Position numbers and translations under genes: made by a program. Positions 1 to 47,461 of a stretch of 47,461 nt of DNA are shown one piece after another. Location: positions 1 through 47,461 of the IMG/VR virus record IMGVR_UViG_3300017990_000024. One strand, 5' to 3'. Positions within the stretch are counted from its first letter, which is position 1; the number at the start of each line of letters is the position of its first letter. The notes under the pieces were generated by a model. It was given only the letters and a program-made list of their open reading frames with translations. It was not told where the DNA came from and ran no database searches. This stretch comes from a virus.

Positions 1-178
1 CATCTGCATACTCAGCACTCTCATGCTTGACTCCGTATGTTTCTGGTGCATTGATTCCGAATAAACGAAAGCGATCGAATTTTGAGACTCCGAAGCCAAG
101 ATCTACGTTTAGATCTAACGTATCACCGTCCACTACATGCGCTACAATGGCCTTATATTTCCAGCTATGTGTTACCAT
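1..178 (-). CDS. Staphylococcal-nuclease-like protein (C-terminus outside window)
   Basis: Partial gene: 59 codons are visible and the rest lies beyond the left edge. Translation shows VVDGDTLDLNVDLG followed by FRLFGINAPE, the first strands and the Ca-binding/catalytic segment of the SNase (thermonuclease) fold. SNase homologues cleave DNA or RNA with Ca2+. The Asp that usually precedes the TPE/APE motif is Asn here, as in some homologues; the catalytic Arg (FRL) and the Glu (APE) are kept. The start is the ATG at 178 because GAGGAGG lies just upstream; an in-frame ATG at 184 sits too close to that site. It is the last visible gene of the minus-strand virion block, so a role in host DNA breakdown or in the particle is inferred only. 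Confidence 0.85.
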   Translation of the reverse strand, partial: MVTHSWKYKAIVAHVVDGDTLDLNVDLGFGVSKFDRFRLFGINAPETYGVKHESAEYAD

Positions 179-385
179 AGGCATCCTCCTCTACGTCCAT
201 CTGCGGTCAAATAAACCGCCCCTACGCTCCTGTTACAACTTAAGTGTAGCATCAATTCGACACGCTCCGTAACTGCGGAGCCAGCAACGCGCTACATTCA
301 CTTGTAGGGGGTATACCAAGTCGATGTGCAGAATTGTCACTAGACTCCGTCTCAGTGAAGTAGGCGATTGATTCTACCCTATAAA
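179..385. other. Intergenic region with two short hairpins
   Basis: No convincing gene. Two small inverted repeats are visible: GCTCCG/CGGAGC around 264-281 and GCGGT/ACCGC around 203-219. They lie between the stop of the cysteine-hydrolase gene and the start of the nuclease gene and could be RNA hairpins that end or attenuate the upstream message. Neither is followed by a long T tract, so this is weak. Confidence 0.3.
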
Positions 386-895
386 TCATGGTCTTGAATA
401 AACCTCTCTCAAATTCTGTTGCTTCAATAAGTCAGCTGGACTAACTTTCCACGTATTGACCTCGACGTCGAGTAATAATCCGGCATTAAGATATGCATCA
501 CTGACGAACTCACTACACCAATATCTTTTCTTGTTGTCAAACGGATTCTTCCCTAATCCGAGTATGTTAAGAGCAATTCCGACGATTCCTAAGTAATCAT
601 AACCTTTCTCAAACTGATACATAAGCCAGCCTTGCATTCGATCCCAGAATCCATCATTCATATCTTTATGTCTCAGAGCAAGTATCTCATCATGATCATA
701 ATTAGTGATGGGATTCATCTGCACTCCACCCCACGTACTCTCAATTAGAACAGCGATACCATCTGGATCAACGCCTGCATACAAAGCTGAATGGTTCCAC
801 TTACTTCTAGTAAATTTCTTGATCATCCAAGGCACTATACCTTTGCTGTTGATTAAGATGACGTCTCCTTTTTCTAATATGTCTTCCAATCCCAT
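386..895 (-). CDS. YiiX-like permuted NlpC/P60 cysteine hydrolase
   Basis: 169 aa. The N-terminal part has GDVILI and then the WNHSALYAG motif (His35), with a Glu at 52; the C-terminal half has the YWCSEFVSDAY motif (Cys127). This order, His first and Cys last, is typical of the circularly permuted NlpC/P60 families (YiiX/YebB-like, peptidase C92), papain-like thiol hydrolases acting on peptide, amide or acyl bonds. No signal peptide is seen. It lies 12 nt after a 32-codon gene at the end of the virion operon. A virion-associated or lysis-related role is possible, but its substrate cannot be read from sequence. Confidence 0.75.
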   Translation of the reverse strand: MGLEDILEKGDVILINSKGIVPWMIKKFTRSKWNHSALYAGVDPDGIAVLIESTWGGVQMNPITNYDHDEILALRHKDMNDGFWDRMQGWLMYQFEKGYDYLGIVGIALNILGLGKNPFDNKKRYWCSEFVSDAYLNAGLLLDVEVNTWKVSPADLLKQQNLREVYSRP

Positions 896-907
896 CCTCT
901 CGCATCT

Positions 908-1006
908 TCACTCTTTTTTCTTCGGAGCATTCTTCAGCAAGTCTAGGTAGTTGCCTTCCATGCTGGTGTCGCCTTCCTCTTTCCTAATCACTTTTTCTTC
1001 AGCCAT
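908..1006 (-). CDS. Small charged protein, 32 aa, unknown
   Basis: Begins MAEEKVIRKEEGDTSMEG and ends in a lysine-rich NAPKKKE tail. A GAGGA ribosome site lies about 6 nt before the ATG. It fills the gap between the 213-aa virion gene and the cysteine hydrolase in the same direction. Too short for family assignment. Confidence 0.5.
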   Translation of the reverse strand: MAEEKVIRKEEGDTSMEGNYLDLLKNAPKKKE

Positions 1007-1015
1007 TCGTATCCT

Positions 1016-1657
1016 CTACTTGTAGTACTTGTAAATGTAATGGACGTCCACCTCTTCGGAGGCGTGAGTGTTCGTGTACTCCATGGAGCAATATACTCCG
1101 GCTGGTATCGTGCTTGAGCTGGTGCTGATAGCTTCCACCAACTTACCTTCCATAAGTTCTCCTGGGACATCAATAGCGAACTGAGCAAGCACTACCCCTG
1201 CTCCGTAGCCTAAGACGTTGTCAATGTCAATCACTTTCATGTTAATCACGTCGCCATTATGCGAGCCGGCACAACTCATCGTAGCACCTACAATCTCTAT
1301 GTCTTGCGTGAATTTCATCTGGTCTTTCGTGACCGTGTCAGCAGCTGCTGTGAACTCGCTGCCATGAATGTGCATGACCAAACCTACTGTACGGTCAGTC
1401 ACACGGACGTAAGGGACGTCATCCATCGTCTTCATCTCTATAGGTGCGTTACAATCATCCTTGTAGTTGTCTTCAAAATCTTTCTGATCGCTTGGGTCAG
1501 GAGTTGGAGATTCTTTTAGCATCCACATTTCGTATGTAGTACCATTCTCGCTTACCCAAATATGATAGTCTTTGTTTTTAACAAGCTCGTATTGTAATTT
1601 CAAACTCTTAGCTGTGATAAGCGCTTTGAGCTCGTCCCAAGTTTTAGTGATGTTCAT
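1016..1657 (-). CDS. Putative virion protein, unknown
   Basis: 213 aa, no recognised family. Largely polar with beta-rich stretches (GLVMHIHGSEFTAA, VGATMSCAGSHNGD, GYGAGVVLAQFAID), as expected of a viral surface or fibre-associated protein. The start is placed at 1657: this ATG has GGAGGG 6 nt before it and overlaps the stop of the previous gene by ATGA. An ATG four codons earlier contains the ribosome site itself and is unlikely. Its place in the virion operon suggests a structural role, by context only. Confidence 0.7.
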   Translation of the reverse strand: MNITKTWDELKALITAKSLKLQYELVKNKDYHIWVSENGTTYEMWMLKESPTPDPSDQKDFEDNYKDDCNAPIEMKTMDDVPYVRVTDRTVGLVMHIHGSEFTAAADTVTKDQMKFTQDIEIVGATMSCAGSHNGDVINMKVIDIDNVLGYGAGVVLAQFAIDVPGELMEGKLVEAISTSSSTIPAGVYCSMEYTNTHASEEVDVHYIYKYYK

Positions 1658-2307
1658 TGTTCCCTCCAAAGAAGTATTGATACTTGTTGAAAATTCAACC
1701 CTGTAATGTTATCTCTAATTGTCATTCTGATAAAATCAGAAGTTGAATCTTGGATAATAAACGGGTTACGAAATAGGATAGAGCCTTTGTAAGATGCGCC
1801 ACTTCCCAAGATCCCGTTTGAATCTCCATAGCTCTCATTAGCAAAAGATTGAACAATCTCTAGATTGCTCGTAACATTTGCAAGCTCAATTGTATTACCA
1901 TTACTTTGAACTTCTAAAAGACAACCATTCGACAAAGGACCGCTAATAGTTCCGAAATCATCGGGCTCAGGCGATCCGGTATCTTCAAGGACAAATGTGA
2001 TTCTTTCAACGTACCAAACCTCGTCAGTGTCCGGAGTGTAATCAAATTCAACTGGTGTGCTGCTTCCGTTTACATCCATGTCTGGGCTGCTACCATTAAG
2101 TAACTTAACGATCTTGTACTCAACAGGAGTAGCAGGAAGCGCACTAATATTTGCTTCTACTTTAAGACGATTGTTTGCAGTTACTTCTGCTTCGTTTGTG
2201 CCATCCCAAACTTTTGCCTTCGTATAACCATCACCTTCAGCATCAATCTGAAGAGAGTTATCTCCTCCTTCTTCAAAGAGTGTAACATCCTGTGTCTTTA
2301 CCGTCAT
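1654..2307 (-). CDS. Putative virion/appendage protein
   Basis: 217 aa. The N-terminal 50 residues (DAEGDGYTKAKVWDG, TANNRLKVEAN) resemble the repeated beta modules of tail or head-fibre proteins and the style of the neighbouring 370-aa protein; the remainder looks like an all-beta domain. Ribosome site GAGGG about 9 nt before the ATG. It overlaps the upstream 62-aa gene by 35 nt and the downstream gene by 4 nt. No database family was recognised by eye; virion function is inferred from position and composition. Confidence 0.7.
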   Translation of the reverse strand: MTVKTQDVTLFEEGGDNSLQIDAEGDGYTKAKVWDGTNEAEVTANNRLKVEANISALPATPVEYKIVKLLNGSSPDMDVNGSSTPVEFDYTPDTDEVWYVERITFVLEDTGSPEPDDFGTISGPLSNGCLLEVQSNGNTIELANVTSNLEIVQSFANESYGDSNGILGSGASYKGSILFRNPFIIQDSTSDFIRMTIRDNITGLNFQQVSILLWREQ

Positions 2308-2461
2308 TAATTTTTCCCTCTATCCATTCGATTTGTTTCTCGATTTGTGAAAGTCTTTTCTTTGCTCTTTCGTTTTTCTCATTCTTAGTGAGAGTGACAA
2401 GGAGGCTAAGACGGTTGGCCTTAGCCTCCTTCAACAGCACCCTGTAAGAATGCCGCATCAC
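2273..2461 (-). CDS. Small coiled-coil/basic protein, 62 aa
   Basis: Helical and charged, with a likely coiled coil through residues 24-55 (TLTKNEKNERAKKRL, EKQIEWIEGK). Ribosome site GGTGAT upstream. It overlaps the next gene by 35 nt, so the two are likely translated from one message. Function unknown; it may chaperone or attach the adjacent appendage proteins. Confidence 0.55.
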   Translation of the reverse strand: MMRHSYRVLLKEAKANRLSLLVTLTKNEKNERAKKRLSQIEKQIEWIEGKINDGKDTGCYTL

Positions 2462-2471
2462 TTACATCACC

Positions 2472-3584
2472 CTATGCCGATCGAATGAGAGTTGCGAATC
2501 CAGTGAAGTCGCTTGCTGGCGAAGCAGCTTTTTCACGGTTCGTTGCTCTAACACGAATTGTCTCACCACTGCTTACAGTCAAGTAATCCGGGAGATCAAC
2601 GAATTGTGTTGGATTGCTCGGAGTTGTCCAGAACTCAAGAATGACTGCTTCCGAAGAAGTAGTACCAAACTCAAGTGTCCATTGACAAAGACCAGATCCG
2701 CTTACCATCAAGCCGCTGTATTGTTCATCTGATCCAGGTGAAATTGTCTCAACTACTGTGATTGTATCTTTCACCAAATTCGCTGATCCAGACGAATACA
2801 CACTGTCATTTGCACCAAGTGTAAGTTGTCCAGAAACCCGTAGGTTACCAGAGCTATCCGTCTGTAGTGGTGTGAAGTCTTGATCTGCTGAAGCAAGTGT
2901 TCCGCCGGCATCATTTCTTACTGCAAGAATAAATGCTCCAGTCTCTCCACCCGCGTAAGCTGAATCGTCTGCGTATTCATAGTTGGTTAGGACCAATCCT
3001 GCACCATTACCATCAATCGCCCACTCATCACCTGTACTACTTTTGATATAGACGTTGTCTCCTGGTGTTTCTGAGTCCAATGTTCTAATATCAAGATCCG
3101 TTGCTGTTACGACAATTGATGCGTTGTTTAGATGTACTTCAAGTCCATCATCGGCGTTGATCGTAACTAAGTTAGTACCATCACCGATTGATACACTATC
3201 TGTAGCTTGAACTAGATCTCTAATATCAAGATCAGTTGCAGTTACAGCGATTGAGGTATTCGTGAATTGTACCCACAATGCGCCAGTGCTATCAGTACGC
3301 ATTTGTACGTAATCACCATCAGCTGGTGTTAGCGTAGTTAGTGCATCATCTCGCACTACAAGTGCAAGAGTACCTGTGTCTGTAGCACCAGCTACGTCAT
3401 CTACATCATATTGTGTTCCGCCTCCACCTCCAGAAACCAAAAGATTTCCAGACGCGTCTAAGTTTAGATACGCATAATCACCGTTATCATCCAATGCGAA
3501 AACAGCGACATGAGTATCAGTTGCCACCGGGGTATCACCTACTGAATGAAGGCCCCGGACTAGTTGTCCAAATTCATCTGCCAT
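2472..3584 (-). CDS. Repetitive virion surface or fibre-like protein
   Basis: 370 aa. Internal repeats are clear: IAVTATDLDIRDL (about residues 112-124) matches IVVTATDLDIRTL (about 157-169), and the block around ALVVRDDALTTLTPADGDYV (about 74-93) matches that around ILAVRNDAGGTLASADQDFT (about 219-238). Modules of the form 'VRDDAL..L.PADGDYV...DS.GALWV' recur in tailed-virus tail, fibre and decoration-like proteins. A poly-Gly linker (residues 52-56) separates the N-terminal part from the repeats. The C-terminal ~110 residues form a separate beta-rich domain. Likely displayed on the particle; the exact location (head fibre or tail) cannot be decided. Confidence 0.65.
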   Translation of the reverse strand: MADEFGQLVRGLHSVGDTPVATDTHVAVFALDDNGDYAYLNLDASGNLLVSGGGGGTQYDVDDVAGATDTGTLALVVRDDALTTLTPADGDYVQMRTDSTGALWVQFTNTSIAVTATDLDIRDLVQATDSVSIGDGTNLVTINADDGLEVHLNNASIVVTATDLDIRTLDSETPGDNVYIKSSTGDEWAIDGNGAGLVLTNYEYADDSAYAGGETGAFILAVRNDAGGTLASADQDFTPLQTDSSGNLRVSGQLTLGANDSVYSSGSANLVKDTITVVETISPGSDEQYSGLMVSGSGLCQWTLEFGTTSSEAVILEFWTTPSNPTQFVDLPDYLTVSSGETIRVRATNREKAASPASDFTGFATLIRSA

Positions 3585-3598
3585 ATTGTTGTTCCTCC

Positions 3599-3781
3599 TT
3601 ATTCATCAGGGGCCGACCCCGACTTAAGTTCATCGAGTCTCTCCTGTTGTTCTTTCATCTTCGTTGCTAGAAGAATTTTCTCTTCATCTAACTCTAGACT
3701 TCGTGCTTCTAGTTTGAGAATGTTCATCTCCAACTGCATCAACTCGATCTTTTGTTTTTTTTCCTGTAGCGTCTCGCTCAT
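3599..3781 (-). CDS. Short coiled-coil protein, 60 aa
   Basis: Almost entirely heptad-like helix (KQKIELMQLEMNILKLEARS), ending in an acidic tail. Ribosome site GAGGA about 8 nt before the ATG. It sits between two virion genes on the same strand. A coiled-coil oligomer, for example a spacer or assembly factor, is likely; no family recognised. Confidence 0.6.
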   Translation of the reverse strand: MSETLQEKKQKIELMQLEMNILKLEARSLELDEEKILLATKMKEQQERLDELKSGSAPDE

Positions 3782-3792
3782 AGTAATATCCT

Positions 3793-4371
3793 CTAAACAT
3801 CAACTGTGTATCCACTTAATGTTGCTTCGAAAGACCGTGTTTTGTTATCTAAGTTTCGCACTTTGATATTAATCACGGTTGCTGCGCCAGCAGTAGGTGG
3901 TTCAAGGAATCTAATCTGAACGCTCGGATTGCTGCCGCTGTTTCTATATAGGGCAACATCGCTGCCAGCAATTTCGAAATGGAATTCTCCCTGTGCTGCA
4001 CCTCCAACGATGCCGCCAGAGAATGTGAATGCTTTACTCGCTGCAACTGTATAACTTGCTAACGTCACAGTCGAACCAGGAGCAACTGTTGTGCTCCCAA
4101 AAATATTGATTTTTGTCTTTACTTCGTCAACGCAACTCTTTACTAAAAGAGCATTGTTATTAGGATCGCATGCTACGACTGTAGCTCGTGTATCAGTATT
4201 TCCATCTTTGATCTCAACGGCTCCAATCTGAATGTCACCAGGATCAATAGAAATGTTACCCTTGACAACACTAACTCGAATTAAATCATCGGCTTGTTCA
4301 AAGACTCGCTGTGCTATCTGACTCGGACTAGTGTTAACGTTCGGTTCTCTCCAATCAGGATTGCTTGCCAT
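3793..4371 (-). CDS. Putative virion protein with C-terminal beta domain
   Basis: 192 aa. Residues ~1-50 look like an attachment segment, followed by AVEIKDGNTDTRATV and a C-terminal half rich in Gly, Ala, Ser and Thr (TTVAPGSTVTLASYTVAA, FSGGIVGGAAQGEFHFEI), which suggests a jelly-roll-like or fibre beta domain. The start is placed at the ATG at 4371; a TTG four codons earlier is less likely. The first 17 nt overlap the end of a 54-aa gene. Structural role by context. Confidence 0.65.
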   Translation of the reverse strand: MASNPDWREPNVNTSPSQIAQRVFEQADDLIRVSVVKGNISIDPGDIQIGAVEIKDGNTDTRATVVACDPNNNALLVKSCVDEVKTKINIFGSTTVAPGSTVTLASYTVAASKAFTFSGGIVGGAAQGEFHFEIAGSDVALYRNSGSNPSVQIRFLEPPTAGAATVINIKVRNLDNKTRSFEATLSGYTVDV

Positions 4372-4519
4372 GTTGCTTCTCAAGCAACTCGCGCATCATT
4401 TTCAGTTCAGTTAGAATTCCATCTAACAACCGAACTGTGATTACGTCGATGTTGCCATGAGACAGTTGTACATTCTTCGCAACTGGCTTCGCGCCTTCTT
4501 GAGTTGTTTCATCTGTCAT
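4355..4519 (-). CDS. Small helical protein, 54 aa, unknown
   Basis: Starts MTDETTQEGAKPVAKNVQLS and ends with the amphipathic helix LTELKMMRELLEKQ. AGGTGA lies upstream of the ATG, and a TATA box (TATTTTTAAATA on this strand) is 22 bp away, so this is the first gene of the short transcript that runs leftward through the fibre-like genes. It overlaps the next gene by 17 nt. No family recognised. Confidence 0.6.
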   Translation of the reverse strand: MTDETTQEGAKPVAKNVQLSHGNIDVITVRLLDGILTELKMMRELLEKQHGKQS

Positions 4520-4540
4520 ATTAGATAGTCACCTTTGACT

Positions 4541-4552
4541 TATTTAAAAATA
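4541..4552 (-). promoter_or_regulatory. TATA box upstream of the 54-aa gene at 4519
   Basis: Exact 12-mer TATTTTTAAATA read on the minus strand, its near edge 22 bp from the start codon. The same 12-mer occurs at three other gene starts in this window. Typical archaeal TATA position for a leaderless or nearly leaderless message. Confidence 0.7.
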
Positions 4553-4553
4553 A

Positions 4554-4874
4554 TCAATAGGAGGTTCGTTCTTTGATTCCTCGTCCATTCATGAAATCAT
4601 GTCTAAATCTTTCAAACGTAGATTCTGGCAAAGTATCAGGCATCTCTCCAGTCTCATTTATTTCAACTGGTGCTTCAGTATACTCTTCTCTCACTTTATT
4701 CCAAGAAACTTGTGTATGAATATGAAACCCGTTCAACACTGTACGTACATTGATCAGAAAATCAGTCTTGGTCCGATCAACAGAATAAAAAATAATAGAC
4801 GGAATAGTTTGCTCCTCTAGCACGGGTAATATGTATGTACGCCATTCCTTTGGAGCAATCTCAACTTCCGCCAT
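4554..4874 (-). CDS. Putative head-completion/connector-size protein, unknown
   Basis: 106 aa, begins MAEVEIAPKEW. Mixed alpha/beta composition (TDFLINVRTVLNGFHIHTQVS) and a basic C-terminus (MNGRGIKERTSY). The start is placed at the ATG 1 nt after the previous stop; the longer reading from the SQSQSQ region is only the frame-shifted copy of a Pro-Glu repeat in the neighbour. It lies in the head gene block after decoration-like genes, where connector or completion proteins are often found, but no motif proves this. Confidence 0.6.
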   Translation of the reverse strand: MAEVEIAPKEWRTYILPVLEEQTIPSIIFYSVDRTKTDFLINVRTVLNGFHIHTQVSWNKVREEYTEAPVEINETGEMPDTLPESTFERFRHDFMNGRGIKERTSY

Positions 4875-4875
4875 C

Positions 4876-5205
4876 TTACTCAACCTTTTCGGGCTCTGGC
4901 TCTGGCTCTGGCTCTGGCTCAACTACCTTCGCTTCTTCAATCACTTCAGCATTTTCAGCAAGAGCTTCCTCACCGACTACTTCTTTGATAGCGCCTTCTG
5001 TCGGAGTGTCTTTCAACACGATCTTTTCTTCCATAGTATCTCTACCTTCTAGTTCGATGACTGTATTCGTCTCAAGAAAATGACGAATTTCATAATCATC
5101 TTCATCTACAGCAACCCAATCGCCTTTCTTCACGACTGCTCCTGCTATCGTTGTCACTACTTCGTTTGGATATGAATCCCGTAACCTTACATTAATTTTT
5201 CCCAT
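4876..5205 (-). CDS. Small virion-block protein with Glu-Pro repeat tail
   Basis: 109 aa. The N-terminal ~45 residues (INVRLRDSYPNEVVTTIAGAVVKKGDWVAV) resemble a small beta barrel; then comes an acidic helical region and a C-terminal (Glu-Pro)x5 run. The repeat is encoded by a six-base unit repeated in the DNA at about 4890-4920. GGTGA is placed correctly before the ATG at 5205; a GTG three codons earlier is less likely. A similar Glu-Pro run occurs in the 81-aa gene at 8905. Confidence 0.65.
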   Translation of the reverse strand: MGKINVRLRDSYPNEVVTTIAGAVVKKGDWVAVDEDDYEIRHFLETNTVIELEGRDTMEEKIVLKDTPTEGAIKEVVGEEALAENAEVIEEAKVVEPEPEPEPEPEKVE

Positions 5206-5241
5206 TTTATTCACCTTCGCGGTTTATCATTCTTTCAAAAG

Positions 5242-5260
5242 AAAGAAAAAAAAAATTGAG
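5242..5260 (-). terminator. T-rich transcription stop after the 128-aa virion gene
   Basis: Immediately after the stop codon at 5262 the minus strand reads about ten T residues followed by CTTTC, with a small hairpin (TTCTTTC/GAAAGAA) beyond it at 5230-5247. Archaeal RNA polymerase stops readily at U tracts, so this can end the message coming from the capsid direction. Confidence 0.5.
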
Positions 5261-5261
5261 C

Positions 5262-5648
5262 TTATGGCAACACCGTCACTGCAGTTATCAAACCATTTGA
5301 TACTGTAATGCTTGATAACTGCCCAGGCGTTGATCCGTCGTTGTACACTGGATATGTTCCGTCTGCTGTTGCGTCTGGTGCGAGTGCACCAGTTCCATCA
5401 GTATCTGCCATCCAATATACATCGGTATCTGCTTGTAGCTCTTTGTCTTCACAATAAATTGTGAACTCATCCGTTCCTGCAACAGCATAAAAATCGGGTT
5501 GGCCTCTTGTATCTCCAAGACTGTCTCTTTCAGCAAGACTGACTACGATATTTCCACTCGTAGTCATTCCAACCAAAGGTACAACTAGAGATGCTTGAAC
5601 TCCACCACCTGTTTGAAGTACTGTTGCTTTTCCTGATACTATTGTCAT
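5262..5648 (-). CDS. Putative capsid decoration or tail-surface protein
   Basis: 128 aa, beta-rich and Gly/Thr/Asp-rich (VLQTGGGVQASLVVPL, DGTGALAPDATADGTYPVY). AAGGAG before the ATG. It sits between a decoration-like gene and the T-tract. The size, composition and place two genes downstream of the major capsid protein fit a decoration protein, but no family is recognised. Confidence 0.65.
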   Translation of the reverse strand: MTIVSGKATVLQTGGGVQASLVVPLVGMTTSGNIVVSLAERDSLGDTRGQPDFYAVAGTDEFTIYCEDKELQADTDVYWMADTDGTGALAPDATADGTYPVYNDGSTPGQLSSITVSNGLITAVTVLP

Positions 5649-5660
5649 AATTTATGCTCC

Positions 5661-6029
5661 TTAAGCAATGTTCATGTAGACTTTCAAGATCGGATCGCCT
5701 GAAGTAGTCGTCTTCGTCTCAGCTGCTGTTCCTACGAGTAGGGTGTTTCCTGCTTTCACAGTGTGCCCTGTGTCCCATTCAACTTCATCTCCAAATGAGT
5801 ACGTTGCCGCTGCGGCTGCAACACGAATCAGACCTTGCTTGATACACCCAACGAACTCATCGCCAGCTGCGAGTGGATCAGCTGGATCAAATCCCGATTC
5901 TGCTCGACCGAGAATTGTTCCCGTGCCGTCGAATGCCTTCACTGCGCCTGCACCGTCTGTTTCCAAAAAGGCACCTGCTGCAATTACGTTTGTGCCTGCT
6001 GGGGCACTTATTGTCACTGGTTTTACCAT
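5661..6029 (-). CDS. DUF2190-like head decoration protein
   Basis: 122 aa. Layout resembles small beta decoration proteins of HK97-type heads: MVKPVTISAPAGTNVIAAGA, a central VKAFDGTGTILGRAESG, AAGDEFVGCIKQGLIRV, then YSFGDEVEWDTGHTV. In DUF2190/gpD-like families a 'G D .V .W D' motif near the C-terminus recurs. Start at 6029 because GAGGAG lies 8-9 nt before it; a longer reading has no ribosome site. First gene after the terminator that follows the capsid gene, with its own TATA-like sequence about 100 bp upstream. Confidence 0.65.
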   Translation of the reverse strand: MVKPVTISAPAGTNVIAAGAFLETDGAGAVKAFDGTGTILGRAESGFDPADPLAAGDEFVGCIKQGLIRVAAAAATYSFGDEVEWDTGHTVKAGNTLLVGTAAETKTTTSGDPILKVYMNIA

Positions 6030-6130
6030 TGTATATATTCTCCTCGACGTGTCCTTGGACCAGCATTGATTGCTCAACGCATCGCTGTAACCTCATCGAT
6101 ATATGTAATATAGAATTGATCATACACACA

Positions 6131-6140
6131 TTTAAATATA
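6131..6140 (-). promoter_or_regulatory. Possible TATA box upstream of the decoration gene
   Basis: TATATTTAAA on the minus strand in an AT-rich 140-bp gap between the capsid terminator and the decoration gene. It would give a leader of roughly 75-80 nt containing the GAGGAG ribosome site. Inferred from composition and place. Confidence 0.45.
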
Positions 6141-6189
6141 TTCCTTACACATACTTCAATCGATGTAAGTAAATTTGAAGAAATTGAAA

Positions 6190-6216
6190 GAAAGAAAAAA
6201 TTGGGCGTTAGCCCGA
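6190..6216 (-). terminator. Hairpin plus T-run terminator after the major capsid gene
   Basis: Directly after the capsid stop codon the minus strand reads CGGGC-TAAC-GCCC with flanking AT pairs and then TTTTTT. The same GGGC/GCCC stem design is found after the genes ending at 27140 and 27793. It probably lowers readthrough from the abundant capsid message. Confidence 0.7.
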
Positions 6217-6217
6217 T

Positions 6218-7231
6218 TTATGCAGTTATGCTTGCGATTGCTTGCGGGTAGATGACTGCTAGTACGTAACTCATAAGAGCAACGATTTCACGGTCATATG
6301 GATCGCCTGGCAATGCACCCTCGAAGGTTTCAAGCTCGCTTTCTCTTACAAGCATTGCAGCCTTCTTACTGTCAATTACAAGTCCCTGTGCAGCCGTTAG
6401 GAATGGTGTTACCACGATATCCATCTGGTTGAACTTTAGAACAGGCATGTTCACTGTCACGTCGCCAGGTCTGGCGGTTGCGAAGTAGACATGTTCTTTC
6501 CAGTCAGTGCTCTTTGCAAGGATTCCCCATGCAGCTGGTGAGACAACAAGATGTGTTGCCAAGAAGCCGAATGGTGTTCCGTTTGCATAGACAGCGCCTT
6601 CGACAGATACTTGTGCGTCGATGACTTTGTCGTAAGTGATACCACCACCGGCTGATGTTGCAGCTCCTGCGGCAAGTCCATTTACGATGTCAGATGCAAG
6701 TTTCCTTGTAACTGCGTCAGCAGCGTTTTGTAGAATGAATCTTACGAAGTCATCCATACCACGCTTCATGATCTCCCATGTGATCTTCGTTCCTACTGCA
6801 ACTTTTCGTGGTGTTACGGTGATGTCGTCGACTCCTTCATCGAAGTAGCTAACTACTGCACCCTCTGCAACTTCCACTGCAACAGTTGGTTGAAGACGTG
6901 GGATTTTATAAGCGCCAAATCCGCCTTTGTCTTTTAGATCGTCGTTGATGTAGACAAGCTCAAGAATGTTCTTGATATTCTCTACGGCAGCACTATATAG
7001 TGTAGTGCTAAGCATGGTCGTGTATGCACCACTTGCAGTTGAGGTTGTGATGTCTTCTTTGAACTTGACACCATATCCTTCAGCAAGGCGGATTGCATTT
7101 CGCGCCCACGTTTCTGTTTTAGCTTTGCGCTGAATCCCTTCACACAGCTTCTTACCAACTTCTTCAGTTAGTGCAGTGCCGTGTTCGGAATACTTCATTT
7201 GCGAAAGCTTTTCTACTTTGAATTTTCTCAT
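6218..7231 (-). CDS. Major capsid protein, HK97 fold
   Basis: 337 aa, the usual size for this family. Features fitting HK97-fold capsids: a helical N-terminal arm (residues 1-60), an E-loop-like segment with IPRLQPTVAVEVAEGAVV near 110-130, a long spine helix region (WEIMKRGMDDFVRFILQNAADAVTRKL), and a C-terminal A/P-domain segment (FLATHLVVSPAAWGIL, MDIVVTPFLTAAQGLVID, REIVALMSYVLAVIYP). GGAGG is placed well before the ATG. Preceded by scaffold and protease genes in the standard order, which makes the call strong even though family identity is by eye. Confidence 0.88.
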   Translation of the reverse strand: MRKFKVEKLSQMKYSEHGTALTEEVGKKLCEGIQRKAKTETWARNAIRLAEGYGVKFKEDITTSTASGAYTTMLSTTLYSAAVENIKNILELVYINDDLKDKGGFGAYKIPRLQPTVAVEVAEGAVVSYFDEGVDDITVTPRKVAVGTKITWEIMKRGMDDFVRFILQNAADAVTRKLASDIVNGLAAGAATSAGGGITYDKVIDAQVSVEGAVYANGTPFGFLATHLVVSPAAWGILAKSTDWKEHVYFATARPGDVTVNMPVLKFNQMDIVVTPFLTAAQGLVIDSKKAAMLVRESELETFEGALPGDPYDREIVALMSYVLAVIYPQAIASITA

Positions 7232-7244
7232 GTTTGCTTTCCTC

Positions 7245-8108
7245 CTAACCCCGGATCAGATGCTTTGCAGCTTCACCGAACTTTGTGTGGATTCCGTTTT
7301 CAGCACTCTCCACAAATGCACTCCTTAGTATCGCACTTTCAGACTGCGGAGCGAGAGGCTGTTCTTCATCGCTTTCATCAAGTTCGTCTCCGAACTGTGA
7401 TTTGAATTTCTCCTCGAGTTCGTCGATCTGATTCTTAAGAGCTTCAACGACATCAACAACTTTGCCCATGTCATCTTCCATCTCTCGGAATCGTTCTGTA
7501 ATTACGGGTTCCTCTTCGTCTTGCTCAGTCAAAGGTTCTTCCTCTGCGCCATCTTGCTCTTTGTATCGAGCCTTCTCGCGTAGTCGTTTCCCATTACGAA
7601 CTCTCTCTTTGAGCTTACGCACTCGGCGTAGCCTTTCCATCAACTCTCCTTCCTCTTCTTCGAGTTCCTCAGCGAGTTCTTCCTCATCCATATTTTCGGA
7701 TTGGATTTCCTCTGTGTTCTGCGGTGTCTCGTCGCCTATGTTGTCTCCACCATCGGCTGGAATCGAGTTGTTACTTTTAGGATCAGTTTGAGTATCTACT
7801 TCGGCTTCATTTTCTTGCATCCGGGACTCCTCGTCTTCGCCTTCTTGCTCTTCGAGTTCTTCTTCGTCCTCTAAAGCCTCTTGTTGCTTGCCGTCCTGGA
7901 TCTCTCCGTGGTCCTGGCTTGCATCAGGAGTGAGCGGCGTAGTCGGGGTTCCGTCGGCACTACTTGAAGCAGTAGCAGAGACGTCCTGATCCGCTTCGTT
8001 TTCACGGTATCTCTTTTTTGCCATACTTTCTTCCTCCACCTTATGCATCCTCGAGAGCCGCTCGTGCTCTCGCAAGATTGTGATGAGTTGTTCTTTTGTC
8101 TTACTCAT
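7245..8108 (-). CDS. Capsid scaffolding protein
   Basis: 287 aa, very acidic and low in hydrophobic residues, with long Glu-rich runs, a basic helix (RLRRVRKLKERVRNGKRL) around residue 158-176, and a C-terminal coiled coil (VEALKNQIDELEEKFKSQF). Composition and its place between protease and major capsid protein match scaffolding proteins of HK97-type viruses, which line the procapsid and are removed by the protease. Overlaps the protease stop by ATGA. No enzyme motif. Confidence 0.8.
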   Translation of the reverse strand: MSKTKEQLITILREHERLSRMHKVEEESMAKKRYRENEADQDVSATASSSADGTPTTPLTPDASQDHGEIQDGKQQEALEDEEELEEQEGEDEESRMQENEAEVDTQTDPKSNNSIPADGGDNIGDETPQNTEEIQSENMDEEELAEELEEEEGELMERLRRVRKLKERVRNGKRLREKARYKEQDGAEEEPLTEQDEEEPVITERFREMEDDMGKVVDVVEALKNQIDELEEKFKSQFGDELDESDEEQPLAPQSESAILRSAFVESAENGIHTKFGEAAKHLIRG

Positions 8109-8908
8109 TGGGTCACCTCTCGCAAGATTCTTGCTACGTCATCTTCCCCAAGCGTCCGAATGAATGATTCGGCCATGATCTCAGAACTTACGTACTGAAG
8201 ATCCTCGAGCGAGCGGGAAAGCAGCTCTTCTACAATAACAGCTGCTGCCGATAGTTTAGCGTCTTCAATGCTAGGATATGCCTGTTTGAGTAATGGGAAT
8301 AGCTTTTCAGCTCCTTCACTGCGCAGATCACCTGGCATCAACGGTCCACCAATCGCGCCGTCTGCTGTGCTCGTTGTCGCATCATGACGAAGACTAAGCG
8401 CCTCCGCGAATGCTGCGGTTGTATCAAGAAATCCTGGAGCGGGAACAATTGACCCTTCAATGATGTCGCTTACATAAGCTTCAGTAAATGAGAGTCCTGA
8501 TTCTTGATTGAATCTCTCTTCAACTCTACCACCGATCAATTGTATTGAAACATGTCGAAGATCTCCTCTTTCGAGCTTTCTGATCATATCGCGTTCATGC
8601 GGATCAATATCTGCTTCGTAATGCCATCCAACTCCATCACAATATGAATTGATAAAGTGACCAACTGGTAGCGAAGTATCTTCGACTTTGTGATTGTACA
8701 TAACTGGACGTCCAATCAAATCCTTGTGTTTTTCACGCACACTTGCCTCATTATAGAGTACATTGTTTCGTGAGATTTTGTTAAATGGGAGCATAAGACC
8801 TTTGAGGATATATTTAGTCTTACCAGTATGCGGATCGATCTTCTCTGCGAACTGAAAAGTACCTTGTCCTGGTACCCACACTTCTTTCATTAGCTGGGCG
8901 GTCTTCAT
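8105..8908 (-). CDS. Prohead (capsid maturation) serine protease
   Basis: 267 aa. The herpesvirus/HK97/T4-type maturation protease signature is visible: LIGRPVMYNHKVEDTSLPVG contains His73, and GDLRHVSIQL contains the nucleophile Ser121; EGSIVPAPG follows near 151-159. The C-terminal ~100 residues are helical and may bind scaffold or be self-cleaved. It cuts scaffold and other inner head proteins before DNA packaging. It overlaps the upstream 81-aa gene and the scaffold by ATGA, so translation is coupled. Confidence 0.85.
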   Translation of the reverse strand: MKTAQLMKEVWVPGQGTFQFAEKIDPHTGKTKYILKGLMLPFNKISRNNVLYNEASVREKHKDLIGRPVMYNHKVEDTSLPVGHFINSYCDGVGWHYEADIDPHERDMIRKLERGDLRHVSIQLIGGRVEERFNQESGLSFTEAYVSDIIEGSIVPAPGFLDTTAAFAEALSLRHDATTSTADGAIGGPLMPGDLRSEGAEKLFPLLKQAYPSIEDAKLSAAAVIVEELLSRSLEDLQYVSSEIMAESFIRTLGEDDVARILREVTQ

Positions 8909-9150
8909 TTGTTATCGTTCTCTAGTTCGTCTATCCTGTCGAGCATTTTATCTTTAGTCCAGCTCATTGGAAACTCTTCGTCATATACATCAGCTGCATA
9001 TTCAACGAGTTCCGCCTTTGACATATCCTCTAGATAAAATTCTTCGTCCTCTACGTCTTCTGTGATTGGCTCTGGTTCTGGTTCTGGCTCAGAAACTTGC
9101 TCTCTTGCAAGCCATTTTCTCTGTCGACGTGTTAATTGTTCGTTTGCCAT
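8905..9150 (-). CDS. Small protein with Glu-Pro repeat and HeH/SAP-like tail
   Basis: 81 aa. A basic N-terminus (MANEQLTRRQRKWLA), a Glu-Pro run (residues 21-28), an acidic stretch, and a C-terminal MSKAELVEYAADVYDEEFPM...TKDKMLDRI helix-turn-helix resembling the HeH/Rho-N/SAP-type small domains found in viral head and tail genes. A TATA box lies about 24 bp upstream, so this is the promoter-proximal gene of the protease-scaffold-capsid message. Confidence 0.65.
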   Translation of the reverse strand: MANEQLTRRQRKWLAREQVSEPEPEPEPITEDVEDEEFYLEDMSKAELVEYAADVYDEEFPMSWTKDKMLDRIDELENDNK

Positions 9151-9173
9151 TAGTATTGATGTGTGTTCGCGTC

Positions 9174-9185
9174 TATTTAAAAATA
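9174..9185 (-). promoter_or_regulatory. TATA box for the capsid operon
   Basis: Exact TATTTTTAAATA on the minus strand, 24 bp from the ATG at 9150 and with no ribosome site in between, which suggests a leaderless message. Drives the 81-aa protein, protease, scaffold and capsid genes. Confidence 0.75.
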
Positions 9186-9186
9186 T

Positions 9187-9378
9187 TCATGACTTGAACA
9201 TCTCCTCCATGATTGATATTTTTTCTCGCATGATAAGTTTTTGTCGAATTCTCTCTTTCTCAGCAGGCCATTTTCCAGTGATCTTCTTATGAATCACAGC
9301 GCAATACGCTTCTGGTGAATTCTTGTCAGAGTTCTTTGACATGCAGTCATCGAAATCTTTATAGTCTCCGAATGGCAT
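9187..9378 (-). CDS. Small viral protein with DFDDCM..PEAYCA motif
   Basis: 63 aa. The motif KDFDDCMSKNSDK followed by SPEAYCAVIHKKITGKWP is a recurrent short family in tailed-virus genomes, with two conserved Cys. Function unknown. Its ATG overlaps the previous stop (TAATG). It is followed by the promoter at 9174-9185, so it is probably the last gene of the upstream transcript. Confidence 0.65.
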   Translation of the reverse strand: MPFGDYKDFDDCMSKNSDKNSPEAYCAVIHKKITGKWPAEKERIRQKLIMREKISIMEEMFKS

Positions 9379-9848
9379 TAGTCCCAGCCTCCTTCGAGAT
9401 ACACAGGAATGCTTCGATACCCAAGATGCTTGAGAGCAGCAACCCTATGATTTCCTTCTTCAATCTTATTCGTGCGAACATTATATAACGGCACAGACCT
9501 AAGCTTTTTGCCGCTGTTGATCAAGTCAATTATTCCTTGAATCGATTTTCCAAATGAGCCCAGCACATTTCCAGCTCTTCTAGCTGCAAAGTTGATGTCA
9601 ATGAAAAATACTCCAAGAGTCGGATCTACTTGTTGTGCAGCAAATAGCTTACCGCTTGACTTATCAGAGGAGAGTGCTTTGAATACAGGACTCTTCCATT
9701 CAGCAGAAGTCAATCGTTCGTCTATAAGCTTCGCAGCAAAGTCTACATTCTTGATCGGAACCATTGCACTTGCATTCAATTTATGAATTAAAGCCTTTGC
9801 CTCTGCTACACTCTCATGAAGAAGTAGCAATTTCTCGGTGTATCTCAT
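9378..9848 (-). CDS. Tagged protein with ParB/sulfiredoxin-like domain
   Basis: 156 aa. Starts MRYTEKLLLLHESVAEAK, one of three consecutive genes opening with the same M(K/R)YTEKL motif. The C-terminal part has the ParB/Srx-type motif EGNHRVAALKHLGYRSIPVY (residues ~130-149), in which 'DGNHRxxAAxxLG..xVPV' forms the nucleotide/phosphate-binding pocket. Srx/ParB-like enzymes bind ATP or CTP or act as nucleases; activity here is not established. Start taken at 9848 because of the ATGA overlap with the previous stop and the shared motif. Confidence 0.7.
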   Translation of the reverse strand: MRYTEKLLLLHESVAEAKALIHKLNASAMVPIKNVDFAAKLIDERLTSAEWKSPVFKALSSDKSSGKLFAAQQVDPTLGVFFIDINFAARRAGNVLGSFGKSIQGIIDLINSGKKLRSVPLYNVRTNKIEEGNHRVAALKHLGYRSIPVYLEGGWD

Positions 9849-10459
9849 TTTTCGACGTATTTCAGTAGTAGTGTGTAGTACTTCGGGTTCTCTTCGAGAT
9901 GATCGATTGCAATGCGAGCAGCATCCATTGGATCTTTTGTGTGCTCGAACTCGATCGGAAGTCCCAAGTGGAATTCCTCCATAGGGAATCCTCCGAAATC
10001 GCCCTGAGGCTTCTCTTCGTTCCCGTATATGTCTTCTTTCAATTTGGTGAGCTTCTCTGTGTACTTGAATGATTCGACTTGACCTTTCTCCCACTTCCTG
10101 AACCAATTATATAGCTCCTGTGCTACGGAGCGTGAGATGTCGTATGAAACCATGAATTCTTTCACATCATATTCTCTACGGTCTTCAAGCAAGTCTTCCT
10201 TCTTGAACATCTTGATCAATGAAGTTGCCTGTGAAGACAACTCTCTAAACGATTCATTCAATTTTCTAGAACCAAACTCAGCCTTCATGATATCCATAAT
10301 CATCGTCTCCTTGTCAGATTTTGAATAAATCTTAAAGTTACGTTGAGCAATCTGATATAGTTCGTTTGGAGTTTTCTGCTTCAAAGCTTTATACCTAGAT
10401 TCTACTTCAGGTCTCCATGCTTCCTTATGTAGGGATTCTAATTTCTCTGTGTATTTCAT
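9845..10459 (-). CDS. Tagged protein, apparent fusion ending in DUF5661-like domain
   Basis: 204 aa. Begins MKYTEKLESLHKEAW; a second copy, FKYTEKLTKLKEDIYG, appears at residues 131-146. This looks like two tagged proteins joined: a helical part (1-130) and a C-terminal segment FHLGLPIEFEHTKDPMDA...IAIDHLEENPKYYTLL, which matches the DUF5661 pattern (EHT, IA.DHL.E.P.YY). Function unknown. The gene overlaps its neighbours at both ends. Confidence 0.7.
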   Translation of the reverse strand: MKYTEKLESLHKEAWRPEVESRYKALKQKTPNELYQIAQRNFKIYSKSDKETMIMDIMKAEFGSRKLNESFRELSSQATSLIKMFKKEDLLEDRREYDVKEFMVSYDISRSVAQELYNWFRKWEKGQVESFKYTEKLTKLKEDIYGNEEKPQGDFGGFPMEEFHLGLPIEFEHTKDPMDAARIAIDHLEENPKYYTLLLKYVEK

Positions 10460-10662
10460 TATGCGTTCCTCGCGAACATGTACAAGAACTCGAGCACTTC
10501 TGCACGTTCGAATCCTTCATCCATGAGTTCTTTCTTGATTCCTTTCGCTGCACGTTTGAATGCGGTCATGTCAGAAATCTTTGCTAGACCGCCCATACGG
10601 TCAATTGCATCTCGACTGAGAGCTTCAGTGTGTAGTGTGTTTAGCTTCTCTGTGTATCTCAT
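10459..10662 (-). CDS. Tagged small protein, 67 aa
   Basis: Begins MRYTEKLNTLHTEALS, the third copy of the shared N-terminal motif, then a helical basic region (AFKRAAKGIKKELMDEGF). GAGGTAATC upstream of the ATG. Its stop touches the next ATG (TAATG). It may be a short member of the same packaged-protein group. No other family recognised. Confidence 0.65.
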   Translation of the reverse strand: MRYTEKLNTLHTEALSRDAIDRMGGLAKISDMTAFKRAAKGIKKELMDEGFERAEVLEFLYMFARNA

Positions 10663-10666
10663 TTGA

Positions 10667-12373
10667 TTACCTCAAATTAAGAAGATCTTTCAAAGCCTTC
10701 CTATCTTCACCAACAGATCCTTTTGCTAGAGCGACTGAAACTTGCTCTCTAGGAAATGTGTCGTTAATGCGATCGATTGCTTTGACTGTTCCAGCTACAT
10801 TACCTGCTCTAGCAAGTACTTGAACTTTCTTCCAATCAGCAATGTCTTTTCTCTTCATTGCTTGATAGTCTGGATCATCCTTCTCATCACGGATCTCTTT
10901 TTCACCAGACTTGACTAAAGCATCAATTCGTGAAGCTTGCTTCTTGAGTAGAGCGGGCATGTTTACTGCTTCTCGTTGTGAACCGTAAGTCTTATCTTTA
11001 TACCCATCTCGATCTTGAGCAAAATCTTTACCTGCAGCTTGCTCTGTTTCAGGATCTGGATCGACCTCGCCACCTAAGACGCGTTCAGAAAGTTTTCTGA
11101 TTCTTTCTTGAAGCTCGGCGTAGTCTGCTCCAGCAGCATTGTTAGCGAGTTTTGGATATCCAAGCTTCTTGTAAATAGCATTCTGTTCATCAGTACCAAG
11201 AGCATTCCAATGTTGACCGTACATCTTCCAAGCCATCTCATTTACTTCGTCGTCGCTTGGACCATTTGAAACTGATTCATTATTCTCAGGTGCTGGGATA
11301 GTATCTTCAAGTTCTTCACTCGTCTCGTCGCCGAGCTCGATTTGTTCGCCAAGTTGCATCTTATCAGAAATTCTCAGAGCTTTCTTGAAATCGCTATCTT
11401 TATTGAAAGCAAATGATCGTGTACCACGTGTGTACTCAATCTTTGCTTTGCTCAGACGATCTTCAAACTCATCCGCTTCCTTATCAGAAGGCATTATAAT
11501 TGAGTTGAATTCTTTGAATGATTCTTTCTTGATCTCCTTTGGATCCATTTCGTCAGTTGAGAATTTTGTACCGTCCCATTTGACGATCGGTTTACCACCA
11601 CGTACGTCAACGACAGTTCCTGAGATCTTGCCCCATGACTTCGTACGTCCTTGGCCAGAAGTTGAAACTTTATCGCCTTTCTTGAATGATTCAGAATAAT
11701 CACCCATTACTAGATTGCGAATTTCAAAATCAGATGGATCACCTGGTTCAAACATCTTCTTGTTCCCGATCACGACTTTATTACTACCTTTCTGCACAAT
11801 CAGTGCGTATCCAGCATTTGTGGATACAGAACGTGTTTTGAAACCTGCTGATTTCAAAGGTTTATCCATATCGAATAAACCAGAAGCAGATTTCATGATA
11901 TCGATAACCTTATGCTTATCTGCAGTACTCATCGCTTCACTTCTCTTTGAATCTTTGTTAGAAATAAAAGAACGATATGCTCTGATCGCTGATGCAGCAA
12001 TCTCATAAGCCTGATCCAGTGTCAATCCTTCTTCGTCTTCCTGTAGCATGTACGCAATCTCTTGAATACGTGGTTCATCGAATCCTTTCTTGACTCGATT
12101 CAGAATGTGTTTGTGTGCCTTCTTAACGAGATCAGCTTTGTCATCACCGTCAAGAACACTTTCTTTGTACAATTGTTTTATTCGTTGACTAGTGTTCATA
12201 TGTTCCCTCGAATGTTTTTTGACGAAAGCGTCGAGCCGTCTCTTGACCTCGGATGCACCCATGCCGAACAGTTGACCAACGATCGCTATATCAATCGTTT
12301 CAAGACCTCCAGAAGCAAGTGCTTTCTTAAAATACTCTTCTGGAGAGGAAAACTGTTCTTTGCGCTTTGTCAT
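10667..12373 (-). CDS. Large unknown protein, candidate internal virion protein
   Basis: 568 aa, hydrophilic, no catalytic motif recognised. Helical N-terminal third (EEYFKKALASGG, a basic HTH-like ASEVKRRLDAFVKKHS, and MNTSQRIKQLYKESVLDG, which weakly echoes the tag of the next genes), a beta segment around GDKVSTSGQGRTKSWGKISGTVVDVRGGKPIVKWDG resembling a small SH3/KOW-like barrel, then an acidic middle and a helical C-terminus. The start is the ATG at 12373 because the TATA box lies within the longer reading, 26 bp upstream. It leads the operon holding the tagged genes, so it may be packaged with them; this is inference. Confidence 0.6.
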   Translation of the reverse strand: MTKRKEQFSSPEEYFKKALASGGLETIDIAIVGQLFGMGASEVKRRLDAFVKKHSREHMNTSQRIKQLYKESVLDGDDKADLVKKAHKHILNRVKKGFDEPRIQEIAYMLQEDEEGLTLDQAYEIAASAIRAYRSFISNKDSKRSEAMSTADKHKVIDIMKSASGLFDMDKPLKSAGFKTRSVSTNAGYALIVQKGSNKVVIGNKKMFEPGDPSDFEIRNLVMGDYSESFKKGDKVSTSGQGRTKSWGKISGTVVDVRGGKPIVKWDGTKFSTDEMDPKEIKKESFKEFNSIIMPSDKEADEFEDRLSKAKIEYTRGTRSFAFNKDSDFKKALRISDKMQLGEQIELGDETSEELEDTIPAPENNESVSNGPSDDEVNEMAWKMYGQHWNALGTDEQNAIYKKLGYPKLANNAAGADYAELQERIRKLSERVLGGEVDPDPETEQAAGKDFAQDRDGYKDKTYGSQREAVNMPALLKKQASRIDALVKSGEKEIRDEKDDPDYQAMKRKDIADWKKVQVLARAGNVAGTVKAIDRINDTFPREQVSVALAKGSVGEDRKALKDLLNLR

Positions 12374-12398
12374 ATCAAGTTGTTTAGAGACATCCGTA

Positions 12399-12410
12399 TA
12401 TTTAAAAATA
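12399..12410 (-). promoter_or_regulatory. TATA box upstream of the 568-aa gene
   Basis: Exact TATTTTTAAATA on the minus strand, 26 bp from the ATG at 12373. It lies inside what would be the N-terminus of a longer reading frame, which is why the shorter start is preferred. Suggests a leaderless transcript for the tagged-protein operon. Confidence 0.7.
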
Positions 12411-12416
12411 TACATT

Positions 12417-12650
12417 TCACTCCTTGCGTTTAACACGCTTGTAAAAGATCGCTCTCGGACTGCTCCCAGCCGGCTTCACGCCTTGCCTTTCGACAATAAA
12501 CTTCGCTTTCTTCATCCAGCGAATGAGATGCCAAGACTCAGAATTCGAGAGACCAAACTCTTCAGCAATCTGTTGTCTACTCTTTGATCGTTCTAAGAAC
12601 TCGAGTACTTCATTGATCGAATACTTACTTTTCTTCTCCAACAGCAGCAC
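12417..12650 (-). CDS. Small winged-helix DNA-binding protein
   Basis: 77 aa. YSINEVLEFLERSKSRQQIAEEFGLSNSESWHLIRWMKKAKFIVERQG reads as a helix-turn-helix with a following wing, typical of small archaeal wHTH regulators. No ATG in frame near the N-terminus: GTG at 12650 or TTG at 12641 must serve as start. It overlaps the upstream coiled-coil gene by 26 nt. It lies just before the promoter of the tagged-protein operon and could regulate it. Confidence 0.65.
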   Translation of the reverse strand: MLLLEKKSKYSINEVLEFLERSKSRQQIAEEFGLSNSESWHLIRWMKKAKFIVERQGVKPAGSSPRAIFYKRVKRKE

Positions 12651-13086
12651 CCCAGATCTCTATTCCTTTCGTGTTGTTATCACGATTGGTCCGGAGCTGC
12701 TTTTCCAATGCGACGAATTGGTCTTCTAGTGCTTTCTTGCTATTGGCTCTAAACGTCTCTATGTTATTGAGCCACTCTTGCTTCTTTTTGCATTCTTCCT
12801 TCCAGTTCGTCCAGACTTCATCTTTCGTGAGTGTAAGATCTTTGAGCACTTGCTCTTTCATACGATCAACTTGGTTGTCCGCTTCTTCGTATGCATTCTC
12901 TTTAGATTCGTCCAATCCATCGAGTACGTGGTTGATGTCTTCTAGCTCCTTCTTGAAACTAGCTACAATGCCTTTGGCATTCTCTTCATAATATTCTTGC
13001 TCAACGAAGAGCTTGTAGATCTTCTGATCTCCACGTGTCTCTGGAATGACTTCTCGTCTTGTCTCCTTTACGTTTTCGATTTCCAT
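12625..13086 (-). CDS. Coiled-coil protein in portal operon
   Basis: 153 aa, mostly charged helix (YYEENAKGIVASFKKEL, KENAYEEADNQVDRMKEQ, SKKALEDQFVALEKQLRTN). No enzyme motif. ATG overlaps the stop of the membrane-protein gene (TAATG). Likely a structural or chaperone-like component; the context (portal, membrane protein) gives no more specific role. Confidence 0.6.
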   Translation of the reverse strand: MEIENVKETRREVIPETRGDQKIYKLFVEQEYYEENAKGIVASFKKELEDINHVLDGLDESKENAYEEADNQVDRMKEQVLKDLTLTKDEVWTNWKEECKKKQEWLNNIETFRANSKKALEDQFVALEKQLRTNRDNNTKGIEIWGAAVGEEK

Positions 13087-13301
13087 TATTTCTTCCCTAC
13101 TCTATATACATAGAATGCAAACCAGATTGTGAGCAGAATCATTATGAATCCTGCAAACCAGTTGTACATCATGAACATATATCTGATGCAAGTGTAAAAC
13201 GCAAACGCTAAGATGAGGAACGCAACAACTGCTTCAACCATCTCTTGCTTCATATGCGAATCACTTCTTGTTTGAATGTTGATTTTTATCTTGTCTGTCA
13301 T
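13086..13301 (-). CDS. Small two-helix membrane protein, holin-like
   Basis: 71 aa. After a charged N-terminus there are two hydrophobic segments, VEAVVAFLILAFAFYTCIRY (about 22-41) and WFAGFIMILLTIWFAFYVYR (about 48-67), ending VGKK. The topology and size match class II holin-like proteins, but such a shape is not specific. It starts one base after the portal stop, so it is co-translated with head genes, which is unusual for a lysis gene. Confidence 0.6.
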   Translation of the reverse strand: MTDKIKINIQTRSDSHMKQEMVEAVVAFLILAFAFYTCIRYMFMMYNWFAGFIMILLTIWFAFYVYRVGKK

Positions 13302-13302
13302 C

Positions 13303-15444
13303 TTACTGTGGATCTAGCATTGCAGTACAACGACAATTGATTGCTACCCCTGGGAAACTATCGTCCGTGAGTGGAGCTTTCCCCTGCAGAGCGTCTGCGA
13401 TCTTATACGACTTCATATGTCTCTTTGCATGAAGTGGACGTACTCTGTTATCGTTCATCGTCACCCAGATGAACTTCTCGAATCCTTGCTCTTGCCATTT
13501 CAAGAGACGTAGTAAGTTCGTTGACTTTCCTATCTCAGTCCGAATGATCCTTTGCACTTCCCAGTCTTGCGGATTCTCTTTGCGTTTATACTTGTCAATG
13601 ACTTCTTTCACTTGCTTCTTGATCTCAGCGTGTGACAGTCCTCGTACAACTCCATCCAGAATCAGCCTGCGAACATCTTGTACTTTCTTCTTGTTGTATT
13701 GTTTAAGTTGTGCGTCAAAGTTCTTCTGTAGCATTGCTGCTTTATCCATGAGTGCTTTTGATAGCTTCTTGTCGACCTTCTTGTCAACCTTCGTGTCTAG
13801 AGCTCCGGTTCCTTCATGAACGTTATCAAGAACTTTTGCAAATACATCAGTCGCAATACTAGAAACCTTCTTATCAAATCCTTGCATCGTCTTCTCAAGC
13901 GAATCAACTGATTTTGAAGAGGCAAATGCTTCTGACGTCTTTCGTTTCTTCTTGTCAAATTGCTTAAAGAACGAATCAACTGAATCAACAAGTGCTGAGT
14001 CTACTTGCTCAAATGCTTCATCAGCGAGATCATCTTCGGCGCTTCGTAGTTCGGGTGTTGCGCCCTCCCGAAAACCTTCTGGGGATTGAAGTAGTTGAGG
14101 TGGTTCAGCGTCTGGAATGCTTACACCTGGAAACGCGTCCATATTACCATACGTCTGTTGGACGTCTTTAGCAAATTGATTTCCAGAGTCGGATGGTAGT
14201 GCTTCTAGTCCAACGAGCTCTCTGTATTCGTTGACTGTGATGATGTTTCTATCAAACAGATCTCCAGCGAATTGTAGTTTCTCGCTCTTACTATCGAAAT
14301 CGATCTCTCCGAACTTGAACGTCGCATCCTTTGCTAGCCAAGTATATTCTTTTCTGAGCTCATCAATGATTGCTTTATCTAAGAATGCAACGAGCTCTTC
14401 TCGCATTGACTCAAGTCTATATTCAAAGACTACTCTGACTTCTTCAGATGTAGCTCGATTGATGTCAGAGTTCCATGGAGTCAAGTAATTCGGTACAAGA
14501 CCTGATGTGACATCTCTTCGAAGCCAATCAACAGGAGCGCTCATGTCATCGTACTCTCCAACATTAGATAGCGAGTTGATCTCGTGTGGTTTGTTGAGAA
14601 TGATGTGCTCGCTATCCCGTTTTGCATCGAAATCACTTCGGAGCGTCTCTATATCTTCGACTGTTGCCGGATTTTCTGCATCTCCTACACTTATGATCTT
14701 AGCGTTGAGAGCACGATAGCGAGCAATTATGGACCAGTTCTTGACGATCTCCTTAATAATGTCTGTGTCGTCTATAACTGACATGAGGAAAGAACGGCCG
14801 TAGATCATATCTCGGCTCCACCCCCACTTAAAGTGGGATATCTTCGCTTTGTCAATCGGTATTCCATACACCGATCTGCGGAACACTACGCTACTAGCGA
14901 GTACGTAGTTAATGAACCAAAACTTTGGATGCATTTGCGTCATCTCTCCGAAGAGATTTGAGAATGGATATGTTTTTAGTTCAGTTGGTACTTCATATAT
15001 CCACCATTTATCGTGTTCATCTGATGCAAGATTTCTAAAGACTCTTGCTGAGTCTGTGATTGTGAATACGTTGTCGAGAACGAGTGAGCCATTTGGAGTC
15101 TTGGCAAATGTATTCTCAAAATATGCGTTGCCTGTAACAAGAGCTGAGATCACGAAATTTCGAATCTCTTGATTTCCTCTATCTCTTTGCTCAAGCCATT
15201 TGTTGAGAAAGTCTTCGGTCTTCTTGTCGCTTGACTCAATAGAAATATCGTTGCCTACGACAAAGAGCGCTAGTTGGTCGATGCCACTGTTGACTTGTGG
15301 TCTTGTAAGATACGCTTGTGTTGCAAGCTCCATCTCTTCATGTGGTGTGCGTGCTACGTTTTCATCGAAGAGTCCAGTGCCGAACCGTAATGCACCTAGC
15401 TTTGTAATGAATTGCTTAGCCGTAAAAAGTTCAGTAAATTTCAT
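13303..15444 (-). CDS. Portal protein fused to MuF-type head protein
   Basis: 713 aa. Residues ~1-430 form an HK97/SPP1-type portal (LATQAYLTRPQVNSGI, FVISALVTGNAYFE, SHFKWGWSRDMIYGRSFL, NDINRATSEEVRVVFEYRL-like region, stem/crown helices). After an acidic linker and coiled coil, residues ~570-713 carry the phage MuF/SPP1 gp7 domain: VQRIIRTEIGKSTNLLRL, WVTMNDNRVRPLHAKRH and the Cys-containing end VAINCRCTAM. Portals form the ring through which DNA enters; MuF domains lie at the head interior and are minor head proteins. Fusion of the two is known in other tailed viruses. GGAGG precedes the ATG. Confidence 0.9.
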   Translation of the reverse strand: MKFTELFTAKQFITKLGALRFGTGLFDENVARTPHEEMELATQAYLTRPQVNSGIDQLALFVVGNDISIESSDKKTEDFLNKWLEQRDRGNQEIRNFVISALVTGNAYFENTFAKTPNGSLVLDNVFTITDSARVFRNLASDEHDKWWIYEVPTELKTYPFSNLFGEMTQMHPKFWFINYVLASSVVFRRSVYGIPIDKAKISHFKWGWSRDMIYGRSFLMSVIDDTDIIKEIVKNWSIIARYRALNAKIISVGDAENPATVEDIETLRSDFDAKRDSEHIILNKPHEINSLSNVGEYDDMSAPVDWLRRDVTSGLVPNYLTPWNSDINRATSEEVRVVFEYRLESMREELVAFLDKAIIDELRKEYTWLAKDATFKFGEIDFDSKSEKLQFAGDLFDRNIITVNEYRELVGLEALPSDSGNQFAKDVQQTYGNMDAFPGVSIPDAEPPQLLQSPEGFREGATPELRSAEDDLADEAFEQVDSALVDSVDSFFKQFDKKKRKTSEAFASSKSVDSLEKTMQGFDKKVSSIATDVFAKVLDNVHEGTGALDTKVDKKVDKKLSKALMDKAAMLQKNFDAQLKQYNKKKVQDVRRLILDGVVRGLSHAEIKKQVKEVIDKYKRKENPQDWEVQRIIRTEIGKSTNLLRLLKWQEQGFEKFIWVTMNDNRVRPLHAKRHMKSYKIADALQGKAPLTDDSFPGVAINCRCTAMLDPQ

Positions 15445-15773
15445 CGTTTACTACCTCCAAGATTCTTCGATATCATAAGGAGCTGTGCTAGTATTTGCTC
15501 CCAGAGGAAGTATCCTGCAAAGCCTGTGATAAGTGAAAACCAAAATGGTCTTTGTCCGAGCGCATAAAACACAACTGCAAGACAAAGCGATATAAACGGA
15601 ATCTCAAAGAGCGGTGCGAGAGCTTGTATTGTAGCAAGGAATTTCCTTCCTTTGACGCGAGCGCGAGCACGTTGCATAGTGATCCAATTGGAAAACTTCT
15701 TCCAGAGATATTTTACTTTCGCTAAGAACATAGTTGGTATTGACATGTATATGTTTATAATTTTTGCTCTCAT
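15441..15773 (-). CDS. Two-helix membrane protein between terminase and portal
   Basis: 110 aa. Basic N-terminal half (KVKYLWKKFSNWITMQRARARVKGRKF), then hydrophobic LFEIPFISLCLAVVFYALG and FWFSLITGFAGYFLWEQIL, ending SKNLGGSKR. The ATG overlaps the terminase stop (ATGA) and its own stop overlaps the portal ATG, so it is locked into the packaging operon. No known family; an accessory membrane function during assembly, or a lysis role, is speculative. Confidence 0.65.
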   Translation of the reverse strand: MRAKIINIYMSIPTMFLAKVKYLWKKFSNWITMQRARARVKGRKFLATIQALAPLFEIPFISLCLAVVFYALGQRPFWFSLITGFAGYFLWEQILAQLLMISKNLGGSKR

Positions 15774-17389
15774 CGCTTTTGCCGCTTCAACCACTTGATC
15801 TTCTCTGATAAATCCATTTCTCTATGCTTTCCAAACGATTCTTTTGGCGCTGACGGATCAGATAAAGCTGCGGATTGTGTTTTTGTAGCGAGTGGTGTTG
15901 CTACGATCGTTTTGTATGAATACGGCATCAAAGCTAGCGCATTCGAGAAGATGATATCGCCGTGTCCTGTATCATCTGCTGAGACTTTGAACGTGTAATC
16001 CATCATAGTCATGTGATGCAATTGTAATTCGTCGGCCAGCAGCGTGACTGCATCTCCTTCGAGTAAGCTCTTTAGATTGACAAGCATATACTCTCGAATG
16101 TTTGCCTTCCTCTTTGCTTCTCCAGTTCTGATTCTAGTCGAAAAGTTGATTCCTTCAACGATTCCAGGATTCGTTCGCTTTGCAAACTCATAGAGTCCGA
16201 GACCTAATCCAGTCTGATCGATGCGCATCCTCACCATCGATGGAAATGCTTTGATCACTCGATCTAAGATCTTCTTTTGCGCTGGCAGATCAGTCTTCCT
16301 GATAGCTATGAGTGCTCGTTGAATGTATTCTTTCCGAATCGTACTATCTTCTAGTTCAATTGAGAACTCTTCGAACACACTGATTGCTGTGAAGTGAGTC
16401 GTTCGCGCTACATCTACTCCGCAATATATTGGGTTAGGTGTTTCGTACGTCCACGTATCTGAGATCGCTATCTTGTCGCCAAAGTTTACCAAGTCTGGAT
16501 CTTCTGTTCTCTTGATAAGCGAGTGTGGAAAGAACGAAATGCTATCGTCAAGGAAGTCACACATGTACTCTTGTTTAAATATCACTGGATCTCGCATGCG
16601 CTTACTCTCTAACGCTTTCTTTGAGATCCATGGTGCAATCGGTACAACGTCTTGTTCTAAGATCGACTTTTCTGGATTGAACTTGCGCTCGTCAAACACT
16701 GGATACCGAAAGAATTCAAAGGAATGATGATTCTGAGTGAGCCTGAAGAAGTTGTTGTGTCTTCCATTCGCTGTGCTTCCTATAATAATCTGTCCGATGC
16801 CACTCTGCATTGTATCTTGGACTGCAGCGAGTAGCTCTCTATCATGTTGCTGAAACGCATACTCGTCAATCAGCCCACGAATCAATCTTCTACCTCTTAC
16901 TGAGTCAGCAGCATTTCCAGATGGATACGCTCTGATGATTGTCTTTGTATCGTTGAAGACGATCTCAGTCTCCTTGACTTCGATTGACGATTTGTTCGGA
17001 AGCTTCGAATGATGCACAAGCCATGCTATCATCTTCAGAATATCTTTTGCGTTACGATAGCGCTGTGCAATGACTGGGATAAGTTGATCTTTGTACGTAA
17101 GAGCTGATACGATCAACTCGATTGAGAATGATGTTGTGAATGAGATACCTCTTGCTTTTACAACGAGAATATCTTTTGCATCTTCGTCTTTGATGTTCAA
17201 GCTAGCAGAGTGCCACTCCTTCTGATAGTCAGTCATATGATACGGTATCGGTTGACCAACTGGATCTTGTACTTGGAAGAGTTCTTCGAGTAGAGCGCAA
17301 TAGTCTAACTCGACTCGAGTGAATTCTTTCTTCGTTTGATACCAAGAACGAGTAGTTCCTTGAGGTCTTCCTTTCGCTCTAACAATCAT
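15770..17389 (-). CDS. terL: Terminase large subunit (DNA-packaging ATPase/nuclease)
   Basis: 539 aa, usual length. ATPase: adenine-binding region TDYQKEWHS near 53-61, deviant Walker A DILVVKARGISFTTS (~73-87), Walker B RGLIDEYAF with catalytic Glu, coupling motif GSTANG. Nuclease domain (RNase H fold): CGVDVARTTHFTAI with first Asp, MRIDQTGLGLGLY, and DDTGHGDIIFSNALAL with the last Asp. The enzyme cuts concatemeric DNA and pumps it through the portal. It lies upstream of portal in the classical order. The Walker A lacks the canonical GKS/GKT but matches the KxRxxxS type common in terminases. Confidence 0.92.
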   Translation of the reverse strand: MIVRAKGRPQGTTRSWYQTKKEFTRVELDYCALLEELFQVQDPVGQPIPYHMTDYQKEWHSASLNIKDEDAKDILVVKARGISFTTSFSIELIVSALTYKDQLIPVIAQRYRNAKDILKMIAWLVHHSKLPNKSSIEVKETEIVFNDTKTIIRAYPSGNAADSVRGRRLIRGLIDEYAFQQHDRELLAAVQDTMQSGIGQIIIGSTANGRHNNFFRLTQNHHSFEFFRYPVFDERKFNPEKSILEQDVVPIAPWISKKALESKRMRDPVIFKQEYMCDFLDDSISFFPHSLIKRTEDPDLVNFGDKIAISDTWTYETPNPIYCGVDVARTTHFTAISVFEEFSIELEDSTIRKEYIQRALIAIRKTDLPAQKKILDRVIKAFPSMVRMRIDQTGLGLGLYEFAKRTNPGIVEGINFSTRIRTGEAKRKANIREYMLVNLKSLLEGDAVTLLADELQLHHMTMMDYTFKVSADDTGHGDIIFSNALALMPYSYKTIVATPLATKTQSAALSDPSAPKESFGKHREMDLSEKIKWLKRQKR

Positions 17390-17430
17390 ACTTTTCTACC
17401 ACATAATCGACAGATGCCGCAAGCACACAT
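17386..17430 (-). CDS. Cys-rich micropeptide (possible zinc knuckle)
   Basis: Reads MCACGICRLCGRKV (14 aa) with GGGAGG about 8 nt before the ATG, and its stop overlaps the terminase start as ATGA. The same frame is open upstream to the TAG of the lipoprotein gene, adding CRCRG and another Cys, seven Cys in 32 codons. It may be a real micro-zinc-finger or a leader that couples translation to terminase. Confidence 0.35.
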   Translation of the reverse strand: MCACGICRLCGRKV

Positions 17431-17484
17431 GATCTGCACCCTCCCACGACATCTACACTTTCCTTCTCTTGTTGGCTCACACAA

Positions 17485-17778
17485 CTAAATCACATCACTT
17501 CCTTCGTGCCATTGCACACGAGTCACTCCATCAGAACAATTCTCTAGAAAGCACAAACATGATGTCATGTGCTCATATGATCTGTTCGTTGTCATGTTAA
17601 TCACAGTCGAATAGTTTGCACGCCACTCCCACTGATTACAAGATCTAAACTCATACTCTGAAAAACATGCATCTCTGCAAGCGTTCTCTGAATTGGGCGT
17701 GTTGTCTATTGTACACGGACATGTGCATCCTGTCATCAGTGCTGCAAGCAAAAACAGCATCGTTGGTCTATATCTCAT
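17485..17778 (-). CDS. Predicted lipoprotein, Cys-rich
   Basis: 97 aa. Signal peptide with lipobox: MRYRPTMLFLLAALMTGCT, cleavage expected before the Cys in LMTGC. The mature part has many Cys (CTCPC, ACRDAC, CNQW, CLCFLENC) and sequons (NYS, NMT, NRS, NCS), as expected for an exported, disulfide-bonded and perhaps glycosylated surface protein. GGAGATGA upstream. A viral lipoprotein in the packaging operon might alter the host envelope or block superinfection; that is inference. No homologous family recognised. Confidence 0.65.
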   Translation of the reverse strand: MRYRPTMLFLLAALMTGCTCPCTIDNTPNSENACRDACFSEYEFRSCNQWEWRANYSTVINMTTNRSYEHMTSCLCFLENCSDGVTRVQWHEGSDVI

Positions 17779-17789
17779 TGCGTCATCTC

Positions 17790-18047
17790 CTATCGAACTT
17801 GAGGTACTAACTCTTCTCGATCGCTACCTTCTCTTCGTACCACGAGAAATCGTGGGAATTCGTCAACCTTCACACCTTGAATCTCTTCATGACTTTCAGG
17901 GATTCCTTTGACAATGCAAATGATCCCTTCATTCGTGTGCTCAGCTGACACAATCTCTGGATACGCCTTCGTAAAGAACGTGGCCAGAGCACGTTGTGTT
18001 ATGATGACTTCTCTCTCATCATGTGCTTTGGGTTTTCGTCTTCTCAT
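17790..18047 (-). CDS. Unknown protein, 85 aa
   Basis: Basic N-terminus (MRRRKPKAHDEREVIITQ) and a mixed alpha/beta body (EGIICIVKGIPESHEEI, FPRFLVVRREGS). GAGGTGA before the ATG. It overlaps the 234-aa gene by 29 nt. Unknown function; part of the operon leading to terminase. Confidence 0.6.
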   Translation of the reverse strand: MRRRKPKAHDEREVIITQRALATFFTKAYPEIVSAEHTNEGIICIVKGIPESHEEIQGVKVDEFPRFLVVRREGSDREELVPQVR

Positions 18048-18723
18048 GTCTCACCTCTGGTATTTTATTCACCGTCGCATCAATGACGTCAGGATTCTTA
18101 ATACGCGAGAGAATGTCTGCGAAGCTTAGCTCTCCTTCGACCTTGAACGACATCTTCTCTCTTGTGATTTCCTCAAGCGCTTTCAATCCTTCGATCACAG
18201 TCTTAGAAAACTCTGATCTCGCTTTCAATGACGGGTGAACGTCAAGAGCTCCTCTCTGCATGATCAGAAGAGCGTCGTGCGTAGCTGACTCGTCAAATCG
18301 CTGCACGATCAGAAACTGTTGAATCAACTCTCTAGCTATGATTGTAACTCGCGGGTCAGAAAAATCATACCTGGTTGACAACTGAGATACTAATTTGTAC
18401 ACAGAGTCTTTCTCATATGGACAGTGCGTGATGCCTTGCTCTTTTGCTTCACGCTCTATAATATCAATAGCTCGCTCTCGTAGCTTATATGGAAAGTGAT
18501 GTCCTGCTCTCGTAGCATCGAGCATCTCTTTCAGATCCATCAGCTCTTTCCAATCATCTGGATACTGATGTTCAATATTCTCTTGAATATCAGCTATTTT
18601 CTTAGAAAGATGCGGGCATGTGATGATATGTTCTCTCGTGATCCGAGGCAGATGAATCGAAATCTGAGAGAGTGCAAATTCAGTTACCGAACTAGGTTGA
18701 CGGACAGCAGGAAGCGTAAGCAT
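18019..18723 (-). CDS. Unknown helical protein, weak small-terminase candidate
   Basis: 234 aa, almost all helix, with internal Cys/His residues (TREHIITCPHLSKK, GITHCPYEKD). A TATA box is about 21-26 bp upstream and no ribosome site is seen, so it likely starts a leaderless transcript that runs through the lipoprotein to terminase. Small terminase subunits are usually helical and encoded just before the large subunit, so this is the best positional candidate, but no recognisable HTH was found and the case is weak. Confidence 0.5.
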   Translation of the reverse strand: MLTLPAVRQPSSVTEFALSQISIHLPRITREHIITCPHLSKKIADIQENIEHQYPDDWKELMDLKEMLDATRAGHHFPYKLRERAIDIIEREAKEQGITHCPYEKDSVYKLVSQLSTRYDFSDPRVTIIARELIQQFLIVQRFDESATHDALLIMQRGALDVHPSLKARSEFSKTVIEGLKALEEITREKMSFKVEGELSFADILSRIKNPDVIDATVNKIPEVRHEKTKTQST

Positions 18724-18743
18724 ATCATATACAGCTATCTACG

Positions 18744-18754
18744 TATATAAAAAA
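18744..18754 (-). promoter_or_regulatory. TATA box for the terminase operon
   Basis: TTTTTTATATA on the minus strand, in the 37-bp gap after the PD-(D/E)XK gene; its centre is about 26 bp from the ATG at 18723, with no ribosome site between. Confidence 0.65.
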
Positions 18755-18760
18755 CTTTCC

Positions 18761-19129
18761 TCACTCTACTTTGTAGTGCGTTACTCTCTGTGGAGTCCAG
18801 TACACGTAGTCATATACTCCAGGAAACGCCTTCTCACATCTGTTAAACTGCTGTTTGGCTTTAGCCCACGCGCTCTTCGTGTCATTACTCTTGATTTCGT
18901 AGTAGATCATACGTCTTCCTTTGCCATGGCCTCTATACACAGCGATATCTAACTCTCCTTGATACCGCCCACCATACAACACTCGCTTCTCAACTATCTC
19001 AGCCCAAGACTTCTGACTCAATCGCTCTGCGAGCTCATCAAGATAACTTGCGTGCACTCCGCTGAATCTTTTCTTAGGTGCCGTAGTTCGTCCACGCTTG
19101 GATTTCTTCTTCCGTCCTTTCTTTCCCAT
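18761..19129 (-). CDS. PD-(D/E)XK-fold nuclease
   Basis: 122 aa. After a Lys/Arg-rich N-terminus (KKGRKKKSKRGRTTAPKKR), the core shows a helix with Glu, then GELDIAVYR (Asp61) and MIYYEIKSND (Glu78, Lys80), the D...ExK catalytic arrangement of restriction-endonuclease-like nucleases. The following helix (AWAKAKQQFNRCEKAF) is also typical, as in VRR-Nuc and Holliday-junction-type enzymes. Likely cleaves branched or unusual DNA; the exact substrate cannot be told. Overlaps the upstream gene by 56 nt. Confidence 0.7.
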   Translation of the reverse strand: MGKKGRKKKSKRGRTTAPKKRFSGVHASYLDELAERLSQKSWAEIVEKRVLYGGRYQGELDIAVYRGHGKGRRMIYYEIKSNDTKSAWAKAKQQFNRCEKAFPGVYDYVYWTPQRVTHYKVE

Positions 19130-19397
19130 GTACCTTTCTGGATACCCAGATCAATTGCTCGAATGCTGTTAAATATGCTAGTGCTTCTGCGTGTTCTTCT
19201 GGTCGTCCGTCATCCCTCCAATCTCTGTAGGCTTCGATTAATGCATCGATACATACGATCTCCCAAGGTCTAGTTCTAATCGTCTTAGGCTTTACGCACC
19301 TAACAACATAACTATAGAGATCGTACCTCTTCTCCACAGGTAGCTCAAATACATGCTCAGCAACCTGTGCAGCATAACATTTATCAGAAGTCGTCAT
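19074..19397 (-). CDS. Unknown protein, 107 aa
   Basis: Helical and charged (AAQVAEHVFELPVEKRYDLYSYVVRC, PWEIVCIDALIEAYRDW). First gene after the 19425-19436 TATA box. Overlaps the nuclease gene by 56 nt, which suggests they are translated together. No family recognised. Confidence 0.6.
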   Translation of the reverse strand: MTTSDKCYAAQVAEHVFELPVEKRYDLYSYVVRCVKPKTIRTRPWEIVCIDALIEAYRDWRDDGRPEEHAEALAYLTAFEQLIWVSRKVHGKERTEEEIQAWTNYGT

Positions 19398-19424
19398 TTT
19401 ATGAAGAGATAGGACTCTTCAGCT

Positions 19425-19436
19425 TATTTAAAAATA
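19425..19436 (-). promoter_or_regulatory. TATA box upstream of the 107-aa gene
   Basis: Exact TATTTTTAAATA on the minus strand, 28 bp from the ATG at 19397. One of four identical copies in the window. Confidence 0.7.
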
Positions 19437-19446
19437 CTCATAGGGT

Positions 19447-19716
19447 TTAACCATTTCGTATTTCCTCCACTGCTTGTCGCAGCGTCTTACCGCAAGTGCC
19501 TACGTACTGTACGCCATCTTTCCAATGTGCATACTTCGTAACACCTTCGATTATCGCATCTTTGAGTTCCTCATCAGAATGAGTTCTCTTGTCTAACTTG
19601 TGATGACGTACTAACGTATGATAACTCTCTTGCAACTCAATGTACTCGACACAGTTCTCTAGCTTGTGTCCGTGTTCGTCTGTGAATCCGTACTTCTCTA
19701 AATCTTCAAATGTCAT
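19447..19716 (-). CDS. Unknown protein, 89 aa
   Basis: Begins MTFEDLEKYGFTDEHGHKL. Helical, His-rich middle (YHTLVRHHKLDKRTH), C-terminus VQYVGTCGKTLRQAVEEI. The start at 19716 has GGAAGGAAG before it; an earlier ATG at 19752 has no clear ribosome site. Function unknown. Confidence 0.55.
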   Translation of the reverse strand: MTFEDLEKYGFTDEHGHKLENCVEYIELQESYHTLVRHHKLDKRTHSDEELKDAIIEGVTKYAHWKDGVQYVGTCGKTLRQAVEEIRNG

Positions 19717-19765
19717 CGTTCTTCCTTCCAGCTGTGTCCTGAATCGGCACATATGTCTCGCTCAT
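19706..19765 (-). CDS. Possible micropeptide, 19 aa
   Basis: MSETYVPIQDTAGRKNDDI. Its ATG overlaps the stop of the zinc-ribbon gene (ATGA) and its stop overlaps the next start, the same coupling style as its neighbours. It may be a real small protein or simply a translational bridge. Length prevents a stronger claim. Confidence 0.3.
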   Translation of the reverse strand: MSETYVPIQDTAGRKNDDI

Positions 19766-19929
19766 GATACTACCTCAAAGATCTGCACTGGTCCTGCAAT
19801 GTTATCGGCATAATTACAATGCCCGCAGGCCGGACAAGCCCACGCAACACGTTCAGTATTCAAGACAACTGTGCCTTTTGGATCGAACAACTTCTCACAG
19901 TTCTGACACTGCATCTTCACTTCAGTCAT
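19762..19929 (-). CDS. Small zinc-ribbon protein, 55 aa
   Basis: Four-plus Cys arranged as CQNCEKLF ... CPACGHC, a classic zinc-ribbon. Start at 19929, overlapping the previous stop by 8 nt. Such single-ribbon proteins usually bind nucleic acid or protein partners; the target is unknown. Confidence 0.65.
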   Translation of the reverse strand: MTEVKMQCQNCEKLFDPKGTVVLNTERVAWACPACGHCNYADNIAGPVQIFEVVS

Positions 19930-20146
19930 CTTGTCTCTCTGTGATCGCAATCTGAAGGTTGAGCTTCTTGTGCTTGTTATTAAATACACCGAGTGCTTCT
20001 TTCACTTCAATCAGAAGCGTTCGCATCGCTTCTAACTCTCCTCGATCATCAGTCGTATCTTCTTCTTCGATCACGATTGACCTTTGCTCGTCATCTTTAA
20101 TCTGTAGCACGTATCCGTTGCTCATTCTTTCAACTTCTACTTTCAT
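19922..20146 (-). CDS. Unknown small protein, 74 aa
   Basis: MKVEVERMSNGYVLQIKDDEQ suggests an N-terminal beta hairpin, followed by an acidic stretch and a helix (LEAMRTLLIEVKEALGVF). GAGGTGA before the ATG. Overlaps genes on both sides (17 nt and 8 nt). No family recognised. Confidence 0.6.
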   Translation of the reverse strand: MKVEVERMSNGYVLQIKDDEQRSIVIEEEDTTDDRGELEAMRTLLIEVKEALGVFNNKHKKLNLQIAITERQDD

Positions 20147-20450
20147 CTGAGTTCACCTCTGGTGCACAGCGTGAACATTTGCATGCTGAGTATCTTGATA
20201 GCTCTTCTCTGACTTTTACATAATCAGAGAACGCTGTTGCAAAGGCAAACACCTTCGCTCGTAACTCTGTATCAGCTCCTGAGAAGATCTTATCAATCGT
20301 GTCTGTCCAAGTATCACTCGTAAGCAATAGCATGAACACGTCTTTCTTGATTCCAAAGAACTCCTCCTGAGTCATTCCGTAGTGAGCGTGCACGCTAGAA
20401 TCATGCTCTCGCTCCTCTGCTCCAATCATTCCTATGATTCCTTCAATCAT
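20130..20450 (-). CDS. Unknown protein with C-terminal Cys cluster, 106 aa
   Basis: Helical body (MTQEEFFGIKKDVFMLLL, LRAKVFAFATAFSDYVKV) ending in ACKCSRCAPE, a possible zinc-binding knot. Start at 20450 with AGGAG 7 nt before; a slightly longer reading lacks a ribosome site. Function unknown. Confidence 0.55.
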   Translation of the reverse strand: MIEGIIGMIGAEEREHDSSVHAHYGMTQEEFFGIKKDVFMLLLTSDTWTDTIDKIFSGADTELRAKVFAFATAFSDYVKVREELSRYSACKCSRCAPEVNSDESRS

Positions 20451-20637
20451 TTGCTTTCTCCTCATGTTCTAGAAACCGCATGTATTGCTCGAGCTCTAAT
20501 AGAAAGTCTCTCGATTCATTTCGAACCTTGTATCTATTCGCTGGGCAATGAGCAAGTCCCTTCTTCAGCTCCTCTGCCGTGTATATGCAGAGCTCTCTAA
20601 TCCTCTGCTTCTCTCTAGTTTCAAGAGGCGATTTCAT
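20443..20637 (-). CDS. Unknown helical protein, 64 aa
   Basis: MKSPLETREKQRIREL, then YTAEELKKGLAHCP and a terminal helix (FLLELEQYMRFLEHEE). The ATG at 20637 is 22 bp from a TATA box (TATATAATAT read on plus), so it begins a leaderless transcript; a TTG five codons earlier is less likely. Confidence 0.55.
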   Translation of the reverse strand: MKSPLETREKQRIRELCIYTAEELKKGLAHCPANRYKVRNESRDFLLELEQYMRFLEHEEKAND

Positions 20638-20658
20638 AACATCATGGCACAATAGATG

Positions 20659-20668
20659 TATATAATAT
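20659..20668 (-). promoter_or_regulatory. TATA box upstream of the 64-aa gene
   Basis: ATATTATATA on the minus strand, 22 bp from the ATG at 20637. The same 10-mer is present at exactly the same distance before the gene starting at 21102. Confidence 0.7.
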
Positions 20669-20673
20669 TTCCT

Positions 20674-21102
20674 CTATACTGTCTCTGTCACAATCTGACT
20701 TTCAAGTGCTGTAGTGTCGAATCCGTATTGCTCACAACGTTCGAGTACTCGAGACTTGATGAGTTCAAAGTCACGTTGGCTCGGTCGCCAGCCATTCCAA
20801 TTGTCAGCAACCGCTTTATGATCAGCTTGACTAAGATGCTCCCAGAATAACCATCGATTTGTTTGTCGACCACGTCGCTCGCATTCGTCGCAGACGATAT
20901 TCCATCTCTGAATCAAATACATCAGCTTATCTTTGAAGAAATTGATGTGACCTTTATTCAATGTGAATCGAGTCGGAGCGTATCCTTTCGGATAAGGCGA
21001 TTTCTTGACATGGCCGAGCAATTTCAAGATCTCATTGTACTCTGCACCTAGATGTTTATCGTGAAGATGTCTCGGATTGATTCCAACATTTATTCTAACC
21101 AT
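20674..21102 (-). CDS. T4 endonuclease V-like pyrimidine-dimer DNA glycosylase/AP lyase
   Basis: 142 aa. N-terminus MVRINVGINPRHLHDKHLGAEYNEI parallels phage T4 DenV (MTRINL...ADQHLMAEYREL), including the catalytic Glu (Glu21 here, Glu23 in T4). The central RFTLNKGHINFFKDKLMYL matches the T4 GAGHVTFFYDKLEFL segment. In this family the amine of residue 2 attacks the damaged nucleotide; here residue 2 is Val rather than Thr. The enzyme starts repair of UV-induced dimers. Leaderless promoter at 22 bp. It is the first leftward gene at the divergent origin-like region. Confidence 0.85.
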   Translation of the reverse strand: MVRINVGINPRHLHDKHLGAEYNEILKLLGHVKKSPYPKGYAPTRFTLNKGHINFFKDKLMYLIQRWNIVCDECERRGRQTNRWLFWEHLSQADHKAVADNWNGWRPSQRDFELIKSRVLERCEQYGFDTTALESQIVTETV

Positions 21103-21123
21103 ATACTACAATTCCAATAGAAC

Positions 21124-21133
21124 TATATAATAT
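21124..21133 (-). promoter_or_regulatory. TATA box upstream of the dimer glycosylase
   Basis: ATATTATATA on the minus strand, 22 bp from the ATG at 21102, identical in sequence and spacing to 20659-20668. Confidence 0.7.
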
Positions 21134-21177
21134 TTTCCTCTCCAATCGAGCGTCAAGATTCAAGTAAGTTCTGAAAT

Positions 21178-21208
21178 TCTTAGTGTGATTACTGCAAGGT
21201 AAAAACCG
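21178..21208 (+). repeat. Left arm of perfect 31-bp inverted repeat
   Basis: Begins TCTTAGTGTGATTACTGCAA and runs to AAACCG. It is the exact reverse complement of 21360-21390. It contains AAGGTAA, the reverse of the TTACCTT motif found three times on the plus strand of this gap. Confidence 0.9.
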
Positions 21209-21359
21209 CTAAATTATTTTTGCGTAGAGAGGAGGGTTACTTACCTTCTTACCTTATATAAAGATGTGACAATTTAATTTTTGTATGTGCCACAATATGG
21301 CACAATATTAAAAAGACTAGCCTTGCGTATAAGCCTCCTCTATAGCAGAATCGAGCGGT
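21209..21359. other. AT-rich core of the origin-like divergent region
   Basis: 151 bp between the 31-bp arms. It contains TTACCTT at 21241 and 21249, a TATA-like CTTATATAAAG near 21254-21264, a 6-bp stem GTGCCA/TGGCAC at 21287-21303, direct repeats of CACAATAT, and an inner imperfect inverted pair (TAGAGAGGAGG near 21225, CCTCCTCTATA near 21334). No gene. The symmetry, AT-richness and place between diverging late and replication operons suggest a replication origin or a bidirectional control site. Confidence 0.6.
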
Positions 21360-21390
21360 CGGTTTTTACCTTGCAGTAATCACACTAAGA
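21360..21390 (-). repeat. Right arm of perfect 31-bp inverted repeat
   Basis: Exact reverse complement of 21178-21208. This arm is itself flanked by a 10-bp inverted repeat, TCGAGCGGTC at 21351-21360 and GACCGCTCGA at 21389-21398, giving an alternative hairpin. AATCGAGCG at 21349 also recurs at 21145. Confidence 0.9.
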
Positions 21391-21450
21391 CCGCTCGAGA
21401 TATATAAAGAATCAAGCTGTAGCGAGATCCAAATGATTGAAAGCAAACAA

Positions 21451-21459
21451 TATAAATAT
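21451..21459 (+). promoter_or_regulatory. TATA box for the first rightward gene
   Basis: TATAAATAT, its centre about 23 bp before the ATG at 21478, with no ribosome site between. Likely start of the early/replication transcript. Confidence 0.7.
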
Positions 21460-21477
21460 CTATAGGTATCTTACAAT

Positions 21478-22080
21478 ATGGTCATTCTAAACAAGCCTAT
21501 TAAAGCGTCGCTGAATGCATATCCAACCAAGCTAGGTGGCGTCTTCTCGATGGATCCATATATCAAATCGAAATGGGCTAAGCAATTACTGATCGCCTTG
21601 ACCGAAGCGTTAGGTAATGATGCTGATTTAACTAAGCTGATGCAAATGATCTCTGAGAAACGAGACGATGTATTCTTTACTCGAGTCGTTGAAATCATGA
21701 ATGCTCACGAGTCTACACTCTACCGAAAGAGGATGTATCAATATATGGTGTCGCACCTAGTCATGCATCATAGCGCAAAAGAAGGGGAGCCAAAGACTAC
21801 GACAGATTTCAGCAACCAGATTCCAACTAATCTCTACACATCGATGAGTAAGATGAATCTCAAGCAAGTACTCTTTCTCGAAGCGATCTTTGACAATGAT
21901 ACTGATTCTTCGATTTTCATCAAGCATATGTCAAGAAGTCGTGGTACATTATTCGGAAAACATAAGCGTAGTAAGCGAATTTCCTGGGAAGGAGCGAAGA
22001 TCATCTCAGAGATTAATGCAATCAGAAAGTATGCAAGACGGTGGCCATTCTTCACTGACATTCAGAAAGTAAGTTGGTAG
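21478..22080 (+). CDS. Unknown protein, first gene right of the origin-like region
   Basis: 200 aa, helical and basic, no motif recognised. A long helix around KWAKQLLIALTEALG, a middle with His-rich YMVSHLVMHHS, and a very basic C-terminal region (GKHKRSKRISWEGAK, RKYARRWPFF). Position directly beside the inverted repeats and ahead of the helicase gene makes a DNA-binding initiator or early regulator plausible; nothing in the sequence proves it. Leaderless promoter at 21451. Confidence 0.6.
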   Translation: MVILNKPIKASLNAYPTKLGGVFSMDPYIKSKWAKQLLIALTEALGNDADLTKLMQMISEKRDDVFFTRVVEIMNAHESTLYRKRMYQYMVSHLVMHHSAKEGEPKTTTDFSNQIPTNLYTSMSKMNLKQVLFLEAIFDNDTDSSIFIKHMSRSRGTLFGKHKRSKRISWEGAKIISEINAIRKYARRWPFFTDIQKVSW

Positions 22081-22090
22081 TAGAAGGAAA

Positions 22091-22100
22091 TTTTATATAA
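22091..22100 (+). promoter_or_regulatory. TATA box for the helicase operon
   Basis: TTTTATATAA, giving a start near 22120 and a leader of about 40 nt. GGAG lies upstream of the helicase ATG at 22160 within that leader. Confidence 0.6.
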
Positions 22101-22159
22101 TTCATAAAGGCTACTACTTTTATTCCACCACCTCACAAAGGAATGGAGAGCCGTCAACA

Positions 22160-24217
22160 ATGCAAGAAAACACTACTGAGCCCTTACCTGTGTTTGAATT
22201 CTCAAGTGATTTAATGTCGGACTTCACGAACTATCTGAAGAAGACGAAAGACTTCGCGCACTTGAGTGATGCAGAGATTCGTCGACTGTTTGAGCAATAC
22301 AGCACAGGCATGGAAGTTGACAAGTCGTTTACCCAACTCTATGCAATCTTCATGGAACATAAATTTGAGTCAGAGAGTTTCAAAACCTTCATTCGTCAGG
22401 AGAGTATCGTGCTTACGCCTGACATCTTACCACTCATTGAACCGAATACGGTTCTGAGACAATTGGAGGAGCACGGCAAACCTATATGGCAATTCGCTCA
22501 TAGAGATGGTGGAATATCTTCTAACGACGATGGTGCTGCGCTCCTCCAATGTTCTACTGCACAAACATTCATCTTGAATATTCAAGAGAAATCAAAGCAT
22601 CAACACAGAACGCATGCAGATTATCACTGCTTCGCATGCAAGCAAAATTACACGAAACGAGTGTCAGAATTAGAAAACGAGTATGGATTCAAAGAGCCAT
22701 GTCCTAATTATAAGTCAGATGGTAAGACTAGATGCTCGGGGAAGAATAGACCAGTATCAGGGGGAGACGGGAGATTCGTCTCGTGTATTGCGGGAGATGC
22801 GTTTATCTTCATAGAAGATGAGTATGGCCACTTACAACAGAGACGAGTGTACTTCACAAGTTTCGATCTAGATATTAAAGAAGGTCCGCAATGGGTGACA
22901 GGAGTGATGACTACACCAGCAAATTCGAAAGAGCCTGTTGTGTATGTAATGGCAAGTGAAGAGATGGAGACGGCCGCGATTCCTGAATTGGTTCATGCAA
23001 AAACACTTCCGGAGGCGCGAGTTGCTGTAGAAGACTTCATCGCGAAGGAAGCGCATATCAAGTTTGATAACGCAAAGCTGATCATAGAACTTATGATCTT
23101 ACAAGCAATCGCATACCACCTCTTCAATAATAAGCAGGTGAACATGCTTCTGGTTGGACCACAAGATCTTGGAAAGACGTTCATCCCGACTTATATGGCT
23201 CCTGTATTATATCGTCCATTCATGTGGACGTCGTATGATTCTGTATCTGTGCCTGCTCTACGTGGTTCATCGATGAAAATGTACATCAACGGTAAAGAAC
23301 AAACGATGAGAAGCGAAGGTCACCTCGCTGTTAAAAAATGCATATTTATAGACGAGATCCTCAAGCAAGAAGGTGGCAGGGGAGGCGTCAAGACTAACAA
23401 ATTACTCGAAGACTTCAAGCAATATCTTCTAGAAGACAATGTGACTAACAATAAAGTAGGAGGCAGCGGAAGCAGCCCGAAGAATGCAGTTGTTATTGGA
23501 GCAGGAAATTTCTCGACTCGACATCATAGAGATTATAAGACGAAGATCAAGAAGAGATATGATACGATGATGGGCAGTCCGAATCTGCATGAGTTCGCAA
23601 CGAAGCAGCAGTTCGATGAATCGTTAGATTACTTTGGTGATTTAGAAGAGTACGCGGGAATCAATCCCTTCATGAAGAAAGCGGTGGAGGAAACGAGAAT
23701 GAGCTACGGAGAAGAACACTGGATGTTTGGATTAAGCACTCCTGAGTTAAAGAGATTCCCGCTAAAGATCGTCGTCCGTCCAGTGATGGTAGATCCACGT
23801 CCAGCAGCAATCACATTATTCAACTCGCACAATGACGTTCCGAAGAAATCGTTTGAGATTGAACGAAAGCTGACAACACATTCCTTCGTTGAGTATGTGC
23901 AAAAGTTGCAGAAGCATACAATCGAAGATCCAGAGTTGATCAAGACGATCGAGTATGTAAATAGAACAGTAGCGAATAATCCGTCATCTGTCTACTCTGA
24001 TGAGATTGATACGACGGCAACGAACATCATCTTTCTCATGACGAAATCATTTATGTATGCAAACTACAAGTCAGTCTTGGATGACGAGACTAGATTATTC
24101 GTTAGGCAGTTGCTCACGCTTATGCGTAAAGCGGTGCTGCCGATCACTATCAACTATTCATTTGGAGAAATATGGCTCAAATCAAAAGTCACGCTTCCCA
24201 AGGAGGGAAAGGAATGA
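22160..24217 (+). CDS. MCM-like replicative helicase
   Basis: 685 aa. The N-terminal domain carries a four-Cys zinc site (Cys157, Cys160, Cys181, Cys192) as in MCM proteins. The AAA+ core has Walker A LLVGPQDLGKTF (331-341), Walker B KKCIFIDEI (392-400) and a sensor-1-type AsN in VIGAGNFSTRHH. MCM rings unwind DNA 3'-5' at archaeal replication forks. The P-loop is more divergent than cellular MCM (which reads GDPG.AKS), so this is a distant viral relative; another SF6-type AAA+ helicase is the alternative. It heads the replication operon and is followed by primase. Confidence 0.75.
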   Translation: MQENTTEPLPVFEFSSDLMSDFTNYLKKTKDFAHLSDAEIRRLFEQYSTGMEVDKSFTQLYAIFMEHKFESESFKTFIRQESIVLTPDILPLIEPNTVLRQLEEHGKPIWQFAHRDGGISSNDDGAALLQCSTAQTFILNIQEKSKHQHRTHADYHCFACKQNYTKRVSELENEYGFKEPCPNYKSDGKTRCSGKNRPVSGGDGRFVSCIAGDAFIFIEDEYGHLQQRRVYFTSFDLDIKEGPQWVTGVMTTPANSKEPVVYVMASEEMETAAIPELVHAKTLPEARVAVEDFIAKEAHIKFDNAKLIIELMILQAIAYHLFNNKQVNMLLVGPQDLGKTFIPTYMAPVLYRPFMWTSYDSVSVPALRGSSMKMYINGKEQTMRSEGHLAVKKCIFIDEILKQEGGRGGVKTNKLLEDFKQYLLEDNVTNNKVGGSGSSPKNAVVIGAGNFSTRHHRDYKTKIKKRYDTMMGSPNLHEFATKQQFDESLDYFGDLEEYAGINPFMKKAVEETRMSYGEEHWMFGLSTPELKRFPLKIVVRPVMVDPRPAAITLFNSHNDVPKKSFEIERKLTTHSFVEYVQKLQKHTIEDPELIKTIEYVNRTVANNPSSVYSDEIDTTATNIIFLMTKSFMYANYKSVLDDETRLFVRQLLTLMRKAVLPITINYSFGEIWLKSKVTLPKEGKE

Positions 24218-24561
24218 AAGGAAATTATTTGGTAAGTATATGGGTTGAAGAACTCAGTAAGGAGCTTGGCCCACTTAACGAGATCAAGGATCTGAAATTT
24301 GTGAAAGACTCTGCGCTCTATACCTGCGATAGCTTTGAGTTCGTAGCAAACGGTATGATCAAATTCAACAATCTCATTGAAGAGAAGAAAGACGGTGGTA
24401 CTTTTATTGAGAAGTGGGTACAAGCTTCTGCTGTAATTTTCATCGTCGGACAGGGCGTACATAAGAATCAGAAGACGCTCTTCAAAGAAGCGCACAATGT
24501 ATTGCTCTCAGAAGTATCAACCGCATCAATGTTAAACACAAGCACGGAGGGAACGCAATGA
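24214..24561 (+). CDS. Unknown protein, 115 aa
   Basis: MKGNYLVSIWVEELSKELG, alpha/beta, with a hydrophobic strand ASAVIFIVGQGVH near 85-97. Start at 24214 overlapping the helicase stop (ATGA) and with GGAGGG upstream. Its place between helicase and primase suggests a replication accessory role. Confidence 0.6.
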   Translation: MKGNYLVSIWVEELSKELGPLNEIKDLKFVKDSALYTCDSFEFVANGMIKFNNLIEEKKDGGTFIEKWVQASAVIFIVGQGVHKNQKTLFKEAHNVLLSEVSTASMLNTSTEGTQ

Positions 24562-24734
24562 GCTACGAGATTTTATTCAAAGACGAACCAGGTGTAGTCA
24601 CGTACATCGTTGAGACGTTCGAGCTGACTGGTCAATTGATCAAGCTCAACAATGCAACAGATGTCAGTACAGACGAGAATGTTAAACGTATCTGGCTACC
24701 GCAAGCAGACGTACTACAGATCAAGGAAATATGA
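24558..24734 (+). CDS. Unknown small protein, 58 aa
   Basis: MSYEILFKDEPGVVTYIVET, beta-rich (LTGQLIKLNNATD, RIWLPQADVLQI). GGAGGG upstream; ATGA overlap with the preceding gene at its start and with the primase ATG at its end. Co-translated with the replication genes. Confidence 0.6.
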   Translation: MSYEILFKDEPGVVTYIVETFELTGQLIKLNNATDVSTDENVKRIWLPQADVLQIKEI

Positions 24735-26185
24735 ACGACGTAACACCAACGTGGCTTTTCAATAACCTTTTCAGTAGAGAAGCAGGTGCAGTTGAGATCA
24801 CGTTTAGAGATTTGGACTGGGAGCCGGTGAAGAAGATTGCGCAAGCCATATCTACTATCACTGGAAACGAAGTGAGTAGCTTCGGAAAGAGCATCTTCAT
24901 AGAATTCGCTGAAGACTATGAATGCTTGATTCGCGTTATCGCACGCACAAGATTGAAGAGCAATGTCTACGTTGGTGTCAACCCAAGAAAAAAGATCTGG
25001 CTGCTTTCTAAATCAGGGAAGAGCTATCAAAGCTATCGTGGTACGAATAGTGCTGTCTCCGCGTTCAATTCAGTCTTTATAGATATTGATTGCGATAGGG
25101 AAGACGAGAAGAAAGCTGCTACAGACGATGAAATTGCTGCAGCTAAAGCAGTAGCTGATGATGTAGATAAAGTGATGGCAGAGGTCTTTGGATTACGATA
25201 TCGAATCCGAGCGTTTTCTGGAAATGGATTTCAAGTGTTCTATCCCTTGAATACAGTGGTGTTCTCCCCTGGTGTGCCATATGAAAAGCTCGGCGATGAA
25301 ATCGTGTATACAGAGACAGAAGAGTTTGCACTATTCAAGAATGTAGCAAAGTATGCTGTAGCTCCCGCGCTTCGTGGTGTAGCTCAAGGTAGAGCGAAGA
25401 TTGATCGCACATGGGATTTACGAAGAGTAGGCAGGTTACCATTCACAAGAAACTGGAAAGACCCGAGCGATCCGAGATGGTGTAAAGTTGTAGACGTGTG
25501 CACTGACCGCTCTGACGACGATGCATGGCTTAAGATGCTGCGTGTAGCAAAGACAGGCACTGAGTATAAATTACGAGGACGGAAGATCAATAAGAAAGTG
25601 TTGACTCTGAAGAGATGGAAGAAGCCGCAGGATATGTTGAAAGAACCACTTGTCCAGATCCTGTTACAAAAGCGTTTGCCTTCTGGATATCGAAATCATT
25701 ATTTAGAGATGCAGCTAGCGATTCTACTACGCGATCATGAATCAACGATCGATCCAAAGAATCTAGGCAGTATCTTAGCAGACATCTCTCGAATGCAAGG
25801 TAGACCATTTGCAGCAAGCACTGACTATCTACCGAAAGATGCTGTCTTCTCAGAAGCAGTTGTGAATAAGTGGTGCATGCTTGAGAGAGAACCAATGCTC
25901 TATGAGTGGGAGAAGCCATTAGATCAAGCGAAGCTTGCCGAGTGGAAGAAGCACGCGTATAAATCTGAGGTGGAAGAAAAGTATCTAGAGGTCTGTAAGA
26001 ATATACTGAATCTAGAGAGCGCACCCACTCTTGACACAGATGAGATCTTAGAGCGATTCAGGCACCCGCCGAAACCGACTGCTTTCTCTCCATTTGTCTT
26101 TGTATGCTTCGCTCGAAGCATTGTAGAGAAAGACGACTGGCCATACTGGAGAGATCATGTCTTTTGCAATTTGTATGCGGAATAA
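24731..26185 (+). CDS. Archaeo-eukaryotic primase (AEP/PrimPol family)
   Basis: 484 aa. The three AEP motifs are visible: I, FIDIDCD with metal-binding Asp118 and Asp120; II, FSGNGFQVFYPL (162-173), matching the sGxGxh nucleotide-binding motif; III, DRTWDLRRVGRLPFTR (225-240). It makes primers for the PolB encoded downstream. C-terminal ~200 residues are helical and may be a PriCT-like or partner-binding part. ATG overlaps the previous stop. Confidence 0.82.
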   Translation: MNDVTPTWLFNNLFSREAGAVEITFRDLDWEPVKKIAQAISTITGNEVSSFGKSIFIEFAEDYECLIRVIARTRLKSNVYVGVNPRKKIWLLSKSGKSYQSYRGTNSAVSAFNSVFIDIDCDREDEKKAATDDEIAAAKAVADDVDKVMAEVFGLRYRIRAFSGNGFQVFYPLNTVVFSPGVPYEKLGDEIVYTETEEFALFKNVAKYAVAPALRGVAQGRAKIDRTWDLRRVGRLPFTRNWKDPSDPRWCKVVDVCTDRSDDDAWLKMLRVAKTGTEYKLRGRKINKKVLTLKRWKKPQDMLKEPLVQILLQKRLPSGYRNHYLEMQLAILLRDHESTIDPKNLGSILADISRMQGRPFAASTDYLPKDAVFSEAVVNKWCMLEREPMLYEWEKPLDQAKLAEWKKHAYKSEVEEKYLEVCKNILNLESAPTLDTDEILERFRHPPKPTAFSPFVFVCFARSIVEKDDWPYWRDHVFCNLYAE

Positions 26186-26197
26186 TAGAAGAGAACA

Positions 26198-26205
26198 TTT
26201 ATATT
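26198..26205 (+). promoter_or_regulatory. TATA-like box before the RHH-like gene
   Basis: TTTATATT in the 63-bp gap after primase, giving a start near 26227 and a short leader holding GGGGTG before the ATG at 26249. Confidence 0.5.
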
Positions 26206-26248
26206 ATAGTATAAGGTTTAAAATTTACACAATTTGGGGTGTATCATA

Positions 26249-26503
26249 ATGACGGACATGAATAAGAAGCGAAAGAAGAATGGAGTCTTCATCGCTATGA
26301 CTAAAGAAGAGAAGCAGCGACTAAGGCACGCCGCGGGTTATGCAAAAGATCAAATTGAGCAGGGGAATGAAGAATACGCTCAATTTCGCTCGTACACGAA
26401 GATCGTGTCGATTGCACTCAATGATTTCTTTGAGAATAAGGGAAAGGAATTGTTAAAAGCGATTCCAGCCCCGGAGGAAAAAGCAAATGGAAGAAGCAAA
26501 TAA
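26249..26503 (+). CDS. Small ribbon-helix-helix-like protein
   Basis: 84 aa. Basic start (MNKKRKKNGVFIAMTKEEKQRLRHAA) reads as a strand followed by a helix; FRSYTKIVSIALNDFFENKG is a second helix ending as in CopG-type RHH proteins. Likely DNA-binding; RHH family is a moderate guess. ATG at 26249 preferred over an upstream TTG. Confidence 0.5.
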   Translation: MTDMNKKRKKNGVFIAMTKEEKQRLRHAAGYAKDQIEQGNEEYAQFRSYTKIVSIALNDFFENKGKELLKAIPAPEEKANGRSK

Positions 26504-27140
26504 GCAAGAGCAGGCTCCGACGGAGAATGCAGAGCAGAAAGAGCAACAGCAAGCAGGAACCATCTTTGACGAGATGGAAGAGATCGAGGAGAAAGCAGCA
26601 ACAACCACTGCTAAGCCAGAGGATGACGACGACGATGATGACGGATATCAAGCATTGACTGCTGATATGTTTTCAGACGAAGCACCCGCTGATAAACCAA
26701 AGAGAGAGTCACTAGACGGCAAGACAGTGACGATCAAAGGAGTACGAGTTACACAAGCTCGAACTACAGATCGAGCAACTGGAAATCCTGTACCGCCGAC
26801 TCAAAGCCAAAACAACCCAGCAGTCAAGTACTACAGAGGAAAGTTGGTCTTGGAATTTGATCACGAAGGTGACACATACATTGAGTATGTGCCTAACGTT
26901 AAGTTCTTCGTTGATGCAAATGGAACTGTAGCAAAAGTACCAAGAATTCCAAGAGCGGGGGAAAATGAAGTAGCAAAGCTATTTAGACTCTATGCTCAGA
27001 AGGTAAACAAAACACCTGAAGAAATCAGCGACCGTCAATTTCTTGAAGGACTTCAAGGATTGAAAGTTACGATCCGAACGAAAACTGGAAAGTTCTCTGG
27101 TCGAGATTGGATGAGAAACGACATCGTCAAGCTGGAATAA
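26487..27140 (+). CDS. Probable single-strand-DNA-binding or OB-fold protein
   Basis: 217 aa. The first ~75 residues are acidic and disordered (an Asp run near 46-52). From ~76 onward a beta-rich domain: KTVTIKGVRVTQARTTD, KYYRGKLVLEFDHEGDTYIEYVPNVKFFVDANG, LQGLKVTIRTKTGKFSGRDW, ending MRNDIVKLE. This layout is consistent with an OB fold, and the place between primase and nuclease-helicase fits an SSB, but no signature proves it. GGAGGA upstream. Overlaps the previous gene by 17 nt. Confidence 0.45.
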   Translation: MEEANKQEQAPTENAEQKEQQQAGTIFDEMEEIEEKAATTTAKPEDDDDDDDGYQALTADMFSDEAPADKPKRESLDGKTVTIKGVRVTQARTTDRATGNPVPPTQSQNNPAVKYYRGKLVLEFDHEGDTYIEYVPNVKFFVDANGTVAKVPRIPRAGENEVAKLFRLYAQKVNKTPEEISDRQFLEGLQGLKVTIRTKTGKFSGRDWMRNDIVKLE

Positions 27141-27141
27141 G

Positions 27142-27163
27142 TTGGGCTTCGGCCCGCTTTTTT
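27142..27163 (+). terminator. UUCG hairpin and T-run terminator
   Basis: GGGC-TTCG-GCCC followed by CTTTTTT, directly after the stop at 27140. A strong stem with a UUCG tetraloop and U tract, matching an intrinsic terminator. Confidence 0.8.
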
Positions 27164-27171
27164 CTATTCCG

Positions 27172-27276
27172 ATGACGATCTACTGTATGTGCAGAGAACC
27201 TGAGAAGGAGATAGGTATGCGAATTTGCATGTGCTGCGGTAGACGTTTGAGAAAGGAGGAACAACGAAATGAATAA
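27172..27276 (+). CDS. Micro zinc-ribbon protein, 34 aa (or 19 aa)
   Basis: Reads MTIYCMCREPEKEIG then MRICMCCGRRLRKEEQRNE, giving Cys pairs CxC and CxxCG as in a minimal zinc ribbon. An internal ATG at 27217 has a good AAGGAG site and would make a 19-aa form; the first ATG has none. It overlaps the next gene start by 8 nt. It resembles the Cys-rich micropeptide upstream of terminase. Confidence 0.45.
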   Translation: MTIYCMCREPEKEIGMRICMCCGRRLRKEEQRNE

Positions 27277-27793
27277 GACAATATTTGCATTTACAGTCTT
27301 CTGTGTACTACTTGCTTCTTCAGCAATGGCTGTGACAGTAGACTGTGATGGTCCTGGTTGGTTTAACACCGACGTCTGTCAGGATCATGAACTCCAAGAT
27401 GAGTTCGATGAGGTAACGGGAGAGATTGATGATTTGGATAACGTCATCAATACGAACAAAGAGAAGTGGGAAAAAGATCTCGTTGGTGGCGGTGGTATGA
27501 GCTCAACAGGTATGTGGAGACATATCACAGGAGACGGTAGACTAGAACGTGTGTACGAAACTGTGATTGACTACTTGCATACGATCTTCGCAACAAAAGC
27601 AGAAGTTGAAGCTACGAACGATCGCATCGATTTGATAGAATGTAGAATGATTCACGGTATGGATTACACCAATGAAGAGCTACGCTTCTGTCAAGCACTA
27701 ATGAAGTCAAAGAGATTGGATCAGCCTGTTGGTCTTGGACCATGGACTTGCGATTATCGAACAGACAATTGCATACAGGTGATACCACAATAA
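27269..27793 (+). CDS. Secreted protein with signal peptide
   Basis: 174 aa. Sec-type signal peptide MNKTIFAFTVFCVLLASSAMA with an AxA cleavage site, then a mature domain with Cys residues (VDCDGPGW, VCQDHEL, IECRM, LRFCQAL, WTCDYRTDNC) likely in disulfides and a helical acidic segment. No enzyme motif. GGAGGAAC before the ATG. It is flanked by terminators on both sides, so it may be transcribed separately from the replication genes around it. Exported viral proteins of this kind may act on the host surface; function unknown. Confidence 0.65.
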   Translation: MNKTIFAFTVFCVLLASSAMAVTVDCDGPGWFNTDVCQDHELQDEFDEVTGEIDDLDNVINTNKEKWEKDLVGGGGMSSTGMWRHITGDGRLERVYETVIDYLHTIFATKAEVEATNDRIDLIECRMIHGMDYTNEELRFCQALMKSKRLDQPVGLGPWTCDYRTDNCIQVIPQ

Positions 27794-27796
27794 GGG

Positions 27797-27817
27797 GGGC
27801 TTCGGCCCATCTTTTTC
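27797..27817 (+). terminator. UUCG hairpin and T-run terminator
   Basis: GGGC-TTCG-GCCC then ATCTTTTT, directly after the stop at 27793. Same design as 27142-27163. Confidence 0.8.
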
Positions 27818-27833
27818 TTTTCAGGGGAAGACA

Positions 27834-28190
27834 ATGGGAACAGCAATAGCAAGTAAAGAAGAGATCATCGATTCATTCGAAGCCTGGCTCAAAAGCCAAG
27901 CACACTACGGAGACATCACAGCGGATACGATTGCTGATGTCTATAACGAGTTAAGCAAGAAGCATGAGTGGGAAGACTCGCTCGTACCGAAGCATGACTG
28001 GGATAAAGATTATGTACAATATAACAAACCTGACGCGAAGCTCGCCACAGTTGAAGAAATCCTCTGGGCGTTGTGGGGCGAAGCAGTGAATGCAGAAGTT
28101 CGCTTCAAAGACAAAGAGACGGGAGAATTCAGAACGGGAGATCTCGTCATTATCAAAGGTCCGAATGAACTTGGAGCTCTGTTCGGATAA
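27834..28190 (+). CDS. Unknown protein, 118 aa
   Basis: Helical N-terminus (SKEEIIDSFEAWLKSQ) and a C-terminal VRFKDKETGEFRTGDLVIIKGPNELG. GGGGAAG before the ATG; stop overlaps the nuclease-helicase ATG (TAATG). It lies in the replication operon; function unknown. Confidence 0.6.
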   Translation: MGTAIASKEEIIDSFEAWLKSQAHYGDITADTIADVYNELSKKHEWEDSLVPKHDWDKDYVQYNKPDAKLATVEEILWALWGEAVNAEVRFKDKETGEFRTGDLVIIKGPNELGALFG

Positions 28191-30388
28191 TGCCTCGTTT
28201 GAGCTTCAATCAAGAGAAGCAGTGGTCTGAGTGCCGCAGAAGATGGTTCTACCGAAAGGTCGCAAAGCTACCAGACAGTGGTGATAAGAGTTATGCTGTA
28301 GCAGGTAGCGCAGTACACGATGCACTTGAAGTATACTATACACTTAAACACAAACGCGTAGGCACATACGCTGAATGGGAAGCGGCGGCACTCGCTAAAT
28401 TCCACGAGACATGGAAGAAAGATCCACCTCGTCTTGGTAACCAAGAATACATTGCAATGATGTATGCTGGAATGAAAGCGCGAGATGCGTTTGGAAATGA
28501 ACTAGATCTCACAAGCTGTGAGCTACAAATATTCTTCTCAGACTTCCTCGGCTTCTTGGACGGGTATGATTCTTTCTATGAAGAAGACGGGCGGAAAGGT
28601 CTGATCATTGATTGGAAGACGAGTAAGCTCGGGCGGAAGGATTATGAGTATACCCAACAACTCATATCCTACGCTTGGCTTCATTACCGTAAATTCGGTT
28701 ACTTACCTGCTCGCTGCACTGTCTATTACCTAAGAGATATGAGTAAGCCTCTTACTATTGTACCGACGATGGATCAGATTCGAAAGTACGAAGAGCAAGT
28801 GAAGACGAGCTCTGCACAGATTGACCACCTCATTCAATTCTCAGACGATCCAAGTAAGTTCCAAAGAGTAAGCATGACGCAAGACGCGCAGGTTTGCTTC
28901 TGGTGTCCGTACAAAGCGGAGTGCGCGAAGGCTGATTCCAATTATTCATTCACAATCAAGATCGTTGGAGACAAGATCAAGATCCTTGGTAAGCTACCTG
29001 AGAAGTTAGATCGTATGCTCGACATGAAGATGAGCTATAAGTTGAAGGATGCGTATTGGGTTGCTAAACGAGTAATGGCTAAGACGGGTAGACGGTACGA
29101 TGGAGTTGTACACCTGTGGAAAAAGAACGCTTGTCCTATAGGGTATAAGGCCAAATTGTACTACATACTTTCCCAGTGGGCCCAGCATTTAGATAAGAAG
29201 CTTTCACTTACAGTTCACGACACACGCACTCCCCTTAAGCAGTTACCTTTCTTCCCTGAGAAGATTGAAGGCTTCACATTGTACGAGCATCAACAAGAAG
29301 CTGTAGATGCAGCGCTCCGTGGTAAGCTCTGCACGATACAAGTTCCGACTGGTGGTGGTAAGACGTTGATCTGTGCTGAGATCATGAGACGTCTCGGTGG
29401 TAAAGCACTATTCGTAATTGACAACAAAGATCTGCTCTGGCAGACAAAGGAAGAGTATGAGAATCTACTTGGATTTGAATGTGGAATTGTTGGAGCAGGA
29501 AGCAAAGAGAATGATTGGGATAAACCAATTGTATGCGCTACAGTTCAGGCGCTCACACGTAACTTAGCTGAGTACAAAGATGAGCTTGCTAAATTTCATG
29601 TGCTTATTGCAGATGAGGTATCGAACTGGGGCGCGAAGTCCTACAAGCTACTCAGTGCAAGATTGCTCAATACACATTATAGGATTGGTTGCAGTGGTAC
29701 TGTCTATAGAGATGATGGAAACACTGAATTGATCTTTGCATATGTTGGAGATCTTGCGTATAAAGTTACAACAAAAGAACTTCAAGATAAGGGACTACTC
29801 ATGGAACCACAGACTATATTCTTACAGTATGAGGCTAATGCAGCTAAGCTTCAGAGTGAGTACGAAGAGTATAAGGAAGCGTATGAGGAGCTAGTTGTAG
29901 ATCACTTAGAGCGTAATGAAGCTGTCCTTGGCGCGGCGTATAAGGCCGTAGACAGCGGCAAGAAGATTCTTCTGGTGAGCCGTAGGGTGAAACATTGTAG
30001 GTTATTTCATGAGGCCTTAGAAAGCAAATATGGAGCCGCTGCACTTATCTACGGGAAGACGTCGGATGAAGATCGTGAATCAAGGCTAGCTGATTTCAAG
30101 AGTGGTAAGATCAAGATACTCGTTGGGAACATATCGATTTTTGCTAAGGGGATCAATGTTCCCGACCTTGATGTAATCATCAATGCTGCAGGAAATAAAG
30201 GAGACGTCGTTACAATGCAAAGTATTGGCCGAGTCATGAGAGTCGCTCCAGGTAAGAAGCAGCCGATCTATCTTGACTTTGATGATAAGGGTTCGTTTGC
30301 AATCAAGCACGCTCATGCTAGAAAGAAAGCTTTATCTGCTCACGGATATCGAGTAGACGTCGAGAAACTCGATGACTGGAAATTATAG
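28190..30388 (+). CDS. Cas4/RecB-like nuclease fused to SF2 helicase
   Basis: 732 aa in one open frame. Residues 1-250 are a Cas4/AddB-type nuclease: His43 (SAVHDAL), Asp124 (FLGFLD), IIDWKTSK (Asp141, Lys143), Gln in YTQQLISYA, and Cys15 plus Cys236, Cys239, Cys245 that would hold an iron-sulfur cluster. Residues ~355-732 are an SF2 helicase of the XPB/UvsW type: YEHQQEAVDAAL, Walker A VPTGGGKT (385-392), ADEVSN, GCSGTVYR, and QSIGRVMR. Together these can unwind and resect DNA ends during recombination-dependent replication. The two domains are normally separate genes, so the fusion is notable. Confidence 0.82.
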   Translation: MPRLSFNQEKQWSECRRRWFYRKVAKLPDSGDKSYAVAGSAVHDALEVYYTLKHKRVGTYAEWEAAALAKFHETWKKDPPRLGNQEYIAMMYAGMKARDAFGNELDLTSCELQIFFSDFLGFLDGYDSFYEEDGRKGLIIDWKTSKLGRKDYEYTQQLISYAWLHYRKFGYLPARCTVYYLRDMSKPLTIVPTMDQIRKYEEQVKTSSAQIDHLIQFSDDPSKFQRVSMTQDAQVCFWCPYKAECAKADSNYSFTIKIVGDKIKILGKLPEKLDRMLDMKMSYKLKDAYWVAKRVMAKTGRRYDGVVHLWKKNACPIGYKAKLYYILSQWAQHLDKKLSLTVHDTRTPLKQLPFFPEKIEGFTLYEHQQEAVDAALRGKLCTIQVPTGGGKTLICAEIMRRLGGKALFVIDNKDLLWQTKEEYENLLGFECGIVGAGSKENDWDKPIVCATVQALTRNLAEYKDELAKFHVLIADEVSNWGAKSYKLLSARLLNTHYRIGCSGTVYRDDGNTELIFAYVGDLAYKVTTKELQDKGLLMEPQTIFLQYEANAAKLQSEYEEYKEAYEELVVDHLERNEAVLGAAYKAVDSGKKILLVSRRVKHCRLFHEALESKYGAAALIYGKTSDEDRESRLADFKSGKIKILVGNISIFAKGINVPDLDVIINAAGNKGDVVTMQSIGRVMRVAPGKKQPIYLDFDDKGSFAIKHAHARKKALSAHGYRVDVEKLDDWKL

Positions 30389-30398
30389 AGAGAAAGAA

Positions 30399-30406
30399 TT
30401 ATATAC
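30399..30406 (+). promoter_or_regulatory. TATA box for the gene at 30427
   Basis: TTATATAC in the short gap after the nuclease-helicase; centre about 24 bp before the ATG at 30427, with AGAGG also present. Confidence 0.6.
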
Positions 30407-30426
30407 ATCTAGAGGTAAGTACTAAT

Positions 30427-30753
30427 ATGGGACAAATCAAAGAGAACACACCACTACTCGAACGACAGCACGCGATTATTCGCACTCTGGAGAATACAGA
30501 GATGAGTGAACTTGATCGCGCTAGACTCGAGGAAGAGAAGGAACAACTTGAAACGAGGATCCAAGAAAATGTCTTCCAACACATCAAAGAGAAGACACCT
30601 GAGATCCGGGTTGAACGACCGAGTACAATTGGCAAGAACAAGAACGAAGTGAAGAAGCTGTTCGCAGATTGGATGGATGAGGTGTTCAAAGACCTCGACC
30701 AGAATACGAGGAAGGGCATCTACCGTGCAGCTTACAAGAGGTTAAAGGGGTAA
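30427..30753 (+). CDS. Unknown coiled-coil protein, 108 aa
   Basis: Helical first half (ENTEMSELDRARLEEEKEQL), then a basic segment (TIGKNKNEVKKLFADWMDEVF) and RKGIYRAAYKRLKG. Hypothetical; in the replication operon, probably opening a sub-transcript. Confidence 0.6.
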   Translation: MGQIKENTPLLERQHAIIRTLENTEMSELDRARLEEEKEQLETRIQENVFQHIKEKTPEIRVERPSTIGKNKNEVKKLFADWMDEVFKDLDQNTRKGIYRAAYKRLKG

Positions 30754-30758
30754 ACACA

Positions 30759-31166
30759 ATGACATGCAATACATTTCATGAACTGAAAGGAAGGAAGAGC
30801 GAGAAGATCAAGCAGCTATTGAATCGCAAGCTTCAAGAACAGAAAGAGCTTGAGCTGAAACAGAAAGCGAAAGACGGGATCTTTGACAATGTGATACTGT
30901 GTGTGAAAGAAGCACAAGAGAAACTCGGAGTAGCGAAGAGTAAACGAGATGCTCTACTCCGTAAGCACAATGCAGAGTGTGACTCTTGGGGTGCTGAATG
31001 TACAAAGGTACATGGAACTAAACTCTCTCTCAAAAAGGATTGCTTCGTTCCAGACTCAGTTCACGAAAAGCTACAGAAGGCGGACGATCTCTTTGCACTT
31101 GGAAAGACAAAGGAAGCGCAAGCAATCTGGAACTCAGTCATAGAAAAGTACGAGTTGTTAGAATGA
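30759..31166 (+). CDS. Unknown coiled-coil protein with scattered Cys, 135 aa
   Basis: Coiled-coil start (KSEKIKQLLNRKLQEQKELEL), Cys-containing middle (CDSWGAECTK), and a TPR-like C-terminal pair (ADDLFALGKTKEAQAIWNSV). Function unknown. The ATG of the next gene overlaps its stop. Confidence 0.6.
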   Translation: MTCNTFHELKGRKSEKIKQLLNRKLQEQKELELKQKAKDGIFDNVILCVKEAQEKLGVAKSKRDALLRKHNAECDSWGAECTKVHGTKLSLKKDCFVPDSVHEKLQKADDLFALGKTKEAQAIWNSVIEKYELLE

Positions 31167-31561
31167 TCAAGCCTTATCTTCGGAGAACGTTTGAGCATAC
31201 AACCTTAGGATTACGCTGGAAAGATGGCTTCTTTACCCTCGGGTTTCGGTATGAAAATAGATCTGTGTGCTTAGTAACTGTGCTGAAGAAAGGAAACTGT
31301 ACGACTACAAGAACGAAAGCGTTAAATCCGTTCAAGCGATTGTGGTGGGCGTGGTTACGTAAGAGAACCGAGCTCTCAATCAAATGGAACGGAGCAGAGC
31401 ACATGCGATGTCAAGGCTGTGGTGAAGGAATAATTAAATATTCCATTAAGGATCCTAACTATAAGGAAAGCCAAAGAGGAAAGCAGCGATGGCTTGTCTG
31501 TGAACATTGCGTTGACTTCTATGACTGGCACTGGAGTAAGCGCGAGGTTAAACTATCATGA
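31163..31561 (+). CDS. Zinc-ribbon protein, 132 aa
   Basis: Beta-rich N-terminal half (LGLRWKDGFFTLGFRYENRS), then a zinc ribbon CQGCGEGI...LVCEHCVDFYDWHW. Start at 31163 (ATGA with previous stop). DNA- or protein-binding is likely; no family recognised. Confidence 0.65.
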   Translation: MIKPYLRRTFEHTTLGLRWKDGFFTLGFRYENRSVCLVTVLKKGNCTTTRTKALNPFKRLWWAWLRKRTELSIKWNGAEHMRCQGCGEGIIKYSIKDPNYKESQRGKQRWLVCEHCVDFYDWHWSKREVKLS

Positions 31562-31791
31562 TGCTCAATGACGATAAATTGGAAGACAGAATAGACCCGA
31601 CAACATGTTCACACAAACCTGGAAGCGTATATCGGTGGGAAGATCCGGTGATGGCTAAAGAGATTGCAATGCAGCTCGGAATTCCAGGTGAAGAAATTTA
31701 CGGAGCTCACTGTAGAGTTTGCCGCACAGACTATGTGTTGGTAGTCAAGGATGGCGGACTACATCCAGCTTCGGAGATCAAGAATGACTGA
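31558..31791 (+). CDS. Small Cys-containing protein, 77 aa
   Basis: TTCSHKPGSVYRWEDPVM and AHCRVCRTDYVLVVKDGG give a C-H...CxxC zinc site. It overlaps its neighbours at both ends. The ribosome site for PolB (GGAGATC) lies within its last codons. Confidence 0.6.
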   Translation: MMLNDDKLEDRIDPTTCSHKPGSVYRWEDPVMAKEIAMQLGIPGEEIYGAHCRVCRTDYVLVVKDGGLHPASEIKND

Positions 31792-34700
31792 ACATAGTAT
31801 TGTCCGTGGATACGAAGAGAAAGAAGGCATAGTCCTATCTCTCTATGACGGAGAGAAGATTGAACGAAAGTTTCTGAGGTTTCAAAATTACTTCTATGTG
31901 CGAAGCGATGAGTTCGAGATACATAAAGAATCGTTTGAATATCAATGGAGTAAGATCACTGATCAAGTTCATATGAACGCTAAGAATTGTGATGCCAACG
32001 GTCCACGTGTTGTTGAATACACGAAGATCTTATTGCACAACAATTGGATGCGAACGAAGATACGATCATGGTTCGAAGATCGTAGCATCAAGACGTTTGA
32101 GGCTGACGTCAAAGCAACTAAGAGATTTCTTATTGACAGACACGAAGTGGGACTGAACTCACATCTACAGAACGTACTCTTCTTTGACATTGAGACAGAT
32201 GACCGCAAGCCACTTAGGAAAGATGATCGCGGTAGCGTGATTGCTCAAGGACCAGTGCTCAGCTTCGTTGGTGTCAATGATAAAGACGAATTGTTCATGT
32301 TCGTGAATGAAGGTGATGATCCAGAAGACGGGGAACGCGCTCTGTTAGTGAAGATCTCAGAAGCTATCTCTAAGCATTGCATCGTCTCAGGCTGGAACTC
32401 AAGTAATTTTGATTGTCCATATCTTAAACAGAGAATGGCACTGCACGGTGTAGACTGCTCATGGGAATACTTGAATGAGCTAGACTACCTCGATCTGTTT
32501 CGAAAGAACTATCGTCAGAGTCTTCCTAGCTACAAGTTAAACAATGTAGCAAAGAGAATTATCGGAGAAGAGAAGCTTGATCAAGCAAAAGGAAATGGCG
32601 CAGTGTATCGTGCATGGAAAGACAACCGCGAACACTTCCTTGCGTACAACAAGCAAGACGTAGATCTGATTGTGAAGATGGATAAGTCTCTGCAGTTCAT
32701 ATCGCTGCATAAAGCCATTGCTGAGCAAGCTCACTGTTACATATATGAGACCATGCAAAACTCTCTTAGCATGGACGTCATGCTCCTTATACGGTACAAG
32801 AAAGCTGGTATCATCATGCCAAGCAAACCAACTCAAGTAGAAGTACAGATCAATGAATCTAAAGGTCGCATCGGCGGCGGGTATACAACATGCTTCGAAC
32901 CTGGAGTGCATGAACAAGTAGAAGTGTTTGATTTCAAGTGCGTTGATGAAAACGCTATCGTAACAACAGCTAAAGGTTTTATTAAAGCGAAAGATGTGCA
33001 AATCGGAGATGAAGTATTAACCGATGCAAGAATGTGTAAGGTGTCAAATAAAGTATTCACTACACATAAATCATATGTCAAGATAAAAGTAGATACAGGA
33101 GATGAGCTTTGTGTTTCTCTTGACCATAGACTACCGACGGCCGATGGTAAATTAAAACAAGGTAGAGAGTTGCAGAAAGGAGATAATCTTATTGTTAATG
33201 TAAGATGTTTACCCGAGAAGAATGGCGACGGGTTTAAACAATTGTGTTTTTTGGCTGGTGCTTGGTTTGCTGAAGGAGGTGTCGTGTCTGGTAGAGCCGA
33301 CAATCCGTATATATACAGAGTCACTTTTTCTTTGCATAAGAAAGAGCAAGAGTTTGCAAAGAAAATTAGTTCCATCATTAACGAAAACACGGATGCTAAG
33401 ATTAAGACTGTCTATAGAAAAAATACTGATGGTATGAAACTAGTCGTTGACTCAAAAGAATTCTTCAAGTTCTTTACAACATTCATGGAAAAGACTTTAC
33501 CATCATCTTTAATGAATGAAGAAAACGCTCGGGCGTTCTTACAAGCATTTTTTGAAGGAGATGGCTCGTATAATATCTGTAGGGAAACTGTTGAATTAAA
33601 TCAATGTCACAAAAAGAAAGAACGTTTAATGCTTGCTCATTATTTGCTTCGCGCTCTCGGAATCCAATCTCGTACTAATCAATATACAAGCACAAATCAA
33701 ACTGAAAAATCATTTAAGACTTGGAGATTAGAAGTTAGGGATGTGGAAGGATTCGAAAAGCAAGCTGGCTTTTTCTTGAAAGAAAGAACGTTTGAGTATG
33801 AACGTAATTTGCGAAAGAAAGGGAAAATAGTTTCGGTTGAACATGTACATGAGAGGATGAAGATGGTTGACCTTACAATTGAGGGGCATCCATATTTTAT
33901 TGTCAATAATATCCTCTCTCATAATTCGTTCTATCCGAGCACGATCGAGACTTGGAACTTATCACCAGAGACGTTACTTGCACAGGAGCAGGAAGGTTGT
34001 ATCATTACTCCTGATGATACGAACGATGACACAGGTGGTGAACGACATCACCCACACAGATATTACTTACGTGAGAAAGGCATAGTACCACAGACTGTAC
34101 GTGAGCTTGTAGATGAACGTGATAAAACGAAGTATGCTATGAAGGAGTTCATATCTTCTGACCCAGACAAGTACCGTAAGATGTACCTGCACCAATATGC
34201 ACTGAAGGTGTTGAGCAACTCTATCTATGGAATTCTATCATTCTCCCGTGCCAGATACTATTCATTTGAACTTGGAGATAGCGTTACGACTTGCTGTCGT
34301 GCTCTAATCAAGTCTCTAAACAAATACATTGAAGCGAACAGCGGAGTAGTCATCGGAGGAGATACAGATTCTTCATTCGTTAAGTTTCCACCTGGCTCAG
34401 ACATGAAGATAGTTGATAAGATGATCGCTGACTACTTAGATGAGTGGATGGTGCAGTGGAAGACGGATGGACACTGCCAAGTGTTTGAGCATGAGAAGAC
34501 TGTAGCGCCAATGCTCTTCTTGAAGAAGAAGAACTACGCGTATCTCTGTGAAGCAGAGAAGAGTGAAAAGAATCCGCATGGCCTGACTGTGAAAGGTCTT
34601 GCTGGTAAGAAGAGCGATGCAAATCCTCTAGCTGGTAAGCTTCAGAAAGAATACGTACTCGATGTGCTTCTGAACCGCTTCGATAAACAGAAGTGGCAAG

Positions 34701-35191
34701 AGTTCTTGGATAAAGAATACGCTCGATGTATCGCCGGTGAACTAGAATTGAAAGAGATCCTTATGAGCAAAGCCGTCTCTAAGAATCCAAGTGACTACGG
34801 TGGCCCAGTCATTGATAAGAAGACTCGACAGCCGAAGATCAAGAAAGACGGTTCAATACAGATAAGACCGATTCCAGCTCACGTGAAGATCGCACTTCGT
34901 ATGCTTGACCAAGGTGAGCTCGTTGATATTGGTACAAAGATCCGCTATGTTGTAGTAGATACGAAACCGATCAACGGTCTATCTCAATCTGAATATGAAG
35001 CGCACTCTGCAGCTGGCGGTACGTATGATGCAAAATACTATTGGGAAAAGATCATCACACCACTGTTCTCTGTTATGCTTAGAGCAAATGATGAGCGGTA
35101 CATGATTGATTATTCAACGCTTCATGTTCCCAAGAAGTTAATTGCAAAGATCGCGAAAGAGCAAGATACAGATGAAGAGGAGGATGATTAA
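31784..35191 (+). CDS. polB: Family B DNA polymerase with intein
   Basis: 1135 aa before splicing, about 806 after. Exonuclease motifs: FFDIETDD (Asp135, Glu137), GWNSSNFDCPYL (Asp210), YNKQDVDLI (Asp292). Polymerase motifs: A, DFK|SFYPS, interrupted by the intein; B, LKVLSNSIYGI; C, IGGDTDSSFV. KKKNYAYL and KGLAGKKSD follow in the thumb region. It can both polymerise and proofread. Start at 31784, with GGAGATC 5 nt before it. It is the replicative polymerase of the module with MCM-like helicase and primase. Confidence 0.93.
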   Translation: MTEHSIVRGYEEKEGIVLSLYDGEKIERKFLRFQNYFYVRSDEFEIHKESFEYQWSKITDQVHMNAKNCDANGPRVVEYTKILLHNNWMRTKIRSWFEDRSIKTFEADVKATKRFLIDRHEVGLNSHLQNVLFFDIETDDRKPLRKDDRGSVIAQGPVLSFVGVNDKDELFMFVNEGDDPEDGERALLVKISEAISKHCIVSGWNSSNFDCPYLKQRMALHGVDCSWEYLNELDYLDLFRKNYRQSLPSYKLNNVAKRIIGEEKLDQAKGNGAVYRAWKDNREHFLAYNKQDVDLIVKMDKSLQFISLHKAIAEQAHCYIYETMQNSLSMDVMLLIRYKKAGIIMPSKPTQVEVQINESKGRIGGGYTTCFEPGVHEQVEVFDFKCVDENAIVTTAKGFIKAKDVQIGDEVLTDARMCKVSNKVFTTHKSYVKIKVDTGDELCVSLDHRLPTADGKLKQGRELQKGDNLIVNVRCLPEKNGDGFKQLCFLAGAWFAEGGVVSGRADNPYIYRVTFSLHKKEQEFAKKISSIINENTDAKIKTVYRKNTDGMKLVVDSKEFFKFFTTFMEKTLPSSLMNEENARAFLQAFFEGDGSYNICRETVELNQCHKKKERLMLAHYLLRALGIQSRTNQYTSTNQTEKSFKTWRLEVRDVEGFEKQAGFFLKERTFEYERNLRKKGKIVSVEHVHERMKMVDLTIEGHPYFIVNNILSHNSFYPSTIETWNLSPETLLAQEQEGCIITPDDTNDDTGGERHHPHRYYLREKGIVPQTVRELVDERDKTKYAMKEFISSDPDKYRKMYLHQYALKVLSNSIYGILSFSRARYYSFELGDSVTTCCRALIKSLNKYIEANSGVVIGGDTDSSFVKFPPGSDMKIVDKMIADYLDEWMVQWKTDGHCQVFEHEKTVAPMLFLKKKNYAYLCEAEKSEKNPHGLTVKGLAGKKSDANPLAGKLQKEYVLDVLLNRFDKQKWQEFLDKEYARCIAGELELKEILMSKAVSKNPSDYGGPVIDKKTRQPKIKKDGSIQIRPIPAHVKIALRMLDQGELVDIGTKIRYVVVDTKPINGLSQSEYEAHSAAGGTYDAKYYWEKIITPLFSVMLRANDERYMIDYSTLHVPKKLIAKIAKEQDTDEEEDD
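32939..33925 (+). other. Intein with LAGLIDADG homing endonuclease in PolB
   Basis: 329 codons, residues 386-714. First residue Cys (CVDENAIVTTAKGFIKAKDV), last residues HisAsn (NNILSHN), followed by Ser, the set needed for protein splicing. Block-B His lies in VSLDHRLPT. Two LAGLIDADG-like motifs: CFLAGAWFAEGG and LQAFFEGDGSYN, so a DOD-type homing endonuclease is present and looks intact. The insertion is in polymerase motif A, an active-site position used by archaeal PolB inteins. The stretch is visibly more AT-rich than the flanking polymerase DNA, which suggests recent arrival. Confidence 0.92.
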
Positions 35192-35192
35192 A

Positions 35193-35432
35193 ATGCTAAA
35201 TACTAGAGTATTGAAAAAGCTTACAGACAACGTTGAGGTTCTTGATCTCTTTGAGCAGATGGCTGACAAGATTGACGAGCTAGAGAAACGAGAACCCTCC
35301 GAACCATCGCAACGTATGAAAGATACAATGGTCCAACTTGAAGAAGATATGTCTTCACTTGAACACGATGTTCATATGCTGAACGATGAAAATTTAAAGA
35401 GATGGGCAAAACGAATGGAGAAGAATAAATGA
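35193..35432 (+). CDS. Coiled-coil protein, 79 aa
   Basis: MLNTRVLKKLTDNVEVLDLF then a long heptad helix (MADKIDELEKRE, DTMVQLEEDMSSLEHDVHML). GGAGG before the ATG at 35193. Function unknown; it immediately follows the polymerase. Confidence 0.6.
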   Translation: MLNTRVLKKLTDNVEVLDLFEQMADKIDELEKREPSEPSQRMKDTMVQLEEDMSSLEHDVHMLNDENLKRWAKRMEKNK

Positions 35433-35707
35433 AAACGACAACAGTTAACACGGTCTTCGCGTGTGATGCATGTGAGAAGAATATTGAACGACAAGCTGAC
35501 GCAGAAGGAAAGAACAGCTATCCTTATGAAGAAGGTTGGGTATTCTTGTATAATCTAAACTTTCAACGGAAAGCGCACGGTTCTGTACCAAGAGTTGAGC
35601 GGACCGAATTTAGAGAGAAGCATTTCTGCTCAAGGAATTGTTTCATTGCATTCGTTGATGTAAACTCTAAAGAGGCAAAAAATGATAACGATCAAACTAC
35701 AGAATAA
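35429..35707 (+). CDS. Zinc-finger protein, 92 aa
   Basis: CDACEKNI near the N-terminus and HFCSRNCFIAFV near the C-terminus make a CxxC...CxxxC zinc site of the FCS/MYM type. Hydrophilic in between. ATG overlaps the previous stop. Confidence 0.65.
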   Translation: MKTTTVNTVFACDACEKNIERQADAEGKNSYPYEEGWVFLYNLNFQRKAHGSVPRVERTEFREKHFCSRNCFIAFVDVNSKEAKNDNDQTTE

Positions 35708-35864
35708 GCAAGTCATCGAGATTGATGCTTCTGATGCAGAAATGAAACAAGCGCGTAAGAAGTGGGACGAAGGAATAAGCAATCTCGTGATACATGCAAA
35801 AGATGGAAGTGAGTATCTTATCGTACGAAGAGATGTCGATTTGATTCAGTGGGGTGGAACATGA
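35682..35864 (+). CDS. Unknown small protein, 60 aa
   Basis: MITIKLQNKQVIEIDASDAE, then a helix and ending LIVRRDVDLIQWGGT; beta-alpha-beta composition. Overlaps the zinc-finger gene by 26 nt. No family recognised. Confidence 0.55.
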   Translation: MITIKLQNKQVIEIDASDAEMKQARKKWDEGISNLVIHAKDGSEYLIVRRDVDLIQWGGT

Positions 35865-35995
35865 AGACGATAACAAAAGTTAAGATTCTGCATTGGTTCG
35901 GTAAGCTGTTTGATAGAGAGTACCGAAGACGTGCAAAGAAGTGGGAGGCACATGAACATGGAACCAGTAAAACTAGAAGAAACAACACAAGGTAA
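35861..35995 (+). CDS. Small basic protein, 44 aa
   Basis: MKTITKVKILHWFGKLFDRE, then YRRRAKKWEAHEHG and TSKTRRNNTR. Very basic, possibly nucleic-acid-binding. ATGA overlap with the previous gene supports expression. It overlaps the next gene by about 38 nt in another frame. Confidence 0.45.
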   Translation: MKTITKVKILHWFGKLFDREYRRRAKKWEAHEHGTSKTRRNNTR

Positions 35996-36176
35996 ACAAC
36001 TGACGCTTAGTCCAAATGACTTCGAGGCGTTCAAGAATATGAAGCATGAGAAGAAAGTGGAAACTCTCTTAAAGATTCTACAGGACAAACAATATGTGGA
36101 CGTTGACATCTACATGGAGAATTCATTCTCGAAGATCATACTCTTTCGTCCGTGGACTGAAGCTGATCTGTTATAA
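35958..36176 (+). CDS. Unknown protein, 72 aa
   Basis: MEPVKLEETTQGKQLTLSPN, helical middle (FEAFKNMKHEKKVETLLKIL), C-terminal strand VDVDIYMENSFSKIILF. ATG at 35958 with GGGAGG about 9 nt before; another ATG at 35952 is possible. Stop overlaps the next ATG. Confidence 0.55.
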   Translation: MEPVKLEETTQGKQLTLSPNDFEAFKNMKHEKKVETLLKILQDKQYVDVDIYMENSFSKIILFRPWTEADLL

Positions 36177-36337
36177 TGGCGATCAGAATTCAGTGCGATC
36201 ATTGTCAGGATCTACTAGATCATCAACCGTTGAAGCTGACATACTTCGACGCTCAGATTGAGGAGGACGTTGTTCTCCACTTCTGTAACTTTTCTTGTCT
36301 GTCAGCTTGGCTCGGTCGAGTACGTCCAGCCCCATAA
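36176..36337 (+). CDS. FCS-type zinc-finger protein, 53 aa
   Basis: MAIRIQCDHCQDLLDHQ then HFCNFSCLSAWLGR: a CxxC...CxxxC zinc site of the MYM/FCS kind. ATG overlaps the previous stop (TAATG), so it is the last gene of the rightward operon. Its 3' two thirds are antisense to the end of the minus-strand gene 36183-36473, a convergent overlap of 155 bp. Confidence 0.6.
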   Translation: MAIRIQCDHCQDLLDHQPLKLTYFDAQIEEDVVLHFCNFSCLSAWLGRVRPAP

Positions 36338-36473
36338 CATCGCCTGTTTCCTGATGGAATTTTCTAGCGAACAGATAGCTGAAGCCGTGGGAATCAACTT
36401 GACCAGCGGGTTCATCTGTTACGAAGAATCCGTAGAACCTTCCTTGATCGTCGATCTGATTGTAGAATTTCAT
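36183..36473 (-). CDS. Unknown protein, 96 aa, convergent with the zinc-finger gene
   Basis: N-terminal two thirds look like a folded domain: FYNQIDDQGRFYGFFVTDEP, VDSHGFSYLFARKFHQETG. The last third is polar and low in complexity (SERRSMSASTVDDLVDP). ATGA overlap with the stop of the HD gene, the standard coupling in this operon, supports it. Its C-terminal part is antisense to the plus-strand zinc-finger gene. Function unknown. Confidence 0.55.
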   Translation of the reverse strand: MKFYNQIDDQGRFYGFFVTDEPAGQVDSHGFSYLFARKFHQETGDVMGLDVLDRAKLTDKKSYRSGEQRPPQSERRSMSASTVDDLVDPDNDRTEF

Positions 36474-36898
36474 CTGTCACTCCCGTCTTTCCAGAATTTG
36501 GTTCGCTTGAGGTAGTGCTCTCTTCTGTCGTCATCCCAGCTCTCCATCCGAGTAATGTTACTCATTCTGTCTGCAAGCTTGATCAAGATTGCGTCTTTGC
36601 TCTTCAACCTCGGGAAGTAGTACCCATAGTTATCTTTCCTTCCTTCATGCGTGACTTCATACACGAGGTCTGCTACACGCTGCGGGAACTCGCGTACTAG
36701 ATCTTCATAGGTTGTATCGGTGTCCTCAATCACATCATGAAGTAGAGCTGCAGCGAGCATCTCTACATCTTCAGTGACCTGTGCTACGATCTCCATGACA
36801 TGCTGACAATGGTTGAAGTAGGGATCGCCGTTGTCGTCCACCTGCGAGGCGTGTGCCTCCCGCGCGAAGTTGTATGCCTTGGTGTAGAGGTCAGTCAT
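36470..36898 (-). CDS. MESH1/SpoT-like HD-domain hydrolase
   Basis: 142 aa. Matches the (p)ppGpp hydrolase (RelA/SpoT HD, MESH1) pattern: YNFAREAHASQVDDNGDPYF, then His30/His33, LLHDVIEDTDTT with His54-Asp55, and IKLADRMSNITRM with Asp110, the Mn-binding residues. No synthetase domain. It may remove alarmones or another pyrophosphorylated nucleotide. The sequence is short compared with MESH1 (about 180 aa) but contains the whole metal set. Confidence 0.8.
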   Translation of the reverse strand: MTDLYTKAYNFAREAHASQVDDNGDPYFNHCQHVMEIVAQVTEDVEMLAAALLHDVIEDTDTTYEDLVREFPQRVADLVYEVTHEGRKDNYGYYFPRLKSKDAILIKLADRMSNITRMESWDDDRREHYLKRTKFWKDGSDR

Positions 36899-37293
36899 TG
36901 TCTCGTCGCCTTCTCATCGTCAAGCGCTTCAGGTGCTGGCTGCTGGTCTGCGTTCATCCCGCTTGTGTGCGGGTCTCCGTTCACTTCACGATTCTCTGCC
37001 GTTGTAATCCAGCTACGCTTGTGCCAAAGCCTCAATTCTCGTTGTCTTCGTTCAGCATGAGCGAGTTCCCAAGCTTCTTCACTTAGCTTACACCAATGTG
37101 TCCCTTGTGAATTATGGTGCCGTATAACTATACGTCCAAAGCTAACAAAGCTTTCCTTATTCCAGCGGTTAGCAATTGCCATATCAATATCATTCATATG
37201 ACGAGTGTCAACTCTACCACCAAAATCTACTGCCCGCGTCTCAAGAAAGAGTAACAGACTTCGTTCATCTTTACTCATCTCAGATAATTTCAT
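36895..37293 (-). CDS. Unknown protein, 132 aa
   Basis: Helical first half (KDERSLLLFLETRAVDFGG), His-rich middle (GRIVIRHHNSQGTHWCKLS), long basic helix (LAHAERRQRELRLWHKR), and a disordered tail. N-terminal half could be a winged helix. GGAGG before the ATG; ATGA with the HD gene. Function unknown. Confidence 0.6.
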   Translation of the reverse strand: MKLSEMSKDERSLLLFLETRAVDFGGRVDTRHMNDIDMAIANRWNKESFVSFGRIVIRHHNSQGTHWCKLSEEAWELAHAERRQRELRLWHKRSWITTAENREVNGDPHTSGMNADQQPAPEALDDEKATRQ

Positions 37294-37502
37294 ACCTTTC
37301 CTCCGGTCATTGCGATCGCCTGATCAAATGGAAACTTCGCTCCATACTTACAGATGATCTCTACATCTTCGTCTGGAGATAACCCCTTGCCTTTTCCGAT
37401 GTACGCCTTATCTTCAAAGCCGTTGTTCATTGCGACTATGCCGATGGTGTCACCGTCCCATAGGGTGAACCAGACTACACCGTACACTTTATTCTCGGTC
37501 AT
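37290..37502 (-). CDS. Unknown protein, 70 aa
   Basis: MTENKVYGVVWFTLWDGDTI, beta-rich, ending FPFDQAIAMTGGKV. Start at 37502 with GGAGG before it. ATGA links on both sides. No family recognised. Confidence 0.6.
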   Translation of the reverse strand: MTENKVYGVVWFTLWDGDTIGIVAMNNGFEDKAYIGKGKGLSPDEDVEIICKYGAKFPFDQAIAMTGGKV

Positions 37503-37924
37503 TGTATCCTCCAGCTTTGTATGTGCCAAGCTTCTTCAATACTCTTGTCAGCTCGAGCCTTCAATTCTTTGAGCGACTTGATTCTTTTGTCAGCTTGCTT
37601 CTTGTAGACGTTGGCTTCCTCTCGGGTTGTTGGAACATAGTAGCTCCAGTCTTCCCCTATCAATTCTGCTACGACAAAGCAGTTACTTCTTCGTCTAAGC
37701 TTAGAGATAGAGCGGTGAAGCATATCTGTGAGAATAAATTGATTCAACTCCTTCATCTCAGATCGCTTCAGACCGTAGACCTTCTCAAACATCTTCACTC
37801 TCGTGATGGCGTTCTTCTTTCCGATATGACTTCGCATCAGGTCCATGATGTCTTCGGCTACAATACCGACAGTCACATCAACCCATTCGAACTTGGATTT
37901 CTGCTTCAGTTCAAGCACTTGCAT
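37499..37924 (-). CDS. Unknown helical protein, 141 aa
   Basis: MQVLELKQKSKFEWVDVTVG, central helices (KKNAITRVKMFEKVYGLKR), a strand with WSYYVPTTREEANV, and a coiled C-terminus (KRIKSLKELKARADKS). The middle may be a winged helix. Start at 37924 with GGAG upstream. Confidence 0.6.
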   Translation of the reverse strand: MQVLELKQKSKFEWVDVTVGIVAEDIMDLMRSHIGKKNAITRVKMFEKVYGLKRSEMKELNQFILTDMLHRSISKLRRRSNCFVVAELIGEDWSYYVPTTREEANVYKKQADKRIKSLKELKARADKSIEEAWHIQSWRIQ

Positions 37925-38261
37925 TTTGCTTCTCCAAGTAATAGTATCGGGCGTTGATCTGTGACTTCCTTCTGTTCGGTAGCTTTTCTTCCAAATACGC
38001 AATGTTGTTTGCTACAGATTTTCTGTTGTCCCAGAGCTTATCGAATAAAGCTTTCTCTGCCTCAGTCCAGGGATTGTATCCCTTCTTCGTCGTTGTCATC
38101 TTCTTCATTGGTTGCACCACGTGTAGATTGACTAGCTTCTTTGAGAGCGTCATCAATCCTTGGAGCTCACTTGCGTCAAGAGTTGACGGTATCATGAGCT
38201 TCACAGCCACGTAGTCGTTTATGTTTATTGTGTGCTCGAGGAGCACTTCTTTGTCTTTCAT
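37911..38261 (-). CDS. Myb/SANT-like DNA-binding protein
   Basis: 116 aa. N-terminal beta-alpha segment (TININDYVAVKLMIPST) followed by GYNPWTEAEKALFDKLWDN...LPNRRKSQINARYYYLEK, which follows the Myb/SANT pattern of spaced aromatics, 'W t . E .. L' and 'R...Q...R'. Likely DNA-binding. It is between a C2H2 zinc-finger gene and a possible wHTH gene. Confidence 0.55.
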   Translation of the reverse strand: MKDKEVLLEHTININDYVAVKLMIPSTLDASELQGLMTLSKKLVNLHVVQPMKKMTTTKKGYNPWTEAEKALFDKLWDNRKSVANNIAYLEEKLPNRRKSQINARYYYLEKQNASA

Positions 38262-38476
38262 GTTGTTTCCCCTGTTATACTTTTCTTACCGTTCAGCACG
38301 TCTTTGTGTGCTCGTATGTAAGCGTCAATCTCGGCTTCAGTATGTTTGAGCCGAATATGATCAAAGATCCTGCGCCTGAGCGCGGTCTTGTTTCCTTCCA
38401 TGTGTGTTACCCAATTACACAATGGACATGTAACTAGCGCGGTCTTCGCTACTAGTCTAGCTTTGTGTGCTCTCAT
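38258..38476 (-). CDS. C2H2 zinc-finger protein, 72 aa
   Basis: CPLCNWVTHMEG...LRRRIFDHIRLKH has CxxC and HxxxxH spaced as in a C2H2 finger. Start at 38476 as ATGA with the previous stop; a longer reading lacks a site. C2H2 fingers are frequent in archaeal virus regulators. Confidence 0.65.
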   Translation of the reverse strand: MRAHKARLVAKTALVTCPLCNWVTHMEGNKTALRRRIFDHIRLKHTEAEIDAYIRAHKDVLNGKKSITGETT

Positions 38477-38682
38477 GAACCACATCCCGGACATTCGTAG
38501 TAGACTTCATCGAGCTCATCATCCGCGGCTACGATAACTAGTTTGCTTCCGCAGTTGGTGCATAGTCCTTTCTCTTCGACTTCAACCATGCACGTGCTGA
38601 GATCGCCTTCAGGCGGGAAGTGCTCTGCATTGAAATCAAGATCGATGTGTTTGTCGCAATACTCGCAATAGACGATGCTCAT
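38473..38682 (-). CDS. Zinc-ribbon protein, 69 aa
   Basis: CEYCDKHIDLDF, then CTNCGSKLVIV and YYECPGCGS: three CxxC pairs, enough for a double ribbon. GGAGG before the ATG at 38682. Probable nucleic-acid binding; target unknown. Confidence 0.65.
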   Translation of the reverse strand: MSIVYCEYCDKHIDLDFNAEHFPPEGDLSTCMVEVEEKGLCTNCGSKLVIVAADDELDEVYYECPGCGS

Positions 38683-38858
38683 TTCATCTTCCTCCTTCGT
38701 ACAGGACGTAAGCATTCACAGCGTTCTTTCGGTCCTTCAACTCCAGGCGAAACATAGGGTAATTCGCACTTATAGCACGTTCCGCAGAACGGGCAGACGT
38801 TGAACTCCATCCAGCGATCTTTACCGCATCGTTCGCATTGCTTGATCTTTGCCATCAT
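38679..38858 (-). CDS. Zinc-ribbon protein, 59 aa
   Basis: QCERCGKDRW, NVCPFCGTCYKCELP and ERCECLRP: nine Cys, at least two zinc sites. Starts with ATG-ATG; ATGA with the previous stop selects the first. GGAGG upstream. Ends KKRRKMK-like basic tail. Confidence 0.65.
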   Translation of the reverse strand: MMAKIKQCERCGKDRWMEFNVCPFCGTCYKCELPYVSPGVEGPKERCECLRPVRRRKMK

Positions 38859-39019
38859 GCTTCCTCCTTCTTGAGAGGCGGGTATCTGTCTCCACAGTTA
38901 GCGCAATAAGGAACGTCTTGCAGATAGCCTTCGTCCATCATCATCTCTCCCTTGTGCACAACTGCGTTACAACATTGGGTTCTTTTGTGAAGTAGCTCTG
39001 CGTCTCGTTTGTCTTCCAT
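38855..39019 (-). CDS. Zinc-ribbon protein, 54 aa
   Basis: TQCCNAVVHKGEMMMDEG then YCANCGDRYPPLKK, a CC...CxxC zinc ribbon. GAGGAG before the ATG at 39019. Function unknown. Confidence 0.65.
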   Translation of the reverse strand: MEDKRDAELLHKRTQCCNAVVHKGEMMMDEGYLQDVPYCANCGDRYPPLKKEEA

Positions 39020-39029
39020 TGTCTTCTCC

Positions 39030-39215
39030 TCAGCAGTAGCAATCGCACCGCGGCTTTCCACACAATGTGCAGATGTCGTTGATGTCGATGCACTTCTGTC
39101 TGATCTCTTCCATGCAATCGTGGCAAGCGTGCGGGACGAACAGACCCTCCAGCCTGTTCGTCTTTTTCCCGCAGTGCTTGCACGTTTGTCTAGTCGTTGT
39201 CTGTACTGTCGCCAT
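39030..39215 (-). CDS. Cys-rich double zinc-finger protein, 61 aa
   Basis: TCKHCGKKTNRLEG, HACHDCMEEI, ICTLCGKPRCDCYC: eleven Cys/His ligands in 61 residues. GGAGG before the ATG at 39215. Overlaps the next gene upstream by 26 nt. Confidence 0.65.
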   Translation of the reverse strand: MATVQTTTRQTCKHCGKKTNRLEGLFVPHACHDCMEEIRQKCIDINDICTLCGKPRCDCYC

Positions 39216-39360
39216 CGTCTTCCTCCTCAGCAAAAGCTTTGATCGCGTCAAAATGCTCAACGATCAATTGCGCTTTCTTCTTCCCGAACTTAAATGGGAA
39301 CTTATCATCTGGGTTTAGCACGAGAAGTTTGTGCCCTTTGTATTCTGTAAATTCAGTCAT
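39190..39360 (-). CDS. Unknown small protein, 56 aa
   Basis: MTEFTEYKGHKLLVLNPDDK, then KKAQLIVEHFDAIKAFAEEE with an acidic tail. Found as a short viral protein type; function unknown. Confidence 0.55.
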   Translation of the reverse strand: MTEFTEYKGHKLLVLNPDDKFPFKFGKKKAQLIVEHFDAIKAFAEEEDDGDSTDND

Positions 39361-39571
39361 TGTCTTCTTCATCCTCTTCTTCGTCTCTAGTTGCTGTACC
39401 GGCTTGGGTGTTGTTGACTGTTACGAGGTCAACTACCATAGTGTTCGATACAACACCTACGTTGTCGCGAGCAATCTCTTCAGCTTGCATCTTCGCGTCT
39501 TCTTCGTTGTCTGCCTCAACTGAGACAGAGACTTCGATGTCGCATGATACGTCTACGATGTAGTTTACCAT
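39353..39571 (-). CDS. Unknown acidic protein, 72 aa
   Basis: Strand-helix-strand (MVNYIVDVSCDIEVSVSVEA, AKMQAEEIARDNVG, TMVVDLVTVN) then an acidic tail. GAGGTC before the ATG. Function unknown. Confidence 0.55.
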   Translation of the reverse strand: MVNYIVDVSCDIEVSVSVEADNEEDAKMQAEEIARDNVGVVSNTMVVDLVTVNNTQAGTATRDEEEDEEDND

Positions 39572-39748
39572 CTAGCAGACCTCGAAGTATTCACCAAGCA
39601 CGTTGAGCAGGTGATTGTAGTCACCGCTTGTTGCTTCGGTTCGGATCTTGTTCCAATCCATATCGTTCTTTTCAGCAACTCGTCTTGCCTTCCCAAGTAG
39701 AGCGAAAGCGTTGCCGTCTGTTCCAATTATTTCTAGTTCAGGTTTCAT
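39572..39748 (-). CDS. Conserved short viral protein, 58 aa
   Basis: MKPELEIIGTDGNAFALLGK, then ATSGDYNHLLNVLGEYFEV. The 'GTDGNAFALLGKARRVA' phrase is a recurring short protein of phages and prophages. GGAGG upstream. Function unknown. Confidence 0.65.
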   Translation of the reverse strand: MKPELEIIGTDGNAFALLGKARRVAEKNDMDWNKIRTEATSGDYNHLLNVLGEYFEVC

Positions 39749-40256
39749 TTGTGTCTTCCTCCTTGATGTACCGACTAGATACTACGGATGTCTTACATGT
39801 GTTGCAAGTAGCGGTTTGATGAACTCGTCTTGCTCGAACGAACGGTTCAAAACAAGCGTTTGGACATTCAATGCGCCAACCCCGAGTGCGTTTAACTGGT
39901 ACACCCATGTGTAAGCGGGTACCAGATCCTCCCATCGAAATGAACTTCTGTCTCCAGACTGGAGAGTGGTGTTCACCTGGACAGAGGGCGTGTGCTGCCT
40001 CATGGATCACGGTGTCTTTGAGCTCTTCCCATGGACTCTGCTCGACATGATGCTTGCTGATAAGAATCGTCTTCTTTCGTGGCATGCATCGTCCGAGTGT
40101 CCTGAAGCCTGAACCCCAACGGAGAATCCAGTCATGAAGATCGTACTTGGTCTGGACTTCTTCCCAGAAAGCACGAACCTGCTTTTGCTTCTCCGTCTCG
40201 GCTGCTTGCTTCCGAGCGAGTCTTCGTTCTTTTCGGCGTTGTTTTTTGTCGGTCAT
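39738..40256 (-). CDS. SprT-like zinc metalloprotease
   Basis: 172 aa. Basic N-terminus, then the SprT/Spartan active site DTVIHEAAHALCPGEHHSPVW (HExxH at 85-89, third His near 96), and a C-terminal zinc ribbon CPNAC...CNTC. SprT-type proteases degrade DNA-protein crosslinks. First gene of the leftward zinc-protein operon, with GGGGTGATC upstream and a nearby palindrome ACCCC-TAGA-GGGGT at 40274-40287. Confidence 0.8.
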   Translation of the reverse strand: MTDKKQRRKERRLARKQAAETEKQKQVRAFWEEVQTKYDLHDWILRWGSGFRTLGRCMPRKKTILISKHHVEQSPWEELKDTVIHEAAHALCPGEHHSPVWRQKFISMGGSGTRLHMGVPVKRTRGWRIECPNACFEPFVRARRVHQTATCNTCKTSVVSSRYIKEEDTNET

Positions 40257-40518
40257 CGTAGTGTGTGTAGATCACCCCTAGAGGGGTATATATCTATAGA
40301 TATAGAACCAAATACATGTTTATAAACCTTTCTCCGCCTGATTAAAACCTTTAGATAAAGTATAGATCTATATTCTATAAATCTATATTCTATAGATCAA
40401 TATTTTAGAGTAGATATGTTATTACTAATCGGTTACAAGAATCACTCCTCTATAGGTATAACAAAGTATATAAATACCAGAACCCTAATAAAACTATCAA
40501 ATAGGAGGGTGACACACC
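40257..40518. promoter_or_regulatory. Divergent AT-rich control region with palindromes
   Basis: No gene in 262 bp. Visible: ACCCC/GGGGT at 40274-40287, a perfect palindrome TATCTATAGATA at 40291-40302, another TATAGATCTATA at 40361-40372, a 14-bp direct repeat ATCTATATTCTATA at 40366 and 40381 (15-bp period), and CCTCTATAGG at 40447-40456. The shared core (A/C)TATAGAT suggests a repressor-site array controlling both the SprT operon and the nucleotide operon. Confidence 0.6.
40467..40475 (+). promoter_or_regulatory. TATA box for the nucleotide operon
   Basis: TATATAAAT, leading to a start near 40497 and a short leader with GGAGGGTGA at 40503-40511 before the ATG at 40519. Confidence 0.7.
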
Positions 40519-40740
40519 ATGCCAAGATATGACGAAGAAACACAAAAGAAAGCTTTGGCTCTAGCACAAAAGGGCACACCACTGAAAGAAGTACAACGAC
40601 AAGTCGGACCGAATCCAAGCGCTATCAAGAGATACGCGAAGAAGCTCGGAATCAAGCTGCCAAAGAAAGAAGCAGCACAGAAGAAACCAGCTGCATCGAA
40701 ACCTGCAGCAAAGCCGGCGACGAAACCTGCAGCGAAGTAA
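40519..40740 (+). CDS. HTH protein with Lys/Ala/Pro tail
   Basis: 73 aa. ETQKKALALAQKGTPLKEVQ...NPSAIKRYAKKLG is a helix-turn-helix of the homeodomain-like/Hin type; the C-terminal 25 residues are Lys-Pro-Ala repeats like histone H1 tails, which bind DNA non-specifically. First gene of the operon behind the palindrome array, so an autoregulator or DNA-organising protein is plausible. Strong ribosome site. Confidence 0.7.
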   Translation: MPRYDEETQKKALALAQKGTPLKEVQRQVGPNPSAIKRYAKKLGIKLPKKEAAQKKPAASKPAAKPATKPAAK

Positions 40741-40746
40741 GTCTCA

Positions 40747-41265
40747 ATGATCGTAATCATTGACGGCACAGATTGTGCTGGCAAGACAACTTTGTTAGAG
40801 CGGGTGAGCAAGAAGCTCAATCGTGGAGCGATCATCAAGAATACCTTCAAGCCGAAGGTGTCGAAAGATCACGACGCAATTAAAGTTCAATACTCACAGC
40901 TCGCTGCAGCGGGTAGAAAGCTGGTCGAGGAAGCTGGCCAACTAATTTTCCTCGACCGCTTTTATCCATCTCAATTAGTGTACTCGGTACTGCGTGAAGA
41001 CGATGAGCTTCACAATGCGTGGTACACTGGATTTGAGGTCGCAATAAGTGATATTGCCAAATACGTCTGGGTCTACGAAGATAAAGAGACTTTGGCTGAA
41101 CGGTACAAGGACAGAGGAGATGAGCACGTCAATTTAGAACAGATCTACATGCTGCATGACAGGTATGAAGAATTCTTTGAACGCTGCACGCTCCAGAAGA
41201 TCAAAGTTAAATCGATGGACGAGGACGCTGTAGAGCAGGTCATTGCATTCATCGAACGAGGATAA
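40747..41265 (+). CDS. Thymidylate/dNMP kinase-like P-loop kinase
   Basis: 172 aa. Walker A GTDCAGKTT (7-15), DR motif LDRFYPSQLVYS, and AERYKDRGDEH as a lid-like Arg segment. Matches the deoxynucleoside monophosphate kinase group. It would raise dTMP or another dNMP to the diphosphate. Follows the HTH gene by 6 nt. Confidence 0.78.
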   Translation: MIVIIDGTDCAGKTTLLERVSKKLNRGAIIKNTFKPKVSKDHDAIKVQYSQLAAAGRKLVEEAGQLIFLDRFYPSQLVYSVLREDDELHNAWYTGFEVAISDIAKYVWVYEDKETLAERYKDRGDEHVNLEQIYMLHDRYEEFFERCTLQKIKVKSMDEDAVEQVIAFIERG

Positions 41266-41266
41266 C

Positions 41267-41923
41267 ATGGTAAACATAAACGATATGGATGGACCTGAGC
41301 AGGTCCCAGAGAACGTACTGCAAGCTATCTTTGAGAAGCAATGGAAACTCGCAGAGAAATACAAAGATATTGAAGGGATGGAAGATCTGTTATCGGAGAA
41401 GCGCTTAAAGACAAATCTCGACACGCAATTTGGCCAGATCTGGCTGAAAGATTTCTGTTGGAGAGTGACTGAAGAATTAGCTGAGAGTATAGAGCCGGTC
41501 TACATGCATGAAGAACTAACAGACGAAATGCGTCAGCACTACATTGAAGAGCTAGCTGATGCACTTCACTTCTTTGTTGAGCTGTGTATCATAGCAGGCT
41601 ACTCAGAGAATGATTTCAAGAATATTGAAGACATCACTACAGAAGTCATCACAGAGATTGAAAACGAGAACGCTGATCAATTAGCTGCAAACCACTGGTC
41701 CGTAGTATATTATTTGGGACTGTTTGCCAATTGTTTGAAGCAAAAGAAGTGGAAGCAAACACATCAACTCACAGATCGCAAGAAGGCTTTCAGCAATTTG
41801 AACAAAGCGTACGAAGCGCTGATCATGGCAATGAAATTCGCCGGATGTACAGATGAGGATATCTACAGCTTCTATTTCAAAAAGAACGCTGTGAATCAAT
41901 TCCGACAACGGAGTAACTATTAG
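41267..41923 (+). CDS. All-alpha dUTPase/MazG-like nucleotide hydrolase
   Basis: 218 aa. Two Glu/Asp motifs of the dimeric dUTPase fold: WRVTEELAESIEP and HYIEELADALHFFVEL (ExxD type), plus helical C-terminal half. Dimeric dUTPases convert dUTP to dUMP and keep uracil out of DNA. Start at 41267 with GAGG upstream. It sits just before a thymidylate-synthase-family gene. Confidence 0.75.
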   Translation: MVNINDMDGPEQVPENVLQAIFEKQWKLAEKYKDIEGMEDLLSEKRLKTNLDTQFGQIWLKDFCWRVTEELAESIEPVYMHEELTDEMRQHYIEELADALHFFVELCIIAGYSENDFKNIEDITTEVITEIENENADQLAANHWSVVYYLGLFANCLKQKKWKQTHQLTDRKKAFSNLNKAYEALIMAMKFAGCTDEDIYSFYFKKNAVNQFRQRSNY

Positions 41924-41935
41924 GAGGAACACACT

Positions 41936-42181
41936 ATGCCAGAAGAAGAAAACAAAACAGAAGAAGTACACGTATTCGAAGAGACAAAGGAGAGCTTACA
42001 TCTAGTCAAAGATAAGTTTGAGCTGAAAGTATCAACGGACAAGATTGAAGGCGCAACAGAACCAGATATCGTACTCATTGTGCAAAAGAAATTGCGCTGG
42101 AAAGGCAAGAAGCCCTACGACATGGCTGATTTCGAAATCGCGCAAGAAGAATTTGCAGCAGCGCTAATGGAGAGACGATGA
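41936..42181 (+). CDS. Unknown acidic protein, 81 aa
   Basis: Acidic N-terminus, then DKFELKVSTDKIEGATEPDIVLIVQKK, ending with a helix (FEIAQEEFAAALMERR). GGAGGAA before the ATG; ATGA with the next gene. Hypothetical; lies within the nucleotide operon. Confidence 0.6.
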   Translation: MPEEENKTEEVHVFEETKESLHLVKDKFELKVSTDKIEGATEPDIVLIVQKKLRWKGKKPYDMADFEIAQEEFAAALMERR

Positions 42182-42945
42182 GAATCTATCAGAACATGAG
42201 AGAAGCCATGAATGAGATCAAACGTGATCTAGCTGAAATGGGAGTTGTCGTTAGACCACACACCATGCAGAATAAAGATGTGCGTGGCAATTCAGACTAT
42301 GACACATTCGAGACGCAGAACTATTGCTACTGCATTCTAGACATGGGTGATAAAGATAGACTTGTGCCACATCTTGAATGGTGCAAGGCTGAGCACGCTG
42401 AAAGAGTTGATCCAAACTACATGAATCCTGGTAAAGCTTGGGAGCTACGTGCAGATGTGTGGAAAGAGTTCCTTCGGCCAATCAAAGATATGATCGACGC
42501 GCCAGAGTACAAAGATGACGGAAGGTTCTGGGACCACGTTCCACCTAACGTTGAAGATGATTACATGGTGTTCGAATACACATACAACGAACGACTTCAG
42601 TGGCAGATTGCTGGTATCGTAGAAGAGCTCAAAGTAAACCCGGACACAAGACAAGCAATAATTCAAGTGCATAACAGAGAAGTAGACGCATCAAGAATGC
42701 GCAAGTTTAGAATACCTTGTTCGATGTCATACCAGTTCATGATCCGAGGCGGAAAGTTAGATGTGATCTACTACCTACGAAGCTCAGACTACAACACACA
42801 CCTTGCACACGACCTCTGGCTTTGCGATGAATTAAGAAATCACATTGCTAAGGAAATAGGAGTACCACCTGGAATACTCTTCTGTAATGAAGGAAGCTTA
42901 CACGTCTACAAAAATTATGGAGGGAAGGAAGAGCACATCTTCTAA
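42178..42945 (+). CDS. Thymidylate-synthase family enzyme, dCMP-type (possible dCMP hydroxymethylase)
   Basis: 255 aa. Core motifs: FEYTYNERL, NPDTRQAIIQV, catalytic Cys181 in RIPCSMSYQF, phosphate-binding YYLRSSDYNTHLAHD, and HVY (His242, Tyr244) at the C-terminus. In true thymidylate synthases, the eleventh residue after the Arg of RSxD is Asn (N177 in E. coli), which selects dUMP; here it is Asp212. Asp at this place is the mark of dCMP-acting members such as T4 dCMP hydroxymethylase. The segment is divergent (THLAHD for GLPFN), so alignment must be checked. It overlaps the previous gene (ATGA). Confidence 0.8.
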   Translation: MRIYQNMREAMNEIKRDLAEMGVVVRPHTMQNKDVRGNSDYDTFETQNYCYCILDMGDKDRLVPHLEWCKAEHAERVDPNYMNPGKAWELRADVWKEFLRPIKDMIDAPEYKDDGRFWDHVPPNVEDDYMVFEYTYNERLQWQIAGIVEELKVNPDTRQAIIQVHNREVDASRMRKFRIPCSMSYQFMIRGGKLDVIYYLRSSDYNTHLAHDLWLCDELRNHIAKEIGVPPGILFCNEGSLHVYKNYGGKEEHIF

Positions 42946-42951
42946 AGCACT

Positions 42952-43272
42952 ATGTTAAACAAGAAAGAGAAGGAAATGATGGCTTCATTTGAAGCTAGAG
43001 TTGAATGGTTCGAAAAGAAAACATCTGAGTTACGAGATGAAGTACGAACTCACAAAGACGAGAAAGAGCAAGCTCAGAAAGAGCTTAAGACATATCAAGA
43101 CAAACTCATTGGTGAGGTAGGATGGCTACGTGCACTTGTGTCTAGTACGTTCGCACGTGAGACTATGATGAAAGAACCCAATGGTGTAGTACACAGATCT
43201 TGGTCTTCTCCAATCGAGGAAACAACCTACAAGAGATGGCCTTTGCCACATAACCACAACAGAGGTTACTAA
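42952..43272 (+). CDS. Coiled-coil protein, 106 aa
   Basis: MLNKKEKEMMASFEARVEWF, long coiled coil (EVRTHKDEKEQAQKELKTYQ), then a polar tail with WPLPHNHNRGY. Sits between the thymidylate-synthase-type gene and dCMP deaminase. Function unknown. Confidence 0.6.
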   Translation: MLNKKEKEMMASFEARVEWFEKKTSELRDEVRTHKDEKEQAQKELKTYQDKLIGEVGWLRALVSSTFARETMMKEPNGVVHRSWSSPIEETTYKRWPLPHNHNRGY

Positions 43273-43273
43273 A

Positions 43274-43714
43274 ATGAGTGAACAGACAAGGTTGAACCGA
43301 GATGAATATTTCATGGCACAAGCGCTTATGGCAAGTTTGCGTAGTACGTGCGATAGAGCAAGAGTTGGATGTGTCATTGTAAATGACAAGAAAGTTCTTG
43401 CTACAGGATACAATGGTAGTAAATCCGGCGAACCGCATTGCGACGAGGCTGGACATGAAATGGTTGATGGACATTGTGTTCGCACAATTCATGCAGAAAG
43501 AAACGCTATATCTAGAGCATGGACTGACGTGCAAGGTGCAACTGTGTATGTCACTCATTCTCCTTGTCGAGACTGTTATGCTTTGTTGAAGGAAGCAGAG
43601 GTTGGGAGGATCGTCGCTCTTATACCATACGGACAAGTACCAGATGACGTTGAGTTTGTTCACTCAGCATTCTTAGAAAAGTTACATAAGCTCGGTCTGG
43701 AGGTGTTCCCATGA
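43274..43714 (+). CDS. dCMP deaminase
   Basis: 146 aa. Zinc and catalytic motifs are present: HAERNAIS (HxE, 73-75) and SPCRDCYALL (PCxxC, 97-101), plus GYNGSKSGEPHCDE, the usual N-terminal segment. Deaminates dCMP to dUMP. Its presence next to a dCMP-type enzyme means that the two could compete for dCMP or balance dTMP and modified-C supply. Confidence 0.9.
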   Translation: MSEQTRLNRDEYFMAQALMASLRSTCDRARVGCVIVNDKKVLATGYNGSKSGEPHCDEAGHEMVDGHCVRTIHAERNAISRAWTDVQGATVYVTHSPCRDCYALLKEAEVGRIVALIPYGQVPDDVEFVHSAFLEKLHKLGLEVFP

Positions 43715-44994
43715 CTGAACTGTGGAACTTACTAGACGAGCTAGAAGCTACAAGCGGTAAAGCTAAGCAGGGTGTGTTAAAACGCATCCTCTCTCTTCCA
43801 GATGGAGAAGAATATATTCGGTGGGTATTCAATGGAGTTGTGTACGGTTTGAGCGATCAGACTTTAGCTACAACGTTCAATGCGGATATTCGGCCAGACG
43901 TAACAATCAATATGATGGAGCAAGCAACCGGAAATGATTCTGAGTTCTCCGCTATTGATCCCAGTCATGTAACAGGTCATGCACTACAAGAGTTCCTCAA
44001 AAGTTCATTCATTGATTTTTCCCCTAGAAAAACAAAATGGATAGCGCGTGGCCTGTTGCATGATCTTAAATCTGGTGCAACGATTAAGACAGTCAACAAG
44101 GTTCTTCGCTCAATGAAGAAAGAAGAGATCTATGTATTTGAAGTACAGCTCGCAGGAAAGTGGGAGAAAGCAAAGTTCGACTACCCAGTATTTGTAGAAG
44201 AAAAGTACGATGGTGTTCGTGCGTATGTAGAAGTCAAAAACGGTAATGTTCAGATCACAAGCAGACACGGTAATTCGCTCTTAGAGAAGTTTCCAAAGAT
44301 CGCAGCGCACTTGGCCACTTTATTCCCTAAGGAACACGTCATCTTAGACGGAGAGATCGTCAGTACAGACTTTCAACTACTCTCTACGCGTGTTCATAGG
44401 AATGAAGCAGACAATGATATACCACTCAAGTATGTAGTGTTTGACTGCCTCTGGTATGGAGAAGACGATGTGTCAAAAAGAAATCAACACGACCGTAGAC
44501 ATTTCGTTGAAGCATGCTGCTACGGAGCAGACGAGGATATTGTATGTGAAAGCAATTTGATCAAAGCTCAGAATGAAGAAGAGCTTGACACGTTCTATAG
44601 CGAAATCATCAGTAAAGGTGGAGAGGGTGTGATTGTAAAGAACTTGGACAAACCATACGAATCTGGATCGAGAAAACATTGGTGGAAAAGGAAACCGAAA
44701 CACACAGTCGACCTAAAGATCTATGATTTTGAAATGGGTAACGGTAGAAAGTCCAATGTAATTGGCAGTCTTCATTTGATAGATAAGAGTGAAGAGATCA
44801 AGTGTAGAGTTGGAAGCGGACTTTCAGATGATTGGAGCCAAACGCTTACAGAAATGCATGAGAAAGGAGAGCTCATTGGAAAAATCGTAGAGATTGAATA
44901 CTTTGAGATAACTCGCACAAACGGAATCCGGTTTCCAAGGTTCATCACCTTACGAACAGATAAGTCTGAACCAGATCGGATCCAAGTAGGTTGA
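43711..44994 (+). CDS. ATP-dependent DNA ligase
   Basis: 427 aa. Active-site motif I EEKYDGVRAYV (Lys165), motif III region HVILDGEIV, VVFDCLWYG, motif IV GGEGVIVKN, motif V KHWWKRKPKH, and the OB-fold end GKIVEIEYFEITRTNG. The N-terminal ~155 residues look like the DNA-binding domain of archaeal/eukaryotic-type ligases. ATGA with the deaminase stop. Seals nicks in replication and repair. Confidence 0.9.
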   Translation: MTELWNLLDELEATSGKAKQGVLKRILSLPDGEEYIRWVFNGVVYGLSDQTLATTFNADIRPDVTINMMEQATGNDSEFSAIDPSHVTGHALQEFLKSSFIDFSPRKTKWIARGLLHDLKSGATIKTVNKVLRSMKKEEIYVFEVQLAGKWEKAKFDYPVFVEEKYDGVRAYVEVKNGNVQITSRHGNSLLEKFPKIAAHLATLFPKEHVILDGEIVSTDFQLLSTRVHRNEADNDIPLKYVVFDCLWYGEDDVSKRNQHDRRHFVEACCYGADEDIVCESNLIKAQNEEELDTFYSEIISKGGEGVIVKNLDKPYESGSRKHWWKRKPKHTVDLKIYDFEMGNGRKSNVIGSLHLIDKSEEIKCRVGSGLSDDWSQTLTEMHEKGELIGKIVEIEYFEITRTNGIRFPRFITLRTDKSEPDRIQVG

Positions 44995-44999
44995 TCAAG

Positions 45000-45191
45000 A
45001 TGACAAGAGTTAAATGTCCTGGAATACGGAGAAAAGATGGAAGCTCAGCTGGATGTGGTAGTAAAGTTTTCAGACTAGATGATACAGCAACAAGGTTAGA
45101 AGTACAGTGCAACAAGTGTGGTAATCTCATGCTTGGATTCGATAAGAAAAAACAAGGCGATGGGAACACAAAGCAGCGAGACGAGATTTAG
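45000..45191 (+). CDS. Small zinc-ribbon protein, 63 aa
   Basis: VKCPGIRRKDGSSAGCGSKVF then VQCNKCGNLML: C...CG...CxxCG ribbon. ATG at 45000 preferred over a TTG at 44991. Overlaps the resolvase-like gene by 32 nt. Confidence 0.6.
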   Translation: MTRVKCPGIRRKDGSSAGCGSKVFRLDDTATRLEVQCNKCGNLMLGFDKKKQGDGNTKQRDEI

Positions 45192-45618
45192 AAACAGTTT
45201 AAACTATTCTTTTAGAGAGAACCGCGACGCAATCTGGTTTTTAAAGCTCCAAGTGAATGTACACGCACACACACGGAATGTTGCAGACTTCTTAATTCAC
45301 ACACGTGATCTACATGCAGTTGAGATCAAAGAGATAAAGAAGAGCGATCGCTTTGCATTCAAGAGGCTTTCACAAGATGAAGAGCTTAGCATATTTCACA
45401 ACCCAATACAGAGGCGGAAGGGTTGGGTGTTGTTGAATTTCTGGAAAGGTAGGATGACGAAGAGTCCTTCTTTTCTAATACCATACCCAGACTTCGTAAA
45501 ACTGAGGAATTCTGTTAACAAAAAGAGTGCAAACATTAAGGATATTCGTGCACTCTTGCCGCATACTGAATTACAAAATAATGGAAAGTACTGGGAGCTG
45601 TACGGGTGGTTCGTATGA
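45160..45618 (+). CDS. Holliday-junction-resolvase-like PD-(D/E)XK nuclease
   Basis: 152 aa. N-terminal helix, then ADFLIHTRDLHAVEIKEIK (Asp43, Glu55, Lys57) and FAFKRLSQDEELSIF with a conserved Gln-containing helix, as in RecU/Hjr-like resolvases. Likely cuts branched recombination or replication intermediates before packaging. Start at 45160. ATGA with the next gene. Confidence 0.68.
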   Translation: MGTQSSETRFRNSLNYSFRENRDAIWFLKLQVNVHAHTRNVADFLIHTRDLHAVEIKEIKKSDRFAFKRLSQDEELSIFHNPIQRRKGWVLLNFWKGRMTKSPSFLIPYPDFVKLRNSVNKKSANIKDIRALLPHTELQNNGKYWELYGWFV

Positions 45619-46355
45619 AGTGTGAAATTTGTGGGGAAGAATTTTCACATAAGCGTTGGAACCAAAAGACGTGTTCGAAAAAGTGTAGCCGAGCTCTTCA
45701 GACAATTCGAGATGTAGTAACAAAACACTCAAAGAACGAAGAACGTTTGAAGAAGATCAGAGAAGAACGTAGAAAATGGAGAGAGCAGAATTACATCAAA
45801 GCACGGCAACTATCACATGAGTGGAGTAAGAAGAAGAGTGAGGAAATGAAAGCGATTCAAAGAGGTCTTGAGCAGATTGACCCAGATGAATTATTGAAAA
45901 TGGTGAAAGAGCAGATGGAAGTAGAAAAGAAGAAATGCAAATTTACATCCTGGATGTTGAACCCAACGAAAGGCTACCCAGTGCGATTCATTGTCGGAGA
46001 GCGCCCAGGTGAGAGACCGGCTCATATGATAAAAAGCAAATGCTGGACTGTCACGAGATCAGGTGAGTTAATGTCGAAGGGATTAGCAGGATTGAATAAT
46101 GTTTGGATGACGAATATCATTCTCAATGAGACGAGAACCCAAGACGGAATCAAGAGACTTCAGAAAGAAGCCGATAAGCATAAACCAACGATGATCATTT
46201 GCCTTGGAAAGTTTGCGGCTAAGCATGTCAAGAAGATCAAGACTGGTGCGGAGATCATTGAGATGCATCACCCTAGCTACATGCGCCGTTTCAAGCCAGA
46301 TAAGATCACCGAGTATTTATATAAAATACGAGGCTTGCTTTCTAAGGCCGTTTAA
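45615..46355 (+). CDS. Uracil-DNA-glycosylase-like protein with N-terminal zinc finger
   Basis: 246 aa. Residues 1-25 hold a C-x2-C...C-x3-C zinc finger (KCEICGEEF, KTCSKKCS), then a long basic coiled helix (~35-105). The C-terminal ~125 residues follow the UDG superfamily layout: FIVGERPGERPA (family-4-like GExPG motif, 126-136), MTNIILNETR, CLGKFAAKHV, and HHPSYMRR (HPS motif, 219-221). It may remove uracil or recognise another base. The zinc-finger plus long linker is not typical of cellular UDG. Confidence 0.68.
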   Translation: MKCEICGEEFSHKRWNQKTCSKKCSRALQTIRDVVTKHSKNEERLKKIREERRKWREQNYIKARQLSHEWSKKKSEEMKAIQRGLEQIDPDELLKMVKEQMEVEKKKCKFTSWMLNPTKGYPVRFIVGERPGERPAHMIKSKCWTVTRSGELMSKGLAGLNNVWMTNIILNETRTQDGIKRLQKEADKHKPTMIICLGKFAAKHVKKIKTGAEIIEMHHPSYMRRFKPDKITEYLYKIRGLLSKAV

Positions 46356-46363
46356 AGCCGCGC

Positions 46364-46421
46364 TAATGGACGCGATTGTTTATCCATGTGTTACCATTGG
46401 GGGGACCCGTTGCGTCCATTA
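46364..46421. repeat. 10-bp inverted repeat in intergenic region
   Basis: TAATGGACGC at 46364-46373 and its exact reverse complement at 46412-46421, 38 bp apart. It lies just after the UDG-like gene stop, where a long hairpin could form in RNA, or proteins could bind. Confidence 0.65.
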
Positions 46422-46443
46422 TACCTATTCTTTTCTATATGGT

Positions 46444-46457
46444 TAATGTATACATTA
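46444..46457. promoter_or_regulatory. Perfect 14-bp palindrome, possible operator
   Basis: TAATGTATACATTA reads the same on both strands. It lies about 45 bp before the TATA box of the 157-aa gene. A dimeric regulator site is the simplest reading. Confidence 0.55.
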
Positions 46458-46500
46458 GGAATAATCAAGTGGATCCATCAAGAACACCCTCCGAGAAAGG

Positions 46501-46510
46501 TTTATATATA
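46501..46510 (+). promoter_or_regulatory. TATA box for the 157-aa gene
   Basis: TTTATATATA, centre about 25 bp before the ATG at 46530; GAGGAG also precedes the ATG. Confidence 0.65.
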
Positions 46511-46529
46511 CCAATAGAGGAGTATATTT

Positions 46530-47003
46530 ATGGCACACGCAAGCTCAATGGAAAGACTCAAGAAGCACATGAAGAAGCTTCGAAAGCAAGGGAAGCACAG
46601 AGATCGAGGGAAAGCACGAATGACATTGGAGAGTCGATATCTGAGTCTGAAACATGACAAGGAAAACAACCAGTTGCCGCCGTATCGATTCAAAGAACTC
46701 GAGAGACTCGAGCAAGATCTTGCTCAACTCAAGAGGGAAGAGCTCGAAGAAAGACATGCTGAATCAAAAGCTGAAAGAGAGTTTGCATTCGAAAAAGCTT
46801 CAGAGAAATTGAAAGAGCAGCTTGAGAAGAGAGCCATCAATCTATCAGCATTAGATGGGCTCGTTGAGAAAGACGCGATCAAAAGATCAAAAAAGAAAGT
46901 ACGTCGTGCTGAGAAGCAGATTGCTAAGTGGCAAGAAAAGAAAGAAGAAGCAAAAAAAGAATTAGATGATTTCTTAGAGAAAATTCATTCTCTGTCAAAG
47001 TGA
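46530..47003 (+). CDS. Basic coiled-coil protein, 157 aa
   Basis: Very basic and helical from end to end: MERLKKHMKKLRKQGKHRDR, KELERLEQDLAQLKREELEE, KKKVRRAEKQIAKWQEK. No motif. Own promoter, with an operator-like palindrome upstream. Its last 19 bp overlap the convergent gene 46985-47242. Confidence 0.6.
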   Translation: MAHASSMERLKKHMKKLRKQGKHRDRGKARMTLESRYLSLKHDKENNQLPPYRFKELERLEQDLAQLKREELEERHAESKAEREFAFEKASEKLKEQLEKRAINLSALDGLVEKDAIKRSKKKVRRAEKQIAKWQEKKEEAKKELDDFLEKIHSLSK

Positions 47004-47242
47004 GCACGAATTACATCGATCCATCTCTTCGCTACTGAACGAAAGATCGGGATGATTGCCGTGACCAATTCAACGATTTGTAGAACGAGGTTATAGATCT
47101 GTTTGACCATGAACCAGATATCAACCACGAGGTCTCTGGTTTCAAGGTATGTGTCTTTAACTTCGGCCCACAGATTAGCGAAGTAGTTCAAGTCAACTCC
47201 TTTCACTGCTTCAGCATGATATCCGCTTTTTACCGTTTTCAT
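46985..47242 (-). CDS. Membrane-associated small protein, 85 aa
   Basis: Helical, with a long hydrophobic run IYNLVLQIVELVTAIIPIF (about 49-67). N-terminal part amphipathic, C-terminal part basic. GGAGG before the ATG, ATGA overlap with the previous gene. Function unknown; a lysis or membrane-remodelling role is only a possibility. Confidence 0.6.
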   Translation of the reverse strand: MKTVKSGYHAEAVKGVDLNYFANLWAEVKDTYLETRDLVVDIWFMVKQIYNLVLQIVELVTAIIPIFRSVAKRWIDVIRAHFDRE

Positions 47243-47421
47243 TTTTTGTTACCTCCATTGTGTTGCACAATCTGTTTCATGTGCCTTTGCGCTTTTGAAA
47301 CTTCCTTCATCATCTTTGGTCTAAATTTCTGGTCTCCCGGGCTGATGCTGGCATAGATGAAGTAAGTTAGTGCTACGATCAATAAAATCTTTGGAACGAT
47401 CAGAATGCAAGGAATCTTCAT
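47239..47421 (-). CDS. Single-pass membrane protein, 60 aa
   Basis: N-terminal hydrophobic helix (CILIVPKILLIVALTYFIYA), then a basic cytoplasmic-style tail. First gene of a short minus-strand unit with the 85-aa membrane protein. A TATA-like sequence lies about 25 bp upstream. Confidence 0.6.
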   Translation of the reverse strand: MKIPCILIVPKILLIVALTYFIYASISPGDQKFRPKMMKEVSKAQRHMKQIVQHNGGNKK

Positions 47422-47449
47422 TATCTCTGAGATATTTGGGCTGAATATA
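47422..47449 (-). promoter_or_regulatory. Promoter region with small palindrome at right edge
   Basis: A weak TATA-like sequence (GGTATATTC on the minus strand, near 47441-47449) and, between it and the ATG, the near-palindrome TATCTC-T-GAGATA at 47422-47434. Suggests a regulated leaderless start. Confidence 0.4.
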
Positions 47450-47461
47450 CCATATTCCGAA

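Follow-up and report, generated by a model that had tools for sequence, protein, structure and literature searches.

A short propeptide-like tag recurs on unrelated small domains between the portal and prohead protease genes of a virus and its relatives

Three overlapping genes in a virus genome encode proteins that open with the same short sequence, M[KR]YTEKLxxLHxE, ahead of unrelated remainders, and the question raised by this locus is what such a shared tag may do beside the genes of the viral head. The genome is the 47,461-base virus record IMGVR_UViG_3300017990_000024, the whole of which is referred to here as the window. On its minus strand the order is portal, three small genes, then genes for proteins of 589, 67, 204, 156, 63 and 81 aa, followed downstream of the 81-aa gene by an S78-type protease, a scaffold-like gene and the capsid gene. 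The features concerned are the following:

13303..15444, minus strand: portal fused to a C-terminal Mu F domain (domain match)
10667..12436, minus strand: 589-aa accessory gene, first in the tagged series
10459..10662, minus strand: 67-aa tagged gene, with no recognised domain in the domain scan
9845..10459, minus strand: multidomain tagged gene for a 204-aa protein in which DUF5661 spans residues 158-200 (window 9860-9988)
9378..9848, minus strand: 156-aa tagged gene, weak ddrB-ParB-like C-terminus EGNHRVAALKHLG
9187..9378, minus strand: 63-aa MPFGxYKDFxDC gene (phrog_6439)
8105..8908, minus strand: prohead protease (Peptidase_S78; E=1.5e-5)
7245..8108, minus strand: putative scaffold, acidic and coiled-coil-like, placed between the protease and capsid genes
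6218..7231, minus strand: major capsid protein (MCP)

The 67-, 204- and 156-aa genes are linked by stop/start codon overlaps. They had been predicted to lie near head genes, and are located between the portal and the S78-type prohead protease, which matched Pfam PF04586 with 25.7 bits (cut-off 21) and adjoins the scaffold and capsid genes. A FAEA motif just past the protease domain (8399-8410), kept in all four viruses discussed below, is a possible self-cleavage site. Among the domain labels proposed at the outset, DUF5661 in the 204-aa protein is solid (PF18905, 37.2 bits, cut-off 27, E=3.9e-9), whereas the ParB/Srx label of the 156-aa protein is weak, its ddrB-ParB match (E=0.061) falling below the cut-off and being the sole match to a known polyvalent-protein domain. 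A PDB sequence search with the 156-aa protein gave no match, and AlphaFold models of the 156-aa and 204-aa proteins were of low confidence (pLDDT 44-46) and lend no support.

We defined the long form of the tag as [YFLIV]xx[KR][LIV]xx[LFM]x(1-2)E; a short form, ESF[KR]E, was defined in the relative G005. Copies and candidate copies in the window are:

10621..10662, minus strand: tag copy 1, MRYTEKLNTLHTEA, N-terminus of the 67-aa protein
10418..10459, minus strand: tag copy 2, MKYTEKLESLHKEA, N-terminus of the 204-aa protein
9807..9848, minus strand: tag copy 3, MRYTEKLLLLHESV, N-terminus of the 156-aa protein
10031..10078, minus strand: tag copy 4, VESFKYTEKLTKLKED, internal in the 204-aa protein, directly before DUF5661
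10238..10258, minus strand: NESFREL, short form, 204-aa protein, before the DRREYDV domain
12158..12196, minus strand: divergent candidate copy NTSQRIKQLYKES, 589-aa protein
11678..11695, minus strand: SESFKK, candidate short form, 589-aa protein
11510..11530, minus strand: KKESFKE, candidate short form, 589-aa protein
11078..11116, minus strand: divergent candidate copy ELQERIRKLSERV, 589-aa protein
9202-9231, minus strand: MREKISIMEE, weak tag-like C-terminus of the 63-aa protein

Pattern and PSSM scans bear out the three tagged starts and, within the 204-aa protein, the fourth copy. The pattern MxYTEK occurs at exactly three places in the record, all at these gene starts (control 0), and the window tags scored 30-34 bits, where shuffled sequence gave a genome-wide 95% maximum of ~17, a result that mainly shows the absence of rivals, since the PSSM was trained on the same four copies. 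The original prediction was right that an internal copy precedes DUF5661 but gave its sequence incorrectly, the true VESFKYTEKLTKLKED being a hybrid of two tag forms. Its four copies are real but incomplete as a count, weaker ones being present in the 589-aa and 63-aa genes together with short ESF[KR] forms. Taken singly, each divergent or short copy is a weak candidate, and the case for them comes from the relatives; tag-like tails also end relatives of the 63-aa protein (LKAKLSVLSE in locus L007, YKNKLNSLYKE in locus L014).

Codons differ between window copies at 2-5 of 6-10 shared residues, so it is as protein that the tag is conserved. BLASTP alignments among the three tagged proteins were confined to the tag, the 67/204 alignment extending as far as residue 43 but owing 10 of 14 identities to the tag, which agrees with the proposal of one tag on unrelated domains. 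An amphipathic helix had also been proposed; hydrophobic moments exceeded those of shuffled sequences for most copies, but rarely significantly.

Searches of IMG/VR returned near-identical copies of the window virus, at 99.9% across the loci compared, and three relatives, all with an MCP: G001 (IMGVR 3300027054_000004; MCP 82%), G002 (IMGVR 3300033150_001344; MCP 66%) and G005 (IMGVR 3300031952_000015; portal 37%). The exact N-terminal form of the tag was found nowhere in IMG/VR outside the near-identical copies. All three relatives encode tagged proteins in the corresponding position, between the portal and the S78-type prohead protease, so that a search suggested with the original prediction, namely whether the tag marks varied proteins near protease genes in other viruses, gave a positive result.

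In G001, proteins of 670 and 467 aa bear at least five tags, including SYSEKVKKMHESA, KLHERIKKLHEAA, KLHGRIKDLHEHV, SIRSRINTLAEGI and SVHKRVEKLLEAK. The window-trained PSSM ranked SYSEKVKKMHESA and KLHERIKKLHEAA first and second in the genome (19.7 and 14.1 bits), the former above and the latter below the 16.1 bits of the shuffled 95% maximum. All six matches to [KR][ILV]xx[LM]xE[ASG] in the G001 proteome fall in these two accessory proteins, for each of which 0.04 were expected, and the N-terminal region of the 589-aa window protein is 43% identical to the 670-aa protein. A further tag suspected at residue 360 of the latter was dropped, as it overlaps DUF7417. The best match in G002, YKNKLNSLYKE (16.3 bits; shuffled 95% maximum 15.1), is the end of its orthologue of the 63-aa protein. 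The long form was enriched in accessory genes over the rest of the genome in the window and G001 (p=1e-5) and in G005 (p=7e-4), with patterns chosen after looking and with the originally reported four copies included in the window test; in G002, which has little accessory sequence, enrichment was not significant and only weak traces were seen.

The repetition is most pronounced in G005, where proteins of 1288 and ~650 aa lie between portal and protease. The 1288-aa protein contains 21 matches to the pattern E[ST][FL][KRST]E, where 0.06 would be expected; the copies are mostly 37-82 residues apart and cut it into ~20 short segments that show no evident mutual similarity, except for a few repeated types. 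Genome-wide, 26 of 28 occurrences fall in the two accessory genes and a 27th on the protease before DUF5661. Between domains in the relatives, the tag is repeated up to about 22 times. Long forms in G005 (ESFRSRLESFKE, ESFRCRLESLKEA) match the spacing of the window tag, and the short form as defined in G005 is found in the window in accessory genes only (2 vs 0). Eight of 13 ESFKE copies are identical in DNA, while 75-nt contexts share only 38% identity; recent copying or recombination may contribute to these copies. Scanned singly for domains, ten of the segments gave sub-threshold matches only, such as zinc-ribbon-like and Arm-DNA-binding-like ones.

The tag ends resemble sites in the capsid propeptide. 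In the G001 proteome [KR]LxEAxG[VI] occurs three times (0.00 expected): RLAEAHGV ends the presumed MCP propeptide, and KLTEALGV and KLHEAAGI stand at two tags. Four LxE[ASG]-like sites lie within the first 52 residues of the G001 MCP. In G005, where 0.55 LxESF sites would be expected, there are five; the MCP propeptide has two of them and the 1288-aa protein the other three. These probabilities are descriptive, as the propeptide-match patterns were found by inspection; the motif patterns were refined after the data had been seen, and the MCP maturation site was itself inferred from an alignment. Two candidate propeptide sites were noted in the window MCP:

7136-7147, minus strand: LCEG, candidate MCP propeptide site
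7076-7087, minus strand: LAEG, candidate MCP propeptide site

The match is weaker in the window than in G001 and G005, because two window tags end in LHTE or LHKE, with leucine at P4 and not P3, and the MCP sites read LxEG, not LxEA. Residues 13-25 of the window MCP, KYSEHGTALTEEV, gave the best non-tag PSSM score in the window, within the range of shuffled maxima. Cleavage after Glu is known for prohead proteases of T4, phiKZ and SPN3US (PMC9026906, PMC10052503), the SPN3US site being AxE with Ser favoured next (PMC10052503), and since known prohead proteases cut in this way, it is reasonable to read the tag ends as candidate protease sites.

Domains and tags are shuffled among these genes. 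Tag copy 4, VESFKYTEKLTKLKED, aligns with TESFKEALSTLK, which precedes DUF5661 in the G005 protease; the tag-DUF5661 pair has moved, being part of the 204-aa gene, separate from the protease, in the window, and forming the C-terminus of the protease, after TESFKEA, in G005. The G001 protease also bears DUF5661. A DRREYDV domain is common to the 204-aa window protein and the 670-aa protein of G001 (L007), and an RPPKAGW domain, found within a small gene in G002, closes the 1288-aa protein of G005 as its final segment. In a further virus, locus L034 (6001-8538) encodes a protease/scaffold protein to which related small domains are joined, an 845-aa fusion of MPFGxYKDF, a ChaB-like domain, an S78 protease and further small domains; the kinds of module in this fusion match separate genes of the window. 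The 670-aa protein of G001 combines DUF7417 (E=3.4e-22) with a domain like phage G gp597, both of which occur as stand-alone genes away from head genes in other phages. In phage Diane, a DUF7417 gene and an Ocr-like antirestriction gene overlap by a few bases.

DUF5661 also turns up elsewhere. A Vibrio phage has it joined to a DUF2213 protein that occupies the head-protease position, and in the huge phages LR756501 (L023 1572-3762) and LR756500 (L024 2905-4066) DUF5661 proteins stand among neighbours with T4-CTS-like starts. Few such starts were found by a pattern scan of the 50 kb around one of these DUF5661 proteins, and a literature search for DUF5661 found no papers. The starts in the two huge phages (MEFVKTYLEFINEQ, MEYVKLFEEFVND, MIKKFHTYIKEN) resemble the T4 CTS by eye only. 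A DeoC-family aldolase with the start MVKNFDKFVREA is among these proteins, and VLKNYKSFLKEAAE is internal, after DUF5661, in L023.

Judging from the sequences, we lean towards the tag being a capsid pro-sequence, that is, a targeting sequence with a cleavage site on virion cargo, which in the relatives would be carried in tag-punctuated polyproteins. The arrangement suggests that the tag serves as punctuation between small domains, with the virus loading a cocktail of small proteins into the head and cutting it there. Each copy would precede a small domain and end in a Glu-directed site like those of the MCP propeptide. During assembly the tag would help to bring its domain into the core of the prohead and would then be cut at its end by the S78-type protease; the freed domain would stay inside the head, probably exiting with the DNA and acting early in infection. 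The cargo would be spread over several short overlapping genes in the window virus and gathered into one or two long proteins in the relatives. The fuller form of this reading, a capsid polyprotein of ~20 small effector-like domains, flanked by tags, packed in the prohead, cut by the protease and injected with the DNA, with the window virus as a partly split version, is possible, though somewhat doubtful.

Repeated possible cleavage sites at this same genomic place would yield small pieces equally well if the tagged proteins were interior scaffold or core proteins of a disposable assembly core, degraded by the protease at the tags before DNA packaging, and not cargo. T4 core proteins are degraded by gp21, those to which the tagged proteins may be likened being gp22, gp67 and gp68 (PMC9958956). 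We consider a disposable core unlikely, as the segments are unrelated small domains, some with stand-alone homologues away from head genes, of which a core would need none, and a separate scaffold-like gene already adjoins. The presence of tag-like KYSEHGTALTEEV in the capsid propeptide itself, and a hydrophobic spacing partly compatible with a helix, would also suit an uncleaved docking motif, in which a short helix binds the scaffold or the capsid interior and the likeness to the propeptide reflects shared docking. The recurrent Glu followed by Ala, Ser or Gly at tag ends, and the variants common to tags and propeptide in G001 and G005, make such a motif quite improbable.

That domains clearly shuffle between genes, and that many G005 copies have the same DNA spelling, fits a modular linker spreading by domain shuffling or recombination in a fast-rearranging region, with no virion function. 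Against this stand window copies that share residues and often not codons, the 75-nt contexts in G005 that are only 38% identical, and the same motif logic in divergent viruses, resembling the capsid propeptide; we regard a mere linker as highly improbable. Ordinary tandem paralogues diverged except at the N-terminus, as neighbouring genes with the same start might be, were ruled out with next to no residual probability, as the original prediction had also held, since BLASTP similarity ends at the tag, internal copies precede unrelated domains, and tag and DUF5661 together have moved to the protease.

A capsid pro-sequence on cargo has partial precedents. In T4, a short N-terminal sequence is carried by the unrelated proteins IPI-III and Alt, with gp21 cutting after Glu and the targeting and processing residues lying within about 10 residues (PMC9026906, PMC5694885). 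The window has a similarly short shared N-terminal sequence on proteins with unrelated remainders; the sequence itself differs, the protease here matches Pfam Peptidase_S78, and the likeness is in kind only. The comparison with the T4 targeting sequence, made in the original prediction, is partly supported: the tag ends resemble capsid propeptide sites, more weakly in the window than in G001 and G005, but the tag is not simply N-terminal, being internal in the 204- and 589-aa window proteins and mostly so in G001 and G005.

According to Iyer et al. 2017 (PMC5512222), the polyvalent proteins of phages and conjugative elements join disparate domains, including ddrB-ParB and assemblin-like peptidases, in one polypeptide that is predicted to be packaged and injected, a peptidase sometimes releasing the domains. 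The 670-aa protein of G001 and the 1288-aa protein of G005 likewise combine several unrelated domains per polypeptide in a portal-terminase phage. Here, in contrast, the domains are mostly very small and of no recognised family, a tag recurs at their boundaries, no such boundary tag being described in the passages of PMC5512222 consulted, and the protease is encoded on its own. In phage P1, the initial 30 residues of DarB send a reporter into the head, and the Dar proteins are packaged antirestriction proteins that, unlike the window proteins, have no shared N-terminal consensus (PMC9024508). The ejection proteins gp53 and gp54 of SPN3US have conserved N-terminal propeptides with several AxE motifs and Ser favoured at P1' (PMC10052503, PMC5694885); these phiKZ-like propeptides differ from the present tag in being N-terminal and >100 residues long, with no tag between every domain. 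A search of the open-licence literature found no description of a tag repeated between domains.

Head-internal proteins of tailed viruses are hard to find from sequence, and a virus-specific propeptide-like tag, if the favoured reading is true, would offer a simple sequence rule for spotting them. It would also imply polyprotein-style cargo processing by a prohead protease, tie the unexplained domain DUF5661 to the head interior, and make the tag usable for loading proteins into such capsids.

Searches of a phage collection with the capsid, protease, 156-aa, G001 467-aa and G005 1288-aa proteins gave no match, and the single match from a search with the 589-aa protein was not significant. Matches to the terminase came from both archaeal and bacterial viruses, those listed at only 22-26%; no tag was seen by eye in one of these, Methanofastidiosa virus vir521. 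Two scans of genome contigs revealed no provirus and no host, and the archaeal host assumed in the original prediction was not established. Two pattern matches in the second scan were judged to be chance, as were two extra contigs from a general capsid pattern.

Several minor observations accompany these results. PEPEPEPEP runs occur in two small structural-region proteins of the window (8905-9150 and 4876-5214, minus strand), the former having a weak C-terminal match to the prohead protease inhibitor family phrog_8608 (E=0.0095). The G005 portal (L060 3268-5934, minus strand) has a Hint/intein-like insert in the last Mu F residues, CFPAGTKILTRSG...VHNC, then RCTYVAYE; with matches to PF13403 (2.1e-7) and PF14623 (1.3e-6) and a weak one to the intein-splicing model, it is probably a mini-intein. 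A family B DNA polymerase with a LAGLIDADG intein (PF14890, PF14528) is encoded at window 31751-35191 on the plus strand, and the match of the G001 polymerase, which seems to be without an intein, splits around the window insert.
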